Positions 1 to 64,000 of a DNA stretch of 64,000 bases are shown piece by piece (the stretch's first letter is position 1; each line of letters starts with the position of its first letter). The stretch comes from Syntrophorhabdaceae bacterium (GTDB lineage Bacteria > Desulfobacterota > Syntrophorhabdia > Syntrophorhabdales > Syntrophorhabdaceae). The stretch covers positions 1-64,000 of the forward strand of contig JAOAGQ010000071.1 in the NCBI GenBank assembly GCA_026415675.1. Reading direction: 5' to 3'. The notes under the pieces were generated by a model that was not told the origin of the DNA, ran no database searches, and was given only the letters and a program-made list of their open reading frames with translations. A program made the position numbers and the translations under genes.

Positions 1-133
1 CTGCAAGTGGTGACGAAGAATTTTGTGTCGCAATCCCTTCTAAATGAGGTCAGGTTTCCAATTGAAAAAGGAGATTAGCGTTCCTATAAAGGAACGCGTC
101 GCAATCCCTTCTAAATGAGGTCAGGTTTCCAAT
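1..133 (-). CRISPR. CRISPR array, leader end (truncated by window edge)
   Basis: Two identical 36-bp repeats lie at 27-62 and 98-133, separated by a 35-bp spacer (63-97). Bases 1-26 are part of the next spacer, so the array continues off the left edge. Read on the minus strand the repeat starts ATTGGAAACC and ends GGGATTGCGAC, giving the 8-nt ATTGCGAC crRNA handle expected for type III/Cas6 systems. This orientation places the AT-rich leader at 134-359 and the cas genes upstream on the same strand. The repeat at 98-133 is therefore the leader-proximal one and the spacer at 63-97 the most recently acquired, if acquisition is leader-polar. Confidence 0.93.
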
Positions 134-359
134 AGCTTGCTCCATAATCGTCATTAAAATCAATATGTTCTAAAAGGGGTTGTGCAATTATTTTATGTTC
201 CCCATAGTTATTGATCAAAATATATTTATACATTTTACTGACCATCATCATCTTTTTAATTTTCAAAGAGCGGATATAACTACATCATCATAAATTTCTG
301 TTTTTGATCATATAAAATGGCCTTCTCTCTGTCAAAGTCATATTTGTCTCCACGGAAGT
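134..359 (-). promoter_or_regulatory. CRISPR leader
   Basis: AT-rich 226-bp stretch between the cas6 stop codon and the first repeat. Its position and strand fit a leader that carries the array promoter and the integration site. No clear promoter hexamers could be assigned. A 46-codon open frame on the minus strand (251 down to 111) crosses the leader and stops inside the first repeat; it has no convincing ribosome binding site and is discussed as a finding rather than called a gene. Confidence 0.6.
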
Positions 360-1346
360 CTATGCTTTCTCACCAATTTTACTTTCCTCAGGATGGTAAG
401 GGTATATAAAGAAGTATTGCCCCAGGCCGAAACTCGTCCCTTTGCCTGTATGGAGGATCTCCCCTGCCTTCAAATACGGCAGAAAAGGTTCGAGGTTGCC
501 GGTATAGACTATCTCCCCTTTGAGCCCTCCCATCTTCATCCTCGTCTTCTGCCTCGTGGAATACCTCTCCCAGTCCCACCATTTCAACCTGTTTTCGTAT
601 ATTCTCACACGCTCCGCCTCTTTAATGATGGATATATGGTCCCAATCGGGGGTCTTTTTTTCACAGTGAAAGTAATAAAGAAGGGCAACCCTTCTCAGAA
701 TATTTTTTATTAAAATGGGAAATTCAAGCTGTGATGTGAGCCTGCGATTATGGGAGATACGAAGGGGGGTTATTGTGCAGAGTTTTACCATATCAGAGTT
801 GTCATTTTTTTCACAGGCGGTGATCGGGTCTTCCGGTATCTCGATCCTTTTCTTTTTTGAAGGTTTGATTGTCCTGTCTTCTATTGAGTAGACGACAGAA
901 TCATCGTTTTTCACAGATTTTAAACTATATTTGCCTCTCCCTTTTCCGATGCCTATCTTTCCTAATTCATCGAAGGTGTAAATAAAGTATGGAACATAAT
1001 CAAGGGCCCTACCAATTAGTATTAAGGTAAAGGAAAATGTCTCTCCCGGCTTAAATACACGTTCTTTTTCAAGAGGTGGCTCGATGACAAAGGGATGGGG
1101 TATTTTTTCGTATTTGTCCATGTGCATGATTTCAGCATCACCCTCTGGGTGCGTCTCAAAGACATAGGCGTATATACATTTTGATGAGAGCATACAATCC
1201 CTGCATTCTCTGTTTTTAAAGGTGCAGACTATTCTCTTAAAGACGTTCCCAAATCCTCCCCTTATGGTTGAACCTTTATAATAGGGCAGAACAAGAGGAT
1301 CAACCGCCTCTACTTCAACGGCAAATCTTTGATATTGTATCTCCAT
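360..1346 (-). CDS. cas6: Cas6 family pre-crRNA endoribonuclease
   Basis: RAMP-fold endoribonuclease that would cut the array transcript inside each repeat, leaving the ATTGCGAC 5' handle. The 328-residue protein resembles the PF10040 Cas6 group. It has an N-terminal RAMP region, a cysteine cluster at about residues 41-57 (C-x7-C-x2-C-x5-C, probably metal-binding), and a C-terminal glycine-rich segment (GKGTSFGLGQ) near residues 304-313 typical of Cas6. It is the last gene before the leader and array, 57 bp downstream of the second cas2. The catalytic residues vary within this family and were not assigned. Confidence 0.85.
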   Translation of the reverse strand: MEIQYQRFAVEVEAVDPLVLPYYKGSTIRGGFGNVFKRIVCTFKNRECRDCMLSSKCIYAYVFETHPEGDAEIMHMDKYEKIPHPFVIEPPLEKERVFKPGETFSFTLILIGRALDYVPYFIYTFDELGKIGIGKGRGKYSLKSVKNDDSVVYSIEDRTIKPSKKKRIEIPEDPITACEKNDNSDMVKLCTITPLRISHNRRLTSQLEFPILIKNILRRVALLYYFHCEKKTPDWDHISIIKEAERVRIYENRLKWWDWERYSTRQKTRMKMGGLKGEIVYTGNLEPFLPYLKAGEILHTGKGTSFGLGQYFFIYPYHPEESKIGEKA

Positions 1347-1403
1347 ATTTTACCCCCATTTGCTATAATAGCAGGGTTATAAAAAAATCACAACCATTAA
1401 AAT

Positions 1404-1682
1404 TCACCTCATAAAGATCGATACCCCTTCAGGAATCCTGTCACCACAACCCATAACATAAACTTTTATATCGAAGGGTAGGGGGTATATCCTTATATCG
1501 TCCTCTTTTTCATCGATAATCTCCTTAAGATCCGCCTTTACCCTCTGCAACTCCTGCCAGGTGAAACGACAGTGAAAGACAGAATACTGGATATGGATAC
1601 CCTTTTCTTTTAAATACCTGTATACCCTTCCAAGACGTCTCTCGTCCGCTATGTCGTAACAGATAAGGTAATTGGTGAGCAT
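1404..1682 (-). CDS. cas2: Cas2 (second copy), spacer acquisition
   Basis: 92-residue Cas2-family protein; Cas2 dimers bridge Cas1 dimers in the spacer integration complex. The N-terminal strand ends in the hallmark YDI-(x)4-R-(L)-x2-V pattern (CYDIADERRLGRV), keeping the conserved Asp. It follows the divergent cas1 by 13 bp. This is one of two cas2 genes in the operon; the other (3548-3829) shares the fold motifs but is clearly different in sequence, so this is not a recent duplication. The mirrored gene order suggests it pairs with the adjacent divergent Cas1. Confidence 0.9.
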   Translation of the reverse strand: MLTNYLICYDIADERRLGRVYRYLKEKGIHIQYSVFHCRFTWQELQRVKADLKEIIDEKEDDIRIYPLPFDIKVYVMGCGDRIPEGVSIFMR

Positions 1683-1695
1683 ACATATTCCCCTT

Positions 1696-2553
1696 TTAGT
1701 ATATCTTAACTCTTGTGATTGGTTTAATGCGGATAAGCCTTATCGTTTCAAAGAGACTATCCATTATATTCTCGAGAAGTCTATGGATCAACTTCTTTTT
1801 ATTCTCGAACCGCTCCACCACATTCCTCATACCCTCCCTTGTTAAAACCCATCCTGTTGAACTCTGTATGAGAAGTTCATCTTTCTTTTGAGATTTGAAA
1901 AGCTGTATTGTCTGCAGGTCGCATTCAGGCTCTGTTGCATAAAAGAGGTCGAGCACCATACCGAAATTGTCCCTTCTGTGAATTATACCACAATGGGGGT
2001 CGAGTTCAGACGTCATAATGCTTTTCAAAACCATCTCTCTGAGCATACCTGCTATTATAGAATGGACAGGTCTCCATTGTTTCTCCGGAACAGATACATA
2101 CCTTTTTATAAAGTCGATATAGTCCTGCTCTCTGAAACCCTTTGTGGAAAATACTTTTGCCACGTTTTTTGAAAGTTTATAAACTACTTTGAGTTGCATT
2201 TTTCTCCGCTCGCTTACAAGCCATTGCCTGAATTTCTCTATCCTTTCCTCATGCCTTAGGATCGATTGCTGCTCTTCATAATGGGAGTTTAACTTATGGT
2301 TGTAAGGTATCGTTACGGCGATCTCGTCCCCTCTTTTGTTCATAAATGTAACGGGTATATTGTTTTCCGTAAAAAGGGTGATGCTTCCTGCATCGAGTCT
2401 TACGTTCCCCACAATCACTACATGGCTTATTAACCTTACCGGAATGCGCCTTCCCGATTTCCCATCCTCTTTTATCCATAGGGAAGGTCCATCCCTTGAC
2501 ACTTCAAGCCCCTTTTTTTCGTTAAGGTACAGCGTCCTATCCAAAGAGTCCAT
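1696..2553 (-). CDS. cas1: Divergent Cas1 paralogue, probably catalytically inactive
   Basis: 285-residue Cas1-like protein with an N-terminal beta domain and an alpha-helical C-terminal domain. It keeps the LDP-x2-G-x2-H core (His192) and Asp202. It lacks the glutamate-containing EG-x2-A-x3-YF motif present in the neighbouring Cas1 (Glu176 there), and the acidic residue three positions after the conserved Asp is Tyr205. Two of the usual metal-binding positions therefore appear lost. Its start codon overlaps the end of the canonical cas1 by 17 bp, implying translational coupling. It may be a structural subunit of a heteromeric integrase; this is inference from motif inspection alone. Confidence 0.82.
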   Translation of the reverse strand: MDSLDRTLYLNEKKGLEVSRDGPSLWIKEDGKSGRRIPVRLISHVVIVGNVRLDAGSITLFTENNIPVTFMNKRGDEIAVTIPYNHKLNSHYEEQQSILRHEERIEKFRQWLVSERRKMQLKVVYKLSKNVAKVFSTKGFREQDYIDFIKRYVSVPEKQWRPVHSIIAGMLREMVLKSIMTSELDPHCGIIHRRDNFGMVLDLFYATEPECDLQTIQLFKSQKKDELLIQSSTGWVLTREGMRNVVERFENKKKLIHRLLENIMDSLFETIRLIRIKPITRVKIY

Positions 2554-3541
2554 CGTCTTCCCCCATAATCGTTTTACACAAAAGCCTGACCTCTTCGGTA
2601 AATTTAGGCCTTACCCCTTCGGCCCATTTTTCATATAAGGGATAGAACCTCTGTCTGCCTCCCTTTTTAAGGTAGCAGCCAGGCCTTTCCTTATCCATCG
2701 AGAAATCCCTTGATGTAAATTCCCTTTCTCTGAAAATTGTCCACACAAAATAGTCCACTTCGGGTCTGAATATCTCAACGAGGTCACATGCGAGGGATTC
2801 CCTTCCGTATTCAAATTGATGGTAAAAACCTATTGTGGGGTCGAGTCCTGCCAGTTCAATCTCCCTTACTATTTCGTAGTGGAGCAAGGTGTAGCAGAGG
2901 GAAAGCATGGCGTTTACAGGGTCTTCAGGGGGTCGGCGATTTCTGTTTTTGAAATTGAGGGATTCGGGGAAAAGGGTGGTGTAAGCGGAAAAGTAGGCAG
3001 AGGCTGCGCTTCCCTCATACCCCCTTAAAGAGTTCATAACATCATCAGGGTTTGCCCCCGACCCCTTTTTAATCTCCGATTCTATGGCATATAGATTTTC
3101 TTCGATTTTATCCAACGTGTTGATCGCACTCGTTATCGGTAGTCTCAGTTCTGGCCTCCGGGTAAGACTGTCTTTTAAGAGGTTTGACTGCCCCTTAATT
3201 TTTCTTTTAACGAGTCCATGGGAAAAGATAAGAGAGAAATTGGGGTTGGAGGCAGTATATTTCTCATACTGTTTGATCCTCAATAGGCCGTTGTTGTGGA
3301 GACGACCATGTAACATGCCGTGAAATCTAAGTCTCCTTCCCGAAAGGAAGATAATGGATATATTCTCATCGGCGAGCCTGTTTATGACAGGGGCTTCTAT
3401 GGTGATGTGCCCTATCACAACGACCTTATCAATAGGCCCTATCGGTACCATCCCTTCTCTTTTGCCGTCCATATAGAATGCAAGGGCATTCCCATCGAGC
3501 TTTACGTGGAGGTTTTTTCTATCGATATATACCGTTCCCAT
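2537..3541 (-). CDS. cas1: Cas1 integrase (canonical copy)
   Basis: 334-residue Cas1, the metal-dependent integrase that inserts new spacers at the leader end. The conserved catalytic set is visible: Glu176 in GYEGSAASAYF, His241 in GLDPTIGFYH, and the acidic cluster Asp253/Glu256 in CDLVEIFRP. Length is normal for the family. It starts 6 bp after the first cas2 and overlaps the divergent cas1 by 17 bp, forming a compact four-gene adaptation cassette. No reverse transcriptase domain is fused or adjacent. Confidence 0.95.
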   Translation of the reverse strand: MGTVYIDRKNLHVKLDGNALAFYMDGKREGMVPIGPIDKVVVIGHITIEAPVINRLADENISIIFLSGRRLRFHGMLHGRLHNNGLLRIKQYEKYTASNPNFSLIFSHGLVKRKIKGQSNLLKDSLTRRPELRLPITSAINTLDKIEENLYAIESEIKKGSGANPDDVMNSLRGYEGSAASAYFSAYTTLFPESLNFKNRNRRPPEDPVNAMLSLCYTLLHYEIVREIELAGLDPTIGFYHQFEYGRESLACDLVEIFRPEVDYFVWTIFREREFTSRDFSMDKERPGCYLKKGGRQRFYPLYEKWAEGVRPKFTEEVRLLCKTIMGEDDGLFG

Positions 3542-3547
3542 TTTGTG

Positions 3548-3829
3548 TCATCCTATATAAAAATATGCAGGGTCATGGGGTTGAACCCCGATGCCCAGGG
3601 TATGGGTTCTGCTTCTCCCGTCCATTGTAAATATGTGTATCCTATCTACACTCTCGTCTATAAGTTCGAAGAGGCCATTTTTGACGTAGTCGAGCTCTCC
3701 TGCTGTGAGAAAACATTCATATACAGACTTCTGTCCTCCTGTGGAGTAACCCTTCAAGAAATAATGTACCCTTGAGAGCCTTCTCTCATTTGAAATATCA
3801 TAGGCGATTAGGTATAGATTCCTTTTCAT
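3548..3829 (-). CDS. cas2: Cas2 (first copy), spacer acquisition
   Basis: 93-residue Cas2 with the YDIS-x4-RL-x-V N-terminal motif and a C-terminal beta strand. It is the first gene of the adaptation cassette cas2-cas1-cas1'-cas2'-cas6 and most likely forms the Cas1-Cas2 complex with the canonical Cas1 encoded 6 bp downstream. The 81-bp gap upstream separates it from the lipoprotein gene and contains a GC-rich inverted repeat, so the adaptation genes may be expressed partly separately from the rest. Confidence 0.92.
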   Translation of the reverse strand: MKRNLYLIAYDISNERRLSRVHYFLKGYSTGGQKSVYECFLTAGELDYVKNGLFELIDESVDRIHIFTMDGRSRTHTLGIGVQPHDPAYFYIG

Positions 3830-3854
3830 TAAACACCCTTTATGAGTTTTTTAA

Positions 3855-3879
3855 GGGGCCCTATAGGGTATAAGGCCCC
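3855..3879. repeat. GC-rich inverted repeat between lipoprotein gene and cas2
   Basis: GGGGCC (3855-3860) and GGCCCC (3874-3879) can form a stem; a 10-bp palindrome CCCTATAGGG (3859-3868) lies inside and offers an alternative fold. No T-tract follows on the minus strand (the next bases read TTAAAAAACTC), so it does not look like an ordinary intrinsic terminator. It may be an mRNA processing or pausing structure that sets adaptation-gene expression. Confidence 0.4.
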
Positions 3880-3910
3880 GTTCCCCCTCCCGCATTTTTA
3901 GGTGAGTTTT

Positions 3911-4468
3911 TTATTGAGTATCTACATTTAATGGTCTCATTTTGCCCTTTAAACCTTCGGGAATATCTGTTATAAGGGCAATGGTCAGGCTTTGAGAACC
4001 TCCAGACACAGGTTTTAAGGGCTCAAGGGTATATCCTGCCTCAGAGACATCGAAGGTCCACATCGCCCCTGTCAGAGGGTCGACGATAAGCCATCCTATG
4101 AGTCCGCCGAAGATAAAGTTACCGGCTATGTACCATCCACTTACAGTGCCTTCAATTTCAACCTCTTTTTTCATATATCCTTCTCTTTCAAGTTTAACGA
4201 GGTATTTTGCCGATTTGAAGTAGCCCTTTCCTGTAGGGAGAGTTATAGTAAAAGGGGTCTTTCCGTTGGCAATCTCCTCATTACCCTTTCTTAAATCGAT
4301 GATTTTAATCGTCGCTTCAGGGGGGGACGATTTTATGGTGAGGGTTTGCTCACTCCCTTTTATTATGGAAGCGCACCCTACAAACAAAAAAGGTAAAATA
4401 CATAAAGCCAGCGCATAAAGCAATTTTCTGTTTTTAAATACGATTGATACGTTGAAAAGTGTTTCCAT
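3911..4468 (-). CDS. PEGA-like lipoprotein inside the CRISPR island
   Basis: 185-residue predicted lipoprotein. The start at 4468 is chosen because a GGAGG ribosome site lies just upstream; a longer frame from 4531 has none. An N-terminal hydrophobic segment ends in the lipobox LFVGC at about residues 29-33. After it comes a beta-rich PEGA-like region (TIKSSPPEATIKI ... KTPFTITLPTGKGY) and a Gly/aromatic hydrophobic stretch (about residues 112-135). No cas family matches. It lies between csx3 and cas2 on the same strand and has its own promoter-like region with a tandem direct repeat shared with the DUF2130 gene. The envelope location is inferred from the signal; the function is unknown. Confidence 0.72.
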   Translation of the reverse strand: METLFNVSIVFKNRKLLYALALCILPFLFVGCASIIKGSEQTLTIKSSPPEATIKIIDLRKGNEEIANGKTPFTITLPTGKGYFKSAKYLVKLEREGYMKKEVEIEGTVSGWYIAGNFIFGGLIGWLIVDPLTGAMWTFDVSEAGYTLEPLKPVSGGSQSLTIALITDIPEGLKGKMRPLNVDTQ

Positions 4469-4502
4469 TTCTACCTCCTGTTTTAAATTTTTTATATAGG
4501 AA

Positions 4503-4555
4503 ATTATAAAGGGGCACCTACAGAATTTCACTTAAGGAAACGTTTCAGAAACGTT
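4503..4555 (-). promoter_or_regulatory. Promoter and tandem AACGTTTC direct repeat for the lipoprotein gene
   Basis: On the minus strand two AACGTTTC half-sites are separated by 3 bp (within 4534-4555), an 11-bp period of one helical turn. A TATAAT -10 box follows at 4508-4503, about 35 bp upstream of the start codon. The half-sites sit just upstream of the expected -35 position, which suits an activator or repressor. The same 22-bp arrangement (19 of 22 identical) recurs at 16420-16441 upstream of the DUF2130 gene. Confidence 0.5.
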
Positions 4556-4614
4556 GCTTTAGATGGCTTATCACAGGATAGATTGTGCAGTCTGGCAGAA
4601 TAGAGAAAGATATT

Positions 4615-4863
4615 TCAATAAGGGCTATGGTCGAATATCACCACATCCCCTGTGACAGGGGAGCGGTATAAAAGGCGGCGTACCTTGCCGTGTAAGGCAT
4701 GGGCGACTTTAAGATAAAGCCATATGGGACCTTGACCTGTGAGTACTACATCGTTTCCCTCCCCAGCTTGGGCAAGGGCTTTTGAAACGTACAAATCGAG
4801 TTCTATAAGTTTTGCATTTCCCGAGTAAAGAGATGAGACATCTATTTCGATTACCATAAGCAC
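4615..4863 (-). CDS. csx3: Csx3 (Crn3) cyclic tetra-adenylate ring nuclease
   Basis: 82-residue protein with the Csx3 signature G-x-GPIWL-x3-(V/L)AH-x2-H at about residues 43-58. Csx3 binds and degrades cyclic tetra-adenylate (cA4), ending type III signalling. It is the third gene after csx1 and can2 in the same direction, 19 bp after can2, so the effectors and their off-switch are co-transcribed. From memory, the Archaeoglobus Csx3 is roughly 25-30 residues longer at its C-terminus (the segment after the SHS motif); here the frame stops right after DHSPY. It could be a natural short form or a truncation. Confidence 0.85.
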   Translation of the reverse strand: MLMVIEIDVSSLYSGNAKLIELDLYVSKALAQAGEGNDVVLTGQGPIWLYLKVAHALHGKVRRLLYRSPVTGDVVIFDHSPY

Positions 4864-4882
4864 TTATAAATTTTTTTTATCT

Positions 4883-6016
4883 TCACAGACCTATCCATTG
4901 GGCTATTTTGTTTTTTAAGTATTTTAAATCGGTACTATCACAGAATGCAAGTTTGTTTGCGGAAAGGCGTGTTTTTTGGGCATCTGTCAATCTCTGGTAT
5001 GAAACGAGCATACCTTTTCCATATATACCCCCTGCAGCATCCCGGAGGCTATCCAGTTTGTAGATCGGTTCATCATTCGATGTTAATCTGTCGGTCCCCT
5101 CAAACCGTTTGGTCTTACATTCTATAAGAAAGAGCCTGTTATTATGTGTGAATACCACATCATACTCGTTCATCGTCTGTCTTGAAGGGACTACATCCCA
5201 TTTTACCTCAACCCCCATTCGCACATCTGTAACGGGGAGGGAGTCTACAATAGAGAAAACATATTCTTCAAGCCACCCTCCTGTTACAAACTCCACACTT
5301 GCAAGGTCGGGAAGCCTTATTCGACCATTCCGATAGTTTAGCATCCCATGTCTTTTAAAAAACTCTATGATAGATCGAAAATTTTCATTTTCATCATCCC
5401 TTGCGTCAACCTTAATTTCAAGGGGGAAGGTTCTTGCGTTTCTAAATGGTGCAACACGACTGTTTAATGTCTTTATCGCATCATGGGTGGATTCCCATAT
5501 GTCTATGAGTTCATTTAAAATGGGGGTATGCATTTTGATGGTATTTTTGTCTGTCTTTTCCTTCAGGATAAACTGCCCGTAAGCATTAAGGTATGAAGGT
5601 ACTTTTAATACACCTTGAAAGTCGAAATATTCGGAAGAGGGGGATAGGGTTTGAATTCTACTATCCTGAGTGTCTACATATATGATTTTTTTTCCGTGTT
5701 CTCTAAACACCTCAAAGGCTGCAAATGCCATTATCTTTGTTCCCCCTGTAGCGTTTAGGATAATCTCATAATTGTTATAGGACGAAAGGATTTCCTTGAC
5801 CGTCTTCCTGGCGGCCTCAAGGTCATAGGGGGATATGGGAACCTTTTCTACAGCGATACCCCATCCTTTTATGACCCCTTCGAGCCTATCTGCCTGTATT
5901 TTCATATCAAGGCTTACAAAAAGGATCACCTTTTCCGGTTTTAGCCCTTCCATTCGGAGGGGGATAAGGTTAGGTATAGGTTGCGCCGATACAAGGCATA
6001 CATGTATGCGTTTCAT
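4883..6016 (-). CDS. Can2/Card1-type CARF nuclease (DUF1887 family)
   Basis: 377-residue effector with an N-terminal CARF domain (ligand motif NATGGTK at residues 88-94) and a C-terminal PD-(D/E)xK nuclease. Visible nuclease residues are Glu250/Glu251 in GGWLEEYVF, Asp286 in NEYDVVF and Glu299-x-Lys301 in LIECKTKR. Members of this family are activated by cyclic tetra-adenylate and cut single-stranded DNA, RNA or supercoiled DNA. It follows csx1 with a 1-bp gap and precedes csx3. All key residues look intact, so an active effector is expected. Confidence 0.9.
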   Translation of the reverse strand: MKRIHVCLVSAQPIPNLIPLRMEGLKPEKVILFVSLDMKIQADRLEGVIKGWGIAVEKVPISPYDLEAARKTVKEILSSYNNYEIILNATGGTKIMAFAAFEVFREHGKKIIYVDTQDSRIQTLSPSSEYFDFQGVLKVPSYLNAYGQFILKEKTDKNTIKMHTPILNELIDIWESTHDAIKTLNSRVAPFRNARTFPLEIKVDARDDENENFRSIIEFFKRHGMLNYRNGRIRLPDLASVEFVTGGWLEEYVFSIVDSLPVTDVRMGVEVKWDVVPSRQTMNEYDVVFTHNNRLFLIECKTKRFEGTDRLTSNDEPIYKLDSLRDAAGGIYGKGMLVSYQRLTDAQKTRLSANKLAFCDSTDLKYLKNKIAQWIGL

Positions 6017-6017
6017 T

Positions 6018-7412
6018 CTAACCCGATTCTTTTAACCATTTTTTTATCAAATCAGTATGTTTTTCTCTGTATTTGAGTATCAATGACCCATTTTCGAACC
6101 TGTACTTGGTGGCATTTAATTCAAATCCTGCATGGGCAAAGAAGTTTCTCTTCTGGGGGGTTGTTTCCTTATAGGCTTTATCTGTATTTAAGACGGAAAA
6201 AAGCTCCCCCCATCCATCCTTCTCATTAACACTTTCTTGTGTTAATTGCTTCTTAAGTTTATCGACCTCGTTTCCGAGGATGATATCGTTTAGAGTAAGA
6301 CCGAATACATCGTATATTTTTTTAAAAGACGCCCTTAAATCGTCTATCGCTGTTCCTGAATCGTTATGTTTATATATGCTGAATTCTTCAAGGAGGGAGG
6401 ATATCCCATAGTAGAAACCAAGGGTTAACAGAACCTTAAGGTAAAGGTCCTTCTTTAGATCAGGGGAGGTGGTAAAATTTCCATAGAGTCGTTTTTTTGT
6501 GAGTTCTATAAACGTCTTTAGTATTGCGAGGATATCGCCTTTTTTTTCATACCCAAACTCACATACGGCAAGGGGGGTATTCTTACTAATCGCCGAATAG
6601 GTCACGATAAAACCTTCAAATATTTGTTGAAGGCTCCTTTTATGATCCCTTTCATCGGGGTAGATGTCCTTTGAAAGGTTATAACTTTCAACATCTCTAT
6701 TGTTTATGGGAGATGAGAACAGTGCCTTTGTCCTCAATGTGTCAAAATGGATGGTATAAGTTATATCTTCAAAGGGAAAGACAGGGTCAGAGAAGGCAAG
6801 AACAATTTCAGGGATCTTTTCCTTATCGTGCCAGTCCGAAAGTTGTAGCCATACCCCGAGCTGCCTTGCCGCCTCAATGAGTGCAGAAACGTAAATGTTA
6901 AACCCGCTTGATATATCTATGATGAATTTTATGGGAACATCAGGATCCGTTTCCAAATATTTTAAATAACGGCCGGTCATATCGAATAGGATTTCAAAGA
7001 AGATGTCCGTATAATGGGAGGAGAGGGAAAGATACTCCTTCCCTGTATAATATGTGCCGATGGAGTGGATGAGGAAGAAATCATCGACCTCTTCGGAGTG
7101 GGGATGATTGTCAAATAAGGGATAAGGGTTTTTAAGGTATTCGTGAGGGTTATCAAGGGCACTTTCTATGTGTTCAGTAAATATCCGAGGGACTGAGGCT
7201 GTAAAAGCCTTATTTTTCAATAAGGTTGCATTTAAAGGGAGACTTACAGGGTAGATCAACACAACAGATGGTCTTTCGTTATTCTCTATAGAATAGTCCC
7301 TAATCGCAAAGGAAGAGAGGGAGGTCTTAAATACCTTTTCATACACTTGAAATGGACGTTCTTTGTAAAAATCGTGGTCTAGCCTTCCAATCTGGTAAAT
7401 GATGAGATTCAT
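6018..7412 (-). CDS. csx1: Csx1 CARF-HEPN ribonuclease
   Basis: 464-residue effector with an N-terminal CARF domain (IIDISSGFN near residues 164-172) and a C-terminal HEPN domain. The HEPN catalytic motif R-x4-H is present as RNFFAH (Arg422 to His427), followed by AGFE as usual for Csx1. Csx1 is a nonspecific RNase switched on by cyclic oligoadenylate, usually cA4, made by Cas10. It is the first of the csx1-can2-csx3 signalling trio, separated from csm5 by about 420 bp that hold toxin-antitoxin remnants. Confidence 0.9.
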   Translation of the reverse strand: MNLIIYQIGRLDHDFYKERPFQVYEKVFKTSLSSFAIRDYSIENNERPSVVLIYPVSLPLNATLLKNKAFTASVPRIFTEHIESALDNPHEYLKNPYPLFDNHPHSEEVDDFFLIHSIGTYYTGKEYLSLSSHYTDIFFEILFDMTGRYLKYLETDPDVPIKFIIDISSGFNIYVSALIEAARQLGVWLQLSDWHDKEKIPEIVLAFSDPVFPFEDITYTIHFDTLRTKALFSSPINNRDVESYNLSKDIYPDERDHKRSLQQIFEGFIVTYSAISKNTPLAVCEFGYEKKGDILAILKTFIELTKKRLYGNFTTSPDLKKDLYLKVLLTLGFYYGISSLLEEFSIYKHNDSGTAIDDLRASFKKIYDVFGLTLNDIILGNEVDKLKKQLTQESVNEKDGWGELFSVLNTDKAYKETTPQKRNFFAHAGFELNATKYRFENGSLILKYREKHTDLIKKWLKESG

Positions 7413-7435
7413 CGGCTTATCTCCCTTTGAAAGGA

Positions 7436-7618
7436 TTACACTCTTTTATACTCCGTTATAATTATAAATTGAGCCAAAAATGCTGCTGTGGCTCCTTTTT
7501 CACGAACCGTTGGTTGTCGATCCCCAATATCTTCAAAAAGTTGTGAGAGTTCATTTACTATTTGGTCAAGATAATCATACTCCAAATCTATTTCATGGCG
7601 GAGTTCATCTGATGTCAT
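7436..7618 (-). pseudogene. Remnant of a HepT-like ribonuclease toxin gene
   Basis: A 60-codon frame matches only the N-terminal helix region typical of HepT-like proteins (HEIDLEYDYLDQIVNELSQL ... ATAAFLAQF). Just after AQF, where family members continue FYNG-(I/V)-EN, the correct reading appears only in another frame (TAT AAT TAT AAC GGA GTA, then a stop). The rest, including the expected R-x4-6-H RNase motif, is absent. It overlaps the MNT-like remnant and lies between csm5 and csx1. The family assignment is by eye and should be confirmed by profile search. Confidence 0.4.
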
Positions 7619-7724
7619 AATATGGTTCTACCCTTTTTTCCATATACATAGTGAACTTGTTTGGAGGGGATGGAGGTATGATATCAACAGGGGTTTGGAG
7701 TTCATCCTCAAGCTTTGCTGAAAA
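7605..7724 (-). pseudogene. Remnant of an MNT nucleotidyltransferase antitoxin
   Basis: Between an in-frame stop and the stop that overlaps the HepT-like start lies a short fragment reading SAKLEDELQTPVDII ... VEPYYDIR. The LE-x-EL-x3-VD(I/L) pattern resembles the C-terminal part of minimal nucleotidyltransferase (MNT) domains. The overlap of its TGA with the next gene's start (7618) is the normal MNT-HepT arrangement. The GS-x10-D-x-D catalytic part is missing. The pair is decayed; it could be a scar of a former defence or addiction module inserted in the csm operon. Confidence 0.35.
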
Positions 7725-7830
7725 TTAATAGAGTTTCCATCCCGGTATGCCAACACGAGAAACTTTATATACATTTATCAACAATCCAGAAAAAGGACAC
7801 ATTGTTTTACTTCACTCAAAATTATAGATT

Positions 7831-9276
7831 TTATTCTTCTTTTATACTTACAATCCTGAATGCATTACCGAAAGGCTCAACAACTATTGTGGCCTTAATT
7901 GCTCTGTCTTTTTTTAATTTAGGCCATAGGTGTTCAGGGACGAATTTATCGTCAATGTGTTCTATGAAAGCCTTCTTACCTTCAACAGTAGTTGTAAGAG
8001 ACTTATTGCCAGGATTGTAGATTATTAATGCATTTGAGATTGTTCTCTCTTTATATTCTTTTTCTACTTTTTCTCTATCCGCTTTGACTTCCTTGACTTC
8101 TGTAAGTTTTTCCTCTTTTTTTTCTGAAAATTCGATATTCTTCTTAGGTGTTGTCGTTATTTGCCTATTGAATAGCCCATCTTTTTGGTCAAAGGGTAGC
8201 ACCTCTAAAACAGCCCAACCAAAGGGTATAAGCCCATTGTTCGTTGTCGGTCGTGGAGTTTCAGAGGCAAGCCATATGGTGGTAGAGTGGTCTAAATATT
8301 TGGAGCTTTTCCCTCTACCCTGCATTATCTTTATACTCCTGTTGCCTTCAATGGTGACTGCTTCCGCGCCTGAATGTCTTCCAAGCCTTACAAGAGAACA
8401 GTTTTCGTTTAGTCTGTTTAAAAACTCCCCACCGTTTATCTTTTTAAAACCACAGGCAATTATAGCTTTCTCTTCGTCATCAAAAATTTTCTTATAACTT
8501 TTATTTGCTGATAGAAATAGAAGTTTCTGGTCTATCTTTATCTTTATCATTGAGTTATCAACAGGGTCAGAGAAATTTATAATACCTTCAAAAATACTAT
8601 CTTTTTCTATGGCTTCAAAAATCTGTTGTGGTCCTGTAGATGCCACTGTATTGAGGGTTGATACCGTTTTCTTTTTATTTACACCGTAATAAATTTTAGT
8701 TCTTACATTGTTGACTGGAAAAAAATCGGATACTTTTACCAATCTAAATGGGTCCGTATCGAATTTACCTCCAAGCAAATTTATCTCGAGATCAACCCCT
8801 TTACCCTTCCATCCTTTAATGCCTTTATTTACAGCCAAAATACTTAAAAAAGCGGTCCTTAACGCCCCTTTCAAAGAACTGCCAGGGATGAATACTTGAT
8901 CTGTCTGTGGGTTATATGCAGTTTTGTTTATAGTAAATTGATTGATGACTCTATTTTTATCATAGGTAGACATGGAGAGGACTTTTTTATAGTGTTCTAA
9001 AAGCCCTGTGGCTATATCGACCTCCTTATGATTAATATTTTCATTGAAATTGTTCTTAACAAATTTGAAAATATTGAGTAAATCATCGCCCATGCATAAT
9101 CTTGAAAACTCATCCCTTTTTTTAGGTTCTAAATTTTTTATAAATTCAAGGGGGTCGAACTCAAGTAGTTTTTTTCTCCTCTCGTCTAAAATAAATGATA
9201 CAGGTTCATATACATCATCGCAGCCAATATGTATGGGTGATAAAACATGGAGTCTTATTTTGATTGGTTTTTCCAT
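7831..9276 (-). CDS. csm5: Csm5, type III-A RAMP subunit
   Basis: 481-residue Csm5, which caps the crRNA 3' end of the Csm complex. The start at 9276 follows a GGAGG ribosome site; the longer frame to 9330 overlaps csm4 without support. Family features are the opening LHVLSPIHIG strand, the glycine loop IPGSSLKGALRTAF (about residues 130-143) and LIPFGWAVLEV near residue 360. About 110 further residues follow: a charged linker (KKEEKLTEVKEVKADREKVE) and a small beta-rich domain ending EPFGNAFRIVSI. The tail is longer than in typical Csm5. The gene starts one base after the csm4 stop. Confidence 0.9.
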   Translation of the reverse strand: MEKPIKIRLHVLSPIHIGCDDVYEPVSFILDERRKKLLEFDPLEFIKNLEPKKRDEFSRLCMGDDLLNIFKFVKNNFNENINHKEVDIATGLLEHYKKVLSMSTYDKNRVINQFTINKTAYNPQTDQVFIPGSSLKGALRTAFLSILAVNKGIKGWKGKGVDLEINLLGGKFDTDPFRLVKVSDFFPVNNVRTKIYYGVNKKKTVSTLNTVASTGPQQIFEAIEKDSIFEGIINFSDPVDNSMIKIKIDQKLLFLSANKSYKKIFDDEEKAIIACGFKKINGGEFLNRLNENCSLVRLGRHSGAEAVTIEGNRSIKIMQGRGKSSKYLDHSTTIWLASETPRPTTNNGLIPFGWAVLEVLPFDQKDGLFNRQITTTPKKNIEFSEKKEEKLTEVKEVKADREKVEKEYKERTISNALIIYNPGNKSLTTTVEGKKAFIEHIDDKFVPEHLWPKLKKDRAIKATIVVEPFGNAFRIVSIKEE

Positions 9277-9277
9277 A

Positions 9278-10306
9278 TTAAACCTCCACAGTAACGGGTA
9301 TATACAGGGAATAACCCTGCATAATGGCACTATCTATAACCTTTGAAATACCTGTGATTGCTCTTCCTATATAAGGTCTTTTTAAAACTACACCGAGATC
9401 TTTTGGTATCATAACAGCCCCTTCGTCTGCCATAAGCACAGGATTTTTAAAAGGGTTTGAAGATTTAGAAAGGACATCGCCGTGCCTGCCAAAACGGGTA
9501 AATGGGGTGAAATAGATGTCTAAAAATGTATCCCTTTCGGGGACACAAGGGGATAAGGTGTAACATGCATTCGGTTTTTTACTCCCTAAATCTGCTAAAT
9601 TAATCTCGTCTACAGAAATAATATTGAATTTTCCAAGTCCTGTAGAGGCATCTTTTCCAAAACCGGTCTCACCGATTCTTTGAAAAGCTTCCGCAATCTG
9701 TTCATGGAGGATATCATCTCTTAAACCAACGTAGATGCTAAGAGTTACATCTTCGTTAAAGACCATCTGTTCGGTGGTGAATGGAGCAAATCTTCCTTCA
9801 CCTGTTGTATTCGTTAGTCGATTGATAGTATTATGGGTCTGGGCAAACTCAACAATAAGAGAGGATTTTCCTCCCCTCCTTGCCTTCTCTACTACCTCAT
9901 TAATTAAAGCATCTGTTAACTCCGATTCAGAAATATAGGTTGCCCCTTTTAACGTGTCTATTCTTTTGGGATATTCCAATTTCAACCATTTTTTAGACTT
10001 TATTGTCTTTCGTTCAGCAATGATGTCCTTTGGATTTTTATTTTCAAAGTTAAATAGTTGAGAAAGGGGCATATCGGGTCTTTTAAAAATTCTTGATACG
10101 TTATCTTTTTTGCCTATTTTGAAAAATGCCGTGGACACAACAAGGAAAGGGTTTTCACTATAGTCAGAGAGCAATCTATCGATGGGTTTTCCAAAGAGTG
10201 TTTCGTCATATGCTGCCTGCCAGCAGACATGACCAAAGAGCGTATCGCCCTTTAGGGGTGTACCGAAACCTGATATGGGTTTTATTGTTATATCGTATAC
10301 TTTCAT
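9278..10306 (-). CDS. csm4: Csm4, type III-A RAMP subunit
   Basis: 342-residue Csm4, the RAMP subunit that holds the crRNA 5' handle and contacts Cas10. It begins with the typical GFGTPLKGDTLFGH segment (residues 14-27), and a glycine-rich RAMP loop (GFGKDASTGLGKF) is at about residues 217-229. The start codon overlaps the preceding 67-codon gene by 4 bp (ATGA), so translation is probably coupled. The csm5 start follows 1 bp after its stop. Confidence 0.92.
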   Translation of the reverse strand: MKVYDITIKPISGFGTPLKGDTLFGHVCWQAAYDETLFGKPIDRLLSDYSENPFLVVSTAFFKIGKKDNVSRIFKRPDMPLSQLFNFENKNPKDIIAERKTIKSKKWLKLEYPKRIDTLKGATYISESELTDALINEVVEKARRGGKSSLIVEFAQTHNTINRLTNTTGEGRFAPFTTEQMVFNEDVTLSIYVGLRDDILHEQIAEAFQRIGETGFGKDASTGLGKFNIISVDEINLADLGSKKPNACYTLSPCVPERDTFLDIYFTPFTRFGRHGDVLSKSSNPFKNPVLMADEGAVMIPKDLGVVLKRPYIGRAITGISKVIDSAIMQGYSLYIPVTVEV

Positions 10307-10506
10307 ATTTCAGCCTCTAAATTGTTCTTATTACTGTTTTTTATTATTTCATCAACACGGGGATCGGGTTCGTCAAGGGCAGATTTTAAGAATGAATGGG
10401 GTCTTATCCTCAGATCTACTTTTTTTGTCGTATTTAGGAATTTCATATCTTCCCCAAACGTATCAAAACCATTACCTAGAGAGACAGTGGCGACTATATC
10501 TTTCAT
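10303..10506 (-). CDS. Unrecognised 67-residue protein between csm3 and csm4
   Basis: A 67-codon gene placed exactly between csm3 (stop 4 bp upstream) and csm4 (4-bp ATGA overlap). This tight spacing argues that it is translated as part of the operon. The sequence begins MKDIVATVSLGNGFDTF and has a mixed charged C-terminus; no signal peptide, membrane segment or known cas family is seen. Possible roles are a small extra Csm-complex subunit or a detached piece of a RAMP protein. Function unknown; a noncoding, purely spacer role is unlikely but not excluded. Confidence 0.55.
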   Translation of the reverse strand: MKDIVATVSLGNGFDTFGEDMKFLNTTKKVDLRIRPHSFLKSALDEPDPRVDEIIKNSNKNNLEAEI

Positions 10507-10510
10507 TACA

Positions 10511-11236
10511 CTATTTTTTAAAAGGATCTAAAGTTTTAAACTGGCTGTCAAAGGCGCTATCTTTTTCTTTAAAATCAAATTCAATCCTTCCATAGCCCCT
10601 ACTTCCATTGCCCCCTAATGCATCCATTTCAAGGAGTTTTAAACCTCTCAATAGATAATCTTGAAACAATCTCTCATCCTCCTCTTTAAGCACTTTAAAT
10701 GTCACAAGGAAATTGAATTCTGTTCCTTCAGGGACACGCTCGATAAACCTGGGATGTTCAGCAGTCCCTTTTATCCTGTCAATCCTGTTTTCTGACTTAA
10801 CCTCAGTGTATGCCCATCTGTTATCTCTTGCCTTTTGTTTCCATGTTTCATCGAGATAGCAATCACTAAATGATACCCTTGTTGGACCATATCCTGTCTC
10901 ATCGTCCTTGTCTGCACCACTACTCCCAAAAATAGTGAGAATTGCCTCGGCATGCCTTTTCAATTCTGGGTTGCCATCAAGTTTATTAACGGTTTTTGAG
11001 GATACAAGACCCCCATCATCGGTTGCAAAAGGAACAAGCCCACAGGCCAGTTCAAGGAGGGAGCGAACCTTTCCCTTTATTGAAGAACCGGGAATATAGG
11101 GCTCAAAAGTATGGGGATGTTTTATAACAGGGCTGTCAGTACCCCCTATATGCATTTCCATGTTACCAGAACCTATATGAAGACCGCTTTTAAGGATGAT
11201 TTTTCCTTGTAGTTTTTTGATAGATATCAGTTTCAT
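10511..11236 (-). CDS. csm3: Csm3, backbone RNase subunit
   Basis: 241-residue Csm3, the repeated backbone subunit of the Csm complex that cuts target RNA every 6 nt. The catalytic aspartate is visible as Asp34 in GGTDSPV, and the glycine loop IPGSSIKGKVRSLLE follows at about residues 49-63. The C-terminal GGNGSRGYGRIEF loop is also normal. Retention of Asp34 predicts working target RNA cleavage. It overlaps csm2 by 4 bp. Confidence 0.95.
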   Translation of the reverse strand: MKLISIKKLQGKIILKSGLHIGSGNMEMHIGGTDSPVIKHPHTFEPYIPGSSIKGKVRSLLELACGLVPFATDDGGLVSSKTVNKLDGNPELKRHAEAILTIFGSSGADKDDETGYGPTRVSFSDCYLDETWKQKARDNRWAYTEVKSENRIDRIKGTAEHPRFIERVPEGTEFNFLVTFKVLKEEDERLFQDYLLRGLKLLEMDALGGNGSRGYGRIEFDFKEKDSAFDSQFKTLDPFKK

Positions 11237-11679
11237 CTTTTACCTCCTTGCTCAATATAGTTTGCGCCTTTTTCGTCATAAAATTTATAAAAACCCATGA
11301 AAGATTCAAAAAAGTTTGCAAATGTTTCAAAATCGTTTATATCGTTAATCTTTTTTATTGAACTGGATATGAAATCTTTAAAATTAATTGAAATTAAATC
11401 TCTACCTAACGCATAGGCAGCCTTTGCATTTAACATTTTTATGAACGGCAAAATCTTCTCAAATTCTTCCTTTTGTTTTTCATCAGGTAAAGTTTTTATC
11501 ATACCGTTAAACCTTAAAACTTCATCATAGAACTTTCTCAATTGAGTTGGCTTATTGGCTTTACCTCTACTTTCTACCTGGTCTTTATAGATTTTTTTTG
11601 CAAGTTCATCTGCTGTCGTTGAAAATAACTCTGCATTAATAATCTTTTTTTCCTTGTCCTTCCAAAAACTTATTTCCAT
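11233..11679 (-). CDS. csm2: Csm2, small helical subunit
   Basis: 148-residue small alpha-helical subunit of the Csm complex, forming the minor filament along the target RNA. The core QLRKFYDEVLRFN and the AAYALGRD helices match the Csm2 family, and length is normal. It lies between cas10 (10-bp gap) and csm3 (4-bp overlap). It ends in a short Gly/Lys-rich tail. No catalytic role is expected. Confidence 0.92.
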   Translation of the reverse strand: MEISFWKDKEKKIINAELFSTTADELAKKIYKDQVESRGKANKPTQLRKFYDEVLRFNGMIKTLPDEKQKEEFEKILPFIKMLNAKAAYALGRDLISINFKDFISSSIKKINDINDFETFANFFESFMGFYKFYDEKGANYIEQGGKR

Positions 11680-11689
11680 AATGCCCTCC

Positions 11690-14290
11690 TTACCTTATAT
11701 TGTATAAAACTTGCCATAACGGTATTTTTAGACCACCGGCATAGTCATTAAGCCATTTTCCTACTTTCATAACCTCATCGATAACGCTATTTTTATCATT
11801 TCCTTTTAGCTTTTTTCCCACATTTCTAACAATCGTATATTTGAGCATCGATCTCCACTTTAGACACTCCATATCCTCTATGCTAACCGTATAGCCTGTT
11901 TTTTGAATCTCCCTCTCCTTTTTTGCCATCTGGATTAAATCATTGATCCTGTATAGCATCGCATTATTTATGAGGCCCCCTTCAAGCCAGTTTTCTAAGG
12001 TTACTTTTATTTCATTAAGCCCATCCAACGCATCCCATCTAACCGTTTCATAGAAAATGGTGACACCGTTTTTACCACTCGATTTTGTCTGGTTAAGGGC
12101 CTTTTCGGATGACTCGGCTATATTCATTACAGGCTCATTGGGTTTGTTTATAGTGACACCTGCGGAAATGGTAATATCTCTATTTTCACAAACATATCTT
12201 CTAAAAGCTTTATTCAAAATATGGGAGAATTCTATTGTCCTATTCCATGGCCCTATGAGAAAGAGATCATCCCCTCCGGCAAAGACCGTATAAATGTCCT
12301 TATACATCTCATTCGTCGATAGGATATTCGGTAAATATATTGTAAAAAAATTGTTCAATTGTCTACTTAGAGTTGAGAGTCGGGAAAATGTCTGCAGTTC
12401 CTTTTTAATGCCATGGGAGAATATAAGCCCAAGGTTATCGATATCTGCCTTTAAAACTCCGAGGGCTTCAATGCCTTTAAATTTATCAGGTTTGTCCGTA
12501 AATTGTAGAGCCTTTTTCGCTATGGCAAGAAATGTTTTTGGGTATTTGTTTTTAATTGAATCGATTAACTCTAACCTAGTCTCGTCTTTCTTTTTTCCAG
12601 CAAGTAGTCTATCATCGTAGTTATCTTCATCTTCATATCTTGGAATGTAACCGTTTATGAATTTAGATGTAATCTCCTTTGACAGTTTTCCATCTTTACT
12701 AATACCTACATTCCAGTATTTCAACAGTTTCCCTGCTTTTGCCAGTTCGTTTAACTTACCATCAACATCGAATGAGACCTGATAGAAACCAAAGAGAGGC
12801 TCAAGGAGGCTGTCGCCTTTGAAATCAACATCGGTTGTTCCTATGGCGATCTTGTCTTCTTTTACCAAGTGCTCCCCTATATATATCTGGTCACGGCAAA
12901 TTTTACATGCATTTTCCTCCATATCTCTTGATATTTTTACGCCAGCTTCTCTATAGGATGGTCTTTTACCGCAGAAGGGGCAGAGAGGGTGATTTAAGGT
13001 ATTGTTAAAAGAATCGAGGTAGTCCTTAAAGACGCCGGCATGATCTCCTATATCAAATTTTTTATATTTCTTCTCATCAATAAACCTCTGTAAATTTTCC
13101 CAAAAGGCAGGAAAATTATTAGATACAAAATCATTACAGGACGCCTCCATGTATGCTATCCCGATGGAGGATTCTCCGTAAAAATTATCGATGAGCCATC
13201 TGTTCATCATCTCCGATACCTTATCTATGCGTCCCTTTGTTTCTTTTGTATTGGGTGCAATTAAAGTAAACCTCCCTGCCGCATTCAATACAATGGAAGA
13301 AGATGGTATGCCTATCTCTCTGCAGAGCATATCTGCGGCAAGTTCAGTAAGGAGGGATACGGTAAATGATCTACCCCTTAACAATTTTGCGGATGCCCTA
13401 CCTGTTGAACCACCCCCTGTGAAGATGAAATCCTGGATACCGTAAAAGTTACCGCTTACGACTAAAAATTTATTTTCGCTGTAATCTTTTATACTCTCTT
13501 CTGTTAAACTGCCTCTCTCTTTATGGTATAGATAAATTGCCGATGCAAAAGCGGATGTCATCTTTGAATGGTCGAAAAGAGAGACATCGGGGATTACCCT
13601 TCCCACTGTAGCCGCAGGTATGGAGGATCCAAATATCAAGAAAAGGTTTTCAAAGTGTTCAAACCACAGAGGAATGCTCTCTCTATGCCATAGCGCGGCG
13701 AGAGCTTTTATAAATCCTTCAAAGAGTCTTTTGTATTCATCCTTTGCCTCTTTATCGGTTAAGTGTTTTGCTTCTTCTTCTGATACAGGAAAGATATTTT
13801 GAGGTGATAATTCCCTAAGGGGATAACTGTAATTGAAAGAGTTCATGTTATCCTTCCACTTCTCATTCAATGAAACCTCTTCCAATATTGGTAACAATCT
13901 TGTTTTGAGATAATCCTTTGCTAATAGTTCTTGATTGTATTCTTCAAACTCTTTCCTGTCGAAACCACTGCTTACCCTGTCGGCAATGGCTATTATCCAT
14001 TGTAGAGGTGTTTCTGGTTTATGATGCATTGCAGTAAGATTAATAAAAGGATCGCCAAGCCCCCAAACTGCCTTATTAAATTGTATTGGTAAATCTTTCT
14101 CATATTTTTCAATGAAAGCTGCAGTATATAAGGCATGTTTATGGGTATATCTATTATTATAATATGGCTGATATAGCCCTGAGTTATTCTCCATATATTC
14201 CTTGCTTACAGGCATATCAGCCCTTTCTGCAAACTTTCCTATGTCATGCAAAAAGCCTGCTATGGCTATCTTATAAACTGTATCGTCCAT
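11690..14290 (-). CDS. cas10: Cas10/Csm1, signature subunit of type III-A
   Basis: 866-residue Cas10. An N-terminal HD nuclease domain keeps His15-Asp16 in LHDIGKF (single-stranded DNA cleavage). A zinc-binding pair of Cys motifs (CPFC ... CKIC) lies around residues 437-470. The Palm2 domain has the GGDD motif at about residues 672-675 (FAGGDDLFL), required to make cyclic oligoadenylates from ATP. A helical C-terminal domain follows. Both activities look intact. It is the first gene of the csm operon and is divergent from the phd/relE pair across a 180-bp intergenic region. Confidence 0.96.
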   Translation of the reverse strand: MDDTVYKIAIAGFLHDIGKFAERADMPVSKEYMENNSGLYQPYYNNRYTHKHALYTAAFIEKYEKDLPIQFNKAVWGLGDPFINLTAMHHKPETPLQWIIAIADRVSSGFDRKEFEEYNQELLAKDYLKTRLLPILEEVSLNEKWKDNMNSFNYSYPLRELSPQNIFPVSEEEAKHLTDKEAKDEYKRLFEGFIKALAALWHRESIPLWFEHFENLFLIFGSSIPAATVGRVIPDVSLFDHSKMTSAFASAIYLYHKERGSLTEESIKDYSENKFLVVSGNFYGIQDFIFTGGGSTGRASAKLLRGRSFTVSLLTELAADMLCREIGIPSSSIVLNAAGRFTLIAPNTKETKGRIDKVSEMMNRWLIDNFYGESSIGIAYMEASCNDFVSNNFPAFWENLQRFIDEKKYKKFDIGDHAGVFKDYLDSFNNTLNHPLCPFCGKRPSYREAGVKISRDMEENACKICRDQIYIGEHLVKEDKIAIGTTDVDFKGDSLLEPLFGFYQVSFDVDGKLNELAKAGKLLKYWNVGISKDGKLSKEITSKFINGYIPRYEDEDNYDDRLLAGKKKDETRLELIDSIKNKYPKTFLAIAKKALQFTDKPDKFKGIEALGVLKADIDNLGLIFSHGIKKELQTFSRLSTLSRQLNNFFTIYLPNILSTNEMYKDIYTVFAGGDDLFLIGPWNRTIEFSHILNKAFRRYVCENRDITISAGVTINKPNEPVMNIAESSEKALNQTKSSGKNGVTIFYETVRWDALDGLNEIKVTLENWLEGGLINNAMLYRINDLIQMAKKEREIQKTGYTVSIEDMECLKWRSMLKYTIVRNVGKKLKGNDKNSVIDEVMKVGKWLNDYAGGLKIPLWQVLYNIR

Positions 14291-14406
14291 AATTCCTCCT
14301 TGGCATAAGCAATATTTCCCTGAAACAATATATTCTAACTTGTTTTTTCACATTTAAACCCCCTCAGAAGAACATTAAATGCTATATACTTGTTAATTGA
14401 AACGAT

Positions 14407-14435
14407 TTGTTTTTCTACGATCTTCAAACTACAAT
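14407..14435 (+). promoter_or_regulatory. Candidate promoter for phd/relE
   Basis: TTGTTT (14407-14412) and TACAAT (14430-14435) are spaced by 17 bp, 35 bp upstream of the phd start. The sequence fits a sigma-70-type promoter in the divergent region shared with cas10. Identified by eye only. Confidence 0.4.
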
Positions 14436-14470
14436 TATGTTCAAATATTAACCAGCTAAGAGATAAAATA

Positions 14471-14743
14471 ATGACAAAGACAATACCCCTTGCAGAGGCA
14501 AAAAAGAACCTCTCCGCAATAATAGATGCCGTTGAGAACAGGTACGATAGATTTACCGTTACAAAAAAAGGTATCAGTAGAGCTGTTATTCTCAGTGTAG
14601 AAGAATATGAGGGATTAATGGAGACACTCGATATCTTGTCCAATAAAGAAGAAAGAGATGCCTTAAGACAGGCAAAAAAAGAGGTTAAAAACAGAGATAC
14701 CCTTTCATTAAGTAAGGCAAAAAACAGATATGGCCTCAAATGA
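14471..14743 (+). CDS. Phd/YefM-family antitoxin
   Basis: 90-residue antitoxin with the Phd/YefM DNA-binding N-terminus (IPLAEAKKNLSAIIDAVE ... VTKKGISRAVILSVEEYE) and a charged C-terminus that would bind the toxin. The start at 14471 matches the family; upstream in-frame codons have no support. It overlaps the toxin gene by 4 bp (14740-14743), the normal TA operon layout. It should autorepress its promoter. It is embedded, on the opposite strand, between cas10 and the DUF2130 gene. Confidence 0.88.
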   Translation: MTKTIPLAEAKKNLSAIIDAVENRYDRFTVTKKGISRAVILSVEEYEGLMETLDILSNKEERDALRQAKKEVKNRDTLSLSKAKNRYGLK

Positions 14744-15000
14744 AATACTCTATCGAATTTTCCTGTGAAGCTATTGGGGGCCTCGATAAAATCCACAGAG
14801 CCGATAAAAGACTTTTCGTGAAAATTTTCAAAAAAATAGAATCCCTTGAGTCTTCTCCCTATGAGGGCAAACCTCTTGTTGGCAACCATAAGGGCGAGTA
14901 CTCTCTGAGAATCAGTAATTACAGAGTCGTTTAAATGATTGATAAAACTGAGCATATTATTTATATCCTTACCGCTAAACATAGAAAACATGTTTATTGA
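14740..15000 (+). pseudogene. RelE/ParE-family toxin with an in-frame nonsense codon
   Basis: The frame reads a RelE-type toxin (MKYSIEFSCEAIGGLDKI ... YEGKPLVGNHKGEYSLRISNYRVV), then hits TAA at 14932-14934. The same frame continues without gaps as MIDKTEHIIYILTAKHRKHVY and ends at TGA 14998-15000. Family members have an aromatic residue, usually Tyr, right after RVV, so TAT or TAC changed to TAA is the simplest explanation. The lost tail carries the His/Arg/Tyr residues normally needed for mRNA cleavage, so the toxin is probably inactive unless the stop is read through. Confidence 0.75.
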
Positions 15001-15089
15001 TTCGCTCCTTTAGAATTCATAATATAAAAGATCAGGTCCCTGCGTTTTTTATGGGTCAAAAAAATCAAATTTATATTTCCTCCATACCC

Positions 15090-16364
15090 TTACTCCCCTT
15101 CCAATGCCTTTAACTCCATAGTCTTTAGTTCCGGTAGTGTGCTTCCTATTATCCCTTGAAGGCTTCCGTACATCCTCGTCGTATTTTTTATTACCTTTTC
15201 TATCTGTTTCTCCCTCTTCGCCCATATCTTCTCCATCGACCTTTTTTCTCCCTCGAGGTCCTGTTTCATGGAGACGAAGGCCTCAACTATCCCTTCTATC
15301 TGTTGGCGGAACTCCATCCCCGAAAGGTAACTGTATAACATCTCGAGTTTCTCGCTTTTCCCTTCGGCACTTACCTTTGCCTGGGCTACCTGAATGAGCC
15401 CGTATCTTAAGGCCATTGCGAGCCCCGTGGCGAGAGTATAATCGGCAACCCAGACACCGTTTATATTTGTTATTCCCGAAACCCCCTTTGGAAGGACTGT
15501 GGATACAAGAACGGCGATATCGGCCCTCGCCTCCCTCTGGTCTTCTTTTAGTTTGTCTATCCAGCCATCGCTCCAGTTTTTTACCCTTTTCGATTCCCAT
15601 ATGATCATACCGCATATCTGACCGTCTCTCGTACAGACCTTATGGAGCACATCTGCCCCCCTTACACCCCTTGGGACCGGTTCGATTATGTCGTATCGAA
15701 AATGGCTTTTAAGCTCCGTCTCGAGGACCCATTCAAGGGCCTCCCCTGTATCCCCAGGACCCTGCTCCACCTTTCTTTTCAACTCCTCTATCTGGTTTTT
15801 TAATGCCTCGATGTGCCTATCCTTTTCTACATCTTTTAATCTATACTGTTCGTAGGCTAATTTGAGAGCCTCTTCTTTTATCTTTGTCCTTTCTGCATCG
15901 AGTTTCCTTGTCACTTCGATTTCCATATTCTGTTTCTCTTCCTCAAGTCTCCTCTTTTCTTCTCGAAGTGTAAGCTCTATTTTCTGAAATTCTCTGATTT
16001 TATTCTTCTTCTCCTCAAGCTCATTCTTGAGGGCATTTAGTTCTACCTCCGATTCTTCCATTATCTTTTTCCTTACCGCTTCTTCCAATCCCTTCTTTTC
16101 CTCGATCAGTTTTGTTTGGAGATCCTTCTCGAGTTTTTCCCTGAGTCTCTCCATCTCCTTTTCCTGCTCCTCTTTTGCCCTCACTAACTCTTTTTCTCTT
16201 TTAATTATCACAGATTCCTTTGTTTTAAGTTCCTGCTCCTTGATTGCGAGCTGTTCGTTGAATTCTTTCTCGAATTGCTCCTTAATCTGGTGGGTCAATA
16301 CCTCATCGAGGGCAATCTCCCTCCTGCAGTAAGGGCATATGATTTTTGTAACGCTCTCAACCAT
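15090..16364 (-). CDS. DUF2130 coiled-coil protein with nuclease-like core
   Basis: 424-residue DUF2130 protein. Order: a CxxC motif (CPYCRREI, residues 10-17), a long charged coiled coil (about 30-205), then the DUF2130 core from about 215 (WVLETELKSHF ... GVRGADVLHKV ... GMIIWESKRVKNW). The D-x(n)-E-x-K pattern (ADVL; WESKR) resembles a PD-(D/E)xK nuclease fold, as in RmuC-like proteins; that is inference. No function is established. It lies downstream of the CARF/winged-helix gene with its own upstream tandem repeat motif. Confidence 0.8.
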   Translation of the reverse strand: MVESVTKIICPYCRREIALDEVLTHQIKEQFEKEFNEQLAIKEQELKTKESVIIKREKELVRAKEEQEKEMERLREKLEKDLQTKLIEEKKGLEEAVRKKIMEESEVELNALKNELEEKKNKIREFQKIELTLREEKRRLEEEKQNMEIEVTRKLDAERTKIKEEALKLAYEQYRLKDVEKDRHIEALKNQIEELKRKVEQGPGDTGEALEWVLETELKSHFRYDIIEPVPRGVRGADVLHKVCTRDGQICGMIIWESKRVKNWSDGWIDKLKEDQREARADIAVLVSTVLPKGVSGITNINGVWVADYTLATGLAMALRYGLIQVAQAKVSAEGKSEKLEMLYSYLSGMEFRQQIEGIVEAFVSMKQDLEGEKRSMEKIWAKREKQIEKVIKNTTRMYGSLQGIIGSTLPELKTMELKALEGE

Positions 16365-16419
16365 TCTTCACCCCTTTAGATAGCACTATTATTTCATTTT
16401 TTTATTCACCGTATCCATA

Positions 16420-16441
16420 AAGGAAACATTTTGGAAACGTT
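16420..16441 (-). promoter_or_regulatory. Tandem AACGTTTC-type repeat upstream of the DUF2130 gene
   Basis: On the minus strand AACGTTTC and AATGTTTC are separated by 3 bp, 56 bp upstream of the DUF2130 start. The 22-bp block is 19/22 identical to the block at 4534-4555, which lies 66 bp upstream of the lipoprotein start. Same strand relation, same half-site spacing and similar distance suggest a common regulator. Confidence 0.5.
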
Positions 16442-16462
16442 TTTGGTTATCAAACATCCTCC

Positions 16463-17620
16463 TTAGGTTACAATCTCTATCTTTTTCTTTTCTACCCTTA
16501 TCCCGTATCGTGTCCCCCCATACTGCCTTATGCTATCGATCTTATAAAAATGGACGCTCCCTTTATCGTTTATTCTGTTTTTCAGGTTTCGGTTTATCTT
16601 GCTTATATGCTGTCTTATTATGTCGGAGGGGTAGGTGCTCTCACTCCATCTCTCGATCAAAGCTTCTGCCTTCTCTCTGTTTCCCGAATATATCTTGAAA
16701 TAGTCTTCGGCCATAGATGAAAGATATTCTTTTTTCCATAAATCTTTTAGGATAACAAAACAATCGGTACACTCATGGCAATCGGGCGCAGAATCGTTCT
16801 TGCAGAAATATTTTTTCCTCCGTAAAAACTGGGTATATATCAAAAGTTCTATAGGGTTTAAACTTAATTCTGTGGAACCAATAAATAGCCTTCTTTCTTT
16901 GAGATTAACCACGATAGGCTCCTGGATCATGGCGATATCTATCTCTTTCTGTCCCTCCATTACGAGTTCTTTGAAGCTTTTTCCCTGTAAGTTTAATCTC
17001 CCGGCAAGATGTATAAAAGGTAGTTCAGCGATCTCTATTACAGCATCTTTTGTACTCATTTTTGCGAGTTCCCCGTTTTGTAATCTCACCTCTATTGCCC
17101 TGTCTCGCCTTGGTTTATAGAAAAAGTTCGGATTCGATTCGAATTCAGGGGTGATGAGGACGTGATAAAGCCTGTCCCAGGGTCTTCCGAAGAGTTGTAA
17201 TGCAGCCCCGAGATAGAAACTCATGGTTTTTCTTCCCCCCGCAATGGAACAGTGGAGACGACATCTTTTATCGGTTGCCATCTCCCTGATAAATGAGGTG
17301 ATGGTATCCCCCATTATTTCGTTCTCCTCGTTGTTTCTTATGTCCGCCATCTTCCTGCCCTTTACATCGACAGGGATGATAAAAGAACTCTCATCGATGG
17401 TGATCTCAGGGAGGTTATACTCTTTTTTTAGTCTTGAAAGGATGTTTCTCTTAAGTATCGTATTTTCAATGGCATTTTTACCTGTTGTCGTTGTGATGAT
17501 ATAGACCTTATCGGGGATAATGGGTGGGTTTTTCTGGGAGAGGGCATAGATCGTTTCAGTGATAATCTGTGGAGTGGTACCCGCAACCAGAACGAGTATC
17601 TCTTTGAAAGAAGAGTCCAT
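16463..17620 (-). CDS. CARF/winged-helix protein, Cas_NE0113-like (TIGR02584)
   Basis: 385-residue CRISPR-associated protein. The N-terminal CARF-like Rossmann domain has the family's LVLVAGTTPQIITETIYAL opening (residues 9-27) and SIAGGRKTM ligand motif (125-133). The C-terminal part contains a four-Cys cluster (C-x7-C-x2-C-x2-C) and a winged-helix-like region (LNPIELLIYTQF ... IRQHISKINRNLK ... GGTRYGI). Such proteins probably bind cyclic oligoadenylate and may degrade it or regulate transcription. An 8-bp inverted repeat just upstream of the start suggests autoregulation. It is the outermost CRISPR-related gene here. Confidence 0.82.
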   Translation of the reverse strand: MDSSFKEILVLVAGTTPQIITETIYALSQKNPPIIPDKVYIITTTTGKNAIENTILKRNILSRLKKEYNLPEITIDESSFIIPVDVKGRKMADIRNNEENEIMGDTITSFIREMATDKRCRLHCSIAGGRKTMSFYLGAALQLFGRPWDRLYHVLITPEFESNPNFFYKPRRDRAIEVRLQNGELAKMSTKDAVIEIAELPFIHLAGRLNLQGKSFKELVMEGQKEIDIAMIQEPIVVNLKERRLFIGSTELSLNPIELLIYTQFLRRKKYFCKNDSAPDCHECTDCFVILKDLWKKEYLSSMAEDYFKIYSGNREKAEALIERWSESTYPSDIIRQHISKINRNLKNRINDKGSVHFYKIDSIRQYGGTRYGIRVEKKKIEIVT

Positions 17621-17621
17621 T

Positions 17622-17655
17622 ATAAACCCGAAATAAACCTTTACTTTGGGTTTAT
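17622..17655. promoter_or_regulatory. Inverted repeat upstream of the CARF/winged-helix gene
   Basis: ATAAACCC (17622-17629) and GGGTTTAT (17648-17655) form perfect 8-bp arms separated by 18 bp, starting 2 bp upstream of the start codon. Centre-to-centre spacing of 26 bp is about 2.5 helical turns. This suits a dimeric winged-helix operator, though an mRNA hairpin over the start is also possible. Confidence 0.45.
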
Positions 17656-17764
17656 CAAAGATGGACTTGCAATACTATAGATTACATTCCGAATAGCCGT
17701 ATAGATACCCCGCATAACTGCTTTATATTCCATTTGGTTTATCGGTGTCAATAAATTTTTTGTC

Positions 17765-18511
17765 TTAAACACCGAGGTAGGCATCTATGACCTTTGGGTT
17801 CTTTTTGATGGATGAAGACTCCCCTTCTATTGTGATAGCCCCATTTTCAAGGACATATGCCCTTCTTGAGATTTCAAGGGCCATATGGGCGTTCTGCTCT
17901 ACGAGGATAATGGAGATGTGTCTTTCCCTGTTTATATACTTTATAAGGGAGAATATCTCCTTTGTGATGATGGGGGATAGCCCCATGGACGGCTCATCGA
18001 GGAGTAAAAGTCTTGGATTTCCCATCAAAGCCCTTCCTATGGCAAGCATCTGCTGTTCTCCTCCGGAGAGGGTTCCTCCATGCTGTTTCAATCGCTCTTT
18101 TAGCCTCGGGAATGTATGGAGCACAAGGTGGAAAATCGTTTTTTTAAGATGCCTATCGGAGAGGGGGTATGCCCCGAGTTCAAGGTTTTCCTCTACCGTT
18201 AGGTCAGGAAAAATCCTTCTTCCTTCCGGTACCATTGCGATACCGGATTTCACAATGAGATCCGGCCTCATACCCTGGATCTCCTGCCCGTCCATTTTTA
18301 TGGTGCCGGATATAGGTTTTTTTACACCGGCTATCGTTTTTAAAAGGGTGGATTTACCGGCCCCGTTTGCGCCGATGACGGATATTATCTCGCCCTTTTT
18401 TATACAGAGGGTCACACCATGGAGGGCCTTTATGGTATTATAGCCCACGGTAAGGTTTTCTACTTCAAGTAATACGTTATTATCATCCATATCAATCGAT
18501 TTCTTCTCCAA
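17765..18511 (-). CDS. livF: Branched-chain-type ABC transporter ATPase (LivF)
   Basis: 248-residue cytoplasmic ATPase of a hydrophobic amino acid (HAAT) importer. Walker A is GANGAGKST, the signature is LSGGEQQM, Walker B is LLLLDEPS, and the H-loop is LVEQNAH. All motifs are intact. Last gene of the livK-H-M-G-F operon; its start overlaps livG by 20 bp. Confidence 0.93.
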   Translation of the reverse strand: MEKKSIDMDDNNVLLEVENLTVGYNTIKALHGVTLCIKKGEIISVIGANGAGKSTLLKTIAGVKKPISGTIKMDGQEIQGMRPDLIVKSGIAMVPEGRRIFPDLTVEENLELGAYPLSDRHLKKTIFHLVLHTFPRLKERLKQHGGTLSGGEQQMLAIGRALMGNPRLLLLDEPSMGLSPIITKEIFSLIKYINRERHISIILVEQNAHMALEISRRAYVLENGAITIEGESSSIKKNPKVIDAYLGV

Positions 18512-19259
18512 GGTATGCCTCTATAACCCTTTTATCTTTCTTTACCTCGTCGGGGGTACCCTCCATCAGTTTTTTTCCAAAATCCATCACCATAATCCTC
18601 TCGGAGATATTCATAACGAGGCTCATCTGGTGCTCTATAATGAGCATGGTGAGGGAAAATTTATTTTTCAACTCCTTCAACGTATCTACGAAAACCTGGA
18701 TCTCCTTTGGATTCATCCCAGCCCCAGGTTCGTCTATCAATAATAACTTTGGCTCTGTCGAAAGGGCCCTTGCCAGTTCCAGTTTACGCTGTTCGCCGTA
18801 GGGGAGGCTACTCGCTTTATAATCCTCTTTCCCCGTTAGTTGGAAAAAATCGATGAGTTCTCTTGCCCTTGCCTCTGCCTTGCTTTCGTTTATAAAAAAA
18901 CGTTCCGTTCTGAAGATGGCCGATAAAGGTCCGTAGCCCTTTTTAATTAACATCGGCGATAGTATATTTTCGAAGACGGTAAGATTGTTGAAAAGCCTTA
19001 AATTCTGGAAGGTCCTTGAGATACCCATGTGTGCAAGCTTAAAGGGTTTTGTCCGGGTTATCTCTTTTCCCCGATACTTGATATGCCCTTTATCGGGTCT
19101 GTATAAACCTGTGATGAGGTTAAAAAGGGTGCTCTTTCCCGCACCGTTTGGCCCTATTATTCCAAGAACCTCCGACTCTCTCACTTTAAAAGATATATCA
19201 TCTACGGCCTTTACGCCGCCGAATGATTTGTGGAGGTCTTCAACAACGAGTATATCCAT
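18492..19259 (-). CDS. livG: Branched-chain-type ABC transporter ATPase (LivG)
   Basis: 255-residue ATPase, partner of LivF. Walker A is GPNGAGKST, the signature is the LivG-type LPYGEQRKLE, Walker B is LLLIDEPGAGMNP, and the H-loop His is in IIEHQMS. Preceded by livM (13-bp gap). Its intact signature contrasts with the degenerate one in the paralogue at 23845-24564. Confidence 0.93.
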   Translation of the reverse strand: MDILVVEDLHKSFGGVKAVDDISFKVRESEVLGIIGPNGAGKSTLFNLITGLYRPDKGHIKYRGKEITRTKPFKLAHMGISRTFQNLRLFNNLTVFENILSPMLIKKGYGPLSAIFRTERFFINESKAEARARELIDFFQLTGKEDYKASSLPYGEQRKLELARALSTEPKLLLIDEPGAGMNPKEIQVFVDTLKELKNKFSLTMLIIEHQMSLVMNISERIMVMDFGKKLMEGTPDEVKKDKRVIEAYLGEEID

Positions 19260-19272
19260 TTTAAATAGGTCC

Positions 19273-20208
19273 TTATCTCTTTTTTACCATGAGACCGTAT
19301 GGTCTCCACATCATAAGGGCTATTAAAAGAACAGGGATAATAACCCATCTCAGTTCAAGCATGGCAGGGGGGAGGATTATCCTTAAACCTTCTATAAAAC
19401 CCACCCATACAAGGCTTGCAAATATAGTTCCCGTAATGCTACCCATACCCCCTATGATCACTATGATCAAAAAATCTATCGATTTAAGGATATCAAAATT
19501 AGAGGGGTGGATAAAGGTATAGAGGTGGGCATATAGGGAACCCCCAATGCCTGCAAGGAAACACCCGTAAGAGAATGCCATGAGCTTCATCTTTGTAGTA
19601 TCTATTCCCACCGAGACAGAGGCAAGCTCATCCTCTTTTATACACTTCCAGAAAAGGCCATATCTCGAATAGATAAGGTTTCTTGTTAAAAGAATGGTGA
19701 ATATGGCGGTGAAGAAAGTCAATTCCAGATTAGTAATTTTCGAGATGCCCACGAACCCCCTCGAACCGCCAAGGGTGTCGGATAGTCTGTCCGAATTGTC
19801 GAGGAAGACCCGTACAAGGGTACCGAAACCGAGGGTGGCGATGGCAAGGAAATCATCCCTCAGTTTCAATATGGGAACCCCGATGATGTACCCGATCGTT
19901 CCGGCAACAATGCCACTTGCTATAAGGACAAAGACATAAGGGATCGCCCCATCGATGGATAAGGTTTTGCAGATGAAAGCGGATGTATAGGCCCCTATAC
20001 CGTAGAAAGCCGCATGACCGAGAGAAAACTGTCCTGTATAACCGTATATGACGTTTAAGCCGAGAGAGGTAATACATACGATAAGGGAGAATAGGGTGAT
20101 CTGCTCTATATACTGGGAGAATAGACCGGTAAGGAAAGAGACCTTAGCCACCCCGTAAACGGCAAAGGAAAGGAGCAAAAATTTTCTCGACTCTAAAAAA
20201 AATCTCAT
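19273..20208 (-). CDS. livM: Branched-chain-type ABC permease (LivM)
   Basis: 311-residue inner-membrane permease with about eight to ten hydrophobic segments. The family core is visible: GYTGQFSLGHAAFYGIGAYTSA (about 54-75), LRDDFLAIATLGFG (about 115-128) and the EAA-like loop near LMAFSYGCFLAGIGGSLYAH. It overlaps livH by 4 bp. Forms the channel with LivH. Confidence 0.92.
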   Translation of the reverse strand: MRFFLESRKFLLLSFAVYGVAKVSFLTGLFSQYIEQITLFSLIVCITSLGLNVIYGYTGQFSLGHAAFYGIGAYTSAFICKTLSIDGAIPYVFVLIASGIVAGTIGYIIGVPILKLRDDFLAIATLGFGTLVRVFLDNSDRLSDTLGGSRGFVGISKITNLELTFFTAIFTILLTRNLIYSRYGLFWKCIKEDELASVSVGIDTTKMKLMAFSYGCFLAGIGGSLYAHLYTFIHPSNFDILKSIDFLIIVIIGGMGSITGTIFASLVWVGFIEGLRIILPPAMLELRWVIIPVLLIALMMWRPYGLMVKKR

Positions 20209-21095
20209 ACCTTTTCCAGCTTTTTACCCAGTATACCGCTTGGTTTGAGGAGAAGTACAAAGAGAAGGATGAAGAATATTATCCCATCCCTGAATGTGGA
20301 TGATATAAAGGCCGAAACGAAGACCTCTGATATACCTATTAAAAGGCCTCCTATTACGGCTCCATGGATGATCCCGATTCCGCCAAGGACAGCGGCTATG
20401 AAGGATTTTATCCCAGGCATAATACCCATAAACACATTTATCTGGGGGTAGGCAATTCCGTATAAAATACCCCCTATCCCTGCCAGGGAAGCCCCTGTAA
20501 AAAACGTGAAAGAGATAATCCAGTCGATGTTTATGCCCATTAAAGAGGCGGTTTCGTGGTCAAAAGAGACTGCCCTCATGGCCCTGCCATATTTTGTCTT
20601 ATAGATGAGGAGATAGAGAAGGATAAGGGAGACTGAGGTGATGGTAAAGATAACAAGCTGGATGTTTGTAATGGAAAAGAGGGGAAAATCATAGGTGACA
20701 ACGGAGAAAACCCGGGGAAATCCTATATAGTTTGGGGTAAAGAGGGCATTCATGCTGAAGAGATATTCGATAAAAAGAGAGACGCCTACGGCAGTGATAA
20801 GAAGGGATATCCTCGGGGCACCCCTTAGAGGTTTGTAAGCGATCTTCTCTATAAGATAACCTACAAAACCTGTTGTAAGCATCGTTAATATGAATACGAG
20901 ATATATGGGGAGGTGGAACTTGGTGATGAGAAAAAAGCCGGTGAAAGCACCGAGCATAAATATATCTCCGTGGGCGAAATTGATTAAACGGAGTACCCCA
21001 TAGACCATCGTATAACCCAGTGCAATGAGGGCATACACAGAACCAAGCTGGAGACCATTTATACATTGCTGTAACAAATAGGATAAAAATTCCAC
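20205..21095 (-). CDS. livH: Branched-chain-type ABC permease (LivH)
   Basis: 296-residue inner-membrane permease. Typical LivH segments: LQLGSVYALIALGYTMVYGVLRLINFAHGD near the N-terminus, ITAVGVSLFIEYLF, and AAVLGGIGIIHGAVIGGLLIG near the C-terminus. Follows livK after 45 bp and overlaps livM by 4 bp. Confidence 0.92.
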   Translation of the reverse strand: MEFLSYLLQQCINGLQLGSVYALIALGYTMVYGVLRLINFAHGDIFMLGAFTGFFLITKFHLPIYLVFILTMLTTGFVGYLIEKIAYKPLRGAPRISLLITAVGVSLFIEYLFSMNALFTPNYIGFPRVFSVVTYDFPLFSITNIQLVIFTITSVSLILLYLLIYKTKYGRAMRAVSFDHETASLMGINIDWIISFTFFTGASLAGIGGILYGIAYPQINVFMGIMPGIKSFIAAVLGGIGIIHGAVIGGLLIGISEVFVSAFISSTFRDGIIFFILLFVLLLKPSGILGKKLEKV

Positions 21096-21140
21096 TCAAA
21101 CCTCTTTTTTCTATCCAAAGGAAAAAGTTTGATTACGAAC

Positions 21141-22286
21141 CTATGGGTTTATAGTGGTCACGTATCTTACCCTGCCCCCCTCTATCTTTAGTAGGGCAAC
21201 GGATTTTATTGCGTCACCATTTTTATCAAAAGTGATGTTGCCGGTAACACCTTTATAGTTTTTCATGGCCGAGAGAAAACGGACCAGTTCTTCCTGAGAG
21301 GGGGTTTTTATAGAATCAAGGCCTCTTAAGAGTATCATCGTGGCATCATAGCTCAAAGCGGCTAAGGCATCGGGGATTACCCCGTGTTTCCCCCTGTACT
21401 TTTTGATGAAAGTTTCCGTAACGGGGTCTTTCCTTTCAGGAGAGTAGTGGTTTGTAAAGTAACAGCCCGAAAGGGCATCTCCCGCTATTTTTATAAGTTC
21501 CGGGGAATCCCAGCCATCGCCACCCATCATAAGAGATTTCAGACCTTTTTCCCTTATCTGTCTTGCGATTAAGGCTACTTTGTTATAATAATCGGGGAGG
21601 AAGATCACATCAGGCTTTTTCGATGAGATTTTCGTGATAATTGCAGAAAAATCCACGTCGTCCTTCTGATAGGATTCGTACCCAACAACCGTCCCGCCCT
21701 TTGAAAAAGTACTTTTAAAGAATTCGGCAAGACCTTTCGAGTAATCGTTGCCCACATCGTATACTATGGCAGCGGTCTTCAACTTTAATTCTTTCAGTGC
21801 GAAGGTTGCGGCGATACTACCCTGAAATGGGTCGATGAAACAGGCCCTGAAAATATAAGGTTTTCTATTTCCGTCATGGACGGTTACCTTTGGGTTTGTG
21901 GCGCTTCCTGTAATCATAGGTATTCTATTTTTATTCGCAATCTCGCTTACAGGAATAGCAACCTTCGATGTTAGAGGTCCACTTATAGCGATTACCCTGT
22001 CCTGTGTGATAAGCTTCAAGGCTGCATTTGCCCCCTCCGTAGGGTCATTCCTGTCATCGGCAATCACAGGTTCTATCGTGTATCTCCCTTTAGGGGTATA
22101 TTCCTCGAGGGCCAAAAGAAAGCCGTTTTTGGAAGACTCCCCGAAGGTTTTTACGTCTCCTGTCAGAGGGGTGATAAGTCCCAGCTTTATTTTATCCTTA
22201 GAATAGGAGTTGAGGGGGCATATGAATACCATTAACAACACACAAATCATCAAGGGGATTCTATTAACATAAGCTCTTTTTTTCAT
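21141..22286 (-). CDS. livK: Branched-chain-type ABC substrate-binding protein (LivK)
   Basis: 381-residue periplasmic binding protein with an N-terminal signal peptide (hydrophobic MICVLLMVFIC, cleavage near residue 28). The mature part begins IKLGLITPLTGDVKTFGESSKNG and continues with the type I periplasmic-binding fold. It captures substrate, perhaps Leu/Ile/Val or a related amide or acid, for the LivHMGF importer. First gene of a five-gene operon and divergent from a second binding-protein gene; the roughly 190-bp spacer should hold both promoters. Confidence 0.9.
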   Translation of the reverse strand: MKKRAYVNRIPLMICVLLMVFICPLNSYSKDKIKLGLITPLTGDVKTFGESSKNGFLLALEEYTPKGRYTIEPVIADDRNDPTEGANAALKLITQDRVIAISGPLTSKVAIPVSEIANKNRIPMITGSATNPKVTVHDGNRKPYIFRACFIDPFQGSIAATFALKELKLKTAAIVYDVGNDYSKGLAEFFKSTFSKGGTVVGYESYQKDDVDFSAIITKISSKKPDVIFLPDYYNKVALIARQIREKGLKSLMMGGDGWDSPELIKIAGDALSGCYFTNHYSPERKDPVTETFIKKYRGKHGVIPDALAALSYDATMILLRGLDSIKTPSQEELVRFLSAMKNYKGVTGNITFDKNGDAIKSVALLKIEGGRVRYVTTINP

Positions 22287-22385
22287 CTAATTCCTCCCTA
22301 TACATCCTTACCTTAATAAATTAATAAAAGGGGAGGTTTTTGTAAAGGATAAAAGTGGCTATCCGAGGCCACCGTAATATCCATA

Positions 22386-22414
22386 TTGACACTTTTTAGT
22401 AAAATATGTAAAGT
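22386..22414 (+). promoter_or_regulatory. Candidate promoter for the second HAAT transporter
   Basis: TTGACA (22386-22391), a 17-bp spacer with TATG just before a weak -10 (TAAAGT, 22409-22414). It lies about 60 bp upstream of the binding-protein start in the divergent intergenic region. The -10 match is weak; the TG upstream of it may compensate. Confidence 0.4.
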
Positions 22415-22475
22415 TAAAATCATCAGGGGTTTGGTATTTTGCGTAACAAAAACTTTAAGAAAGGATGGTGTGATT

Positions 22476-23792
22476 ATGAGAAAAAATGTCTTTTTTCATC
22501 TGTTTTTACTCATTACGTTTTCGATTCTTATCTTTGGCTGTGCCAAGGATAAAGGTCCATCTGAGATAAAGGTCGGGGTGATCCATGCCCAGACCGGTAT
22601 GTACGCTGCCTTTGGCCAGGGTGGGGTCTTCGGCATAAAGGCTGCTGTGGACGACATAAACAAGGAGGGTGGGGTAAAGGTTGGTAATAAAAAGATGCCC
22701 ATCAAGCTCGTTATCGTCGATAATGAGAGTGACCCAAATAAAGTCGGGTCTTTGGCGGAGAGCCTGATCCTCCAGGATAAGGTGAATTTTATAGTGAGCG
22801 GAGATGAGCCCCCTCCTATGCATCCAGGGGTATCTCAGGTAGCGGATAAACATAAGGTTGTCTATGTTACCGCCACAGGCCCTGAGGAGCCCTGGGTTGC
22901 CATGAGGCAGGAGACACCTACGAAATGGCAGTACACATGGGCAACAGGGCTTTTCTCGATTGTGACCCCTGCACCCCCAGGAGATTTTAGGGCAAAACCG
23001 GGATACACCATAGTTGACACCTGGATGGCCATGCTCGATTTATTCGGGGCACAGACGAATAAAAAGGTGGGTATCATCTGTTCCGACGACCCCGATGGTA
23101 GGGGATGGTATACGCTCTTCGGCCCGGCACTGAAAAAAGCAGGGTATGATGTGGTAGGTCTTGACAAGAATCTTGGGTTAATACCCCTTGAGACAACGGA
23201 TTTCTCATCGGTCATAAAACAGTGGAAGGACGCAAAAGTCGAGATACTCTGGGGTAACTGCCCCGGTCCTTTCTTTGGAGCGGTATGGAAACAGGCCAAT
23301 ACAATGGGTTTTAAACCTAAGATGGTTTCTATAGGGAGAGGGGCCCTCTATTATCAGGATATAGCGGCCTGGGGAGGAGACCTACCCTGGGGTATATGCA
23401 CAGAGGTTTGGTGGGATCCTTCGATGAAGGACTCACCAGGAATTGGGGGGACAACCCCGGCCTCCCTTGCCGAGAGATGGGTGAAGGAGACAAAACAACC
23501 CTTAAACCCTGCGATAGGTCCAGGTTACAGATCCATGCAGGTCTTGATCGATGCGATACAGAGGGCAGGGACTCTTGATTCGGAGAAGGTGAACGCTGCC
23601 CTTGCCCAGACGGATTTGCCAACAATAGGGCACAGGGTGAAATTTAACGAAAATCACTTCAGTAGAGGCCCTCTTATGTTTGGACAGTGGATGAAGACAG
23701 ACAAACCGGAAAAGTGGGAATTAAAGGTCATCTTCTCTAAGCATGATTTTGTGCCTGCCACAGGCAAACCGCTCTTTCCAAAGCCATACTGA
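22476..23792 (+). CDS. HAAT-family substrate-binding lipoprotein
   Basis: 438-residue periplasmic-binding protein. The start at 22476 follows an AAGGATGG ribosome site; an upstream frame extension has none. The signal peptide ends in a lipobox (LIFGC, Cys near residue 22), so it is lipid-anchored. The mature region begins IKVGVIHAQTGMYAAFGQGG, the Peripla_BP_6-type opening. It is longer than LivK and has extra Trp/Pro-rich loops (EVWWDPSMKDSPGIGG), so its ligand is probably different, perhaps an amide or aromatic acid. First gene of a transporter operon that also contains an amidohydrolase. Confidence 0.88.
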   Translation: MRKNVFFHLFLLITFSILIFGCAKDKGPSEIKVGVIHAQTGMYAAFGQGGVFGIKAAVDDINKEGGVKVGNKKMPIKLVIVDNESDPNKVGSLAESLILQDKVNFIVSGDEPPPMHPGVSQVADKHKVVYVTATGPEEPWVAMRQETPTKWQYTWATGLFSIVTPAPPGDFRAKPGYTIVDTWMAMLDLFGAQTNKKVGIICSDDPDGRGWYTLFGPALKKAGYDVVGLDKNLGLIPLETTDFSSVIKQWKDAKVEILWGNCPGPFFGAVWKQANTMGFKPKMVSIGRGALYYQDIAAWGGDLPWGICTEVWWDPSMKDSPGIGGTTPASLAERWVKETKQPLNPAIGPGYRSMQVLIDAIQRAGTLDSEKVNAALAQTDLPTIGHRVKFNENHFSRGPLMFGQWMKTDKPEKWELKVIFSKHDFVPATGKPLFPKPY

Positions 23793-23803
23793 AAAGATTA
23801 TAA

Positions 23804-23827
23804 GGGGATAGGGCTTAACCTATCCCC
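23804..23827 (+). repeat. Intercistronic hairpin after the binding-protein gene
   Basis: Perfect 9-bp stem GGGGATAGG / CCTATCCCC with a 6-nt loop between the binding-protein gene and the ATPase gene. There is no T-tract. Hairpins here commonly protect the 3' end of the upstream message so that the binding protein is made in excess over the membrane subunits; that role is inferred. Confidence 0.6.
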
Positions 23828-23844
23828 TCTCCGAAGATATCAAG

Positions 23845-24564
23845 ATGGACGAAATCATCCTTTCTGTTGAGAACATCTCCAAGCATTTCGGCGGTCTTAC
23901 AGCCTTGAACAATGTTACCTTTCATGTGAAGAAGGGTGAGGTGGTAGGGCTTATGGGTCCAAACGGGGCAGGGAAGACTACCCTCCTCAATGTGATTGCC
24001 GGGGAATATGCCCCAAGCAGTGGAAAGGTAACGTTTAAAGGTATTGATATAACAGGTCTACCATCCCATAAGATATGCCATCTCGGTATAGCGAGGACGT
24101 ATCAGATCCCCCAGCCCTTTGTAACATTAACAGCTATGGAAAACCTTCTTGTTTCAAGTGTATTCGGGAGGCAGAAGAAAAGGGAAGGCTCTATAAAGGA
24201 GGAAGAGGAGATACTTGAACTGGTCGATCTCAAGGAAAAGAAGGATGTCGTAACAGGAAATCTCCCCATCCTATCCCTAAAGAGGCTGGAGATCGCAAGG
24301 GCCCTTGCGAGAAGGCCTGAGTTACTCCTTTTAGATGAGGTAGCCGCAGGAACAACAGAGGTGGAGATACCGAGGATCCTCCGTATAATACAGGAGATCA
24401 GAAGAATGGGCATTACGGTGATCATAATAGAGCATGTGATAAAGGTGCTATTCAGTGTGGTGGACAGGATAGTTGTGCTCGATAAAGGAACGAAGATCGC
24501 AGAGGGTAACCCCGATGCGGTAATGTGTGACAACAGGGTTATAGAGGCGTATTTTGGTGCATAA
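23845..24564 (+). CDS. HAAT ABC transporter ATPase (LivG-type) with unusual signature motif
   Basis: 239-residue ATPase. Walker A GPNGAGKTT (about residues 37-45), Walker B LLLLDEVAAG and the H-loop IIIEHVIK are present. The ABC signature, normally LPYGxQRRLE in LivG proteins, reads LPILSLKRLE (residues 140-149): the conserved Gly is Leu143 and the Gln position is Leu145. The gene is otherwise normal in length and placement. It may work as an asymmetric heterodimer in which only one ATP site is catalytic. It overlaps the next gene by 11 bp. Confidence 0.88.
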   Translation: MDEIILSVENISKHFGGLTALNNVTFHVKKGEVVGLMGPNGAGKTTLLNVIAGEYAPSSGKVTFKGIDITGLPSHKICHLGIARTYQIPQPFVTLTAMENLLVSSVFGRQKKREGSIKEEEEILELVDLKEKKDVVTGNLPILSLKRLEIARALARRPELLLLDEVAAGTTEVEIPRILRIIQEIRRMGITVIIIEHVIKVLFSVVDRIVVLDKGTKIAEGNPDAVMCDNRVIEAYFGA

Positions 24565-25300
24565 GATAGACAACGAAGTCATGTTGAAGATAGAACATAT
24601 AGATGTCTTTCACGGGACATTCCAGGCCCTGTGGGATGTCTCCATAGAGGTTAGAAAGGGAGAGATGCTTGCCTTAATCGGGGCTAACACATCGGGAAAG
24701 ACAACCCTCCTCGATACCATATCCGGTTTGCTCCATCCGGCAAGGGGGAGGATAGAGTTTCAGGGTGTCGACATAAGCAGGATGGATCCTTACGAGATCG
24801 TGTCTCTTGGGATTACCCAGGTCCCTGAAGGGAGATGTATTTTCCCTGAGATGACCGTTATCGATAACCTGGTTATAGGCTCTTACTGCGGTGCTGCAAG
24901 GAAGAGAAAGGATGAGAACTTAAAGAAAGTCTTTGAACACTTCCCGAAATTAAAGGAAAGACAGAAACAGGTGGCAAAGACCTTAAGTGGAGGAGAGCAG
25001 CAGATGCTTGCCATAGGTAGGGGATTGATGTCAGACCCAAAACTCATGCTCATCGATGAGATGTCCTTAGGTCTTGCCCCTATTGTGATAGACGAGATAT
25101 TCAAAGCACTCAAATCGATAAAAGAGAAGGGGATTACCATACTTTTTGTAGAGCAAAACGTAAAAAGAACTCTACAGGAGGCGGAGAGGGCATATATCCT
25201 CGAGAACGGTAGGGTTGCTTTGAGCGGGACCACCGAAGAGTTGAGGGAGGAGGACAAGGTGAAGAAGGCCTATTTTGGTGTTGAGGTGTGTGAAACATGA
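24554..25300 (+). CDS. HAAT ABC transporter ATPase (LivF-type)
   Basis: ATPase of 239-248 residues. Walker A is GANTSGKTT, the signature LSGGEQQM is intact, Walker B is LMLIDEMSLG and the H-loop is LFVEQNVK. The frame opens at TTG 24554; GTG 24557 or ATG 24581 (MLKIEHIDV) are alternatives, and the ATG gives the more usual N-terminus. Overlaps the upstream ATPase gene and ends in a 4-bp overlap with the permease gene. Likely dimerises with the protein encoded at 23845-24564. Confidence 0.9.
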   Translation: MVHKIDNEVMLKIEHIDVFHGTFQALWDVSIEVRKGEMLALIGANTSGKTTLLDTISGLLHPARGRIEFQGVDISRMDPYEIVSLGITQVPEGRCIFPEMTVIDNLVIGSYCGAARKRKDENLKKVFEHFPKLKERQKQVAKTLSGGEQQMLAIGRGLMSDPKLMLIDEMSLGLAPIVIDEIFKALKSIKEKGITILFVEQNVKRTLQEAERAYILENGRVALSGTTEELREEDKVKKAYFGVEVCET

Positions 25301-26163
25301 TATACGGTGGGGATATCATAACCCCTATATTGATGGGTATCATGCTGGGGGGGTTGTATGCACTGATTGCCCTTGGACTTTCTCTCGTCTTTGGTGTAAT
25401 GAGGCTTATCAATCTCGCCCATGGTGATTTTGTGGTCATGGGGAGCTATATCGGGTATGCCCTGATGAGGAATTTCGGTATAGACCCTATCCTCGGTCTT
25501 ATCATCTCAATACCTGTTATGTTTGTTCTTGGTTTTTTCATCCAGAAATACCTTATGGGAAGGGCCTTTGCCATCGCCTCCGAGATACCATTGATTATAG
25601 CCTTCGGTATTTCCCTTATTATTCAGAATGCCCACCAGATCATCTGGACACCCCTTTCGAGGGCCCTTAACACCCCTTACTCCCACATGAGCTTTCATAT
25701 AGGGGAGAGACAGTTTCCCGTTTCGTATCTTCTGGATTTTGTTGCCGGTATATTGATAATGCTTTTTCTCAGATGGTTTTTAAAACGTACCTATCTCGGT
25801 ATGGCGATAACCGCCGCCTCCCAGGATAAGAGGGTTGCCCAGTTGATGGGAATAAACACAGGCAGGGTCTATGGTTATGCCTTTGCTATTGCAATGGTGT
25901 CAGCAGCCATAGCAGGGGTTTTCCTCGGGATGACCTTTCCTTTTACCCCCACATCGGGTATATCCTTTCTTACAATAGCCTTTGGTACCGTTGTTATTGG
26001 CGGTTTAGGGAGTATGCTCGGAACTTTTATAGGGGGTATAATCCTTGGAGTGGTGCAGACCATAGGGGGATACCTCTTCGGTCCTGCATCACAGATGCTC
26101 CTTGTTTATATAATCGTACTGGTGATCCTTGCTATAAGGCCCCAGGGACTTTTTGGAAAGTAG
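25297..26163 (+). CDS. HAAT ABC permease (LivH-type)
   Basis: 288-residue membrane permease: GIMLGGLYALIALGLSLVFGVMRLINLAHGD opening, IIAFGISLIIQNAHQ, and the C-terminal GTVVIGGLGSMLGTFIGGIILG core shared by LivH proteins. Begins in a 4-bp overlap with the ATPase gene. Paralogue of the livH at 20205-21095. Confidence 0.91.
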   Translation: MIYGGDIITPILMGIMLGGLYALIALGLSLVFGVMRLINLAHGDFVVMGSYIGYALMRNFGIDPILGLIISIPVMFVLGFFIQKYLMGRAFAIASEIPLIIAFGISLIIQNAHQIIWTPLSRALNTPYSHMSFHIGERQFPVSYLLDFVAGILIMLFLRWFLKRTYLGMAITAASQDKRVAQLMGINTGRVYGYAFAIAMVSAAIAGVFLGMTFPFTPTSGISFLTIAFGTVVIGGLGSMLGTFIGGIILGVVQTIGGYLFGPASQMLLVYIIVLVILAIRPQGLFGK

Positions 26164-26166
26164 AGA

Positions 26167-27141
26167 GTGAGACCTGTGGATAGTAAAGAAGGACGTGTAT
26201 CTTTAGGTATGGTGATTGCTTTGTGTGTGACCGTGGCACTGGCAATAATGCCTCTCGTCGGTGTTCCTAAAAGCTGGATCCTCTATATTTTTCTTTTTTT
26301 TATCTATCTTGCAATGGCAAATATGTGGAATCTCCTCGCAGGATATTCGGGCCTTGTCTCTTTATGTCAGCCTGCCTTTTTGGGTCTTGCAGGGTACGCT
26401 ATGACGATCGGAACCTGGTTAGATATACCCTGGTGGGCGGGCATGATAGGTGGTTCTTTAATCGCAGGGCTTTTCGCCCTCTTGATTTCATCTGCGGTGT
26501 TCAGGTTAAGCGGGGTCTACTTTGCCATTGGAACCCTCGTAGTTCCTGAGGCGTTGAGGATGATATTCTTTCTATGGAGACCGGTAGGGGGAGCCATGCA
26601 CGGTGCCGGGGCAGGGTATATGATAAAAGGGATAGGCGATTTATCCCCACATGTGGTCTACTGGCTTTCAATCTTTGTCGGTGTGGGCTCTCTTTTTCTT
26701 GTAAAGGGTATATTGAGATCAAAATTGGGTTTAGGGCTATCAGCGATTAGGGACAACGAGAGGGCAGCCTCCAGTTCCGGTATCGATGTTTTCAGGTTAA
26801 AACTGTACGTTTTCATAATCTCCGCCATAATAACGGGGTTTGCAGGAACCATATACTACCTTTATCAGGGTTACATAGAACCTACCGCAACCTTTAATGT
26901 TCGATGGACGATGACACTGCTACTCGCAACGGTCATAGGTGGGATAAGGACGGTTGAAGGTCCTGTTGTCGGTACTGTAGTGGTCGTGTTTCTATATTTT
27001 CTCCTCGCCCGATATGCAGGATATAGCCTTTTAATACAGGGGATCATCCTTGTGGGGATTATGCTTATATCGCCTCAGGGTATCGTCGGGATACTAAGGA
27101 GAAGTAAATTTTACGATTCAATAGTAAAAAGGATGAAATAA
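26167..27141 (+). CDS. HAAT ABC permease (LivM-type)
   Basis: 324-residue membrane permease with a GTG start 3 bp after the LivH-type stop. Core segments: MANMWNLLAGYSGLVSLCQPAFLGLAGY (LivM usually has GQFSLGHA; here SLCQPAF), SGVYFAIGTLVVPEALRM and LSAIRDNERAASSSGIDV. The replacement of the usual GH by CQ in the first core segment suggests a subfamily transporting something other than Leu/Ile/Val. Confidence 0.9.
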   Translation: MRPVDSKEGRVSLGMVIALCVTVALAIMPLVGVPKSWILYIFLFFIYLAMANMWNLLAGYSGLVSLCQPAFLGLAGYAMTIGTWLDIPWWAGMIGGSLIAGLFALLISSAVFRLSGVYFAIGTLVVPEALRMIFFLWRPVGGAMHGAGAGYMIKGIGDLSPHVVYWLSIFVGVGSLFLVKGILRSKLGLGLSAIRDNERAASSSGIDVFRLKLYVFIISAIITGFAGTIYYLYQGYIEPTATFNVRWTMTLLLATVIGGIRTVEGPVVGTVVVVFLYFLLARYAGYSLLIQGIILVGIMLISPQGIVGILRRSKFYDSIVKRMK

Positions 27142-27162
27142 GAAGCAGAAGGAGGATAGGGT

Positions 27163-28182
27163 ATGGAAGGCATGAGGGAGGGGACCGATCACTTTGAGAT
27201 AATAGATATTTACTGCCATATACTCCCCCCAAAGTATAAGGATGCGATTTTTGAAATCATCGCAAAAGACAGCTATTACTATGAGGCCGATAAGGCGAGA
27301 CCTGCACTATTTGATATCAATTTAAGGATAGAGATGCTCGACAGAATAAAAGGGATGAAACAGGTGCTTACCCCAGGGGCTCCCCCTCTCGAATATGTAG
27401 CCTCTGTAGATAAGGCAAAGGACCTTGCCCGATTGGCAAACGATGAGATGGCAGAAATAGTAGGCAGATACCCCGATTATTTTGCCGGTGCCGTTGCCTG
27501 TCTTCCTTTGAACGATATAGATGCGACCCTTGAAGAAATAGATAGGGCTATAGGAGAGCTTAAATTTAAGGGGATACAGCTCTTCACATCGATAAACGGA
27601 AAACCCCTTGACTCCCCTGAATTTTATCCCATATACGAAAAGATGGCGTCATATGATCTCCCCATATGGATACATCCCGCAAGGGATAGAAATGTTCCCG
27701 ACTATCCCACAGAAGAATCCTCAAAATACGCCCTTTTCCTTGTTTTTTCATGGCCCTACGAGACAACCATCGCTATGGCCCGACTCGTCTTCAGCGGTAT
27801 TTTGGAGAAATACGGGGATTTAAAATTTATCACACACCATTGTGGTGGTATGCTCCCCAGCTTTTATAAAAGGGTAAAACTTGTGCCCCCAGGGATAAAG
27901 ACAGGGGAAGTGATGCCTTTGAAGAGAGAACCCATTGAATACTTCAGAAAATTTTACGCTGATACAGTAATGGGCGGTAATGTGGCCGGACTGAACGCCG
28001 GTCTTTCCTTCTTCGGTTCTGATAACCTTGTCTTTGCCAGTGATTATCCGTATCCAGGGGGCCCAACCGGGGGTGAGAAGGCAGTGATGGAAAACATAGA
28101 GTCGATAAAGGCAATGGATATAAGTGACGAAGATAAGGCGAAGATCTTTTCAGGGAATGCAAAAAGGATACTTAAGATATAG
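27163..28182 (+). CDS. Amidohydrolase-2 family protein (ACMSD-like)
   Basis: 339-residue TIM-barrel protein of the amidohydrolase 2 family (aminocarboxymuconate-semialdehyde decarboxylase relatives). Visible metal or active-site elements: IDIYCHILPP (residues 13-22), WIHPAR (about 171-176), THHCGGMLPSF (about 224-234) and FASDYPYPGG (about 293-302). The first motif is usually D-x-H-x-H; here the first His is Tyr16 (TAC) and only His18 remains, so metal binding may be altered. It closes the transporter operon (21 bp after the permease), so it probably acts on the imported compound, as a hydrolase or decarboxylase. Ends 1 bp from the convergent MFS gene. Confidence 0.82.
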   Translation: MEGMREGTDHFEIIDIYCHILPPKYKDAIFEIIAKDSYYYEADKARPALFDINLRIEMLDRIKGMKQVLTPGAPPLEYVASVDKAKDLARLANDEMAEIVGRYPDYFAGAVACLPLNDIDATLEEIDRAIGELKFKGIQLFTSINGKPLDSPEFYPIYEKMASYDLPIWIHPARDRNVPDYPTEESSKYALFLVFSWPYETTIAMARLVFSGILEKYGDLKFITHHCGGMLPSFYKRVKLVPPGIKTGEVMPLKREPIEYFRKFYADTVMGGNVAGLNAGLSFFGSDNLVFASDYPYPGGPTGGEKAVMENIESIKAMDISDEDKAKIFSGNAKRILKI

Positions 28183-28183
28183 A

Positions 28184-29635
28184 TCAATCCTTCTTCCACG
28201 GTAGAGAGCATAGAAAAGCAAAGAAACAGAGGAGACTCCCCAGTAGATAGGCGTTACTGAAACCTTTGATGAGGATATGCTCCGGTATCCCTGCCTTAGA
28301 GAGACTTAAATCCACCGAAGGGACATAGGGCAGGCTGGATGAGAATGCTATCTCGAAGAAGGCAACACCAAAGGCCATGCTTAAAAAGGCGGTGGTATTC
28401 ATAAGACCTGCTGCCTCCCCTTGTTTGCCCTGTTCCGCTGTATGCATGATCTGTTTGTTGTTAGGGGCGAAGAAGAATATATAAGATAGACTCAACCATA
28501 CGACAAATATGTATGGCGGGATAATACCCTTCAAACCAAGGGTAAAGGAGAAGAACAGGGCACTCAGAGAAGCGGAAGCCATACCTATGAGGCAGAGTTT
28601 TCTCGGTGCGATTCTGTCAGAGAGTTTTCCGATATAGGGAGAAAAAATCACATGGATAGAGGCGTATACGAGAAGGACGATGCTGACCCTGGGGGGACTC
28701 ATCTTTTTTACCACCTCAAGATAAAAGGGGAGGAGAAAAGTATTCCCTGCGATGATCATAAAGGCCATAAATGTTCTGAGTATCGCAAGGGTAAACCTAA
28801 TATTTTTAAATAGGTTGAAGTCGAGAAGGGGCTTTACGTATTTAAACTCATGGAGGACGAAAAGGGATAGCATTATAGATGAAAGGGCAAAGGCCCCAAC
28901 GATAGAAGGGGATAACCATCCTGCCGTTCTACCTGTATTTATACCGTATATCAGGGTTGCAAGTCCTATAAAACTCAAAAAAGCCCCCAACGGGTCAAAC
29001 CCTTTTCCTTTCCCATCCATATCTGTTGGAACCGTAAAAGGCGAATCGTTTGGAACAATGATAGATGCCAGTATAATTGCCATCACCCCTACAGGAACAT
29101 TTATAAAAAATATCCAGGGCCAGGAAAAATACCCTGATATAAAACCCCCTAAAGGCGCCCCGAGGGTAATACCGAGGGCGACGCTACTTGACATGATCCC
29201 GTAGGAACGCCCTGTCATGTTGTATGGGATATGTTTTGCGATGATCGCAAAGGAAGAGGAGGAGAGCATTGCCCCTCCCAACCCCTGGATCAGACGAAAA
29301 AAGACGAGGATACCCATGCTTGTTGATAAACCACAGAATAATGAGCAGGCGGTAAATATTGAATAACCCAGGATCAGTATCCTTTTCTGTCCCATCCTGT
29401 CCCCGAGTCTACCGAAAAAGAGAAGGGAACTGGTGAGGGTAATCAGATAAGCAAGGACTATTCGGGAAGCAACTGCGGTGCTTACGTTAAAATAATTTGA
29501 TATGGAAGGGAGGGATACGTTCACTATGTAATTGTTGAGCCCTGCCATAAAGGAGCTAATAGCAACGCTAATAACGAGGAGATAATATCTCTTTTTTGCC
29601 CCATCCATAGCCAACATATTATACAAAAATTTCAT
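28184..29635 (-). CDS. MFS multidrug-type exporter (DHA2/EmrB-QacA)
   Basis: 483-residue major facilitator protein with about 14 hydrophobic segments, as in the DHA2 subgroup. The MFS motif A-like GRLGDRMGQKR loop is at about residues 75-85, and the motif C region (GAPLGGFISGYFSWPWIFFINVPVG) near 157-181. Proton-driven efflux of organic compounds is expected. It is divergent from the acyl-CoA ligase gene and shares its operator-bearing intergenic region, suggesting joint control by an aromatic- or fatty-acid-responsive regulator not in view. Confidence 0.88.
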   Translation of the reverse strand: MKFLYNMLAMDGAKKRYYLLVISVAISSFMAGLNNYIVNVSLPSISNYFNVSTAVASRIVLAYLITLTSSLLFFGRLGDRMGQKRILILGYSIFTACSLFCGLSTSMGILVFFRLIQGLGGAMLSSSSFAIIAKHIPYNMTGRSYGIMSSSVALGITLGAPLGGFISGYFSWPWIFFINVPVGVMAIILASIIVPNDSPFTVPTDMDGKGKGFDPLGAFLSFIGLATLIYGINTGRTAGWLSPSIVGAFALSSIMLSLFVLHEFKYVKPLLDFNLFKNIRFTLAILRTFMAFMIIAGNTFLLPFYLEVVKKMSPPRVSIVLLVYASIHVIFSPYIGKLSDRIAPRKLCLIGMASASLSALFFSFTLGLKGIIPPYIFVVWLSLSYIFFFAPNNKQIMHTAEQGKQGEAAGLMNTTAFLSMAFGVAFFEIAFSSSLPYVPSVDLSLSKAGIPEHILIKGFSNAYLLGSLLCFFAFLCSLPWKKD

Positions 29636-29659
29636 CTGTCATTAAGAAAAATATTGGTA

Positions 29660-29715
29660 TTGACAAAAGAGGGACAACTCAGTTATATACTTTATATAGA
29701 ACTATGTTCTATATA
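29660..29715 (+). promoter_or_regulatory. Promoter and perfect palindromic operator for the acyl-CoA ligase
   Basis: A TTGACA -35 (29660-29665) is followed at 17 bp by TTATAT (29683-29688) or at 20 bp by TATACT (29686-29691). Next comes a perfect inverted repeat: TATATAGAAC (29693-29702), 3-bp centre TAT, GTTCTATATA (29706-29715). The palindrome covers the expected transcription start, so a bound dimer would block initiation. The 23-bp size is typical of TetR-type operators; the regulator itself is not in the window. Confidence 0.65.
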
Positions 29716-29753
29716 CAGAATATTATATTTTGAAACGGTGAAAGGAGGAAAAT

Positions 29754-31361
29754 ATGAACAACGCTTACTGGATTACTGCAAAAGAGGTTTTAAAGGTAAA
29801 TGCTTATAAGTGGCCCAACAAGGTGGGTGCAAAGGACCTGTACAGGGAATTTACCTTCAAAGAATGGAACGAAAGGGCCTGTAGGCTCGCCAATGCGTTA
29901 AGTGATATGGGTATGAAAAAAGGGGATAGGCTCGCTGTCCTTGCCTACAATTGTGTCGAGTGGATGGACATCTATGCAGCGGCAGCGAAAGGAGGGTTTA
30001 TCGTGGTGCCCATTATGTTCAGACTTTCTGCCCCAGAGATGGAGTACAACATAAACCACAGTGAATGTAAGGCATTTATCGTCCAGGGAGGGATAGACAG
30101 AAGGGATGGAAAAGAGTTTCCCTGGATCAATATGGTCAACTCCATGAAAGGCAATCTACCCACCGTGGAGAATTATATTGCCTTTGGTTTTGAAACAGAA
30201 AAATATGAGGGTTATTCTTCGTATGAAGAGGTAATGGCATCGGCAAGTCCGGAGGAGCCCGATGTTGTCGTTGACCCCGAGGACATCTGGGTAATCATGT
30301 ATACGAGTGGAACAACGGGGAAGCCAAAAGGGGTTATGAAAAGTCACAGATCCATGTTTGCCCAGTATTTTATCATGATACATGATCACTTTTTCACCCA
30401 TGACGACATAAACCTCCTCGTGATGCCCTGCTGCCATATAAATTCCCTTAATTACTCCTTTGTAAACACATGGATTGGCGCGACGGTTATGTGTTACAAC
30501 ATGGTGAGTTTTGACCCCGAACATCTTTTAAAGACGTTCTCAGAACATAAGATCACCTTTACATCCCTTGTTCCAACCCATTATATCATGATGCTTGCAC
30601 TGCCCGAGGAAGTAAAAAGTAAATATGACCTGACGAGCCTTAAGAAACTGTTGATATCCTCTGCCCCTGCGAGAAGGGATACGAAACTCGGCATAATGAA
30701 GATGTTTCCAAACGCAAAGCTTGATGAGGCATACGGTTCCACAGAGGCAGGTATTGTTACGATATTAAAGCCTGAAGAACAGTTGACAAAACTTGGTTCA
30801 TGCGGGAGAGAGGTAATCGGTTCGGATATGATTAGGTTATACGATGAAGAGGGAAATCTCATAACCGAACCCAATAAGGTGGGGGAGGTCTACTCAAGAA
30901 GCCCAATGCTTTTTAGCGGTTACTGGAAAGAACCTGAGAAGATGGCAAAGGCGTTTAAGGGAGAGTATTTCAGCGCGGGAGATATGGGCTATAAAGACGA
31001 AGACGGATACTTATACCTTGTGGATAGAAAGGCGAATATGATTATATCCGGAGGGGAGAATATCTATCCGTCGGAAGTGGAAAACTGTCTTGGAGGTCAT
31101 CCCAAGGTGAAAGATGTGGCGGTTATCGGTGTGCCCCATGAAAAGTGGGGGGAAGCGGTAACGGCAGTTATCGTGTTGCATCAAGGTCAAACCGCTACCC
31201 CGGATGAGATAATCTCCTTCTGCAGAGGGAAGATAGCAGGTTATAAAATACCAAAGCAGGTGGAGTTTATAAAAGAAGAGGAGATGCCAAAGACGCCTAC
31301 AGGGAAGATACTCCACAGGGTGCTAAGGGAAAAATACGGTATGTGGAAAGACCATAAATAA
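29754..31361 (+). CDS. Acyl-CoA synthetase (AMP-forming)
   Basis: 535-residue ANL-superfamily ligase that adenylates a carboxylic acid and transfers it to CoA. Motifs: YTSGTTGKPKGVMKSHR (P-loop, about residues 183-199), the AYGSTEAG adenylation motif (about 327-334), SAGDMGYKDEDGYLYLVDRKANMIISGGENIYP (hinge, about 408-440) and the catalytic PKTPTGKILHR Lys near 517. AGGAGG ribosome site just upstream of the ATG. Substrate unknown; medium-chain or aromatic acids are plausible given the neighbouring transporters. Confidence 0.92.
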   Translation: MNNAYWITAKEVLKVNAYKWPNKVGAKDLYREFTFKEWNERACRLANALSDMGMKKGDRLAVLAYNCVEWMDIYAAAAKGGFIVVPIMFRLSAPEMEYNINHSECKAFIVQGGIDRRDGKEFPWINMVNSMKGNLPTVENYIAFGFETEKYEGYSSYEEVMASASPEEPDVVVDPEDIWVIMYTSGTTGKPKGVMKSHRSMFAQYFIMIHDHFFTHDDINLLVMPCCHINSLNYSFVNTWIGATVMCYNMVSFDPEHLLKTFSEHKITFTSLVPTHYIMMLALPEEVKSKYDLTSLKKLLISSAPARRDTKLGIMKMFPNAKLDEAYGSTEAGIVTILKPEEQLTKLGSCGREVIGSDMIRLYDEEGNLITEPNKVGEVYSRSPMLFSGYWKEPEKMAKAFKGEYFSAGDMGYKDEDGYLYLVDRKANMIISGGENIYPSEVENCLGGHPKVKDVAVIGVPHEKWGEAVTAVIVLHQGQTATPDEIISFCRGKIAGYKIPKQVEFIKEEEMPKTPTGKILHRVLREKYGMWKDHK

Positions 31362-31395
31362 AAGAGGGGTCTTAAGAAGGGCAGTTATAAAAAAA

Positions 31396-31470
31396 TGGAG
31401 GCGGCATCCGGATTTGAACCGGAGAATAACGGTTTTGCAGACCGCTGCCTTACCGCTTGGCTATGCCGCC
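31396..31470 (-). tRNA. tRNA-Cys (anticodon GCA)
   Basis: Minus-strand cloverleaf: acceptor stem GGCGGCA/TGCCGCC, anticodon loop CTGCAAA with GCA, T-arm GGTTCAAATCC, discriminator T and encoded CCA (31398-31396). The only tRNA-Cys seen in the window. Confidence 0.95.
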
Positions 31471-31491
31471 TCAAACTCTTACAGTAACTTA

Positions 31492-31536
31492 AAATAAAAA
31501 GTGAATAGCCATTATTTTATCGTCGGCCATTCACTT
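31492..31536 (-). terminator. Intrinsic terminator after tRNA-Gly
   Basis: On the minus strand AAGTGAATGGCC (31536-31525) pairs with GGCTATTCACTT (31510-31499) with one mismatched or wobble position, followed by TTTATTTT. It lies between tRNA-Gly and tRNA-Cys, so the two tRNAs appear to be separate transcripts. Confidence 0.7.
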
Positions 31537-31547
31537 ACCTGCTTTTA

Positions 31548-31622
<75 letters not shown>

Positions 31623-31726
31623 ATGCTATTCTTTATAATATAAACCACATCCCATGTCAACATAGAAAAATTAAAATCTACCCATTGCTTTTGAGGGAAA
31701 ACTATCTTATAGTTATATTGATTTTC

Positions 31727-31815
31727 TGAAGGGGAGTAGCTTTTAGGGTAAGGTCAACATGCTGGGATAAAACCCTGGCCTTGCCATTGGTTTTGCCAAT
31801 AAGCGAGACCTTTAG
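31727..31815 (+). promoter_or_regulatory. yybP-ykoY manganese riboswitch aptamer
   Basis: Shows the hallmark 5' segment GAAGGGGAGTAGC (from 31728), the GGTCAACATGCTGGG cross-helix loop, and the 3' closing segment GCGAGACCTTT (31803-31813). The order and spacing match the yybP-ykoY (Mn2+-sensing) family. The gene downstream is a UPF0016 manganese exporter, the usual partner. The 3' strand of the closing stem (CCTTT) also belongs to the downstream terminator, predicting an ON switch at high Mn2+. Confidence 0.93.
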
Positions 31816-31853
31816 TGTAACCTCCGGGTTAATACTAAAGGTCTTATTTTTTT
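31806..31853 (+). terminator. Riboswitch expression-platform terminator
   Basis: Perfect 11-bp arms AGACCTTTAGT (31806-31816) and ACTAAAGGTCT (31834-31844) followed by TATTTTTTT. It shares AGACCTTT with the aptamer closing stem, so terminator and ligand-bound aptamer exclude each other. Confidence 0.9.
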
Positions 31854-31865
31854 AAAGGAGTATCT

Positions 31866-32432
31866 ATGATCCCTTATTTTACGTCCCTTGCCTTTGTAGT
31901 TCTTGCAGAGATGGGGGATAAGACACAGCTACTTGCCATGGCTTTTGCTTCAAAATATCGGTGGCAGATCGTAATGTGGGGGGTTTTCGCCGCTACCCTT
32001 GCAAACCACCTTTTTGCGGTCATTCTTGGAAGTTATCTGACTATCATTATCCCCCTTCAATATATTAAGATTGTGGCCTCATCATCCTTTATCTTTTTTG
32101 GCCTCTGGACCCTAAAAGGAGATAGACTTGACAACGAAGATAAGCGATTCAATTTTAGCCCATTCTGGACTGTTACTTTTGCCTTTTTCCTCGCCGAGAT
32201 GGGAGATAAGACCCAGCTTGCTACCATTGCCCTTGCAACAAGATACCCCAATCCCGTACAGATCTGGTTAGGTACGACCTCCGGTATGCTGCTATCTGAC
32301 TCAGTAGGGATAATCTTCGGTATCGTCCTTGGCAAAAAATTACCAGAACGAGGGATAAAATGGCTTGCTGCATTGATATTCATTTTTTTCGGTCTTACAG
32401 GCCTATACGATGCCCTTAAGAATTATCTCTAA
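31866..32432 (+). CDS. UPF0016/GDT1-family manganese exporter
   Basis: 188-residue inner-membrane protein with six hydrophobic segments in two homologous halves. Each half has the family motif E-x-G-D-K-(T/S): EMGDKT at residues 15-20 and 111-116. Bacterial members (MntX/MneA type) export Mn2+. Expression is controlled by the yybP-ykoY riboswitch just upstream, which fits relief of manganese excess. AAAGGAG ribosome site before the ATG. Confidence 0.93.
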   Translation: MIPYFTSLAFVVLAEMGDKTQLLAMAFASKYRWQIVMWGVFAATLANHLFAVILGSYLTIIIPLQYIKIVASSSFIFFGLWTLKGDRLDNEDKRFNFSPFWTVTFAFFLAEMGDKTQLATIALATRYPNPVQIWLGTTSGMLLSDSVGIIFGIVLGKKLPERGIKWLAALIFIFFGLTGLYDALKNYL

Positions 32433-32470
32433 TTTTTAAAGCCCGATTGCGTTCACGATTAATTTTTATC

Positions 32471-32499
32471 TTGACAATTTATGTAGAGATTACTATCCT
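32471..32499 (+). promoter_or_regulatory. Promoter of the cytochrome/oxidoreductase operon
   Basis: TTGACA (32471-32476), 17-bp spacer, TATCCT (32494-32499), about 50 bp upstream of the cytochrome start. Good sigma-70-type match. Confidence 0.6.
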
Positions 32500-32550
32500 G
32501 AAATATCTTTGATATGGTTATTATATTTAACTGCTCAAAAGGAGAGGCCT

Positions 32551-32868
32551 ATGGCGGGGAAAATAATTATTACAACTTTAATAGTATTATCTGTCTGTTC
32601 TACAGGGATAGGGAAGATTGGAGGGGGGGACATTTATTTTAAGATAGGCGGCAAAACGGGGGATGTGGTATTCAGTCATGAAACGCATGTAAAGGATGCA
32701 GATATTAAATGTAATGTCTGCCATATAAGGCTATATACAACAAAAGAGAAGCATAAAAGAATAACTATGGCGCAGATGGAGAAAGGGAGATCCTGTGGTA
32801 TGTGCCACAACGGAGAAAAAGCCTTCAGTGTAAAATCGGATTGTACCAGTTGCCATAAAAAACAATAG
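32551..32868 (+). CDS. Small triheme cytochrome c (periplasmic)
   Basis: 105-residue protein starting at 32551 after an AAGGAGAGG ribosome site. An N-terminal signal segment (IIITTLIVLSVCS) is followed by FSHETHV and three heme-binding CxxCH motifs (CNVCH, CGMCH, CTSCH), like c(3)-type multiheme cytochromes of sulfate and metal reducers. First gene of the operon with the Fe-S and molybdopterin subunits; it likely hands electrons to or from that enzyme in the periplasm. Confidence 0.88.
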   Translation: MAGKIIITTLIVLSVCSTGIGKIGGGDIYFKIGGKTGDVVFSHETHVKDADIKCNVCHIRLYTTKEKHKRITMAQMEKGRSCGMCHNGEKAFSVKSDCTSCHKKQ

Positions 32869-32885
32869 GGTGTAGGAGGTAATCC

Positions 32886-33728
32886 ATGTATCAGGATAAA
32901 GACGAATTGATGGTGATCAAGGAAGATATAGAAAGGGCCATAAAGAAGAAGAACCCCAGATGGGCTATGCTTATAGATTTGAGAAGGTGCACCTCCTGTA
33001 AGGCGTGCACTGCAAGCTGTGTTGCAGAGCAGAAGAGCCCTCCTGGGATTTTTTACAGACCTGTGTATGAAGAAGAGTTTGGGGTTTTTCCTAAGGTTAA
33101 GAGGCGCTTTACCCCGAGACTCTGTAACCAGTGTGATAATCCCCCCTGTGTTGCTGCCTGCCCCAACAAGGGCAAAGGAAAGGCCACATGGAAGAGTACC
33201 GAAGGTATAACAAATGGTATTGTTATGATCAACTATGAGGAGTGTATAGGCTGTGGCTTATGTGTCCTTGCCTGTCCATACAAGGCACGAAATCTCGATA
33301 CCGGCGCATTTTATACAGAGGGCACACCGAAAATAGAGGAGTATGAGAAGTCCCCATCGTGGGAATATGGACGAAGATGGCCCAGAGAAAAATACCATCT
33401 CCCTGTAGGGGTCGCAAGGAAATGTCATTTCTGTATCCATAGAATTAAAGAGGGGATGCTCCCGGCATGTGTGAGTACCTGTCCTTCAAGGGCAAATCTT
33501 TTTGGGGACATAGACGACAGGGAGAGTTTGATCCATAAAACCATAAAAGCAAACAAAGTAAATGTCCTGAAGAGCGTGAAAGGTGATGGCAAAGAGAGAG
33601 TCACCCCTCTTAGTATCAGGGGGAAAAGCCCTGAAGAGATAGCAAAGATAACAGGTTATCCTGGAAAAATACCGGTTTTTGATGTATCTGCGACCACAAA
33701 ACCGAGGGTTTTCTATATATTATTCTAA
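32886..33728 (+). CDS. Four-cluster Fe-S electron-transfer subunit (CISM family B subunit)
   Basis: 280-residue ferredoxin-like subunit with four cysteine groups: CTSCKACTASC (about 31-41), CNQCDNPPCVAACP (about 82-95), CIGCGLCVLACP (about 122-133) and CHFC-x11-CVSTCP (about 181-201), i.e. four [4Fe-4S] sites. Resembles PsrB/TtrB/DmsB-type subunits. Lacks its own signal, so it would be exported with the Tat-bearing catalytic subunit. No NrfD-like membrane anchor follows; the small cytochrome may replace it. Confidence 0.9.
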   Translation: MYQDKDELMVIKEDIERAIKKKNPRWAMLIDLRRCTSCKACTASCVAEQKSPPGIFYRPVYEEEFGVFPKVKRRFTPRLCNQCDNPPCVAACPNKGKGKATWKSTEGITNGIVMINYEECIGCGLCVLACPYKARNLDTGAFYTEGTPKIEEYEKSPSWEYGRRWPREKYHLPVGVARKCHFCIHRIKEGMLPACVSTCPSRANLFGDIDDRESLIHKTIKANKVNVLKSVKGDGKERVTPLSIRGKSPEEIAKITGYPGKIPVFDVSATTKPRVFYILF

Positions 33729-33739
33729 GGGGGTCATAA

Positions 33740-36700
33740 ATGGAAGAAAAACATATACCAGGGGTGGACGGAGATGGTATAACAAGGAGGGGTTTTATAA
33801 AATGCTCGGCCCTTCTGGGAGGTACTATCATGGCCAGTCAATTTGAATGGGCTTCAAGTTTAATAAGGCGAGCAGAGGCAGGTTCCCTCACGCAGGATGA
33901 GGAATATGAACTCATAAAGGCAGAGAATACTTTATATACCGTTTGCCTACAGTGTAATACAGGTTGCGGTATAAAGGTTAAGCTGTTCAGAAAGAATGGG
34001 CATGCCGTAGCGGTCAAGATAGATGGAAACCCATACAGTCCATTTTCTGCCCTTCCAAATATCCCCTACAACACATCCCCTTTTGAGGTGAATAAGGTTG
34101 ATACACCCATATGTCCTAAAGGTCAGGCCGGTATCCAGACCGTTTATGACCCTTACAGGGTAACAAAGGTATTAAAGAGGGCCGGGAAGAGGGGTGAGAA
34201 TAAGTGGAATACAATACCCTTTGACAAGGCAATCGAGGAGATCGTAAATGGAGGAAAACTATTCTCCCACGTCCCTGGGGAAGAAGACAGGGTGGTTACA
34301 GGATTAAAGGACATATATGTATTGAGAGATCCCAAGATGGCGAGGGAGATGGCCCAGGATGTGAATGCTATTCTTTCCGCAAAAGACAAAAAGGCCGCGG
34401 TTGAAGCCTTCAAGAACAAGCATAGGGCACACCTTCATTACCTTATCGACCCGGACCATCCAGACCTCGGTCCAAAAAATAACCAATTTGTATACTGGTG
34501 GGGCCGATTAAAAGGCGGCAGGGGGGACTTTGGGGCCCGGTTTTTCGGCGATTATTTCGGGACAGTAAACACCCACGGTCATACAACGGTATGTCAGGGG
34601 TCCCTCTATTTCACCTGCAAGGCCATGAGCGAACAGTACGAATCAAATAAATTTACAGGAGGAGGGAAGTTTTACTGGCAGGCAGATGGGGAGAACGCTA
34701 AATATATACTATCTGTTGGCTCAAATCTATTTGATGCAAACTACGGGCCTACAAACAGAAATAGCCGTATTATCCCCAATGTCGTTGAGGGAAAGACAAA
34801 ACTCGTGGTTGTAGATCCGAGATTCAATAAGGCGGCCTCAAAAGCCCACAGATACATGCCCATAAAACCTGGAACAGACGGTGCCTTTTTCATGGCTTTG
34901 ATACAGATAATACTTAGGGACAAAACATACGATGCAAAATACCTGGCCAATGCCAATAAGGCTGCTGCAAAGATGGCAGAAGAACCTACATGGACTAACG
35001 CTACCCTCCTTGTTAAAATAGACAAAGAGGGTAATCCCGGAAAGTTCTTAAGGGCCCACGAAATAGGTATAAGAGATATAGAAAGGCATAAGGGGAAAGA
35101 TGGGAAAGAGCAGATATTCGAGTACCTTGTGGCGATGAGGGAAGGGAAGCCTGTCCCGGTTGACCCCAATGATGAAAAGAACCCTATTGTCGGGGATCTG
35201 TTTGTAGACACCGAGATTAAAGGTATAAAAGTGAAAAGCGCCCTTAAGATTTTAGCGGAGGCGGCAAACGAGAAGACACTATCTCAACTTTCAGAGATCT
35301 GCGGTATCCCCATCAAGGACATAGAGCTTACCGCTTATGAACTCACAAGCTACGGTAAAAAAGCGGTCGTTGATATACACAGGGGGGTCGCACAACACAC
35401 AAACGGTTTTTATAGTGTAACATCGGCGATGACGATTAACCTCCTTCTTGGAAACTTTGACTGGAAGGGCGGTATGATAGCAGCATCAACATATAATACC
35501 ACCGGAGGAAGGCAGGGTCAGCCCTTCGATATGTCAAAAATGACTCCCAATAAAAACACTAAGTTCGGGATCAGCATCATAAGGCATGATGTTAGATATG
35601 AGGATTCAACGATCTTTCAGGGCTATCCTGCGAAGAGAAACTGGTATCCCCTGGCAAGCGATGTCTATGAGGAGATCATACCTTCAATGGGGGATGCCTA
35701 TCCTTATCCTGTAAAAGCGGTCTTCAGTTATATGGGTACCCCTGTCTATGCGTTACCTGCAGGCCATACAAACATAGAGATCCTCACGGATGTGAAAAAA
35801 ATTCCCCTATATTTTGCCGTTGATGTAACCATAGGGACTACCACTATGTATGCCGATTATATCTTTCCCAGTGACAGTCATCTCGAACGATGGGAGTTCC
35901 ACGGCTCCCACCCCAATATGCCTTCAAAGGTACAACCGGTAAGGCAACCCGTTATAGCCCCCCTTGCAGAAACGGTGAAAGTATTTGGTGAGGAGATGCC
36001 TTGCTCCTTTGAAGCGGTACTCCTCGCCCTTGCGGAGAAGCTAAATATGCCGGGCTACGGTAAGGATGGTTTTGGAAAAGGACAGGATTTTACAAGACCT
36101 GATGATTTCTACATAAGAATGGTGGCAAATATAGCAACGGATGGTACACCTGTTCCTGATGCGGACGACAGGGAGTTAAAACTCTTCCTTGAATCGAGAA
36201 GGCATCTGCCCAAAACAGTTTTTGACCCTGAACGATGGGAGAAGATCACAGGGGCTACGTGGCGCAAGGTGGTTTATGTGTTGAACAGGGGAGGCAGGTT
36301 CCAGGATTATAAGGATGTCTATAAAGGGGAACAGGTTACAAACAAATACGGAAAGGCGATCAACATATACCAGGAGAAGACCGCCGAGACGAAGAATGCG
36401 TTTACAGGGAAGCAAAACAGAGGGTATGCCCTCTATGTTCCTGTCACAACCGCCCTTGGAAAGACCCCGGAAGAATCGGGACTGGAAGATGGGTATCCCC
36501 TTCACCTTATCACCCAGAGGGATATAACCATGACAAAATCAAGGACCATCGTTGACTACTGGTTATTGAGTATCTATCCTGAGAATAGCATCATTATAAA
36601 CCCGGTAGATGCAAAAAAGCTGGGCATCAAAGAGGGGGATAATGTAAAGGTCGTCTCTGCAACAAACACAGATGGTGTATGGGATCTAAAAAACGGTCAT

Positions 36701-36970
36701 GTAAAACCCATGATTGGTAAGGTCCAGATATCAGAGACGATTATGCCAGGGGTAATCACATTCACTTTAGGTCACGGCCACTGGGCAACAGGGGCAGTGG
36801 ATGTTACGATAGACGGGGTATTGGTTAAAGGGGATCCGAGGAGGGCAAAAGGTATCCATGCCAATGCGGCGATGTGGGTTGATCCATACCTGAAAAATAC
36901 CTGCATGCTTGACCCTGTTGGCGGTAGTGTATCCTTTTACGATACAAAGGTGAAACTCATAAAGGTATAA
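33740..36970 (+). CDS. Molybdopterin oxidoreductase catalytic subunit (tetrathionate/arsenate reductase-like)
   Basis: 1076-residue Mo/W-bisPGD enzyme. A Tat signal (TRRGFIKCSALLGG, about residues 15-28) directs export. An N-terminal [4Fe-4S] site uses CLQCNTGCGIKV plus PICPKGQAG. Cys285 in TTVCQGSLYF is a candidate Mo ligand. A C-terminal molydopterin-dinucleotide-binding domain (LHLITQRDITMTKS ... INPVDAKKLGIKEGDNVKV) closes the protein. Size and pattern resemble TtrA and related chalcogen-oxyanion or arsenate reductases. The substrate cannot be read from sequence; thiosulfate, polysulfide, tetrathionate, arsenate and selenate are all possible. Confidence 0.88.
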   Translation: MEEKHIPGVDGDGITRRGFIKCSALLGGTIMASQFEWASSLIRRAEAGSLTQDEEYELIKAENTLYTVCLQCNTGCGIKVKLFRKNGHAVAVKIDGNPYSPFSALPNIPYNTSPFEVNKVDTPICPKGQAGIQTVYDPYRVTKVLKRAGKRGENKWNTIPFDKAIEEIVNGGKLFSHVPGEEDRVVTGLKDIYVLRDPKMAREMAQDVNAILSAKDKKAAVEAFKNKHRAHLHYLIDPDHPDLGPKNNQFVYWWGRLKGGRGDFGARFFGDYFGTVNTHGHTTVCQGSLYFTCKAMSEQYESNKFTGGGKFYWQADGENAKYILSVGSNLFDANYGPTNRNSRIIPNVVEGKTKLVVVDPRFNKAASKAHRYMPIKPGTDGAFFMALIQIILRDKTYDAKYLANANKAAAKMAEEPTWTNATLLVKIDKEGNPGKFLRAHEIGIRDIERHKGKDGKEQIFEYLVAMREGKPVPVDPNDEKNPIVGDLFVDTEIKGIKVKSALKILAEAANEKTLSQLSEICGIPIKDIELTAYELTSYGKKAVVDIHRGVAQHTNGFYSVTSAMTINLLLGNFDWKGGMIAASTYNTTGGRQGQPFDMSKMTPNKNTKFGISIIRHDVRYEDSTIFQGYPAKRNWYPLASDVYEEIIPSMGDAYPYPVKAVFSYMGTPVYALPAGHTNIEILTDVKKIPLYFAVDVTIGTTTMYADYIFPSDSHLERWEFHGSHPNMPSKVQPVRQPVIAPLAETVKVFGEEMPCSFEAVLLALAEKLNMPGYGKDGFGKGQDFTRPDDFYIRMVANIATDGTPVPDADDRELKLFLESRRHLPKTVFDPERWEKITGATWRKVVYVLNRGGRFQDYKDVYKGEQVTNKYGKAINIYQEKTAETKNAFTGKQNRGYALYVPVTTALGKTPEESGLEDGYPLHLITQRDITMTKSRTIVDYWLLSIYPENSIIINPVDAKKLGIKEGDNVKVVSATNTDGVWDLKNGHVKPMIGKVQISETIMPGVITFTLGHGHWATGAVDVTIDGVLVKGDPRRAKGIHANAAMWVDPYLKNTCMLDPVGGSVSFYDTKVKLIKV

Positions 36971-36971
36971 G

Positions 36972-36993
36972 GGTAGGGAAGAGAGGCCCTACC
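36972..36993. terminator. Possible terminator hairpin between convergent genes
   Basis: GGTAGGG / CCCTACC 7-bp stem with an 8-nt loop just after the oxidoreductase stop and before the convergent dinB end. No T-tract, so intrinsic termination is uncertain. Confidence 0.3.
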
Positions 36994-37014
36994 AATTCTG
37001 AACAGGGAAGAGGT

Positions 37015-38232
37015 TTAGTAGACAGAAGGCCTCATAAGCTCTTTTCCTGTGGAGGGTGTGATAGGACGGCCTGAGGGGCCTTCTTTACAGATGGAAGCTG
37101 CCCAGGCAAGGCTTAATTCACCGTATCTGTTGTTTATGGTATCGATGGCCTTAAAGAGGGCCTTCCTCCTCTCTAAACCGGAAAAGAGGGACATCTGGTT
37201 CGACTCACGGGTAAGACCCGATAACCTCACCCCTATAAGCCTTACCCTATCTCTGAGTCTGATAGAATCGAGGATGGATAGAACCTGTCTGTATATCTGG
37301 TGGGTGTCGTTTGTAGGGGTATGAAGACCCTTCTGTTTTGTGAAGGTTTCGAAATCGGGATACCTAAGGGTAAGGGATACGGTCCTTCCCTCATAGCCAT
37401 AACCCCTTGCCCTCCTCGCCACCTTGTCGCTGAGGAGTAATATCCAGGACTCCATCTCTTCCCTCTTCCATACATCCCTGGGCAGGGTGAGGCTATGCCC
37501 CACAGACACAGGCCTTTCCTCTCCGGTGATCAGGGGTCTTGTCCATATGCCCATCCCCATCGTCTTTAAGGATTCACCCAGTATACCGAACCTGCTCCTC
37601 AGTACGGATACAGGGGTTCTCCCCAACTGACCGCATGTCTTTATCCCCATCATGTTTAGGGCCTTTTCAGTCGCAGGTCCTATCCCCCAGAGTTCCCCCA
37701 CGGGGAGTTCCTCTAAGAGCCTGCCCACATCTTCTATTTTTATCCATTTCATCCCGTCGGGCTTGGCCATATCACTTGCGAGTTTTGCGATGAGGAGATT
37801 GGGGCCAATACCTACGGTACATGTGATGCCGAATCGATCCATGATACGCCCCTTGATAAGGGCCGCAACCCTTTCCGGCCCGTTGAAGAGGTGGTGCGTT
37901 CTGGTGATGTCGAGAAACGCCTCGTCTATGGAGTATAACTCAAGGTGGGGGGTAAAATCCCTGTATATCCCCTCCAGTTCCCTGCACGTGTCTATATATT
38001 TTTCGCTATTCCCTCTCACAAGGATAAGGTCTGGACAGAGCCTTCTTGCCTCGTATACGGTCATGCCTGTCTTTACCCCGAATCTCCTTGCCTCATAGGA
38101 TGCGGTGGTGATTACGGTACGGCTGCCCGAACCTATTACGGCCACAGGTTTACCCAATAGGCGGGGATTACTCTTCTGCTCCACCGAGGCAAAAAAGGCA
38201 TCCATATCGATACACATTATGATCTTTTCCAT
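37015..38232 (-). CDS. dinB: DNA polymerase IV (Y-family)
   Basis: 405-residue translesion polymerase. Catalytic motifs: IDMDAFFASVE (Asp9, Asp11 region), the TTASYEARRFGV finger motif, and YSIDEAFLD (about 100-108, Asp/Glu catalytic pair). Helix-hairpin-helix (ELWGIGPATEKALN) and little-finger regions follow. Third gene of lexA-orf79-dinB, so SOS-regulated in cis. Confidence 0.94.
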   Translation of the reverse strand: MEKIIMCIDMDAFFASVEQKSNPRLLGKPVAVIGSGSRTVITTASYEARRFGVKTGMTVYEARRLCPDLILVRGNSEKYIDTCRELEGIYRDFTPHLELYSIDEAFLDITRTHHLFNGPERVAALIKGRIMDRFGITCTVGIGPNLLIAKLASDMAKPDGMKWIKIEDVGRLLEELPVGELWGIGPATEKALNMMGIKTCGQLGRTPVSVLRSRFGILGESLKTMGMGIWTRPLITGEERPVSVGHSLTLPRDVWKREEMESWILLLSDKVARRARGYGYEGRTVSLTLRYPDFETFTKQKGLHTPTNDTHQIYRQVLSILDSIRLRDRVRLIGVRLSGLTRESNQMSLFSGLERRKALFKAIDTINNRYGELSLAWAASICKEGPSGRPITPSTGKELMRPSVY

Positions 38233-38240
38233 ATATCCTG

Positions 38241-38480
38241 CTATGCCTCTATATTTTCAAGCCTCCACAGGAGGTTTTTTGTATCGTAACTCAGTTGATA
38301 GAGGGCACTACCGTCGGTGAGGCTGAAGTTATATATGACCCTCTCCCCCTCCTTAGACTTCCATGTGTATGTTACCTCCCTGACATCGATAACCCTTCCG
38401 GACCACTTAAATTTCAGGGGCCTTATCTTGAAGGAAGGGTCGAACAGGGCTATGACCTTTACTGTACTGCCTATCTCCAT
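38241..38480 (-). CDS. Small SOS-operon protein, unknown function
   Basis: 79-residue protein between lexA (1-bp gap) and dinB (8-bp gap). Begins MEIGSTVKVIALFDPSFKIRP and is beta-rich with Trp-containing strands (FKWSGRV, YTWKSKEG); no signal or membrane segment. Tight spacing makes co-expression with LexA and Pol IV near certain. Function not recognised; it may be a small beta-barrel protein acting with the polymerase. Confidence 0.8.
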   Translation of the reverse strand: MEIGSTVKVIALFDPSFKIRPLKFKWSGRVIDVREVTYTWKSKEGERVIYNFSLTDGSALYQLSYDTKNLLWRLENIEA

Positions 38481-38481
38481 C

Positions 38482-39084
38482 CTATACCCTTGATCTTATG
38501 ATGCCTATAACCCTGCCAAGGATGGTGACCTCTGAGGGTTCGTGGATGGTGGCTTCCATCTCCTTATTTTCTGGCTTGAGGATCACCTTCTTTTCCTTCA
38601 GGAATACCCTTTTAATTGTTGCCTCATCCCCTATGAGGACAACCCCTATCTCACCGTTTTCTATGGTGTTCTGAGGTCTTACAACGGCAAAATCGCCATC
38701 TAAAATACCCCCGTCCCTCATACTCTCCCCCCTCACCTTAAGGCAGAAGAGCCCCTCTCCGGGAAAGAGGGTCTCATCCACCTTTATCGTCCCGTCTATC
38801 TCCTCCGAGGCGATCTCAGGGCTTCCTGCCCTTATCCTTCCCAGAATGGGTATGGCCTTCCTTTCTGGGTAGGATGCCCCTATTATCTCTATACCTCTTG
38901 ATCTCGAAGGGTTTATCCTGATAAAACCTTTTTTTTCAAGGGACTTGAGGTGCCCCCTTGCGGCAGGCCAGAGAAAGCCGAAGTGTGCCCCTATCTCCCT
39001 TATGGTGGGGGGATAGCCGTGTTTAGAGAGGTATTCCTTAAGGAACCCGAGCACCATCCTCTGGGTATGGGTGAGGTCTTTCAT
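38482..39084 (-). CDS. lexA: LexA repressor
   Basis: 200-residue SOS repressor: N-terminal winged helix (LTHTQRMVLGFLKEYLSKHG ... TIREIG), auto-cleavage site Ala86-Gly87, catalytic Ser121 (GESM) and Lys158 (ATIKR). Heads the lexA-orf79-dinB operon. The operator-like palindrome overlaps the -10 box and ends 2 bp before the start codon, so autoregulation is direct and the message would have almost no leader. Confidence 0.95.
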   Translation of the reverse strand: MKDLTHTQRMVLGFLKEYLSKHGYPPTIREIGAHFGFLWPAARGHLKSLEKKGFIRINPSRSRGIEIIGASYPERKAIPILGRIRAGSPEIASEEIDGTIKVDETLFPGEGLFCLKVRGESMRDGGILDGDFAVVRPQNTIENGEIGVVLIGDEATIKRVFLKEKKVILKPENKEMEATIHEPSEVTILGRVIGIIRSRV

Positions 39085-39085
39085 A

Positions 39086-39120
39086 TATACAAATGTATAC
39101 TAAAAAATGGGAATTGTCAA
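39086..39120 (-). promoter_or_regulatory. lexA promoter with overlapping LexA box
   Basis: Minus strand: TTGACA (39120-39115), 15-bp spacer, TATACA (39099-39094). A palindrome TATACA-TT-TGTATA (39099-39086) covers the -10 and reaches to 2 bp from the ATG. ATACA-N2-TGTAT is the proposed LexA half-site pair for this organism. There is no Shine-Dalgarno sequence between it and the start. Confidence 0.6.
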
Positions 39121-39197
39121 GCAAAATGGGAAAAGGCCGCACGATTAAATCCTGTCGGGACATCGTGCCACAAATAGTAAAAGGGATAGGTACCTTT

Positions 39198-39602
39198 TTA
39201 AATCAAGGCAACATCCTCGGGTTCTCCACCCATTCTGAATAGTTTTGCCTTGGCATCTTCTAAATAAAAGGTGAGAAAGACCTCATCATCTTCGCCTCTG
39301 GGATAAATCTTGAGTAGATGGGGTGCTTCCTTGAACACCTGAGCCTTTGCCTCCTTTGATTCATCGAATTGAACCCTGCCCCTTACCCTGAGCCATGTCA
39401 TGCCGTCTTTTCCTATGGCAGATATCTCGGTTTCAGGGTTCATCTTTAATTGTCTATATACCTCTTTGTTTTTATTGGTGCAGAAATAGAGTCTGTTGTT
39501 TCGTTTCATTACAAAGCCAAAGGGTCTTAATCGGGGTTTATCACCATCGACGGTAGCGATATGAAAGGCGTTGCCCTTTAAAAAGTCATAAGCAGTCATC
39601 AT
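39198..39602 (-). CDS. Pyridoxamine 5'-phosphate oxidase-fold protein
   Basis: 134-residue FMN-binding split-barrel protein. Start at 39602 chosen for the AGGAGG ribosome site 8 bp upstream. Typical segments: FHIATVDGDKPRLRPFGFVMKRNNRLYFCTNKNKEVYRQLKMNPETEIS and WLRVRGRVQFDE. Probably a flavin- or heme-related oxidoreductase of the general stress type; substrate unknown. Single gene. Confidence 0.85.
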   Translation of the reverse strand: MMTAYDFLKGNAFHIATVDGDKPRLRPFGFVMKRNNRLYFCTNKNKEVYRQLKMNPETEISAIGKDGMTWLRVRGRVQFDESKEAKAQVFKEAPHLLKIYPRGEDDEVFLTFYLEDAKAKLFRMGGEPEDVALI

Positions 39603-39880
39603 TTGAGAACCTCCTGGAGCGAACATTTTTTCGAGCCCGGATCTTCTATGCAAGATTTGGGGCAATTATAATCTATAATATTTCCCTATTTTTTCTTTAT
39701 CGTCAAGGGTAAGGGTGAAAAAATAGATATGGACCTGAAGGATAGAAAGATAGGCTTCAAAGGGGTGGATTTTACAGGAGAAAAAAATAAAAGGGCTATT
39801 TATTGATTCATCTTGGTTGCATTCCACATCCTTGGAGAGTAAAATGTTTATTGGTTAAACCTCACCCAAGGGGCAATACA

Positions 39881-40450
39881 ATGGAGACAGTGCTCGGTTT
39901 AATTGTTGGGATAGGTCTCAGTGCTGCGTGCGGCTTTAGGGTATTTGTGCCGTTGTTGGGTCTTAGCATCGCCTCAATGGGTAACCATATAACACTGGCC
40001 CCTGGGTTTGAGTGGATTGGTACATGGCCGGCTCTAATTGCATTTTTGACGGCAACCATCCTTGAGATAATGGCATACCATATACCCTGGGTAGACAACC
40101 TTATGGATACCCTTATGACCCCTGCGGCCATCATCGCCGGCATCATTGTAACGGCGTCAATGGTTGGAGATATATCCCCGTTTTTGAAGTGGTCCCTTGC
40201 CATTATTGCAGGGGGTAGTATCTCTGGGATTGTCCAAGGGGGGATGGTTTTTTTGAGGGCCGGTTCGACAGGTACAACGAGCGGTCTGGCAAACCCGATT
40301 CTATCAACCTTAGAGACCTTTGGTTCTATAATGATCACGTTTCTGGCGATTGTACTTCCCGTCCTGTGCCTTTTTTCCGTAGCGTGGATTTGCTACAAAA
40401 TGGTAAGGAAGTTGATGTCTGCCACTTCTTTCATCACCAGAAGAGATTAG
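39881..40450 (+). CDS. DUF4126 membrane protein
   Basis: 189-residue protein with about five to six hydrophobic segments and Gly/Ala-rich helices. ETVLGLIVGIGLSAACGFRVFVPLLGLSIAS and the SGLANPILSTLETFGS region match DUF4126. Start at 39881 is the first Met before the conserved region; the AAGGGGC upstream is a plausible ribosome site. Function unknown. Confidence 0.8.
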   Translation: METVLGLIVGIGLSAACGFRVFVPLLGLSIASMGNHITLAPGFEWIGTWPALIAFLTATILEIMAYHIPWVDNLMDTLMTPAAIIAGIIVTASMVGDISPFLKWSLAIIAGGSISGIVQGGMVFLRAGSTGTTSGLANPILSTLETFGSIMITFLAIVLPVLCLFSVAWICYKMVRKLMSATSFITRRD

Positions 40451-40591
40451 CGATTCACAATAACTAACACAATCCTGAATATGCACTTTCTCAGAATGGA
40501 AGTTTTTAGAAATAGTATAAGTGGCTTCAGGCCTTGACAATTTTTTCACTACAATTTTAAGCGGATTCATGTTATATAAAAACATCATATT

Positions 40592-40665
40592 GCCCCCGTA
40601 GCTCAGGAGGATAGAGCGTCGGTTTCCTAAACCGCAGGCCGCATGTTCGAGTCATGCCGGGGGCA
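40592..40665 (+). tRNA. tRNA-Arg (anticodon CCU)
   Basis: Plus-strand cloverleaf: acceptor GCCCCCG/CGGGGGC, D-arm GCTCAGGAGGATAGAGC, anticodon loop TTCCTAA with CCT, T-arm starting ATGTTCGAGTCAT, discriminator A. CCA is not encoded, unlike the tRNA-Cys and tRNA-Gly genes above. It reads AGG, a heavily used codon in this window. A TTGACA box lies at 40534-40539. Confidence 0.93.
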
Positions 40666-41081
40666 TATTATAAATACTTTTTTGTTTTTAAAACGGGGGA
40701 GAAAAATCCCATCCTGAATAAAGGGGTATTAAAATTGTCTTAGGGGCTGCCCACTCTCCTCTAACATCTATTCCTAAAAGAGGTATATAGGGTCCATCTG
40801 ATGGTATCCATGATGTTTAAACTTAAGACCCCTTTGATTGAGTTTAAATAGTACTTGTACTTGAGATGTGGCCGAACGAGACAGACTCTCTCCGGAACGG
40901 TTATCATTTTTAAGCACAAAATTCAAAATCTGATTACCCCCTATATCAAAAAAATTACCCCATTGAAGAAAAAAATCTAATGATATAACCCATTTTGAGA
41001 AAAATTATTTTTTTTATAATAAGTGATAGAAATCACTTACAAAGAAATATGGATGTTCTATAGTAATAATACGAGGCGATT
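40666..41081. other. Gene-free AT-rich stretch after tRNA-Arg
   Basis: No coding frame with a ribosome site or family resemblance is seen. Short recurring ATTACCCC motifs occur near 40930-40970. A perfect 8-bp inverted repeat TAAGTGAT/ATCACTTA with a 4-bp loop lies at 41020-41039, just upstream of the small open frame at 41082. No integrase or attachment-site repeat of the tRNA 3' end is evident. Confidence 0.4.
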
Positions 41082-41312
41082 ATGTTTTTAATATTTTTAG
41101 TTATCTTCTTTACTTTCTGCTTTGCTTACTCGGTCTATCTTTTTAATAAACATATAAATTTTAAAAGAGAAGCGAAATTCAAAAATTTTAAGAGCCGTAT
41201 ACCCTGCAGAAAAACAGGAAAAATTTATCGTAGTGTCGGCCATAATGTATCGGTGCCCATAAATGAGCTTGTAATGGCGTTTACTGATAGAGGCTGTGAG
41301 GAACAGGGATAA
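41082..41312 (+). CDS. Possible small membrane-anchored protein
   Basis: 76-codon frame with a strongly hydrophobic N-terminus (MFLIFLVIFFTFCFAYSVYLF) followed by a basic, soluble tail with three Cys. A weak GAGGCG ribosome site precedes the ATG. The membrane-helix-plus-basic-tail layout is protein-like, but no family is recognised and codon bias cannot be judged over this length. The inverted repeat at 41020-41039 could be its operator. Confidence 0.35.
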   Translation: MFLIFLVIFFTFCFAYSVYLFNKHINFKREAKFKNFKSRIPCRKTGKIYRSVGHNVSVPINELVMAFTDRGCEEQG

Positions 41313-41596
41313 AAATATTAAATTTTAAAATGTGATTATCCTTAAGTCATAGCAAAGGGTTGACTGACTAAATCTACATCAACTGTCCTTTTGGGTAATA
41401 TCGTTAACATCCATCTTATGGCAGGGATTACGTTGAGTTTCTTCCGATGATATTACCTTTTGGGAACAAATATCTCTTTTCCCTCCGTCCCATAAATAGT
41501 AGTAGGTAAACCTAAGGCTATTAAAAAACGGTGTGTCCTTGGCAGGGAAGGGTTCTACAGGCTTTATTTTTTATCGACTTATGATAAACTCTTTTT
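41313..41596. other. Structured intergenic region upstream of the GNAT-like gene
   Basis: No convincing protein. The stretch holds a long-range inverted repeat, GGTAATATC (41394-41402) and GATATTACC (41449-41457), flanked by direct copies of CCTTTTGGG (41387-41395, 41456-41464). It also holds a separate hairpin AATAG-tag-TAGG-taaa-CCTA-agg-CTATT at 41495-41522. It could be a regulatory leader RNA; it does not fit riboswitch classes I can recall. Confidence 0.4.
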
Positions 41597-42466
41597 GTGT
41601 TAACCCATGCCCAAGAGATGTATATTAGAGAGATGGCCTATATACCGGAACACATAGTTGGACTTATGGCGTCCATATCGGGGGGTGAGCCCTTTCTTAT
41701 AAACGATTGCCTTTGTTATTCAAAGTCTGGGTTACTTATCGTTATCGGATATCCGTTGAATGGAGTTTTTTCTAAGGATCTATTCATAGCCCTTCTAAAT
41801 GAGGCAACATCCCTTTTTAACCCTCTATCTGTGAGAGTCGCTGCCCCTGAGATACCCGATGAAATCTTTATGTCAAGCAAGGAAAAGGGGATAGACACAT
41901 TTTATAACCTTAATATTGAAGGTTTTTCCGTTAAAAGGAGGCTCATGAGGGAGGTAGAGAAGGCTCGGGAAAGGTTAAATGTTGAAGTCTCCCGCGAATT
42001 TACAGAAGCACATGAAAAGGTAATGGAGGAGTTTTTAAAGACAAAAGGGCCAAACGCCCGCATCAAAGACCTGTATCTATCCCTTCCTCGATGGATAAAG
42101 GATATAGACACGACCTCTCTTTTAACGGCAAGGGACAAAAAAGGCCGTGTATCTGCATTCTATGCAGTGGATTTCTGGCCGAAGAGGTTTGCCGCATATA
42201 TACTAGGTTGCCATTCAGAGAGAGACTACACACCCCATGCCTCCGATTTACTCTTCTATGAGATGGTGAGGATTGCAAGGGAGAAAGGGAAAAGGTATAT
42301 TAATTTAGGACTCGGGGTGAACGAAGGGATAAAAAGGTTCAAGGAAAAATGGGGTGGTGTCCCCTCTCTCGGCTATACCTTCTGTGAATATGAAACAGGA
42401 GAAAAAAGGGGTGGTTTTATCGATAGCTTCATGAAGTTTATAAGAATATTACCCGGTGGTCTTTAG
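41597..42466 (+). CDS. GNAT-fold acyl/aminoacyl transferase-like protein
   Basis: 289-residue protein. The C-terminal half contains YINLGLGVNEGIKRFKEKWGG (about 234-254), typical of FemAB/GNAT_6-like transferases that move acyl or aminoacyl groups. The frame opens with GTG 41597; ATG 41618 is an alternative start and neither has a strong ribosome site. The next gene starts directly after its stop, so the two are co-transcribed. Substrate unknown. Confidence 0.68.
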   Translation: MLTHAQEMYIREMAYIPEHIVGLMASISGGEPFLINDCLCYSKSGLLIVIGYPLNGVFSKDLFIALLNEATSLFNPLSVRVAAPEIPDEIFMSSKEKGIDTFYNLNIEGFSVKRRLMREVEKARERLNVEVSREFTEAHEKVMEEFLKTKGPNARIKDLYLSLPRWIKDIDTTSLLTARDKKGRVSAFYAVDFWPKRFAAYILGCHSERDYTPHASDLLFYEMVRIAREKGKRYINLGLGVNEGIKRFKEKWGGVPSLGYTFCEYETGEKRGGFIDSFMKFIRILPGGL

Positions 42467-43303
42467 ATGGTCCTTGAGATATTAAAAGAGAAGACCTTCA
42501 GGATGGCATGGACGGTTCAAAAGGGGGATAAAATTGGTTACCTCGCAGGGACTGCCCATTTTTTCCCGTATAGTTTTAAAAGGTCTCTTAAAAGATTGAT
42601 AGAGAAGACGAAGATCGTTCTCCTTGAAGGCCCTCTGGATGAGAGGAGTATGGAAAACGTAAGAAAATACGGTCTGGATGAGAAAGAAAGCCTTCTATTT
42701 TTAGAACTCCTTGAGAGGGAGACAGTGGAGAAGATGAACAGGATATTCGAGAAGGAAACACCGGAGAGTTTAGGTTCTCTTATGGGTTATATAAATAGAT
42801 TAACAAACAACAAGGAGTTAAGACTCCATCCTGAGATAAGGGGGCTAAAACCTTGGATGACCTTTTTCAGGACCTGGTCCCAGTATTTAAGAAACAGGGG
42901 ATGGAAGTTTTCGGTAGATATGGAGGCGTATGAGGTTGCAAAGAGTCTCGGAAAAGAGATACATTTCATAGAGACAATAGAGGAACAGATAAAGGCCTTG
43001 GAAGGGATACCGACAGAGCGGATTTTGAATTTTCTAAAAAAGCTCGATACCTGGGATACATACACAAAAAGGCACGTCAAATATTACCTTGCCGGGGATT
43101 ATGAAGGAATAAGGGGTTTAATAACCGAATATCCCACCCGTTGTGAATCCATAATTGACAGAAGGGACCCGGTGATGTTCGAGAGGATTATACCTTACAT
43201 GGAGCGAGGTGGTGCAATAGCCTTTGTTGGAACTTCCCACGTCTTCGGTATAAAGAAGCGCCTTGAAGATAAGGGCTTTACGGTCAATAAGTATGAAGGG
43301 TAA
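42467..43303 (+). CDS. TraB/GumN (ChaN-like Tiki superfamily) family protein
   Basis: 278-residue TraB/PrgY/GumN-type protein. Two conserved motifs are visible: GTAHFFP near the N-terminus (about 27-33) followed by VLLEGPLDE, and the C-terminal FVGTSHVFGI motif (about 256-265). Family members are putative metalloproteases or hydrolases. No signal peptide is seen. Starts immediately after the GNAT-like gene's stop codon. Confidence 0.82.
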   Translation: MVLEILKEKTFRMAWTVQKGDKIGYLAGTAHFFPYSFKRSLKRLIEKTKIVLLEGPLDERSMENVRKYGLDEKESLLFLELLERETVEKMNRIFEKETPESLGSLMGYINRLTNNKELRLHPEIRGLKPWMTFFRTWSQYLRNRGWKFSVDMEAYEVAKSLGKEIHFIETIEEQIKALEGIPTERILNFLKKLDTWDTYTKRHVKYYLAGDYEGIRGLITEYPTRCESIIDRRDPVMFERIIPYMERGGAIAFVGTSHVFGIKKRLEDKGFTVNKYEG

Positions 43304-43323
43304 ATAGAGGTATTAGGTAAATA

Positions 43324-44061
43324 TTACTCTTTCCTCAGCTCATGCCAGAAAGTTTTTATGTAGCCTCTTTCATCAACCGTATGTACCTGTTTAGCCGGAT
43401 CAGGTCTTCCTTCTATACATCTCCATTCGTATACGGTTTTTCTTCCCGATACATAGGCAGGTATCGTATCGGCCGATGGGTTTTCCCTACAGAAATCGAG
43501 CATTTCTTTGCCTGGTTTTTTCGTTACATCTCCTTTTTCCATACACGGTATATTAGCCCCATACATACAGACAAAGACCTTTTTATTCATGCATCTCCAG
43601 ACTGAATTTTCTATAAACTGAATAGGTGTATCAGGGGAGATAAGCCCCTTATGTATCATGCTCGATATGATTGAGTCGGGCATCTTAACCCCTTTATATC
43701 TTTTATCAGGTACATCAATCGTCCCTATAAAAGAGCAGTACTCAAAAGGATCATCTGTTGTAAATGTCTTTTTGGTATTGCCCTCTTGATCGCATTCCCC
43801 CCTGAAATACGCCCATTCTTCACATTCCTTATTGTTGAAAATACAGATACCATATTCGCCGCCATCTTTGTCTTTCCTGATGACGAGTCTCCCCCCTGTC
43901 TTAATGCAGTATTCAGAGGCGGGATTTGCGATAAGGGTTTTTTTATCCTCTGTCGATGGTGCCTCGGGTTCCCTGTTCTGCCCGTGGCCCGGAAAACAAA
44001 AGACCGTATTAAATACAGAAAGGTATATGCTCAATATAACCCTGAAAAGTACTTTCCTCAT
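43324..44061 (-). CDS. Secreted DUF333 protein
   Basis: 245-residue protein with an N-terminal signal peptide (VLFRVILSIYLSVFNTVFC). A DUF333 module follows (NPASEYCIKTGGRLVIRKDKDGGEYGICIF ... CEEWAYFRGEC, about 47-90). The C-terminal part is Cys-rich (about ten Cys) and probably disulfide-bonded in the periplasm. Function unknown. Downstream of, and 6 bp from, the amidohydrolase gene. Confidence 0.78.
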   Translation of the reverse strand: MRKVLFRVILSIYLSVFNTVFCFPGHGQNREPEAPSTEDKKTLIANPASEYCIKTGGRLVIRKDKDGGEYGICIFNNKECEEWAYFRGECDQEGNTKKTFTTDDPFEYCSFIGTIDVPDKRYKGVKMPDSIISSMIHKGLISPDTPIQFIENSVWRCMNKKVFVCMYGANIPCMEKGDVTKKPGKEMLDFCRENPSADTIPAYVSGRKTVYEWRCIEGRPDPAKQVHTVDERGYIKTFWHELRKE

Positions 44062-44067
44062 ATCACA

Positions 44068-44868
44068 CTAATCACAGTTGTAAAACTCTTTTAGTGGAAA
44101 TCGATTTTGATTTTCACTATTAAGTCGTGCCAATTTTATTATGTTTTTATAAAGGATCAGTTCCTTTTCATCTCTCGTTACGGGAAGGGAGAGGATCTTT
44201 GAAAGTTCGTTTTCCATGCGCCCGAAAGGGACATCAGAGGCGAATATCACCCTGTGGGCCCCGATGGTTTCAACAAATTTAAGTATGTCCCCCTGAGAAC
44301 TCAAGGCTGTATCAAAAAAGATGTTTTCATTATTTTTAAAACTCTTTAAAAAAGAGATAGGGTTTCCCCCTAAAAGACCGAGATGGGGTATTATGATCTT
44401 CAAATCTTCCGCCATTTCAACAAAGATTTCGGTAAAACGCAATTCTTCCTCGAAAATTATAGGTTTACCTGTCTTCTTTAGCTTTTCAATCAAAGGGGGT
44501 AATGCCTCATCTTCAAGTACCTTATAATTTGAAGCGGCATCCTGCCATCCCCTCATCCAGTGCCATTTTCCGCCGTAATATCCATCAGGTATGGGTTCAA
44601 ACCCAAAGGTATCGTAGTTCTCCCTTATGTAGTGATAGGGGATGAAACTATGTACCCTTTTCGTCTCCTCAAGGAGGAGGATATTTATCTCGTTACTCTC
44701 TATGGCAGTTGAGGGGAAGGGCATAATAATAACATGGGTTATCCCCGAAACCCTTTGCTGGCTTTGAATCTCTTTTGTTGTTACCTCTGTTCCAAGGGTT
44801 ATGGATGGGCCCCAGTGGACATGACTGTCTATGATATATTCAAAGTCCATCTTACTTTTCATTAACAC
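44068..44868 (-). CDS. Amidohydrolase-family TIM-barrel protein
   Basis: 266-residue metal-dependent hydrolase-like protein: IDSHVHWG (D-x-H-x-H, about residues 13-20), IIPHLG (about 163-168) and FASDVPFGR (about 229-237) give the expected metal ligands, all retained. Related to the amidohydrolase 2 family. Soluble; substrate unknown. Co-oriented with the secreted DUF333 gene. Confidence 0.82.
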   Translation of the reverse strand: MLMKSKMDFEYIIDSHVHWGPSITLGTEVTTKEIQSQQRVSGITHVIIMPFPSTAIESNEINILLLEETKRVHSFIPYHYIRENYDTFGFEPIPDGYYGGKWHWMRGWQDAASNYKVLEDEALPPLIEKLKKTGKPIIFEEELRFTEIFVEMAEDLKIIIPHLGLLGGNPISFLKSFKNNENIFFDTALSSQGDILKFVETIGAHRVIFASDVPFGRMENELSKILSLPVTRDEKELILYKNIIKLARLNSENQNRFPLKEFYNCD

Positions 44869-45120
44869 AGATGTTATACGAATGTAAACAGGGTTGGTCC
44901 TGTTAAAGGTCGGTTTTTATCTTCTATTAAAATAAAAATTGCTTGCATGTCTTATCTATGATAAAAACAGATAGTTAAAAGGGGGCTTATTTGTTAGAAG
45001 TCATTACGTTTTTTAGATTTTTTCCACCATTTTTTATAAGCTCAAACCATGCTTCTTATTTTGACGTAAACGGGATAAAGCAAACTATATATATAATTTT
45101 TAAAAAACAGGAGGTGACCT

Positions 45121-45960
45121 ATGGAGGTAAAGATTTCCAGTATTTTTTGTGTAAGGATTTTATTTTTCTTACTGGTTATATCTTTTTTCGTATCGCCAAT
45201 GCAGGGTACCTCTTTTGCCATTATGTATAACCCCAATCCAAAGACGGCTAAAGAGGCGATAGAGCAGGTTGTCTGGGCAAATAGGATCCTTGCAAACGAG
45301 GGGATCCTCGACGACCAGGGGCATGTGACGGTGAGAAACCCTGAAAATCCAAATACATTTTTTATAGCCCGGGGAAATGCCCCGGAGACGGTGACAAAGG
45401 ATGATATCATAGAGGTCGATTTCGAAGGGAATATCGTAACCAAAACAAAGTATACCACATACTCTGAGTGGCCTATACATGGAAGAATATATAAGGCAAG
45501 ACCTGATGTAAACGCGATAGTCCATGCCCATCCAAGGCAGGCAATCGTTCTCTCTGTGCTGGATCTACCCTTTATCATGCTGACACATCTATCCTCCATG
45601 TTCTACGAGGGGGTGCCCAACTATGACGGTTACGATTTTGAATCCCCCGATTCAACAGGTATGCTTGTAAAGAAAAAAGAAGAGGGGGACAGGATGGCAA
45701 AGACACTGGGGAAATCCATGGCAATGCTTATGAGGGGACATGGCTGTGTTGTGGTAGGAAAGAGCATACCCCATGCGGTTCAGGCGTCCCTTGTTTTAAG
45801 GGAAAATATCGCAATACAACTCGAAGCCCAGAGGTTCGGTAAGCCAAAGGGTCTATCGAGGGAAGAGGCGATAAAGGCCTTCAAGGCCTTAGGCGGTCCT
45901 GCCAAAGGATGGGAGGCATGGGTATTAAGGGTCAAAAAGGCGATGCCTGATATGAGGTGA
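45121..45960 (+). CDS. Class II aldolase/adducin-family protein with a signal peptide
   Basis: 279-residue class II aldolase/adducin protein: NEGILDDQGHVTVR, acidic YSEWPIHGRIY, Zn-binding HAHPRQ and RGHG motifs are all present. Unusually, it begins with a hydrophobic signal (VRILFFLLVISFFVSPMQG) ending near Ala or Gly before SFAIMYN, so it should be exported. A strong AGGAGGTGA ribosome site precedes the ATG. A periplasmic aldolase could act on imported sugars or aldehydes; a mis-called extension is unlikely because the ribosome site fits this start. Confidence 0.82.
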   Translation: MEVKISSIFCVRILFFLLVISFFVSPMQGTSFAIMYNPNPKTAKEAIEQVVWANRILANEGILDDQGHVTVRNPENPNTFFIARGNAPETVTKDDIIEVDFEGNIVTKTKYTTYSEWPIHGRIYKARPDVNAIVHAHPRQAIVLSVLDLPFIMLTHLSSMFYEGVPNYDGYDFESPDSTGMLVKKKEEGDRMAKTLGKSMAMLMRGHGCVVVGKSIPHAVQASLVLRENIAIQLEAQRFGKPKGLSREEAIKAFKALGGPAKGWEAWVLRVKKAMPDMR

Positions 45961-45993
45961 AAAAGGAAAAAGGTATAAAAAGTATATAAAAAT

Positions 45994-46025
45994 AAAAAGG
46001 GGTAGAAACTATACCCTCTTTTTTT
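45994..46025 (+). terminator. Intrinsic terminator after the aldolase gene
   Basis: GGGTA (46000-46004) and TACCC (46012-46016) form the core stem, extended by AAAAAG against CTCTTTTTTT, followed by T7. The A-rich 5' side makes it potentially bidirectional. Confidence 0.6.
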
Positions 46026-46444
46026 GCCTGCCGGTAAAAGCTTTTAAGGATAACACCATCTATACGGGCATAAGGTTTTATTATTTTTGATGAACTATCC
46101 CATACGGCAAGTCAAAATACCGGCGTTTGCAGTGTATAAACAGGTTGCGTCTAAAAAGCCTTACGGAAAAATATGGATTTGAAAATTATAGCCTTAAAAT
46201 GTTGGCATTATATATTGAAAGACAAACATTTACCGATAGATATTTCGATTTCCCTATAGAGTAAAAAATATGTCGGGGCATTATTAATTTTATCTCTATA
46301 TATCCTTTTTGTCGGTCTAACCTTGACTGATTAAGACTTTCTTTTGGATTTGGATTTTTTTAATCTGTTATGCTAAATTTATCAACCGTTTTATTCAAAA
46401 ATTTTTTTTATAATTTAATGAATTAAAATTAAAGAGTTACGGAC
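46026..46444. other. Gene-free AT-rich upstream region of sbtA
   Basis: About 420 bp with no convincing coding frame. Very AT-rich toward the sbtA start (long T and A runs near 46390-46435). TTGACT at 46323 may be a -35-like hexamer but no spaced -10 was found. The length leaves room for carbon-dependent regulation of sbtA; no known regulator site was recognised. Confidence 0.4.
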
Positions 46445-47413
46445 ATGGATATAGGACTTCTAATAGATAATCTACTCAACCCACCAATACTCTTTTTCTT
46501 TTTAGGGATGCTTGCCGTCTTCGTTAAATCAGATCTGGACATCCCTAACCCCTTACCCAAATTTTTGTCTCTTTACCTTCTGTTATCGATTGGTTTTCAA
46601 GGGGGGGTAGAACTAAAACATAGCGGGCTTAATAAAAATATAATAATAACATTGATGATGTCTCTTATGATGGCCGCTTTGGTACCTACCTATACGTATT
46701 TTATCCTCAAGAAAAGATTGGCCAACCATGATGCAGCAGCAATAGCCTCAACGTACGGTTCAATAAGTGCGGTTACGTTTATAACGGCATCGTCTTTTCT
46801 TCAAAGGCTTGGTATCCCTTTTGGTGGATATCTTGTGGCAGCAATGGCCCTTATGGAATCTCCGGCGATTATAATAGGGATCCTCCTCTATAGATACCAC
46901 CATAACAGAGAACGTGACAATCTATCGCTGAAAGTTCTTTTGAGGGATGCGTTATTTAACGGCTCTGTCTTTCTGATAACGGGCAGTCTTTTAATAGGAA
47001 TTGTGGCAGGGGAGACGGGGATCAAATATTTAAAGCCTTTTACAGAGGATATCTTTAAAGGTATGTTAACATTTTTTCTCCTCGATATGGGGATAGTTAG
47101 CGCCAAAAGAATGAGTGATTTAAAGAGGGCAGGAGTTTTTTTGAGCTTTTTTGCGATAATAGTCCCTATTTTTAATGCACTAATAGCAATTTTCATAGCC
47201 AAAGTCATTAATCTGTCCATAGGTGATGCCCTCATGTTTGCCGTTCTATGCGCCAGTGCATCGTATATTGCGGTTCCGGCGGCGATAAGACATGCAATAC
47301 CTGAGGCAAACCCGAGTTTATATGTTCCTATGTCGTTGGCCATTACCTTTCCGTTCAACATCGTATTTGGATTGCCCTTTTATCTTTTTTTAATTAAAAC
47401 ATTTTGGGGATAA
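46445..47413 (+). CDS. sbtA: Sodium-dependent bicarbonate transporter SbtA
   Basis: 322-residue inner-membrane transporter with about ten hydrophobic segments in two repeats. SbtA hallmarks: the ILFFFLGMLAVFVKSDLDIPNPLPKFLSLYLLLSIGFQGG opening and ASTYGSISAVTFITASSFLQ (about 100-119). Imports HCO3- with Na+. The sbtB gene follows 5 bp downstream. In an anaerobe it would feed carboxylases or acetate/formate metabolism rather than carboxysomes. Confidence 0.92.
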   Translation: MDIGLLIDNLLNPPILFFFLGMLAVFVKSDLDIPNPLPKFLSLYLLLSIGFQGGVELKHSGLNKNIIITLMMSLMMAALVPTYTYFILKKRLANHDAAAIASTYGSISAVTFITASSFLQRLGIPFGGYLVAAMALMESPAIIIGILLYRYHHNRERDNLSLKVLLRDALFNGSVFLITGSLLIGIVAGETGIKYLKPFTEDIFKGMLTFFLLDMGIVSAKRMSDLKRAGVFLSFFAIIVPIFNALIAIFIAKVINLSIGDALMFAVLCASASYIAVPAAIRHAIPEANPSLYVPMSLAITFPFNIVFGLPFYLFLIKTFWG

Positions 47414-47418
47414 TCAAA

Positions 47419-47712
47419 ATGAAACCTCTAAAAAAAATCGAGATTGTCGTAGATTCCGTTGAAACAGAGGAGATCCTCAAGATCCTCGATGAAGCAGGGA
47501 TCACCGGTTATACCGTTATAAAGGACGTATTTGGTAAAGGCGAAAGGGGTCAAAGAGACGGGCAGGGGTTAACCAGTGTTTTCTGGAATAATTATATTAT
47601 CACCGCCTGCCCTGAAGAGCTGATGTTGAAGGTTGTGGAGGCTATAAGACCTATTTTAAAAAGGTTTGGGGGGGTCTGTCTGGTATCTGACACCTATTGG
47701 GTGATCCATTAA
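47419..47712 (+). CDS. sbtB: SbtB, PII-like regulator of SbtA
   Basis: 97-residue PII-like protein; start at 47419 chosen over an earlier non-ATG extension overlapping sbtA. The ferredoxin-like fold and T-loop region (VFGKGERGQRDGQGL) are visible. SbtB binds adenyl nucleotides and blocks SbtA. The Cys-containing C-terminal redox loop of cyanobacterial SbtB is absent; the protein ends CLVSDTYWVIH. Confidence 0.88.
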   Translation: MKPLKKIEIVVDSVETEEILKILDEAGITGYTVIKDVFGKGERGQRDGQGLTSVFWNNYIITACPEELMLKVVEAIRPILKRFGGVCLVSDTYWVIH

Positions 47713-48384
47713 ATGATAAAGGCCCTTTTCTGGGATAATGACGGAGTCCTTGTAAATACCGAACACCTCTATTTTCTTGCCACACAGCAGGCTCTTGAAA
47801 TGTACGGGATACCCCTAACAAAAGAACAGTTTTTGGAATTGTTTCTTATCCAGGGAAAGGGGGTATGGCACATCCTTGAAGAAAAATCTTTTTCTCCAGA
47901 GGAGATCCAGCTATTTCGTAAAAGAAGGAGTAACATCTATAGCGCCATGCTGTCTCAAGAGGATTTTTCCATTAAAGGTGTAGAGGATGTACTCCGTGTT
48001 TTATGCAGGTCCTATAAAATGGGCATTGTAACAAGCTCTCTCCAAGAACACTTCGAAATCATACACAAACGGACAGGTTTTTTAAAATATTTCGATTATG
48101 TGGTAACAGCAAAAGACTATCTACACAGCAAACCCCACCCCGAACCATATCTTACTGCAATCAAGAAAAGCGGCTTTCAAAAGGAAGAATGTATTGCGAT
48201 TGAGGATTCCGTAAGGGGTTTGACCTCGGCAAGGGAGGCTGGCCTCAGGTGTATCGTTATACCCAATGAATTTACAAAGGGATCCGATTTTGCAGGTGCA
48301 TATAAGGTACTCAACGATATTTCTGAAGTAATGGACGTACTGGCAGAACTATGTCCACCCCCTTTATCGGTAGCCAAAAAATAA
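47713..48384 (+). CDS. HAD-superfamily phosphatase (CbbY/beta-PGM-like)
   Basis: 223-residue HAD hydrolase with motif I FWDNDGVLVNTE (Asp8, Asp10), Thr/Ser motif II IVTSSLQ, Lys motif III KPHPEPY and acidic motif IV IEDSVRG, with a helical cap. Phosphatase or phosphomutase on a small sugar phosphate. It begins directly after the sbtB stop, so it is linked to bicarbonate uptake; related CbbY proteins remove Rubisco inhibitors, but no Rubisco gene is in view. Confidence 0.85.
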   Translation: MIKALFWDNDGVLVNTEHLYFLATQQALEMYGIPLTKEQFLELFLIQGKGVWHILEEKSFSPEEIQLFRKRRSNIYSAMLSQEDFSIKGVEDVLRVLCRSYKMGIVTSSLQEHFEIIHKRTGFLKYFDYVVTAKDYLHSKPHPEPYLTAIKKSGFQKEECIAIEDSVRGLTSAREAGLRCIVIPNEFTKGSDFAGAYKVLNDISEVMDVLAELCPPPLSVAKK

Positions 48385-48469
48385 CCTTTTCTTTTTGATG
48401 AAGGGAAAGGGCCATATTTTATGTTTTTGTTTTTGAAATGATGGTTGAATAGATGGTATTATAAATATT

Positions 48470-49888
48470 ATGAGAAAAGCAAAGATTGTATGTACCATAG
48501 GGCCTGCAACTTCCGATGAGTCTATGCTTAAGTCCCTGATAGAGAACGGCATGGATGTGGCGAGACTCAATTTTTCTCACGGTGATTACGAGACCCACGG
48601 TCGAATCATCGACAGAATAAGGAAGATCTCTGAAGAAATTGGCCGGGACGTTGCGATTTTACAGGATTTACAGGGGGTAAAGATAAGGATAGGCCCTGTA
48701 AGGGATGAGGGGGTGTTTTTAAAAGAAGGGGAAACAACCAAAATATATCCAAGGGATGGCATAAGTGACAGAGATGGGATCTATATAGACCATCCATCCC
48801 TTGTAGATGAGGTGGAGGAGGGGGATACCGTACTTATAGATGACGGTCTTATAAGATTGACCATCGAGAAAAAGGAAAATGGTTACCTCTCTGCGGTCAT
48901 AAAGGAGGGGGGGCTTTTAAAGTCGAAAAAGGGGGTGAACCTCCCCGGGGTGAATGTAAAGTTTGGTTCTTTTACCGAGAAGGATAAAAGGGATCTTGCC
49001 TTTGGTCTGGAAAAGGGTGTCGATTTTATTGCCCTTTCCTTTGTGAGAAAAAAAGAGGATATAGAGACGGTTTTAAAGTGGCTCGATGAAAGAGATGCCC
49101 ATATACCTGTTATTGCGAAGATAGAAAAGCAGGAGGCGATAGAGGATATTGAAGGGATTCTCGATGTAGCAGACGGGATTATGATAGCAAGGGGTGATCT
49201 GGGGATCGAGATACCCCTTGAGGAAGTCCCCATGTACCAGAAGATGCTGATAGAGAAGGCAAACAGGGCAGGGAAGGTGGTCATAACGGCAACACAGATG
49301 CTTGAATCGATGACGGTTCATTCAAGGCCTACAAGGGCGGAAACGACGGATGTTGCAAATGCCGTTATAGATGGTACAGATGCCCTTATGTTATCGGGGG
49401 AGACATCCTCCGGGGCATACCCGATAGAATCCTTGAAGGTCATGGACAGGATAATAAGATATACCGAAGGAGAGACGTTGAAAAGGGAGATTATCCACAG
49501 CCCATCGATCATCCACGGCGGTCTTTTCGAGACCCCCAAGGCGGTTGCCCATGCGGCATCCCATGCGGCAGAGGAGGTTGGGGCTAAGTGGATAGTGGTC
49601 TTTACAAAATCGGGGTTTACCGCAAGGCTTGTATCCAAATTTAGACCGAAGATTCCAATCATCGCCTTTTCTCCTGATGTAAAGGTGGTAAGGGAGATGA
49701 GGATCCTATGGGGTGTTACACCTTTTATAACACACAGGATCAATGATATGGAGGGACTTTTAAATGAGGTTGAAAGAGGGCTTATAGGTACAGGCAAGGT
49801 GACGAAAGGGGATAGAGTGGTTATAGTTGCAAGCCTGCCCTTTTCATTCGCTTCAAAGACAAACCTGTTGAAGATCCATGAGATATAA
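48470..49888 (+). CDS. pyk: Pyruvate kinase
   Basis: 472-residue pyruvate kinase: KIVCTIGPAT opening, ARLNFSHGD, the EKIEKQ-like catalytic segment (IAKIEKQEAIEDI, about 214-226), ARGDLGIEIP and TRAETTDVANAV, then the C-terminal domain. Converts PEP and ADP to pyruvate and ATP. Monocistronic by spacing. Confidence 0.95.
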   Translation: MRKAKIVCTIGPATSDESMLKSLIENGMDVARLNFSHGDYETHGRIIDRIRKISEEIGRDVAILQDLQGVKIRIGPVRDEGVFLKEGETTKIYPRDGISDRDGIYIDHPSLVDEVEEGDTVLIDDGLIRLTIEKKENGYLSAVIKEGGLLKSKKGVNLPGVNVKFGSFTEKDKRDLAFGLEKGVDFIALSFVRKKEDIETVLKWLDERDAHIPVIAKIEKQEAIEDIEGILDVADGIMIARGDLGIEIPLEEVPMYQKMLIEKANRAGKVVITATQMLESMTVHSRPTRAETTDVANAVIDGTDALMLSGETSSGAYPIESLKVMDRIIRYTEGETLKREIIHSPSIIHGGLFETPKAVAHAASHAAEEVGAKWIVVFTKSGFTARLVSKFRPKIPIIAFSPDVKVVREMRILWGVTPFITHRINDMEGLLNEVERGLIGTGKVTKGDRVVIVASLPFSFASKTNLLKIHEI

Positions 49889-50016
49889 CGTATCCTGGAT
49901 GAAGGGCTGTTCATAGAGGAAGTAATACAACATCCTTTTGCGCATAAACGATTTTTTCTTACCCTTGACTTAACTGCCTGTAAACTTTATAATAATGGAT
50001 TTTAATGGAGGCCGAT

Positions 50017-51795
50017 TTGAGAGACAGATACTGTGGAACACTAAAAAAAGAAGAGATTGGGAAGAGGGTAAATCTTTCAGGATGGGTATTCAGAAGACGG
50101 GACCACGGGGGACTTATCTTTATAGATTTAAGGGATGTAACGGGGATCGTACAGATCGTCTTCTCTCCCGAGATTTCGAAGGAAGCCCATGAAATTGCAG
50201 GGGAATTAAGGCATGAGTATGTGATATCCGTATCCGGGAAGGTAGATAAGAGACCTGAGGGAACAGAAAACCTCAATATCCCGACAGGGGAGATAGAGGT
50301 GCTCGTTGATGCGGTGGAAATTTTAAACACATGCAAGCCTTTACCTTTCCAGCTTGAAGATGAGGAGCCCAGCGAGTCTTTAAGACTGAAATATAGGTAC
50401 CTTGATATGAGAAGGCTCGATGTCAAAAAGGTATTTATGGAGAGAAGCAGGGCTTACAAGGTTGTAAGGGATTATTTTAACGACCATAACTTCTATGAGT
50501 TTGAAACCCCGTTTTTTACAAAGAGTACCCCTGAGGGGGCGAGGGACTTTATAGTCCCCTCGAGGCTAAGTACGGGCATGTTCTATGCTTTGCCCCAGTC
50601 TCCCCAGCTTTTCAAACAGATCCTGATGATCGCAGGTTTTGACCGATATTTTCAGATAGTACGCTGTTTCAGGGATGAAGATCTAAGGGCGGACAGGCAA
50701 CCTGAATTTACCCAGATAGATGTGGAGATGAGTTTTGTCGATGTTGATGATGTGTTATCTATAAGTGAAGGACTAATCGGTGAGCTATTTGAGGCGATCA
50801 CAGGACATAAACTGGTTCTTCCCCTTCAAAGAATGACATACAGAGAGGCTATGGAACTATACGGCACGGATAAGCCGGACCTTCGGTTTGATATGGCCAT
50901 GTATAACCTAACCGATATTTTTAAAGGGACAGAATTTGGGGTGTTTAAAAAGACAGTCGATGAAGGGGGAGAGATCAAGGCACTCCTTCTCACCGATAGG
51001 ACGTTGACAAGGAAGGACCTCGACACCTCAGTGGAAGTCGCAAAAGAAATGGGGGCATCGGGCCTTGTCTGGATGAGAGTAGAGGAGGAAGGTTTTCAAT
51101 CCCCTGTGGCAAAATATCTAAAAGACGAAGAAAAGGAGAGGATTAAAAACCTCCTTAAGTGCAAAAATGGGGATGTAGTCTTCATTATGGCCGATAGGAA
51201 GAACAGGGTAAACGAGATCATGGGCAAATTCAGACTCTATCTCGGTGAAAAGTATGAGCTTATAGACAAAAAGAGATTTCAGTTTTTATGGGTGGTCGAC
51301 TTCCCCCTCCTCGAGTATAGCGAAGAGGAAAGGAGGTATGTGGCCCGTCACCATCCCTTCACTTCCCCTAAGGGTAAGATTAAAGGACTTGCGGACCGTA
51401 TAGAGTCCAAGGATATCGATCCCGAATCGATCATCGCAAGGGCTTATGACCTTGTTTTAAACGGGGTTGAGATCGGAGGAGGAAGTATAAGAATCCATAG
51501 GGCGGATGATCAAATGGAGATGTTCAGGATACTAAACATAAAAGAGGAAGAGGCGAGGGAGAAATTCGGTTTTTTACTTGAAGCCCTCGAGATGGGGGCT
51601 CCCCCCCATGGAGGTATTGCCTTCGGTTTCGACAGGATTCTTATGATGCTTTTGGGTCTTGATAGTATAAGGGATGTGATACCTTTTCCAAAAACCCAAA
51701 AAGGTACATGCCTTTTGACAGGTGCTCCGTCGAAGGTACCGCAGAAACAGTTGAACGAACTGAAAATCAGGGTTTTAGGGGAAACACCCCGATAG
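50017..51795 (+). CDS. aspS: Aspartyl-tRNA synthetase
   Basis: 592-residue class II synthetase of the long bacterial type with the GAD insertion. The start is placed at TTG 50017: translation then begins (M)RDRYCGTLKKEEIGKRVNLSGWV, matching family N-termini, and GGAGG lies 6 bp upstream. The ATG at 50005 would place that ribosome site inside the gene. Motif 2 FRDEDLRADRQPEFTQ and motif 3 AFGFDRILM are present. Confidence 0.94.
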   Translation: MRDRYCGTLKKEEIGKRVNLSGWVFRRRDHGGLIFIDLRDVTGIVQIVFSPEISKEAHEIAGELRHEYVISVSGKVDKRPEGTENLNIPTGEIEVLVDAVEILNTCKPLPFQLEDEEPSESLRLKYRYLDMRRLDVKKVFMERSRAYKVVRDYFNDHNFYEFETPFFTKSTPEGARDFIVPSRLSTGMFYALPQSPQLFKQILMIAGFDRYFQIVRCFRDEDLRADRQPEFTQIDVEMSFVDVDDVLSISEGLIGELFEAITGHKLVLPLQRMTYREAMELYGTDKPDLRFDMAMYNLTDIFKGTEFGVFKKTVDEGGEIKALLLTDRTLTRKDLDTSVEVAKEMGASGLVWMRVEEEGFQSPVAKYLKDEEKERIKNLLKCKNGDVVFIMADRKNRVNEIMGKFRLYLGEKYELIDKKRFQFLWVVDFPLLEYSEEERRYVARHHPFTSPKGKIKGLADRIESKDIDPESIIARAYDLVLNGVEIGGGSIRIHRADDQMEMFRILNIKEEEAREKFGFLLEALEMGAPPHGGIAFGFDRILMMLLGLDSIRDVIPFPKTQKGTCLLTGAPSKVPQKQLNELKIRVLGETPR

Positions 51796-51816
51796 TCACA
51801 CTAATAAGGAGGGATT

Positions 51817-53625
51817 TTGAAAAAGAAGAAAGGTTTCATCTACAAGAATATAAGTAAAAAGACGAAGTTTCCCTTGATCGATGTGGAGCAGCCGGAGCTT
51901 TTCAGGGATATCTTTCCATATACAGAGATGTGTAAGGTGAAGTTTGACCACAAGATAGAGCTTATAGATCCCCCAGAAGATATTTACATTACAGATACCA
52001 CCTTTAGGGACGGCCAGCAATCAAGGCCCCCTTTTACGGTAAAACAGATTGAGGATATCTTCGACCTTCTCCATAAACTCGGGGGACCAAACGGGGTGAT
52101 AAGACAGAGTGAGTTCTTTCTTTATACAGAAAAAGATAAAGAGGCGGTTGCGAGGTGCCTCGAAAAAGGTTACAGATACCCTGAGATCACAGGGTGGATC
52201 AGGGCCGTAAAAGAGGATCTGCAGCTGGTTAAGGATTTTGGTTTGAAAGAGACAGGTATTTTGACGAGTGCGTCAGACTATCATATTTTTCTAAAACTCA
52301 AAAAGACGAGGTCCCAGGCCCTCAAGGACTACCTAAAGATAGTGGAGAGTGCTATAGAATACGGGATTACCCCGCGATGCCATTTTGAAGATATCACAAG
52401 GGCAGATATATACGGCTTCTGTGTCCCTTTTGCCCAGGCCCTGATGGCGATCTCTGAGGAGGCAAAGATCCCCGTAAAAATAAGGCTCTGTGACACACTG
52501 GGGCTTGGTATCACATACCCCGGAAGCGCATTGCCGAGATCTATCGGTAAGATAGTAAGGGCCATGATAGATGATGCAGGGGTTCCTTCGGAATACCTTG
52601 AATGGCACGGACACAACGATTTCCATAAGGTAATAGTGAACAGTGTGAGTGCCTGGCTTTACGGATGTACCTATGTAAACGGGACCGCCCTTGGCATTGG
52701 AGAGAGAACGGGGAATGCCCCCATAGAGGGACTTATTATAGAGTATATTGCATTAACGGGGGAGGAAAACGGGGTCGATACGAGGATCATAACAGAACTT
52801 AGGAACTATTTCGAAAAAGAGGTGGGTCTCCATATCCCGAGAACACAACCCCTCGTTGGCCTTGACTTCAACGCCACCTCTGCAGGAGTCCACATAGACG
52901 GAATCCTAAAAAACCAGGAGATATACACACCTTTTGATACAACAAAGATACTGGATAGACCCATAACGGTGAATATCACTGATAAATCGGGGCTTGCAGG
53001 TATTGCCCACTGGATAAACTCCCATTTTGCATTGACAGGAAAGGATAAGATAGAGAAGACCCATCCTGGTATCGCAAAGATAAACAAATGGATAGTAAAA
53101 CAGTTCGATGAGGGAAGGGTAACGAGCATTTCCGACGACGAGATGGAGCATCTCGTCAGAAGGTATATCCCCGAGATATTCGTCTCCGAGTTTGAACTGA
53201 TAAAGAAACGGGCATACGATATGGCAGCCCATCTGATAGAGAAGTATATAGAAGACCCTTCGATAAAGAGTATGGTTCCAACAGAGCAGGAAGAGACATT
53301 AAAACGGATTGTAGAGGAACATCCTTTTATACAGTTTGCGTATACCGTTAACAGTGAAGGAATAAAGATCACGAAGAACATAACACAAAACGTCGATAGG
53401 GCAAAGTATTACAAGATAGGTCTCCACGAGGACTTTTCCGATAGGGAATGGTTTATCCAGCCCATGAAGACAGGGAAGGTGAGTGTGACGGATATCTACT
53501 CTTCGAGGATTACAGGGGCCCTGTGTGTTACCGTCTCCGCCCCAATCAGGGACCAGTACGGAGATATAGTGGGCGTCCTCGGTCTCGATATACGTTTTGA
53601 AGATTTAATGAAGGCAGGTGAATAG
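51817..53625 (+). CDS. Re-citrate synthase/homocitrate synthase-like enzyme fused to a Cache-like sensor domain
   Basis: 602-residue DRE-TIM metallolyase with a TTG start after AGGAGG. The barrel has TDTTFRDGQQ (residues 58-67, catalytic Arg63-Asp64), RLCDTLG and metal-binding EWHGHNDFHK. The C-terminal about 110 residues (AYTVNSEGIKITKNITQNV ... SVTDIYSSRITGALCVTVSAPIRD) look like a Cache domain, normally extracytoplasmic; no membrane segment is present, so it would be cytosolic. Next come aconitase-type and isocitrate dehydrogenase genes, which points to Re-citrate synthase (acetyl-CoA plus oxaloacetate to citrate). 2-Isopropylmalate or homocitrate synthase remain alternatives. Confidence 0.78.
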   Translation: MKKKKGFIYKNISKKTKFPLIDVEQPELFRDIFPYTEMCKVKFDHKIELIDPPEDIYITDTTFRDGQQSRPPFTVKQIEDIFDLLHKLGGPNGVIRQSEFFLYTEKDKEAVARCLEKGYRYPEITGWIRAVKEDLQLVKDFGLKETGILTSASDYHIFLKLKKTRSQALKDYLKIVESAIEYGITPRCHFEDITRADIYGFCVPFAQALMAISEEAKIPVKIRLCDTLGLGITYPGSALPRSIGKIVRAMIDDAGVPSEYLEWHGHNDFHKVIVNSVSAWLYGCTYVNGTALGIGERTGNAPIEGLIIEYIALTGEENGVDTRIITELRNYFEKEVGLHIPRTQPLVGLDFNATSAGVHIDGILKNQEIYTPFDTTKILDRPITVNITDKSGLAGIAHWINSHFALTGKDKIEKTHPGIAKINKWIVKQFDEGRVTSISDDEMEHLVRRYIPEIFVSEFELIKKRAYDMAAHLIEKYIEDPSIKSMVPTEQEETLKRIVEEHPFIQFAYTVNSEGIKITKNITQNVDRAKYYKIGLHEDFSDREWFIQPMKTGKVSVTDIYSSRITGALCVTVSAPIRDQYGDIVGVLGLDIRFEDLMKAGE

Positions 53626-53628
53626 ATT

Positions 53629-54891
53629 ATGGGTAAGACGCTGGTTGAAAAAATCCTGAGTAAAAAATCGGGTAAAGATGTGAAACAGGGGGAATACGTG
53701 ATCGTCGATGTAGATAGGGTATTTCTACAGGACGGAACGGGTCCCCTTGCGATAAGAAAGTTTAAAGAGATCGGTTTCAAGAAGCTATTCGAAGGAAAAA
53801 GGGTCACCCTTTTCCTCGACCATGCCTCTCCGAGCCCAAGGGCAGAGCTTTCAAACGACCATAAGACCATGAGGGACTTTGCAAAAGAGTATGGAGCAAA
53901 TATCGTCGATGTGGGGGAGGGTATATGCCATCAGGTGATGGCAGAGTCTTTTCTCCTGCCCGGGGAGGTTATGTTAGGGTCCGATTCCCACACATGTACC
54001 GGAGGGGCCCTCTGTGCCTTTGCGACAGGCATGGGTTCTACAGATGTCGCCGCCGCAATGGGTCTTGGGAAAACATGGTTAAGGGTACCCGAGAGCTTCA
54101 GATTCGTAATCAAAGGGAACTTTCAAAAAGGGGTCACTACAAAGGACCTGATAATAAAGATCATAGGGATGATAGGGGCAGACGGCGCTACCTATAAGGC
54201 CCTTGAATTTACAGGGGAAGCGGTGGATAGACTTGAAGTTGGGGACAGGATGACCATCTCCAATATGGCCGTTGAGGCAGGGGCGAAGACAGGCCTATTC
54301 CCCTCCGATTCCATGACATACGCCTTTTTAAAGTCATTGGACAGGGAAGAGGGGTTTATAGAACTGAAACCCGATGAAGATGCCCGATACGAAAGGGTCT
54401 TCGAGATAGATCTTAATGGTTTAAGCCCAATGGTAAGTATGCCCCATGGGGTTGATAACGCAAAGAGTGTTGAGGATCGAGAAGTAAGAGGGAAAAAGAT
54501 AGATCAGGTGTTTATCGGTTCCTGTACAAACGGAAAGATAGAAGATTTAAGGGTAGCCGCGGAAATACTAAAAGGGAGGGAGAAACATAAGGATGTAAGG
54601 CTCATTGTCTGTCCTGCCTCCAAAATGGTGTATAAAAAGGCATTAGAGGAAGGTATCCTTTCGATACTCATAGACGCAGGGGCGGTAATTCTACCCCCTG
54701 GATGTGGTCCTTGCATTGGTCTCCACCAGGGTGTTCTTGGAGACGAAGAGGTGTGTCTCTCGACCACAAACAGAAATTTTCTCGGTAGAATGGGGAATCC
54801 AAAGTCATACATCATCCTTGCATCCCCTGCTTCGGCTGCAGCGAGTGCACTGACTGGAAAGATCACAGATCCAAGGGAGGTTTATATATGA
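53629..54891 (+). CDS. Aconitase/isopropylmalate-dehydratase-type large subunit
   Basis: 420-residue Fe-S hydro-lyase large subunit of the LeuC/homoaconitase group. Cluster ligands: GSCTNGK (about 298-304) and PPGCGPCIG (about 357-365); [10 protein letters not shown] and [12 protein letters not shown] substrate-binding loops are present. Overlaps the small-subunit gene by 4 bp. Flanked by a citrate-synthase-like enzyme and an isocitrate dehydrogenase, so citrate isomerisation is the likely reaction. Confidence 0.88.
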
Positions 54892-55385
54892 TCCTAAAAG
54901 GCAATGTCTGGAAGTTTGGGGATAACATATCAACGGACCATATAATCCCGGGGAGATTCCTCCACCTAAGGTCTAACCTTGAGGAACTGAAAAAACATGT
55001 CTTTGACGATATCTATCCTGAATTTTATAAAAAGGTAAAAAAAGGGGATATCATCGTAGGAGGTAGAAATTTCGGCCTTGGAAGCAGTAGAGAACATGCA
55101 CCCCTTATCATAAAGATGGCCGGGATAGATGCTATACTGGCCCCTTCTTTTGCAAGGATATTCTATAGAAACGCAATAAACGTAGGCCTTGCCGCAATTA
55201 TCTGTGATGTTGATGGTATAGGCGAAGGGGATGTGGTTGAGATAGATATTGATAAAGGTAGGTTATACGACGAGACAGTCCATATGGAGAAAAGGTTCTC
55301 CCCGTTACCGTCGATTATGATGGATATTTTAAGGGAAGGGGGTCTCGTCCCTTACATTAAAAAGTTCGGGGAACTAAAGGTTTAA
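54888..55385 (+). CDS. Aconitase/isopropylmalate-dehydratase-type small subunit
   Basis: 165-residue swivel-domain subunit (LeuD type): [14 protein letters not shown] (residues 10-23) and [15 protein letters not shown] (about 57-71, with the Ser/Arg that bind the substrate carboxylate). Forms a complex with the large subunit encoded just upstream. The YLRL substrate loop of true isopropylmalate isomerases is not seen in the HLRSNLEE segment, consistent with another substrate. Confidence 0.88.
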
Positions 55386-55425
55386 AGATACCGTAACAAT
55401 AAGAAAACATTTGGGGGTATGAATT

Positions 55426-56574
55426 TTGACGGAGATTATAGAGATTCCATACATAGCAGGAGATGGCACAGGAGAGGATATATGGAACGCCTCAAAAGAG
55501 CCACTCGAAGAGGCTGTAATAAAGGCATACGGCGGTGACAAGAGGATTTCATGGATAGAGATGCTCGCCGGAGAAAAGGCTCTTGAAAAGACAGGCAAAT
55601 TGATTCCTGAAGAAACCCTCGATACCATAAGAAGATATAAAACCGTAATCAAAGGACCATTGACAACGCCTGTTGGAGGGGGCTACAGGAGTATAAACGT
55701 GTATCTGAGACAGATATTTGACCTATATGTCTGTGTAAGGCCTATCAGGTATTTTAAAGGTCTGCCGAGCCCTTTGAAGAGACCGGAAAAGATAGATATG
55801 GTGATTTTAAGGGAGAACACGGAAGATCTGTACAAAGGGATAGAGTGGAAGGCGTGGACGGATGAGGCGAAGAAGGTTATTAAGTTCCTTGGAGAGGAGA
55901 TGGGTGTTTCTCTGTCGGAAGATTACGCAATCGGGGTAAAACCCATAAGTAAGCCCGGTACCGTAAGATTCACCCGATGGGGTATCGATTATGCGATTAA
56001 GAACAAGAGGCGTTCGATCACTGTCGTACACAAGGGGAATATAATGAAATACACAGAAGGGGGATTCAGGGATTGGGCCTACGAGGTGGCAGGGGAGTAC
56101 AGAGATTATATCTCCTTTTCTGGAGAAGAAGGAAAGATACTATTCAACGACAGGATTGCCGACAATATGTTTATGCAGGCGATATTGAGGCCCGGGGACT
56201 ACGATGTGCTACTCTGCCCAAATCTAAACGGTGATTATCTCTCCGATGCCTGTGCGGGTCTTATAGGCGGTTTAGGGGTAGCCCCGGGGGCCAACATAGG
56301 GGATAACGTCGCCATCTTTGAGCCTACCCACGGAAGTGCCCCAAAATATGCGGGGAAGGATGTGATTAACCCCATATCATTTCTCCAATCCGCCGCCATG
56401 ATGTTTTCATATATGGGCCTCGATAGGGCCTCTACGATTCTGACCACCGCGATAGAGGATACGGTAAATGAAGGGATCATGACTTATGACCTTGCAAGGC
56501 AGATGGAAGGGATAGTACCTGTTAGGTGTTCCGAGTTCGGTATGGAGGTTGCAAAAAGGATAAAAGGGTTATAA
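55426..56574 (+). CDS. icd: Isocitrate dehydrogenase (NADP-type)
   Basis: 382-residue beta-decarboxylating dehydrogenase. The isocitrate-specific pattern GGGYRSINVYLRQIFDLYVCVRP (substrate Ser/Asn/Arg residues) and YFKGLPSPLKRPEKIDMVILRENTEDLYKGIEW match prokaryotic Icd rather than LeuB. Later motifs: VHKGNIMKYTEG and LSDACAGLIGGLGVAPGAN. Completes the citrate-to-2-oxoglutarate branch encoded by the three preceding genes. Confidence 0.9.
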   Translation: MTEIIEIPYIAGDGTGEDIWNASKEPLEEAVIKAYGGDKRISWIEMLAGEKALEKTGKLIPEETLDTIRRYKTVIKGPLTTPVGGGYRSINVYLRQIFDLYVCVRPIRYFKGLPSPLKRPEKIDMVILRENTEDLYKGIEWKAWTDEAKKVIKFLGEEMGVSLSEDYAIGVKPISKPGTVRFTRWGIDYAIKNKRRSITVVHKGNIMKYTEGGFRDWAYEVAGEYRDYISFSGEEGKILFNDRIADNMFMQAILRPGDYDVLLCPNLNGDYLSDACAGLIGGLGVAPGANIGDNVAIFEPTHGSAPKYAGKDVINPISFLQSAAMMFSYMGLDRASTILTTAIEDTVNEGIMTYDLARQMEGIVPVRCSEFGMEVAKRIKGL

Positions 56575-56623
56575 AGGGGAGTGTCTTTAGGGAGGGGTCA
56601 ATAATAACGTTAGGGAGACAGTT

Positions 56624-57743
56624 ATGTTAGACGAGATAAAGGGAAGGATAGATTCACTTGTAGAAAAGATGGAAGCCTTAAGGGGCTATCTTTGACCTCG
56701 GCTCTTTATACGGTAGACTAAAGAGACTTGACGAAGAGATCGCAAAGGAGGCATTCTGGAGTGACCAGGAGAAGGCCCAGCGTCTCTTGAAAGAAAGGTC
56801 AAGAATCAAGGAAGAGATAGAGCGATGGGAGGGAAAAGAGAAAGAGATTGAAGAGATAAAGATACTGGAGGAATTTGTAAAGGAGACAGGCGACCAAAAA
56901 GACATGGATGAACTCATAGGGAGGGTCAGCCGTCTCGAAGGGCTTATATCCCGTTTTGAAATAGAGAGGATGCTAAGCGGTGAAAATGATAGGGAAAATG
57001 CGATAGTATATATAAACGCAGGGGCAGGGGGTACAGAAGCTCAGGACTGGGCGGAGATGCTCCTTAGGATGTACATCAAATGGGCTGAAAAGGAAAAATT
57101 TGAAACCCAGGTAGTAGATCTTCTCCAGGGTGAAGAGGCAGGGATTAAAAATGTCACATTTCTCGTCAAGGGGCTTTACGCATACGGTTACTTAAAATGC
57201 GAGGTGGGGATCCATAGACTTGTTAGGGTCTCCCCCTTTGATGCAAATAACAGAAGACATACTTCCTTTGCCTCTGTTTACGCCTACCCCGAGATATCGG
57301 ATGATATTTCAATAGAAATCAGAGAAGAGGATCTAAAGATAGACACCTTCAGGGCAAGTGGACCCGGAGGTCAGCATGTAAATAGAACAGAATCTGCCAT
57401 AAGGATCACCCATATACCTACAGGTATCGTTGTTCAATGTCAGAACGAACGCTCCCAGCATAAAAACAGGGCCATAGCGATGGCCATTTTAAAATCGAGA
57501 CTCTATGAACTTGAGAAGAGAAAACAGGAGGAAAAGCTAAATTCCCTAAACAAAGAGAAGAAAGATATAGGGTGGGGCAGTCAGATAAGGTCCTATATCC
57601 TCCACCCCTATAAACTCGTTAAAGACCACAGGACAAAACTGGAGGAGCATAACGCAGATGCTGTACTCGATGGAGAAATAGACCCTTTCATCAGGGCCTA
57701 CCTTTTATACTTGACTTTCGAACAAAAAAAGGAGGATAATTAA
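56624..57743 (+). CDS. prfB: Peptide chain release factor 2, with programmed +1 frameshift
   Basis: RF2 of about 372 residues, encoded in two frames. Frame 1 runs from ATG 56624 to TGA 56693-56695 (23 codons, ending ALRGYL); the ribosome shifts +1 at CTTTGA and continues DLGSLYGRLKRL to 57743. RF2 features: SPF stop-codon recognition tripeptide (RVSPFDANNRRHTS) and the GGQ motif (SGPGGQHVN). Low RF2 lets the UGA be bypassed, giving autoregulation. The total of 1120 nt is one more than a multiple of three, as expected. Confidence 0.95.
56680..56696 (+). promoter_or_regulatory. prfB programmed frameshift site
   Basis: AAGGGG (Shine-Dalgarno-like) lies a few bases before the slippery CTT followed by TGAC (56690-56696). 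This is the classic RF2 recoding signal: internal SD, CUU P-site codon, UGA A-site codon and following C. Confidence 0.92.
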
Positions 57744-57745
57744 AA

Positions 57746-57979
57746 ATGGAGTTATTTAACGAAAGCAAGATCGAAGAGCTTGAAACAAAGATAGAAAAGC
57801 TGATAACTCTTTATAAATCGACCAAGGAGGAAAAGGAGAGGCTCTCGGCAAGGATACAGACCCTTGAGGCGGAAAATAAGGAACTGAAAGACAGAATAAA
57901 CGGTAGCAAGGTCGAGAGGGAACAGATAGCTAATAAGATTACAAAGATCCTCGAAAGGCTGGAAAAGGTAGAAGTATAG
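57746..57979 (+). CDS. zapB: ZapB-like coiled-coil cell division protein
   Basis: 77-residue, almost entirely coiled-coil protein (ELETKIEKLITLYKST ... TLEAENKELKDRI). Size, coiled coil and position directly before zapA fit ZapB, which links ZapA-decorated FtsZ rings to the chromosome organiser. Starts 2 bp after prfB. Confidence 0.72.
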   Translation: MELFNESKIEELETKIEKLITLYKSTKEEKERLSARIQTLEAENKELKDRINGSKVEREQIANKITKILERLEKVEV

Positions 57980-57989
57980 GTTACAATAT

Positions 57990-58250
57990 ATGGAAAAAAA
58001 GGTAGAGGTGCAGATTTTAAGACAGCCTTTCACCTTCATAGGGGAAGACGAGGAAAGAATAAGAAAAGTAGCAATGTTTGTCGATGAAAGGATATCAAGG
58101 GTAATAAGGGATTATGGAATCGTGAATACTTTTAATGCGGTTATTATGGCAATGATGGAACTGACCGATGAATATTTACAGATAAGAGAGCACGCTGAGA
58201 GGTTTGAGGGAAGAACCCTAAAACTTTTAAAAAAGGTAGAGGAGTTATGA
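57990..58250 (+). CDS. zapA: Cell division protein ZapA
   Basis: 86-residue ZapA: (F)TFIGEDEERIRKVAMFVDERI N-terminal domain and C-terminal helix. Binds FtsZ and promotes bundling. Followed within 3 bp by 6S RNA, the common zapA-ssrS arrangement. Confidence 0.86.
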   Translation: MEKKVEVQILRQPFTFIGEDEERIRKVAMFVDERISRVIRDYGIVNTFNAVIMAMMELTDEYLQIREHAERFEGRTLKLLKKVEEL

Positions 58251-58252
58251 TG

Positions 58253-58430
58253 TTCCCTGCGGTGCTCGTGATAAATGGTGGACTTTGAGCCAACACCTCT
58301 TTTATGGGAACCTAATACCTTATTGTTGTGTGCATGCTTGCCAAGAGCAAGAAGCCTGATACAATAAAAAAGGTACCCACTTTACCGAGAGGTTCAAGAC
58401 TTATCGTTTACACGGCATCTGCGGGGGCTT
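58253..58430 (+). ncRNA. ssrS: 6S RNA
   Basis: About 178 nt after zapA. The 5' end TTCCCTGCGGTGCTCGTG pairs imperfectly with the 3' end CACGGCATCTGCGGGGG. Conserved internal segments are visible: GACTTTGAGCCAACACC, GTGTGCATGCTTGCC...GAGCAAGAAGCCTGATAC, and GAGGTTCAAGACTTATCG. 6S RNA mimics an open promoter and binds sigma-70 RNA polymerase in slow growth. Exact ends are approximate. Confidence 0.88.
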
Positions 58431-58590
58431 TATATATACTATAAGGGTTTGCATTAGAGCAAAAAGAGGTATTAAGATAGATTGATTTTAAATATGGAGG
58501 CATAAAGATTCATCGCTAATCTTCAAATAAATCCCTCTTTTTTTCTCTCAATGCCAACCCCTTGAATAAATATAATGTGCAGGGGGAAAC

Positions 58591-60141
58591 TTGACGGTAA
58601 TTATAACTATCTTAATTTCAATAGCAGCACTTTTTATAGGCTTTAGTCTCTCGAGGTTTATCCAGAAGAAAAAGGTCGGTGAATACGAGAAGATAGGCAG
58701 AAAGATCCTCGAAGACGCAAAAAAGGAGGCGGATGTCCTGATAAGGGAGGCCTCTATTCAGGCGAAAGATGCTGCGATACAGGCAAAAAATGAGTTAGAA
58801 CAGGAGATAAAATCAAGGAGAAATGAACTCCAGAACGTAGAGAGAAGGCTTGCCCAGAAAGAGTCGAATCTCGATAAGAAGCTGGAGCTCATAGAAAAAA
58901 AAGAAGAAGAACTCTCCAAAAAGGAGAGGGAGTTACAGAGTAAACAATCAAGCCTCGACAGAAAGATCAACGAGTACGACTCCCTAATCCAGAAGGAAAA
59001 GGATATGCTCCAAAAGATCGCAGGCATGACATCGGAGGAGGCAAAAAAGATCTTAATGCAAAAGATGGAGGATGAGGCGAGGTACGAGGCCATTAAAATC
59101 TGTAAGAAAATAGAGGAAGATGCAAGGGAAAAGGCGGATAAAAAGGCAAAAGAGATCATAGCCCAGTCCATTCAGAGGTATGCAGGGGAATATGTAGGAG
59201 AGGATACCGTCTCTACGGTTCCCCTTCCAAATGAGGAGATGAAGGGACGGATTATCGGGAGAGAGGGCAGGAACATAAGGGCCCTTGAGGCGGCTACAGG
59301 TGTTGATATCATCATAGATGATACCCCTGAGGCGGTTATCCTTTCGTGCTTTAATCCGGTAAGGCGAGAGGTGGCCCGGATTGCAATAGAGAGACTCATA
59401 ACGGATGGCAGGATTCACCCTGCAAGGATTGAGGAGATCGTCTCAAAGGTTGCTATGGAAATGGAGGATAAGATAAAAGAGGCTGGGGAGCAGGCGGTTT
59501 TTGACCTTGGTATCCATAACGTGCACCCCGAACTTGTAAAACTCATAGGGAGACTCAAATTCAGGAGCAGTTATGCCCAGAATGTTTATCAACATTCCCT
59601 TGAGGTTGCCTTTATATGCGGGATTATAGCGGCCGAATTAAAGATGAATATAAAAGAGGCAAAGAGGGCAGGTTTACTCCACGATATAGGTAAGGCCGTT
59701 GACCATGAGATCGAGGGTTCCCATGCGGCGATTGGGGCAGACCTCGCCAAAAAATACGGTGAGAGCGATTCGATTGTCCATTCTATCCTTGCCCACCACG
59801 AGGATGTGGAGGCAACGAGCATCCTCGATGTGATAGTCCAGGCCGCCGATGCACTGTCAGGGGCCCGTCCAGGGGCAAGAAGGGAGATGCTTGAGACGTA
59901 CGTTAAGAGGCTTGAGGAATTGGAGCGTATCTCGAACAGTTTTCCAGGGGTTGAGAAATCTTACGCTATACAGGCAGGAAGGGAGATACGCATCGTCGTA
60001 AGCAGTGAGAAGATAAGTGATGAGCAGACTTATATACTCTCAAAGGATATAGCAAAGAAGATCGAGTCTGACCTTTCCTACCCCGGGCAGATAAAAATTG
60101 TTGTAATCAGAGAAACAAGGGCTGTGGAATATGCAAAGTAG
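58591..60141 (+). CDS. rny: Ribonuclease Y
   Basis: 516-residue membrane-anchored endoribonuclease: N-terminal transmembrane helix ([18 protein letters not shown]), long coiled coil (about 25-190), KH domain ([26 protein letters not shown], about 213-238) and HD domain ([12 protein letters not shown], about 362-373). TTG start after AGGGGGAAA. Initiates mRNA decay. Overlaps ymdB by 11 bp. Confidence 0.94.
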
Positions 60142-60910
60142 TGAGATTACCGTCCTTTTTCTCGGTGATGTGATAGGGAAACCGGGGAGGAATGCGGTAA
60201 AAGATTTCATAAAAGACGTAAACGTGGACTTCAAGATAGTAAACGGGGAGAATCTCGCCGGGGGAATAGGGATTACCCCAAAGGTAGCAGAGGAGATCCT
60301 CTCCTGTGGAATCGATGCGATCACAACAGGAAATCATGTCTGGAAGAAAAAGGATATAATCCCATACCTTATGGAGGAGCCAAGGGTTGTAAGACCCCTT
60401 AACTACCCTCCGGGTACACCAGGTTTTGGGTATGCGATACTGAAAAAGGAAGATAAATCCCTTTGCGTTGTAAATGTGGAGGGAAGGGTATTTATGGGTA
60501 ATCCCGAATGTCCCTTTCGAACTATGAGGGACTTTATCGACACAATGGAAGAAGAAATACCCATCATCGTTGATTTCCATGCAGAGGCCACCTCAGAAAA
60601 GATAGCCCTTGGCTGGTATCTCGACGGAAAGGTTTCTGCACTGATAGGGACCCACACCCATGTCCAGACCGCCGATGAGAAGATACTGCCAAACGGTACG
60701 GGTTATATTACCGATGCAGGGATGACAGGTGCATCCGATTCCGTCATCGGTATGGATAAAGAGGCTGTTTTAAAAAGGTTTTTGACCCTCCTTCCCCAGA
60801 AATATGAGGTGGGGAATAGACATGTGGAGGTACAGGGTGTGATCCTTGCTATAGATCCGTCTTCAAGGAAGTGTTTGAAAATAGAAAGGATAAGAGAGAG
60901 GGTTGATTAG
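60131..60910 (+). CDS. YmdB-family metallophosphoesterase (TIGR00282)
   Basis: 259-residue calcineurin-like phosphodiesterase: [15 protein letters not shown] (residues 7-21), NGENLAGG (about 37-44), TTGNHVW (about 66-72), and [10 protein letters not shown] and [11 protein letters not shown]-terminal metal motifs. The Bacillus family member (YmdB) hydrolyses cAMP and affects mRNA decay with RNase Y; the rny-ymdB linkage is seen here too. Confidence 0.9.
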
Positions 60911-62131
60911 ATGTCTTTTCCGGATATTGAATATCAGTTAGAGGTAATAAAGAGGGGGGCCGTTGACCTAATCAGTGAAAACGAACTGAGAGACAAGCTG
61001 ATTAAGTCTAAAAGGGAGGGGAGACCCCTGAGGGTTAAACTTGGGATGGATCCGACAGCCCCGGATCTCCATCTCGGCCATACCGTTGTCCTACAGAAAC
61101 TAAAGCAATTTCAGGAGTTAGGTCATACCGCCATATTCCTTATTGGTGATTTCACAGGTATGATAGGAGACCCAACGGGGAGGATCGAAACAAGACCTGC
61201 TTTATCCAGGGAAGAACTCCTCAGAAACGCAGAGACATACAAAGAACAGGTCTTTAAGATCCTTGACCCCGAAAAGACGGAGATCCGGTTTAACAGCCAG
61301 TGGTTTGAAGAGATGAACGCCGCGGATATGATACGTCTTTGTGCCCAATATACCATGGCAAGGATGATGGAAAGGGAAGACTTCAGAAATAGATACCAGA
61401 ACAACCTTCCTATCAGTATCCATGAGTTTTTATACCCCCTTGTACAAGGTTACGACTCAGTTGCACTAAGGGCTGATGTGGAACTGGGGGGCCATGACCA
61501 GATCTTTAACCTCTATGTAGGTAGAGATATCCAGCGGGCATACGGTCAGGAATCACAGGTGATAGTAACGGTACCCCTTCTTGAAGGAACAGACGGGGTC
61601 AACAAGATGAGTAAAAGTTACGGTAACTATGTGGGTATCGATGAGCCTCCCGATGTGATCTTCGGCAAACTCATGTCCATTTCCGATGAACTGATGTTGA
61701 AATACTACGAACTCTTAAGCGATATTCGATTAGAAGAACTCAATCAACTAAAAGAAGGCATAAGAACAGGTAAAATCCATCCAAGAGACGCTAAAGTAAG
61801 GTTTGCGAAGGAAATTGTGGAGAGATTCCATGGAAAAGAAAAGGCAGTCGCTGCCCACGAGGCATTTGAGAGACTCTTCAGAGATAAAGAGATCCCCGAT
61901 GACATCGAGGTCATTCAGATCAAAAAGGTCGAGCTTGAGAGATGGTTGCCGAAACTCCTCTTGAATATTGGTATGGTTCCTTCCACAACAGAGGGCAAGC
62001 GCATGATAACCCAGGGGGCGGTTTCGATAAACGGGTCAAAAGTAAAGGATGAAAACCTCCCCGAGGACATCTCGGGGGAGGTTGTAATAAAAGTTGGGAA
62101 GCGAAAATTTAAAAAACTGATTTTGAGCTAA
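60911..62131 (+). CDS. tyrS: Tyrosyl-tRNA synthetase
   Basis: 406-residue class I synthetase. HIGH-type motif HLGH (about residues 56-59 in [11 protein letters not shown]), KMSKS as NKMSKSYGN (about 230), and a C-terminal S4 RNA-binding domain ([10 protein letters not shown]). Of the longer TyrRS subfamily (TyrZ-like). Starts immediately after the ymdB stop. Confidence 0.94.
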
Positions 62132-62136
62132 CCCTA

Positions 62137-62952
62137 TTATATTGCAATCTTTGCCCCCTGGATTATATCCTCTTCCCCTATCTCATAGAGGGTATCGAGG
62201 AGGGCGATCTGGAAACTTCCAGGGGATCCTGACTTTTCAGCGGCCTTTTCCCCGGCGAGGCCAAAATAGGCAAGGGAAGTACAGGAGGCCATAAAAGGAT
62301 CCTCATCGACGGCGAGAAAAGCCCCCATGATTGCCGTTGCGGTGCAACCTGTTCCGGTTATGCTTCCCATCATGGCGTGGCCGTTATATATACGGCATTG
62401 CCTCTCTCCATCGGTCACAAGGTCGACGGCCCCTGTTATCGCTACCGTTGTTTTGAACTTTTTTGAAAGGTGTAAGGCCACCTCCTGGGCGTGCTCTACG
62501 GTATGTACCGCATCTACCCCCTTTGTCTTCGATTCGGAGGTATCATCGTATAGGGATATAATCTCAGATGGGTTTCCCCTTACGACCTTCACAGAGACTT
62601 CTTCCAGTATACTTCTCGCTGTATCCGTCCTGAAACGGGTGGCCCCTGAACCTACAGGGTCAAGGATAACGGGGATACCCGATATGTTCGCCCTCTTCCC
62701 TGCCTTTATCATCGCCTCCACCCATGTTCTACTCAACGTGCCTATATTGAGTACAAGGGCCTGGGCGAGGGTAACCATCTCTTCCACCTCTTCCAGGGCA
62801 TGGGCCATAACGGGGGATGCCCCGCAGGATAATAGGGCATTGGCCGTATAGTTCATGACCACGTAGTTTGTGATGTTGTGGACGAGAGGCCTTTTTGTTC
62901 TAACGGTCTTTAGATTCTCCCATGCCCTTCTCGCCATTTCCGCGTTGTACAT
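62137..62952 (-). CDS. thiM: Hydroxyethylthiazole kinase
   Basis: 271-residue ThiM: PLVHNITNYVVMNYTANALLSCGASPVMAH near the N-terminus, DPVGSGATRFRT and the C-terminal GTGCTATAIMGAF ATP/thiazole site with the catalytic Cys. Phosphorylates 4-methyl-5-(2-hydroxyethyl)thiazole in thiamine salvage. Downstream of thiL on the same strand (20-bp gap), convergent with tyrS. No TPP riboswitch is in the visible part. Confidence 0.94.
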   Translation of the reverse strand: MYNAEMARRAWENLKTVRTKRPLVHNITNYVVMNYTANALLSCGASPVMAHALEEVEEMVTLAQALVLNIGTLSRTWVEAMIKAGKRANISGIPVILDPVGSGATRFRTDTARSILEEVSVKVVRGNPSEIISLYDDTSESKTKGVDAVHTVEHAQEVALHLSKKFKTTVAITGAVDLVTDGERQCRIYNGHAMMGSITGTGCTATAIMGAFLAVDEDPFMASCTSLAYFGLAGEKAAEKSGSPGSFQIALLDTLYEIGEEDIIQGAKIAI

Positions 62953-62972
62953 AGATATCTCCTTTTTGGCAA

Positions 62973-63995
62973 TTAATCTTTAAAGTGGTCCCAGCTACCT
63001 CTTTTGGCGGTAAATGCGCTTCTGTCTTCGCCAGAAAAGACTATACCCTTCTTCGATTCTGTTATTCTTCCAACCTCTGTGACCGTTACCTTTAAGTCAA
63101 GGGCTATGTCCGATATCTTTTTAACATCTTTGGGATTACAGGTGATGATAAGCTCGTAGTCATCGCTTTCCCCGAAGAAAAACTCCCTTGGATCCGTACC
63201 CAAAATCTGGGCAACCTCTTTTAGTTGTTCGTTTATAGGAATCTTATCGATAAAAAGCTCAGCCCCAACCCCGCTTTCCTCACAAATGTGGCCGAGATCC
63301 CCTAAAAAACCGTCGCTTATATCTATCATTGCCGTTGCAAGGCCTGCCTTTGCCACGGCCATACCCAATTCCGCCCTGTGTTTGGGTCTTAGGTAAAAAT
63401 CAACAATAGGGTGATTCATCAAGAAAGGGTCTCCGGTGCTCTTCAATAGAACCTTAAGTCCGGCAGATGCCTGACCTGGATACCCTGTAACAAGTATTAC
63501 ATCCCCCGGTTTGGCCCCTGAACGTTTAATAGCCTTACCTGACTCTATTTCTCCGATAAGGGTGATATCAATGAAGATACCATTACCGGTGCCTGTGAGA
63601 TTCCCCCCTATGATCGATGCCCCGAAGGGGTTTAGTTCAGCGAGGAAACCCCTGTAGAGATCCTCTATATCCTTTAAAAGCATCTCCTTTTTGAGTCCAA
63701 GGGAGATAAGGCTATATAGGGGTCTACCCCCCATGGCCCCGATGTCGCTTATATTGATAGCCATAGCCCTTCTACCGAGGTCAAAAAAGTTTGTCTTTTC
63801 TAATAAAAAATGGCGACCCTCCACCATTGAATCACAGGTTACAAGGATTTCATAACCGTGCCGGGGTAGGATCGAGGCTGTATCATCCCCTATTCCAAGG
63901 GATAGACCATCCGCTATTTTACCTTCCTTTTTTACGATCTCGTTTATTTTACTTATGAGGCCGAACTCCCCTAAATCCCCGATCCTTACATCCAT
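62973..63995 (-). CDS. thiL: Thiamine-monophosphate kinase
   Basis: 340-residue ThiL, which makes thiamine diphosphate from thiamine monophosphate. Conserved: LGIGDDTASI (about 34-43), VTCDSMVEGRHFLL, MAINISDIGAMGG and MIDISDGFLGDLGHI. The start is 5 bp from the window edge, so the upstream control region is not visible. Operon with thiM. Confidence 0.94.
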   Translation of the reverse strand: MDVRIGDLGEFGLISKINEIVKKEGKIADGLSLGIGDDTASILPRHGYEILVTCDSMVEGRHFLLEKTNFFDLGRRAMAINISDIGAMGGRPLYSLISLGLKKEMLLKDIEDLYRGFLAELNPFGASIIGGNLTGTGNGIFIDITLIGEIESGKAIKRSGAKPGDVILVTGYPGQASAGLKVLLKSTGDPFLMNHPIVDFYLRPKHRAELGMAVAKAGLATAMIDISDGFLGDLGHICEESGVGAELFIDKIPINEQLKEVAQILGTDPREFFFGESDDYELIITCNPKDVKKISDIALDLKVTVTEVGRITESKKGIVFSGEDRSAFTAKRGSWDHFKD

Positions 63996-64000
63996 CTTTT

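Follow-up and report, generated by a model that had tools for sequence, protein, structure and literature searches.

The 64,000-nucleotide stretch of Syntrophorhabdaceae DNA analysed here, which we call the window, carries a compact CRISPR adaptation cassette on its minus strand (1404-3829), whose four genes are transcribed in the order cas2B-cas1-cas1'-cas2A, with cas6 and a CRISPR array after them. First comes cas2B (3548-3829; 93 aa; Pfam CRISPR_Cas2, 56 bits), then cas1 (2537-3541; 334 aa; Pfam Cas_Cas1, 258 bits), which encodes the catalytic partner Cas1 with E176, H241, D253 and E256 intact, then cas1' (1696-2553; 285 aa), whose product is a Cas1-fold pseudoenzyme without an intact metal site, and finally cas2A (1404-1682; 92 aa; Pfam CRISPR_Cas2, 72 bits). 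By their ORF coordinates, the 3' end of cas1 and the start of cas1' overlap by 17 nt (2537-2553, minus strand). Each of the four ORFs scores above the Pfam cut-off for Cas1 or Cas2, and the order cas2-cas1-cas1'-cas2' proposed in the first-pass annotation, together with its coordinates and overlap length, is correct. This is not the canonical module of one cas1 and one cas2, since there are two of each, from distinct clades. We looked for a further Cas1 in the genome beyond this pair and found none, and the cassette of the window contains no reverse transcriptase.

The neighbourhood is that of a type III-A system, with Cas10/Csm1, Csm2, Csm3, Csm4 and Csm5 all present. Directly downstream of the cassette lies cas6, encoding the crRNA-processing nuclease (360-1346, minus strand; Pfam CRISPR_Cas6, 64 bits), and beyond it the end of an array (27-133) in which two 36-nt repeats (27-62 and 98-133) flank a 35-nt spacer before the contig end cuts it off; other loci of the cassette have related repeats, with AAGGGATTGCGAC or AAGGGATTGAGAC at one end. 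Upstream, the effector and signalling genes (4615-14290, minus strand) encode a Csx3-like protein, a Card1/Can2-like nuclease, Csx1, Csm5, Csm4, Csm3, Csm2 and Cas10. The three accessory genes among them are consecutive (4615-7412), encoding the Csx3-like protein, the Card1/Can2-like CARF nuclease and Csx1, so this one locus has two cOA-activated effectors along with what may be a ring nuclease. A gene whose 206-aa product has a PEGA domain and begins like a lipoprotein (3911-4531, minus strand) separates the signalling genes from cas2B.

That Cas1' is a member of the Cas1 fold is clear. Its AlphaFold2 model (pLDDT 90.7) finds as its best match in the PDB 4xtk, the Cas1 protein TM1797, with a TM-score of 0.77 by query length, and the best 50 matches listed are all Cas1 or casposase. 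The sequence profiles show how far it has diverged, in that it scores well above the Pfam cut-off (72.7 vs 22.3 bits) but, unlike a canonical Cas1, falls under that of NCBIfam TIGR00287 (60.9 vs 71.7 bits). What it has lost is the metal site. Aligned to the Thermotoga maritima protein TM1797, Cas1' carries Lys138 in place of the motif glutamate, whereas Gly139 and Tyr145 survive from the EG-x5-Y motif. In the model, two short helices (129-138 and 142-152) are separated by a break at the site equivalent to Glu176 of Cas1, whereas in the model of the partner Cas1 (pLDDT 88.4) a single unbroken helix (165-190) runs through Glu176.

The orthologues tell the same story in a more general way. Position 138 is occupied by 13 residue types and is Glu in just 4 of 35 sequences; His192, Asp202 and Tyr205 are present as annotated, but position 192 is His in only 21/35 and so is not conserved, and position 205 is acidic in 3/34. 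The three metal ligands (Glu, His and Asp or Glu) occur together in none of 35-38 Cas1' orthologues, and Cas1' itself lacks the set. Glu142 could, in an alternative register, have been a hidden metal-site glutamate, a candidate that we rejected because the Nitrospira clade does not conserve it. Because every orthologue lacks an acid at one or more of the metal sites, the earlier call of a 'probably dead' second Cas1 comes out strongly supported, with the site lost in every orthologue examined. The partner Cas1 is quite the opposite: the quartet Glu176/His241/Asp253/Glu256, correctly named from the start, is invariant in all 31 sequences that cover the four positions, and in 29/29 of a subset.

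A survey of genomes for the pair, which the first-pass annotation had put forward as a check, reveals how tightly the two proteins are linked. A search with six orthologues returned 28 named loci, from Syntrophorhabdus and other 'Deltaproteobacteria', Thermodesulfovibrionia, Nitrospira and one organism labelled Deferribacteres. Across the window's phylum and Nitrospirota, 57 of the 58 genomes with a partner-type Cas1 carry Cas1' in the same locus. The window's phylum contributes 11/11, the eleventh (G265) being counted through a contig-coordinate match to the inspected G1051 locus; among 396 Nitrospirota genomes, 47 have a partner-type Cas1 and Cas1' adjoins it in 46, of which 44 were found by profile and two very diverged cases (G626 and G466) by inspection. 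The one exception, G606, has cas2B-cas1-cas2A (L163:5446-7190), its cas1 and cas2A just some 40 bp apart and no cas1' in between. Conversely, Cas1' was seen without an intact Cas1 in a decayed locus (G508) and at the ends of contigs (G689 and G276). Wherever the flanks are complete the order cas2B-cas1-cas1'-cas2A is kept, and the complete cassette is found in a genome assembled as a single contig of 2,003,803 bases (G595), although the genomes surveyed are mostly metagenome assemblies in which some cas1' copies are interrupted. Conservation in dozens of genomes excludes chance, and the recurrence of the four-gene set in two bacterial groups implies that the dead Cas1' is being maintained and is no relic. 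A single-protein scan of genome contigs and a plasmid search returned no relatives, nor were any found in viral contigs. As a curiosity, two loci (L068 and L069) have two other genes inserted between cas1 and cas1'; in the former (L068:6000-9295) one encodes NE0113-type (CARF) and adenosine deaminase domains and the other is a second NE0113-family CARF gene.

The trees of the pair also match. Each of the two proteins, Cas1' as well as its catalytic partner, forms a single clade (supports 100 and 99), and among the pairs compared their distance matrices show the highest correlation (r=0.92), against 0.89 for Cas2A-Cas2B and 0.81 for Cas1'-Cas2A. For six Nitrospira pairs with intact frames, dN/dS is 0.11-0.14 (about 0.13) for cas1' and 0.12-0.19 for cas1, and hence cas1' is under the same purifying selection as its catalytic partner. 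What differs is where the constraint falls: mean pairwise identity in Cas1' is 47% in the N-terminal domain vs 29% in the C-terminal domain, while the partner Cas1 has 56% and 53%, and judged by these values the constraint on Cas1' is shifted to the N-terminal domain. The overlap of cas1 and cas1' is usually longer elsewhere than in the window, measuring 26 nt in 19 of 30 loci, with nearly all other overlaps in the same relative frame. This conserved arrangement points to translational coupling rather than any set ratio; the 'fixed stoichiometry' originally read from it goes too far.

The two Cas2 proteins belong to separate, distinct clades. The cas2A orthologues often overlap cas1' by 4 nt, whereas cas2B forms a conserved clade found beside the partner Cas1 or, in Nitrospira, about 12 kb away. 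We considered that Nitrospira might have lost cas2B, and rejected the idea: in two genomes the gene lies upstream on the same contig with about 12 kb of other genes between it and cas1, so that both Cas2 paralogues are kept, and in others it was found on another contig or at a contig start. The intervening DNA includes a divergently transcribed ORF of 2249-2354 aa (L154:2637-9386 and L158:3216-10280), for which the copy tested (L154/L048) gave no Pfam or PADLOC match.

How might a dead Cas1 be of use? In an ordinary integrase, two Cas1 dimers surround a Cas2 dimer, with each 3' end held in one Cas1 subunit (PMC6614799), and the repeat is contacted by the non-catalytic Cas1 (PMC6895254). We think it probable, if well short of certain, that Cas1' serves a heteromeric spacer integrase as its dedicated non-catalytic subunit. 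The two Cas1 roles at each end of the ordinary complex, one subunit with its active site on the 3' end and the other not catalysing, would here be split between two genes, such that the partner Cas1 would carry out the strand transfers and Cas1' would occupy the non-catalytic place, as a Cas1-Cas1' heterodimer formed via the conserved N-terminal domain. The retention of two Cas2 clades suggests a mixed core, probably of one Cas2A and one Cas2B. The heteromeric integrase had already been raised as a possibility in the first-pass annotation, and it has since gained indirect support from strict linkage, matched gene trees, the second Cas2 and the conservation shift; the complex itself, including direct contact and assembly of Cas1 with Cas1', is what we infer from these sequence patterns. 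Some observations pull the other way. In G606 the partner Cas1 perhaps functions alone, unless a Cas1' has escaped detection at another place in that genome; matched trees would also follow from plain joint inheritance of an operon; and conservation of the N-terminal domain could be due to DNA binding, with no dimerisation involved.

The same mirrored gene order can be read quite differently, with cas2B paired with cas1 and cas1' with cas2A, so that Cas2B with a homodimer of Cas1 would be joined to Cas2A with a homodimer of the dead Cas1'. Orientation would then be set by the dead half, docked at the leader or on one flank of the repeat, while the catalytic half would make one strand transfer and something else would complete the second. 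Two distinct Cas2 clades would suit such an arrangement of unlike halves, but it offers one catalytic end only, whereas full integration requires a strand transfer at both sides of the repeat, two in total (PMC12259127), and the distance correlations are highest within the Cas1 pair and within the Cas2 pair, not between Cas1' and Cas2A, so we regard it as unlikely. Alternatively, Cas1' might work beside the integrase, as a prespacer chaperone, a leader-binding substitute for a host factor or a brake competing with Cas1 for Cas2. A dead paralogue from the same operon could indeed titrate Cas2 or DNA, and translational coupling would suit a dosage-dependent regulator; against this, the near-universal presence of Cas1' and selection as strong as that on Cas1 suggest a required part over an optional modulator, and we found no added DNA-binding domain in the protein, which leaves this role quite unlikely in our judgement.

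Could Cas1' be active after all, through a site rebuilt in its C-terminal lobe from His187, Asp202 and Glu250? The residues are certainly well kept among 38 aligned Cas1' sequences (His187 in 32, an acidic residue at 202 and Glu250 in all 38). However, Glu250 is probably structural, because it aligns with a glutamate that is nearly invariant in ordinary Cas1, the LDPH motif is lost in the most diverged orthologues, and the remainder of the C-terminal lobe drifts, as its low identity attests, all of which makes a rebuilt site very improbable. Finally, we give next to no credence to the notion of a decaying, functionless duplicate. Catalytic residues have been lost and a few genomes carry interrupted copies (L033, L040 and L157), but the frames are intact in nearly all loci, selection is not relaxed in the Nitrospira pairs and Cas1' is conserved across two phyla; co-occurrence, distance correlation and dN/dS led us to reject a pseudogene.

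It is worth asking how the cassette compares with what is already known. With the canonical Cas1-Cas2 module (PF01867/TIGR00287 and PF09827) it has in common the folds, one intact Cas1, the Cas2 proteins and the linked Cas6, CRISPR array and type III-A effector; it departs from that module in its doubled genes, with a second Cas1 paralogue that has no metal site and a second Cas2 paralogue, in the order given above. The type I-F Cas1-2/3 and type I-C Cas4-Cas1-Cas2 complexes are alike in being Cas1-Cas2 integrases that act on a prespacer and a repeat, and among Cas1 proteins of solved structure that of type I-C is most closely related to our partner Cas1, but both complexes differ from the cassette in relying on a single Cas1 gene. 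The type I-F complex is C2-symmetric (PMC12259127), so the source of any asymmetry there must be the DNA or some protein other than a second Cas1. Type III adaptation is likewise served by RT-Cas1 and Cas6-RT-Cas1 fusions, yet these belong to a separate Cas1 branch, and the cassette has no reverse transcriptase. Two related genomes (G001 and G042) have long Cas1-containing frames of the size of an RT-Cas1 fusion.

Closest in name is the PADLOC profile PDLC01185, 'Cas1, diverged variant, second in the loci', which has no function attached. The name fits a diverged second Cas1, and in the window's genome the profile matches Cas1' and not the partner Cas1, but only weakly (30 bits over positions 1-113 of 246); across Cas1' loci it gives about 20-37 bits, 59.8 bits at best, over the N-terminal half only. 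These scores are too low to claim a single family, and the profile was probably not built from the Cas1' clade. Its existence nevertheless means that curators had already noticed a diverged second Cas1, probably from a related clade. In the open-access papers searched we found no description of a duplicated, inactive, diverged or tandem Cas1 of this kind; an apparent 'diverged Cas1' in PMC12669027 is actually 'diverged Cas10'.

The broader appeal lies in a puzzle that all integrases share. Known Cas1-Cas2 integrases use identical copies of Cas1 that nevertheless perform different jobs, and even when the machine is symmetric the spacer must go in the right way round. The C2-symmetric type I-F integrase faces exactly this orientation problem (PMC12259127). 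The Cas1/Cas1' cassette appears to separate the two Cas1 jobs genetically, so that each could be removed or mutated alone, which a single Cas1 gene does not allow. The cassette may also be relevant to spacer orientation in type III systems, since an unlike pair of Cas2 proteins would make the integrase asymmetric and could help to orient new spacers. This is the most speculative part of our proposal, and to have the asymmetry of a mixed Cas2 core orient spacers amounts to a guess; the fuller idea, in which split catalytic and structural Cas1 genes on a heterodimeric Cas2 core form a built-in asymmetric integrase that orients type III spacers, is tentative and, in our own estimation, rather doubtful. 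That Cas1' chooses orientation or prespacers, as the first-pass annotation suggested, is a hypothesis in the same vein. On the subject of prespacers, one locus (L155:4317-8562) has, directly upstream of cas2B, an SbcD-like phosphoesterase gene and an SbcC/Rad50-like ATPase gene, whose products are possible prespacer-processing nucleases.
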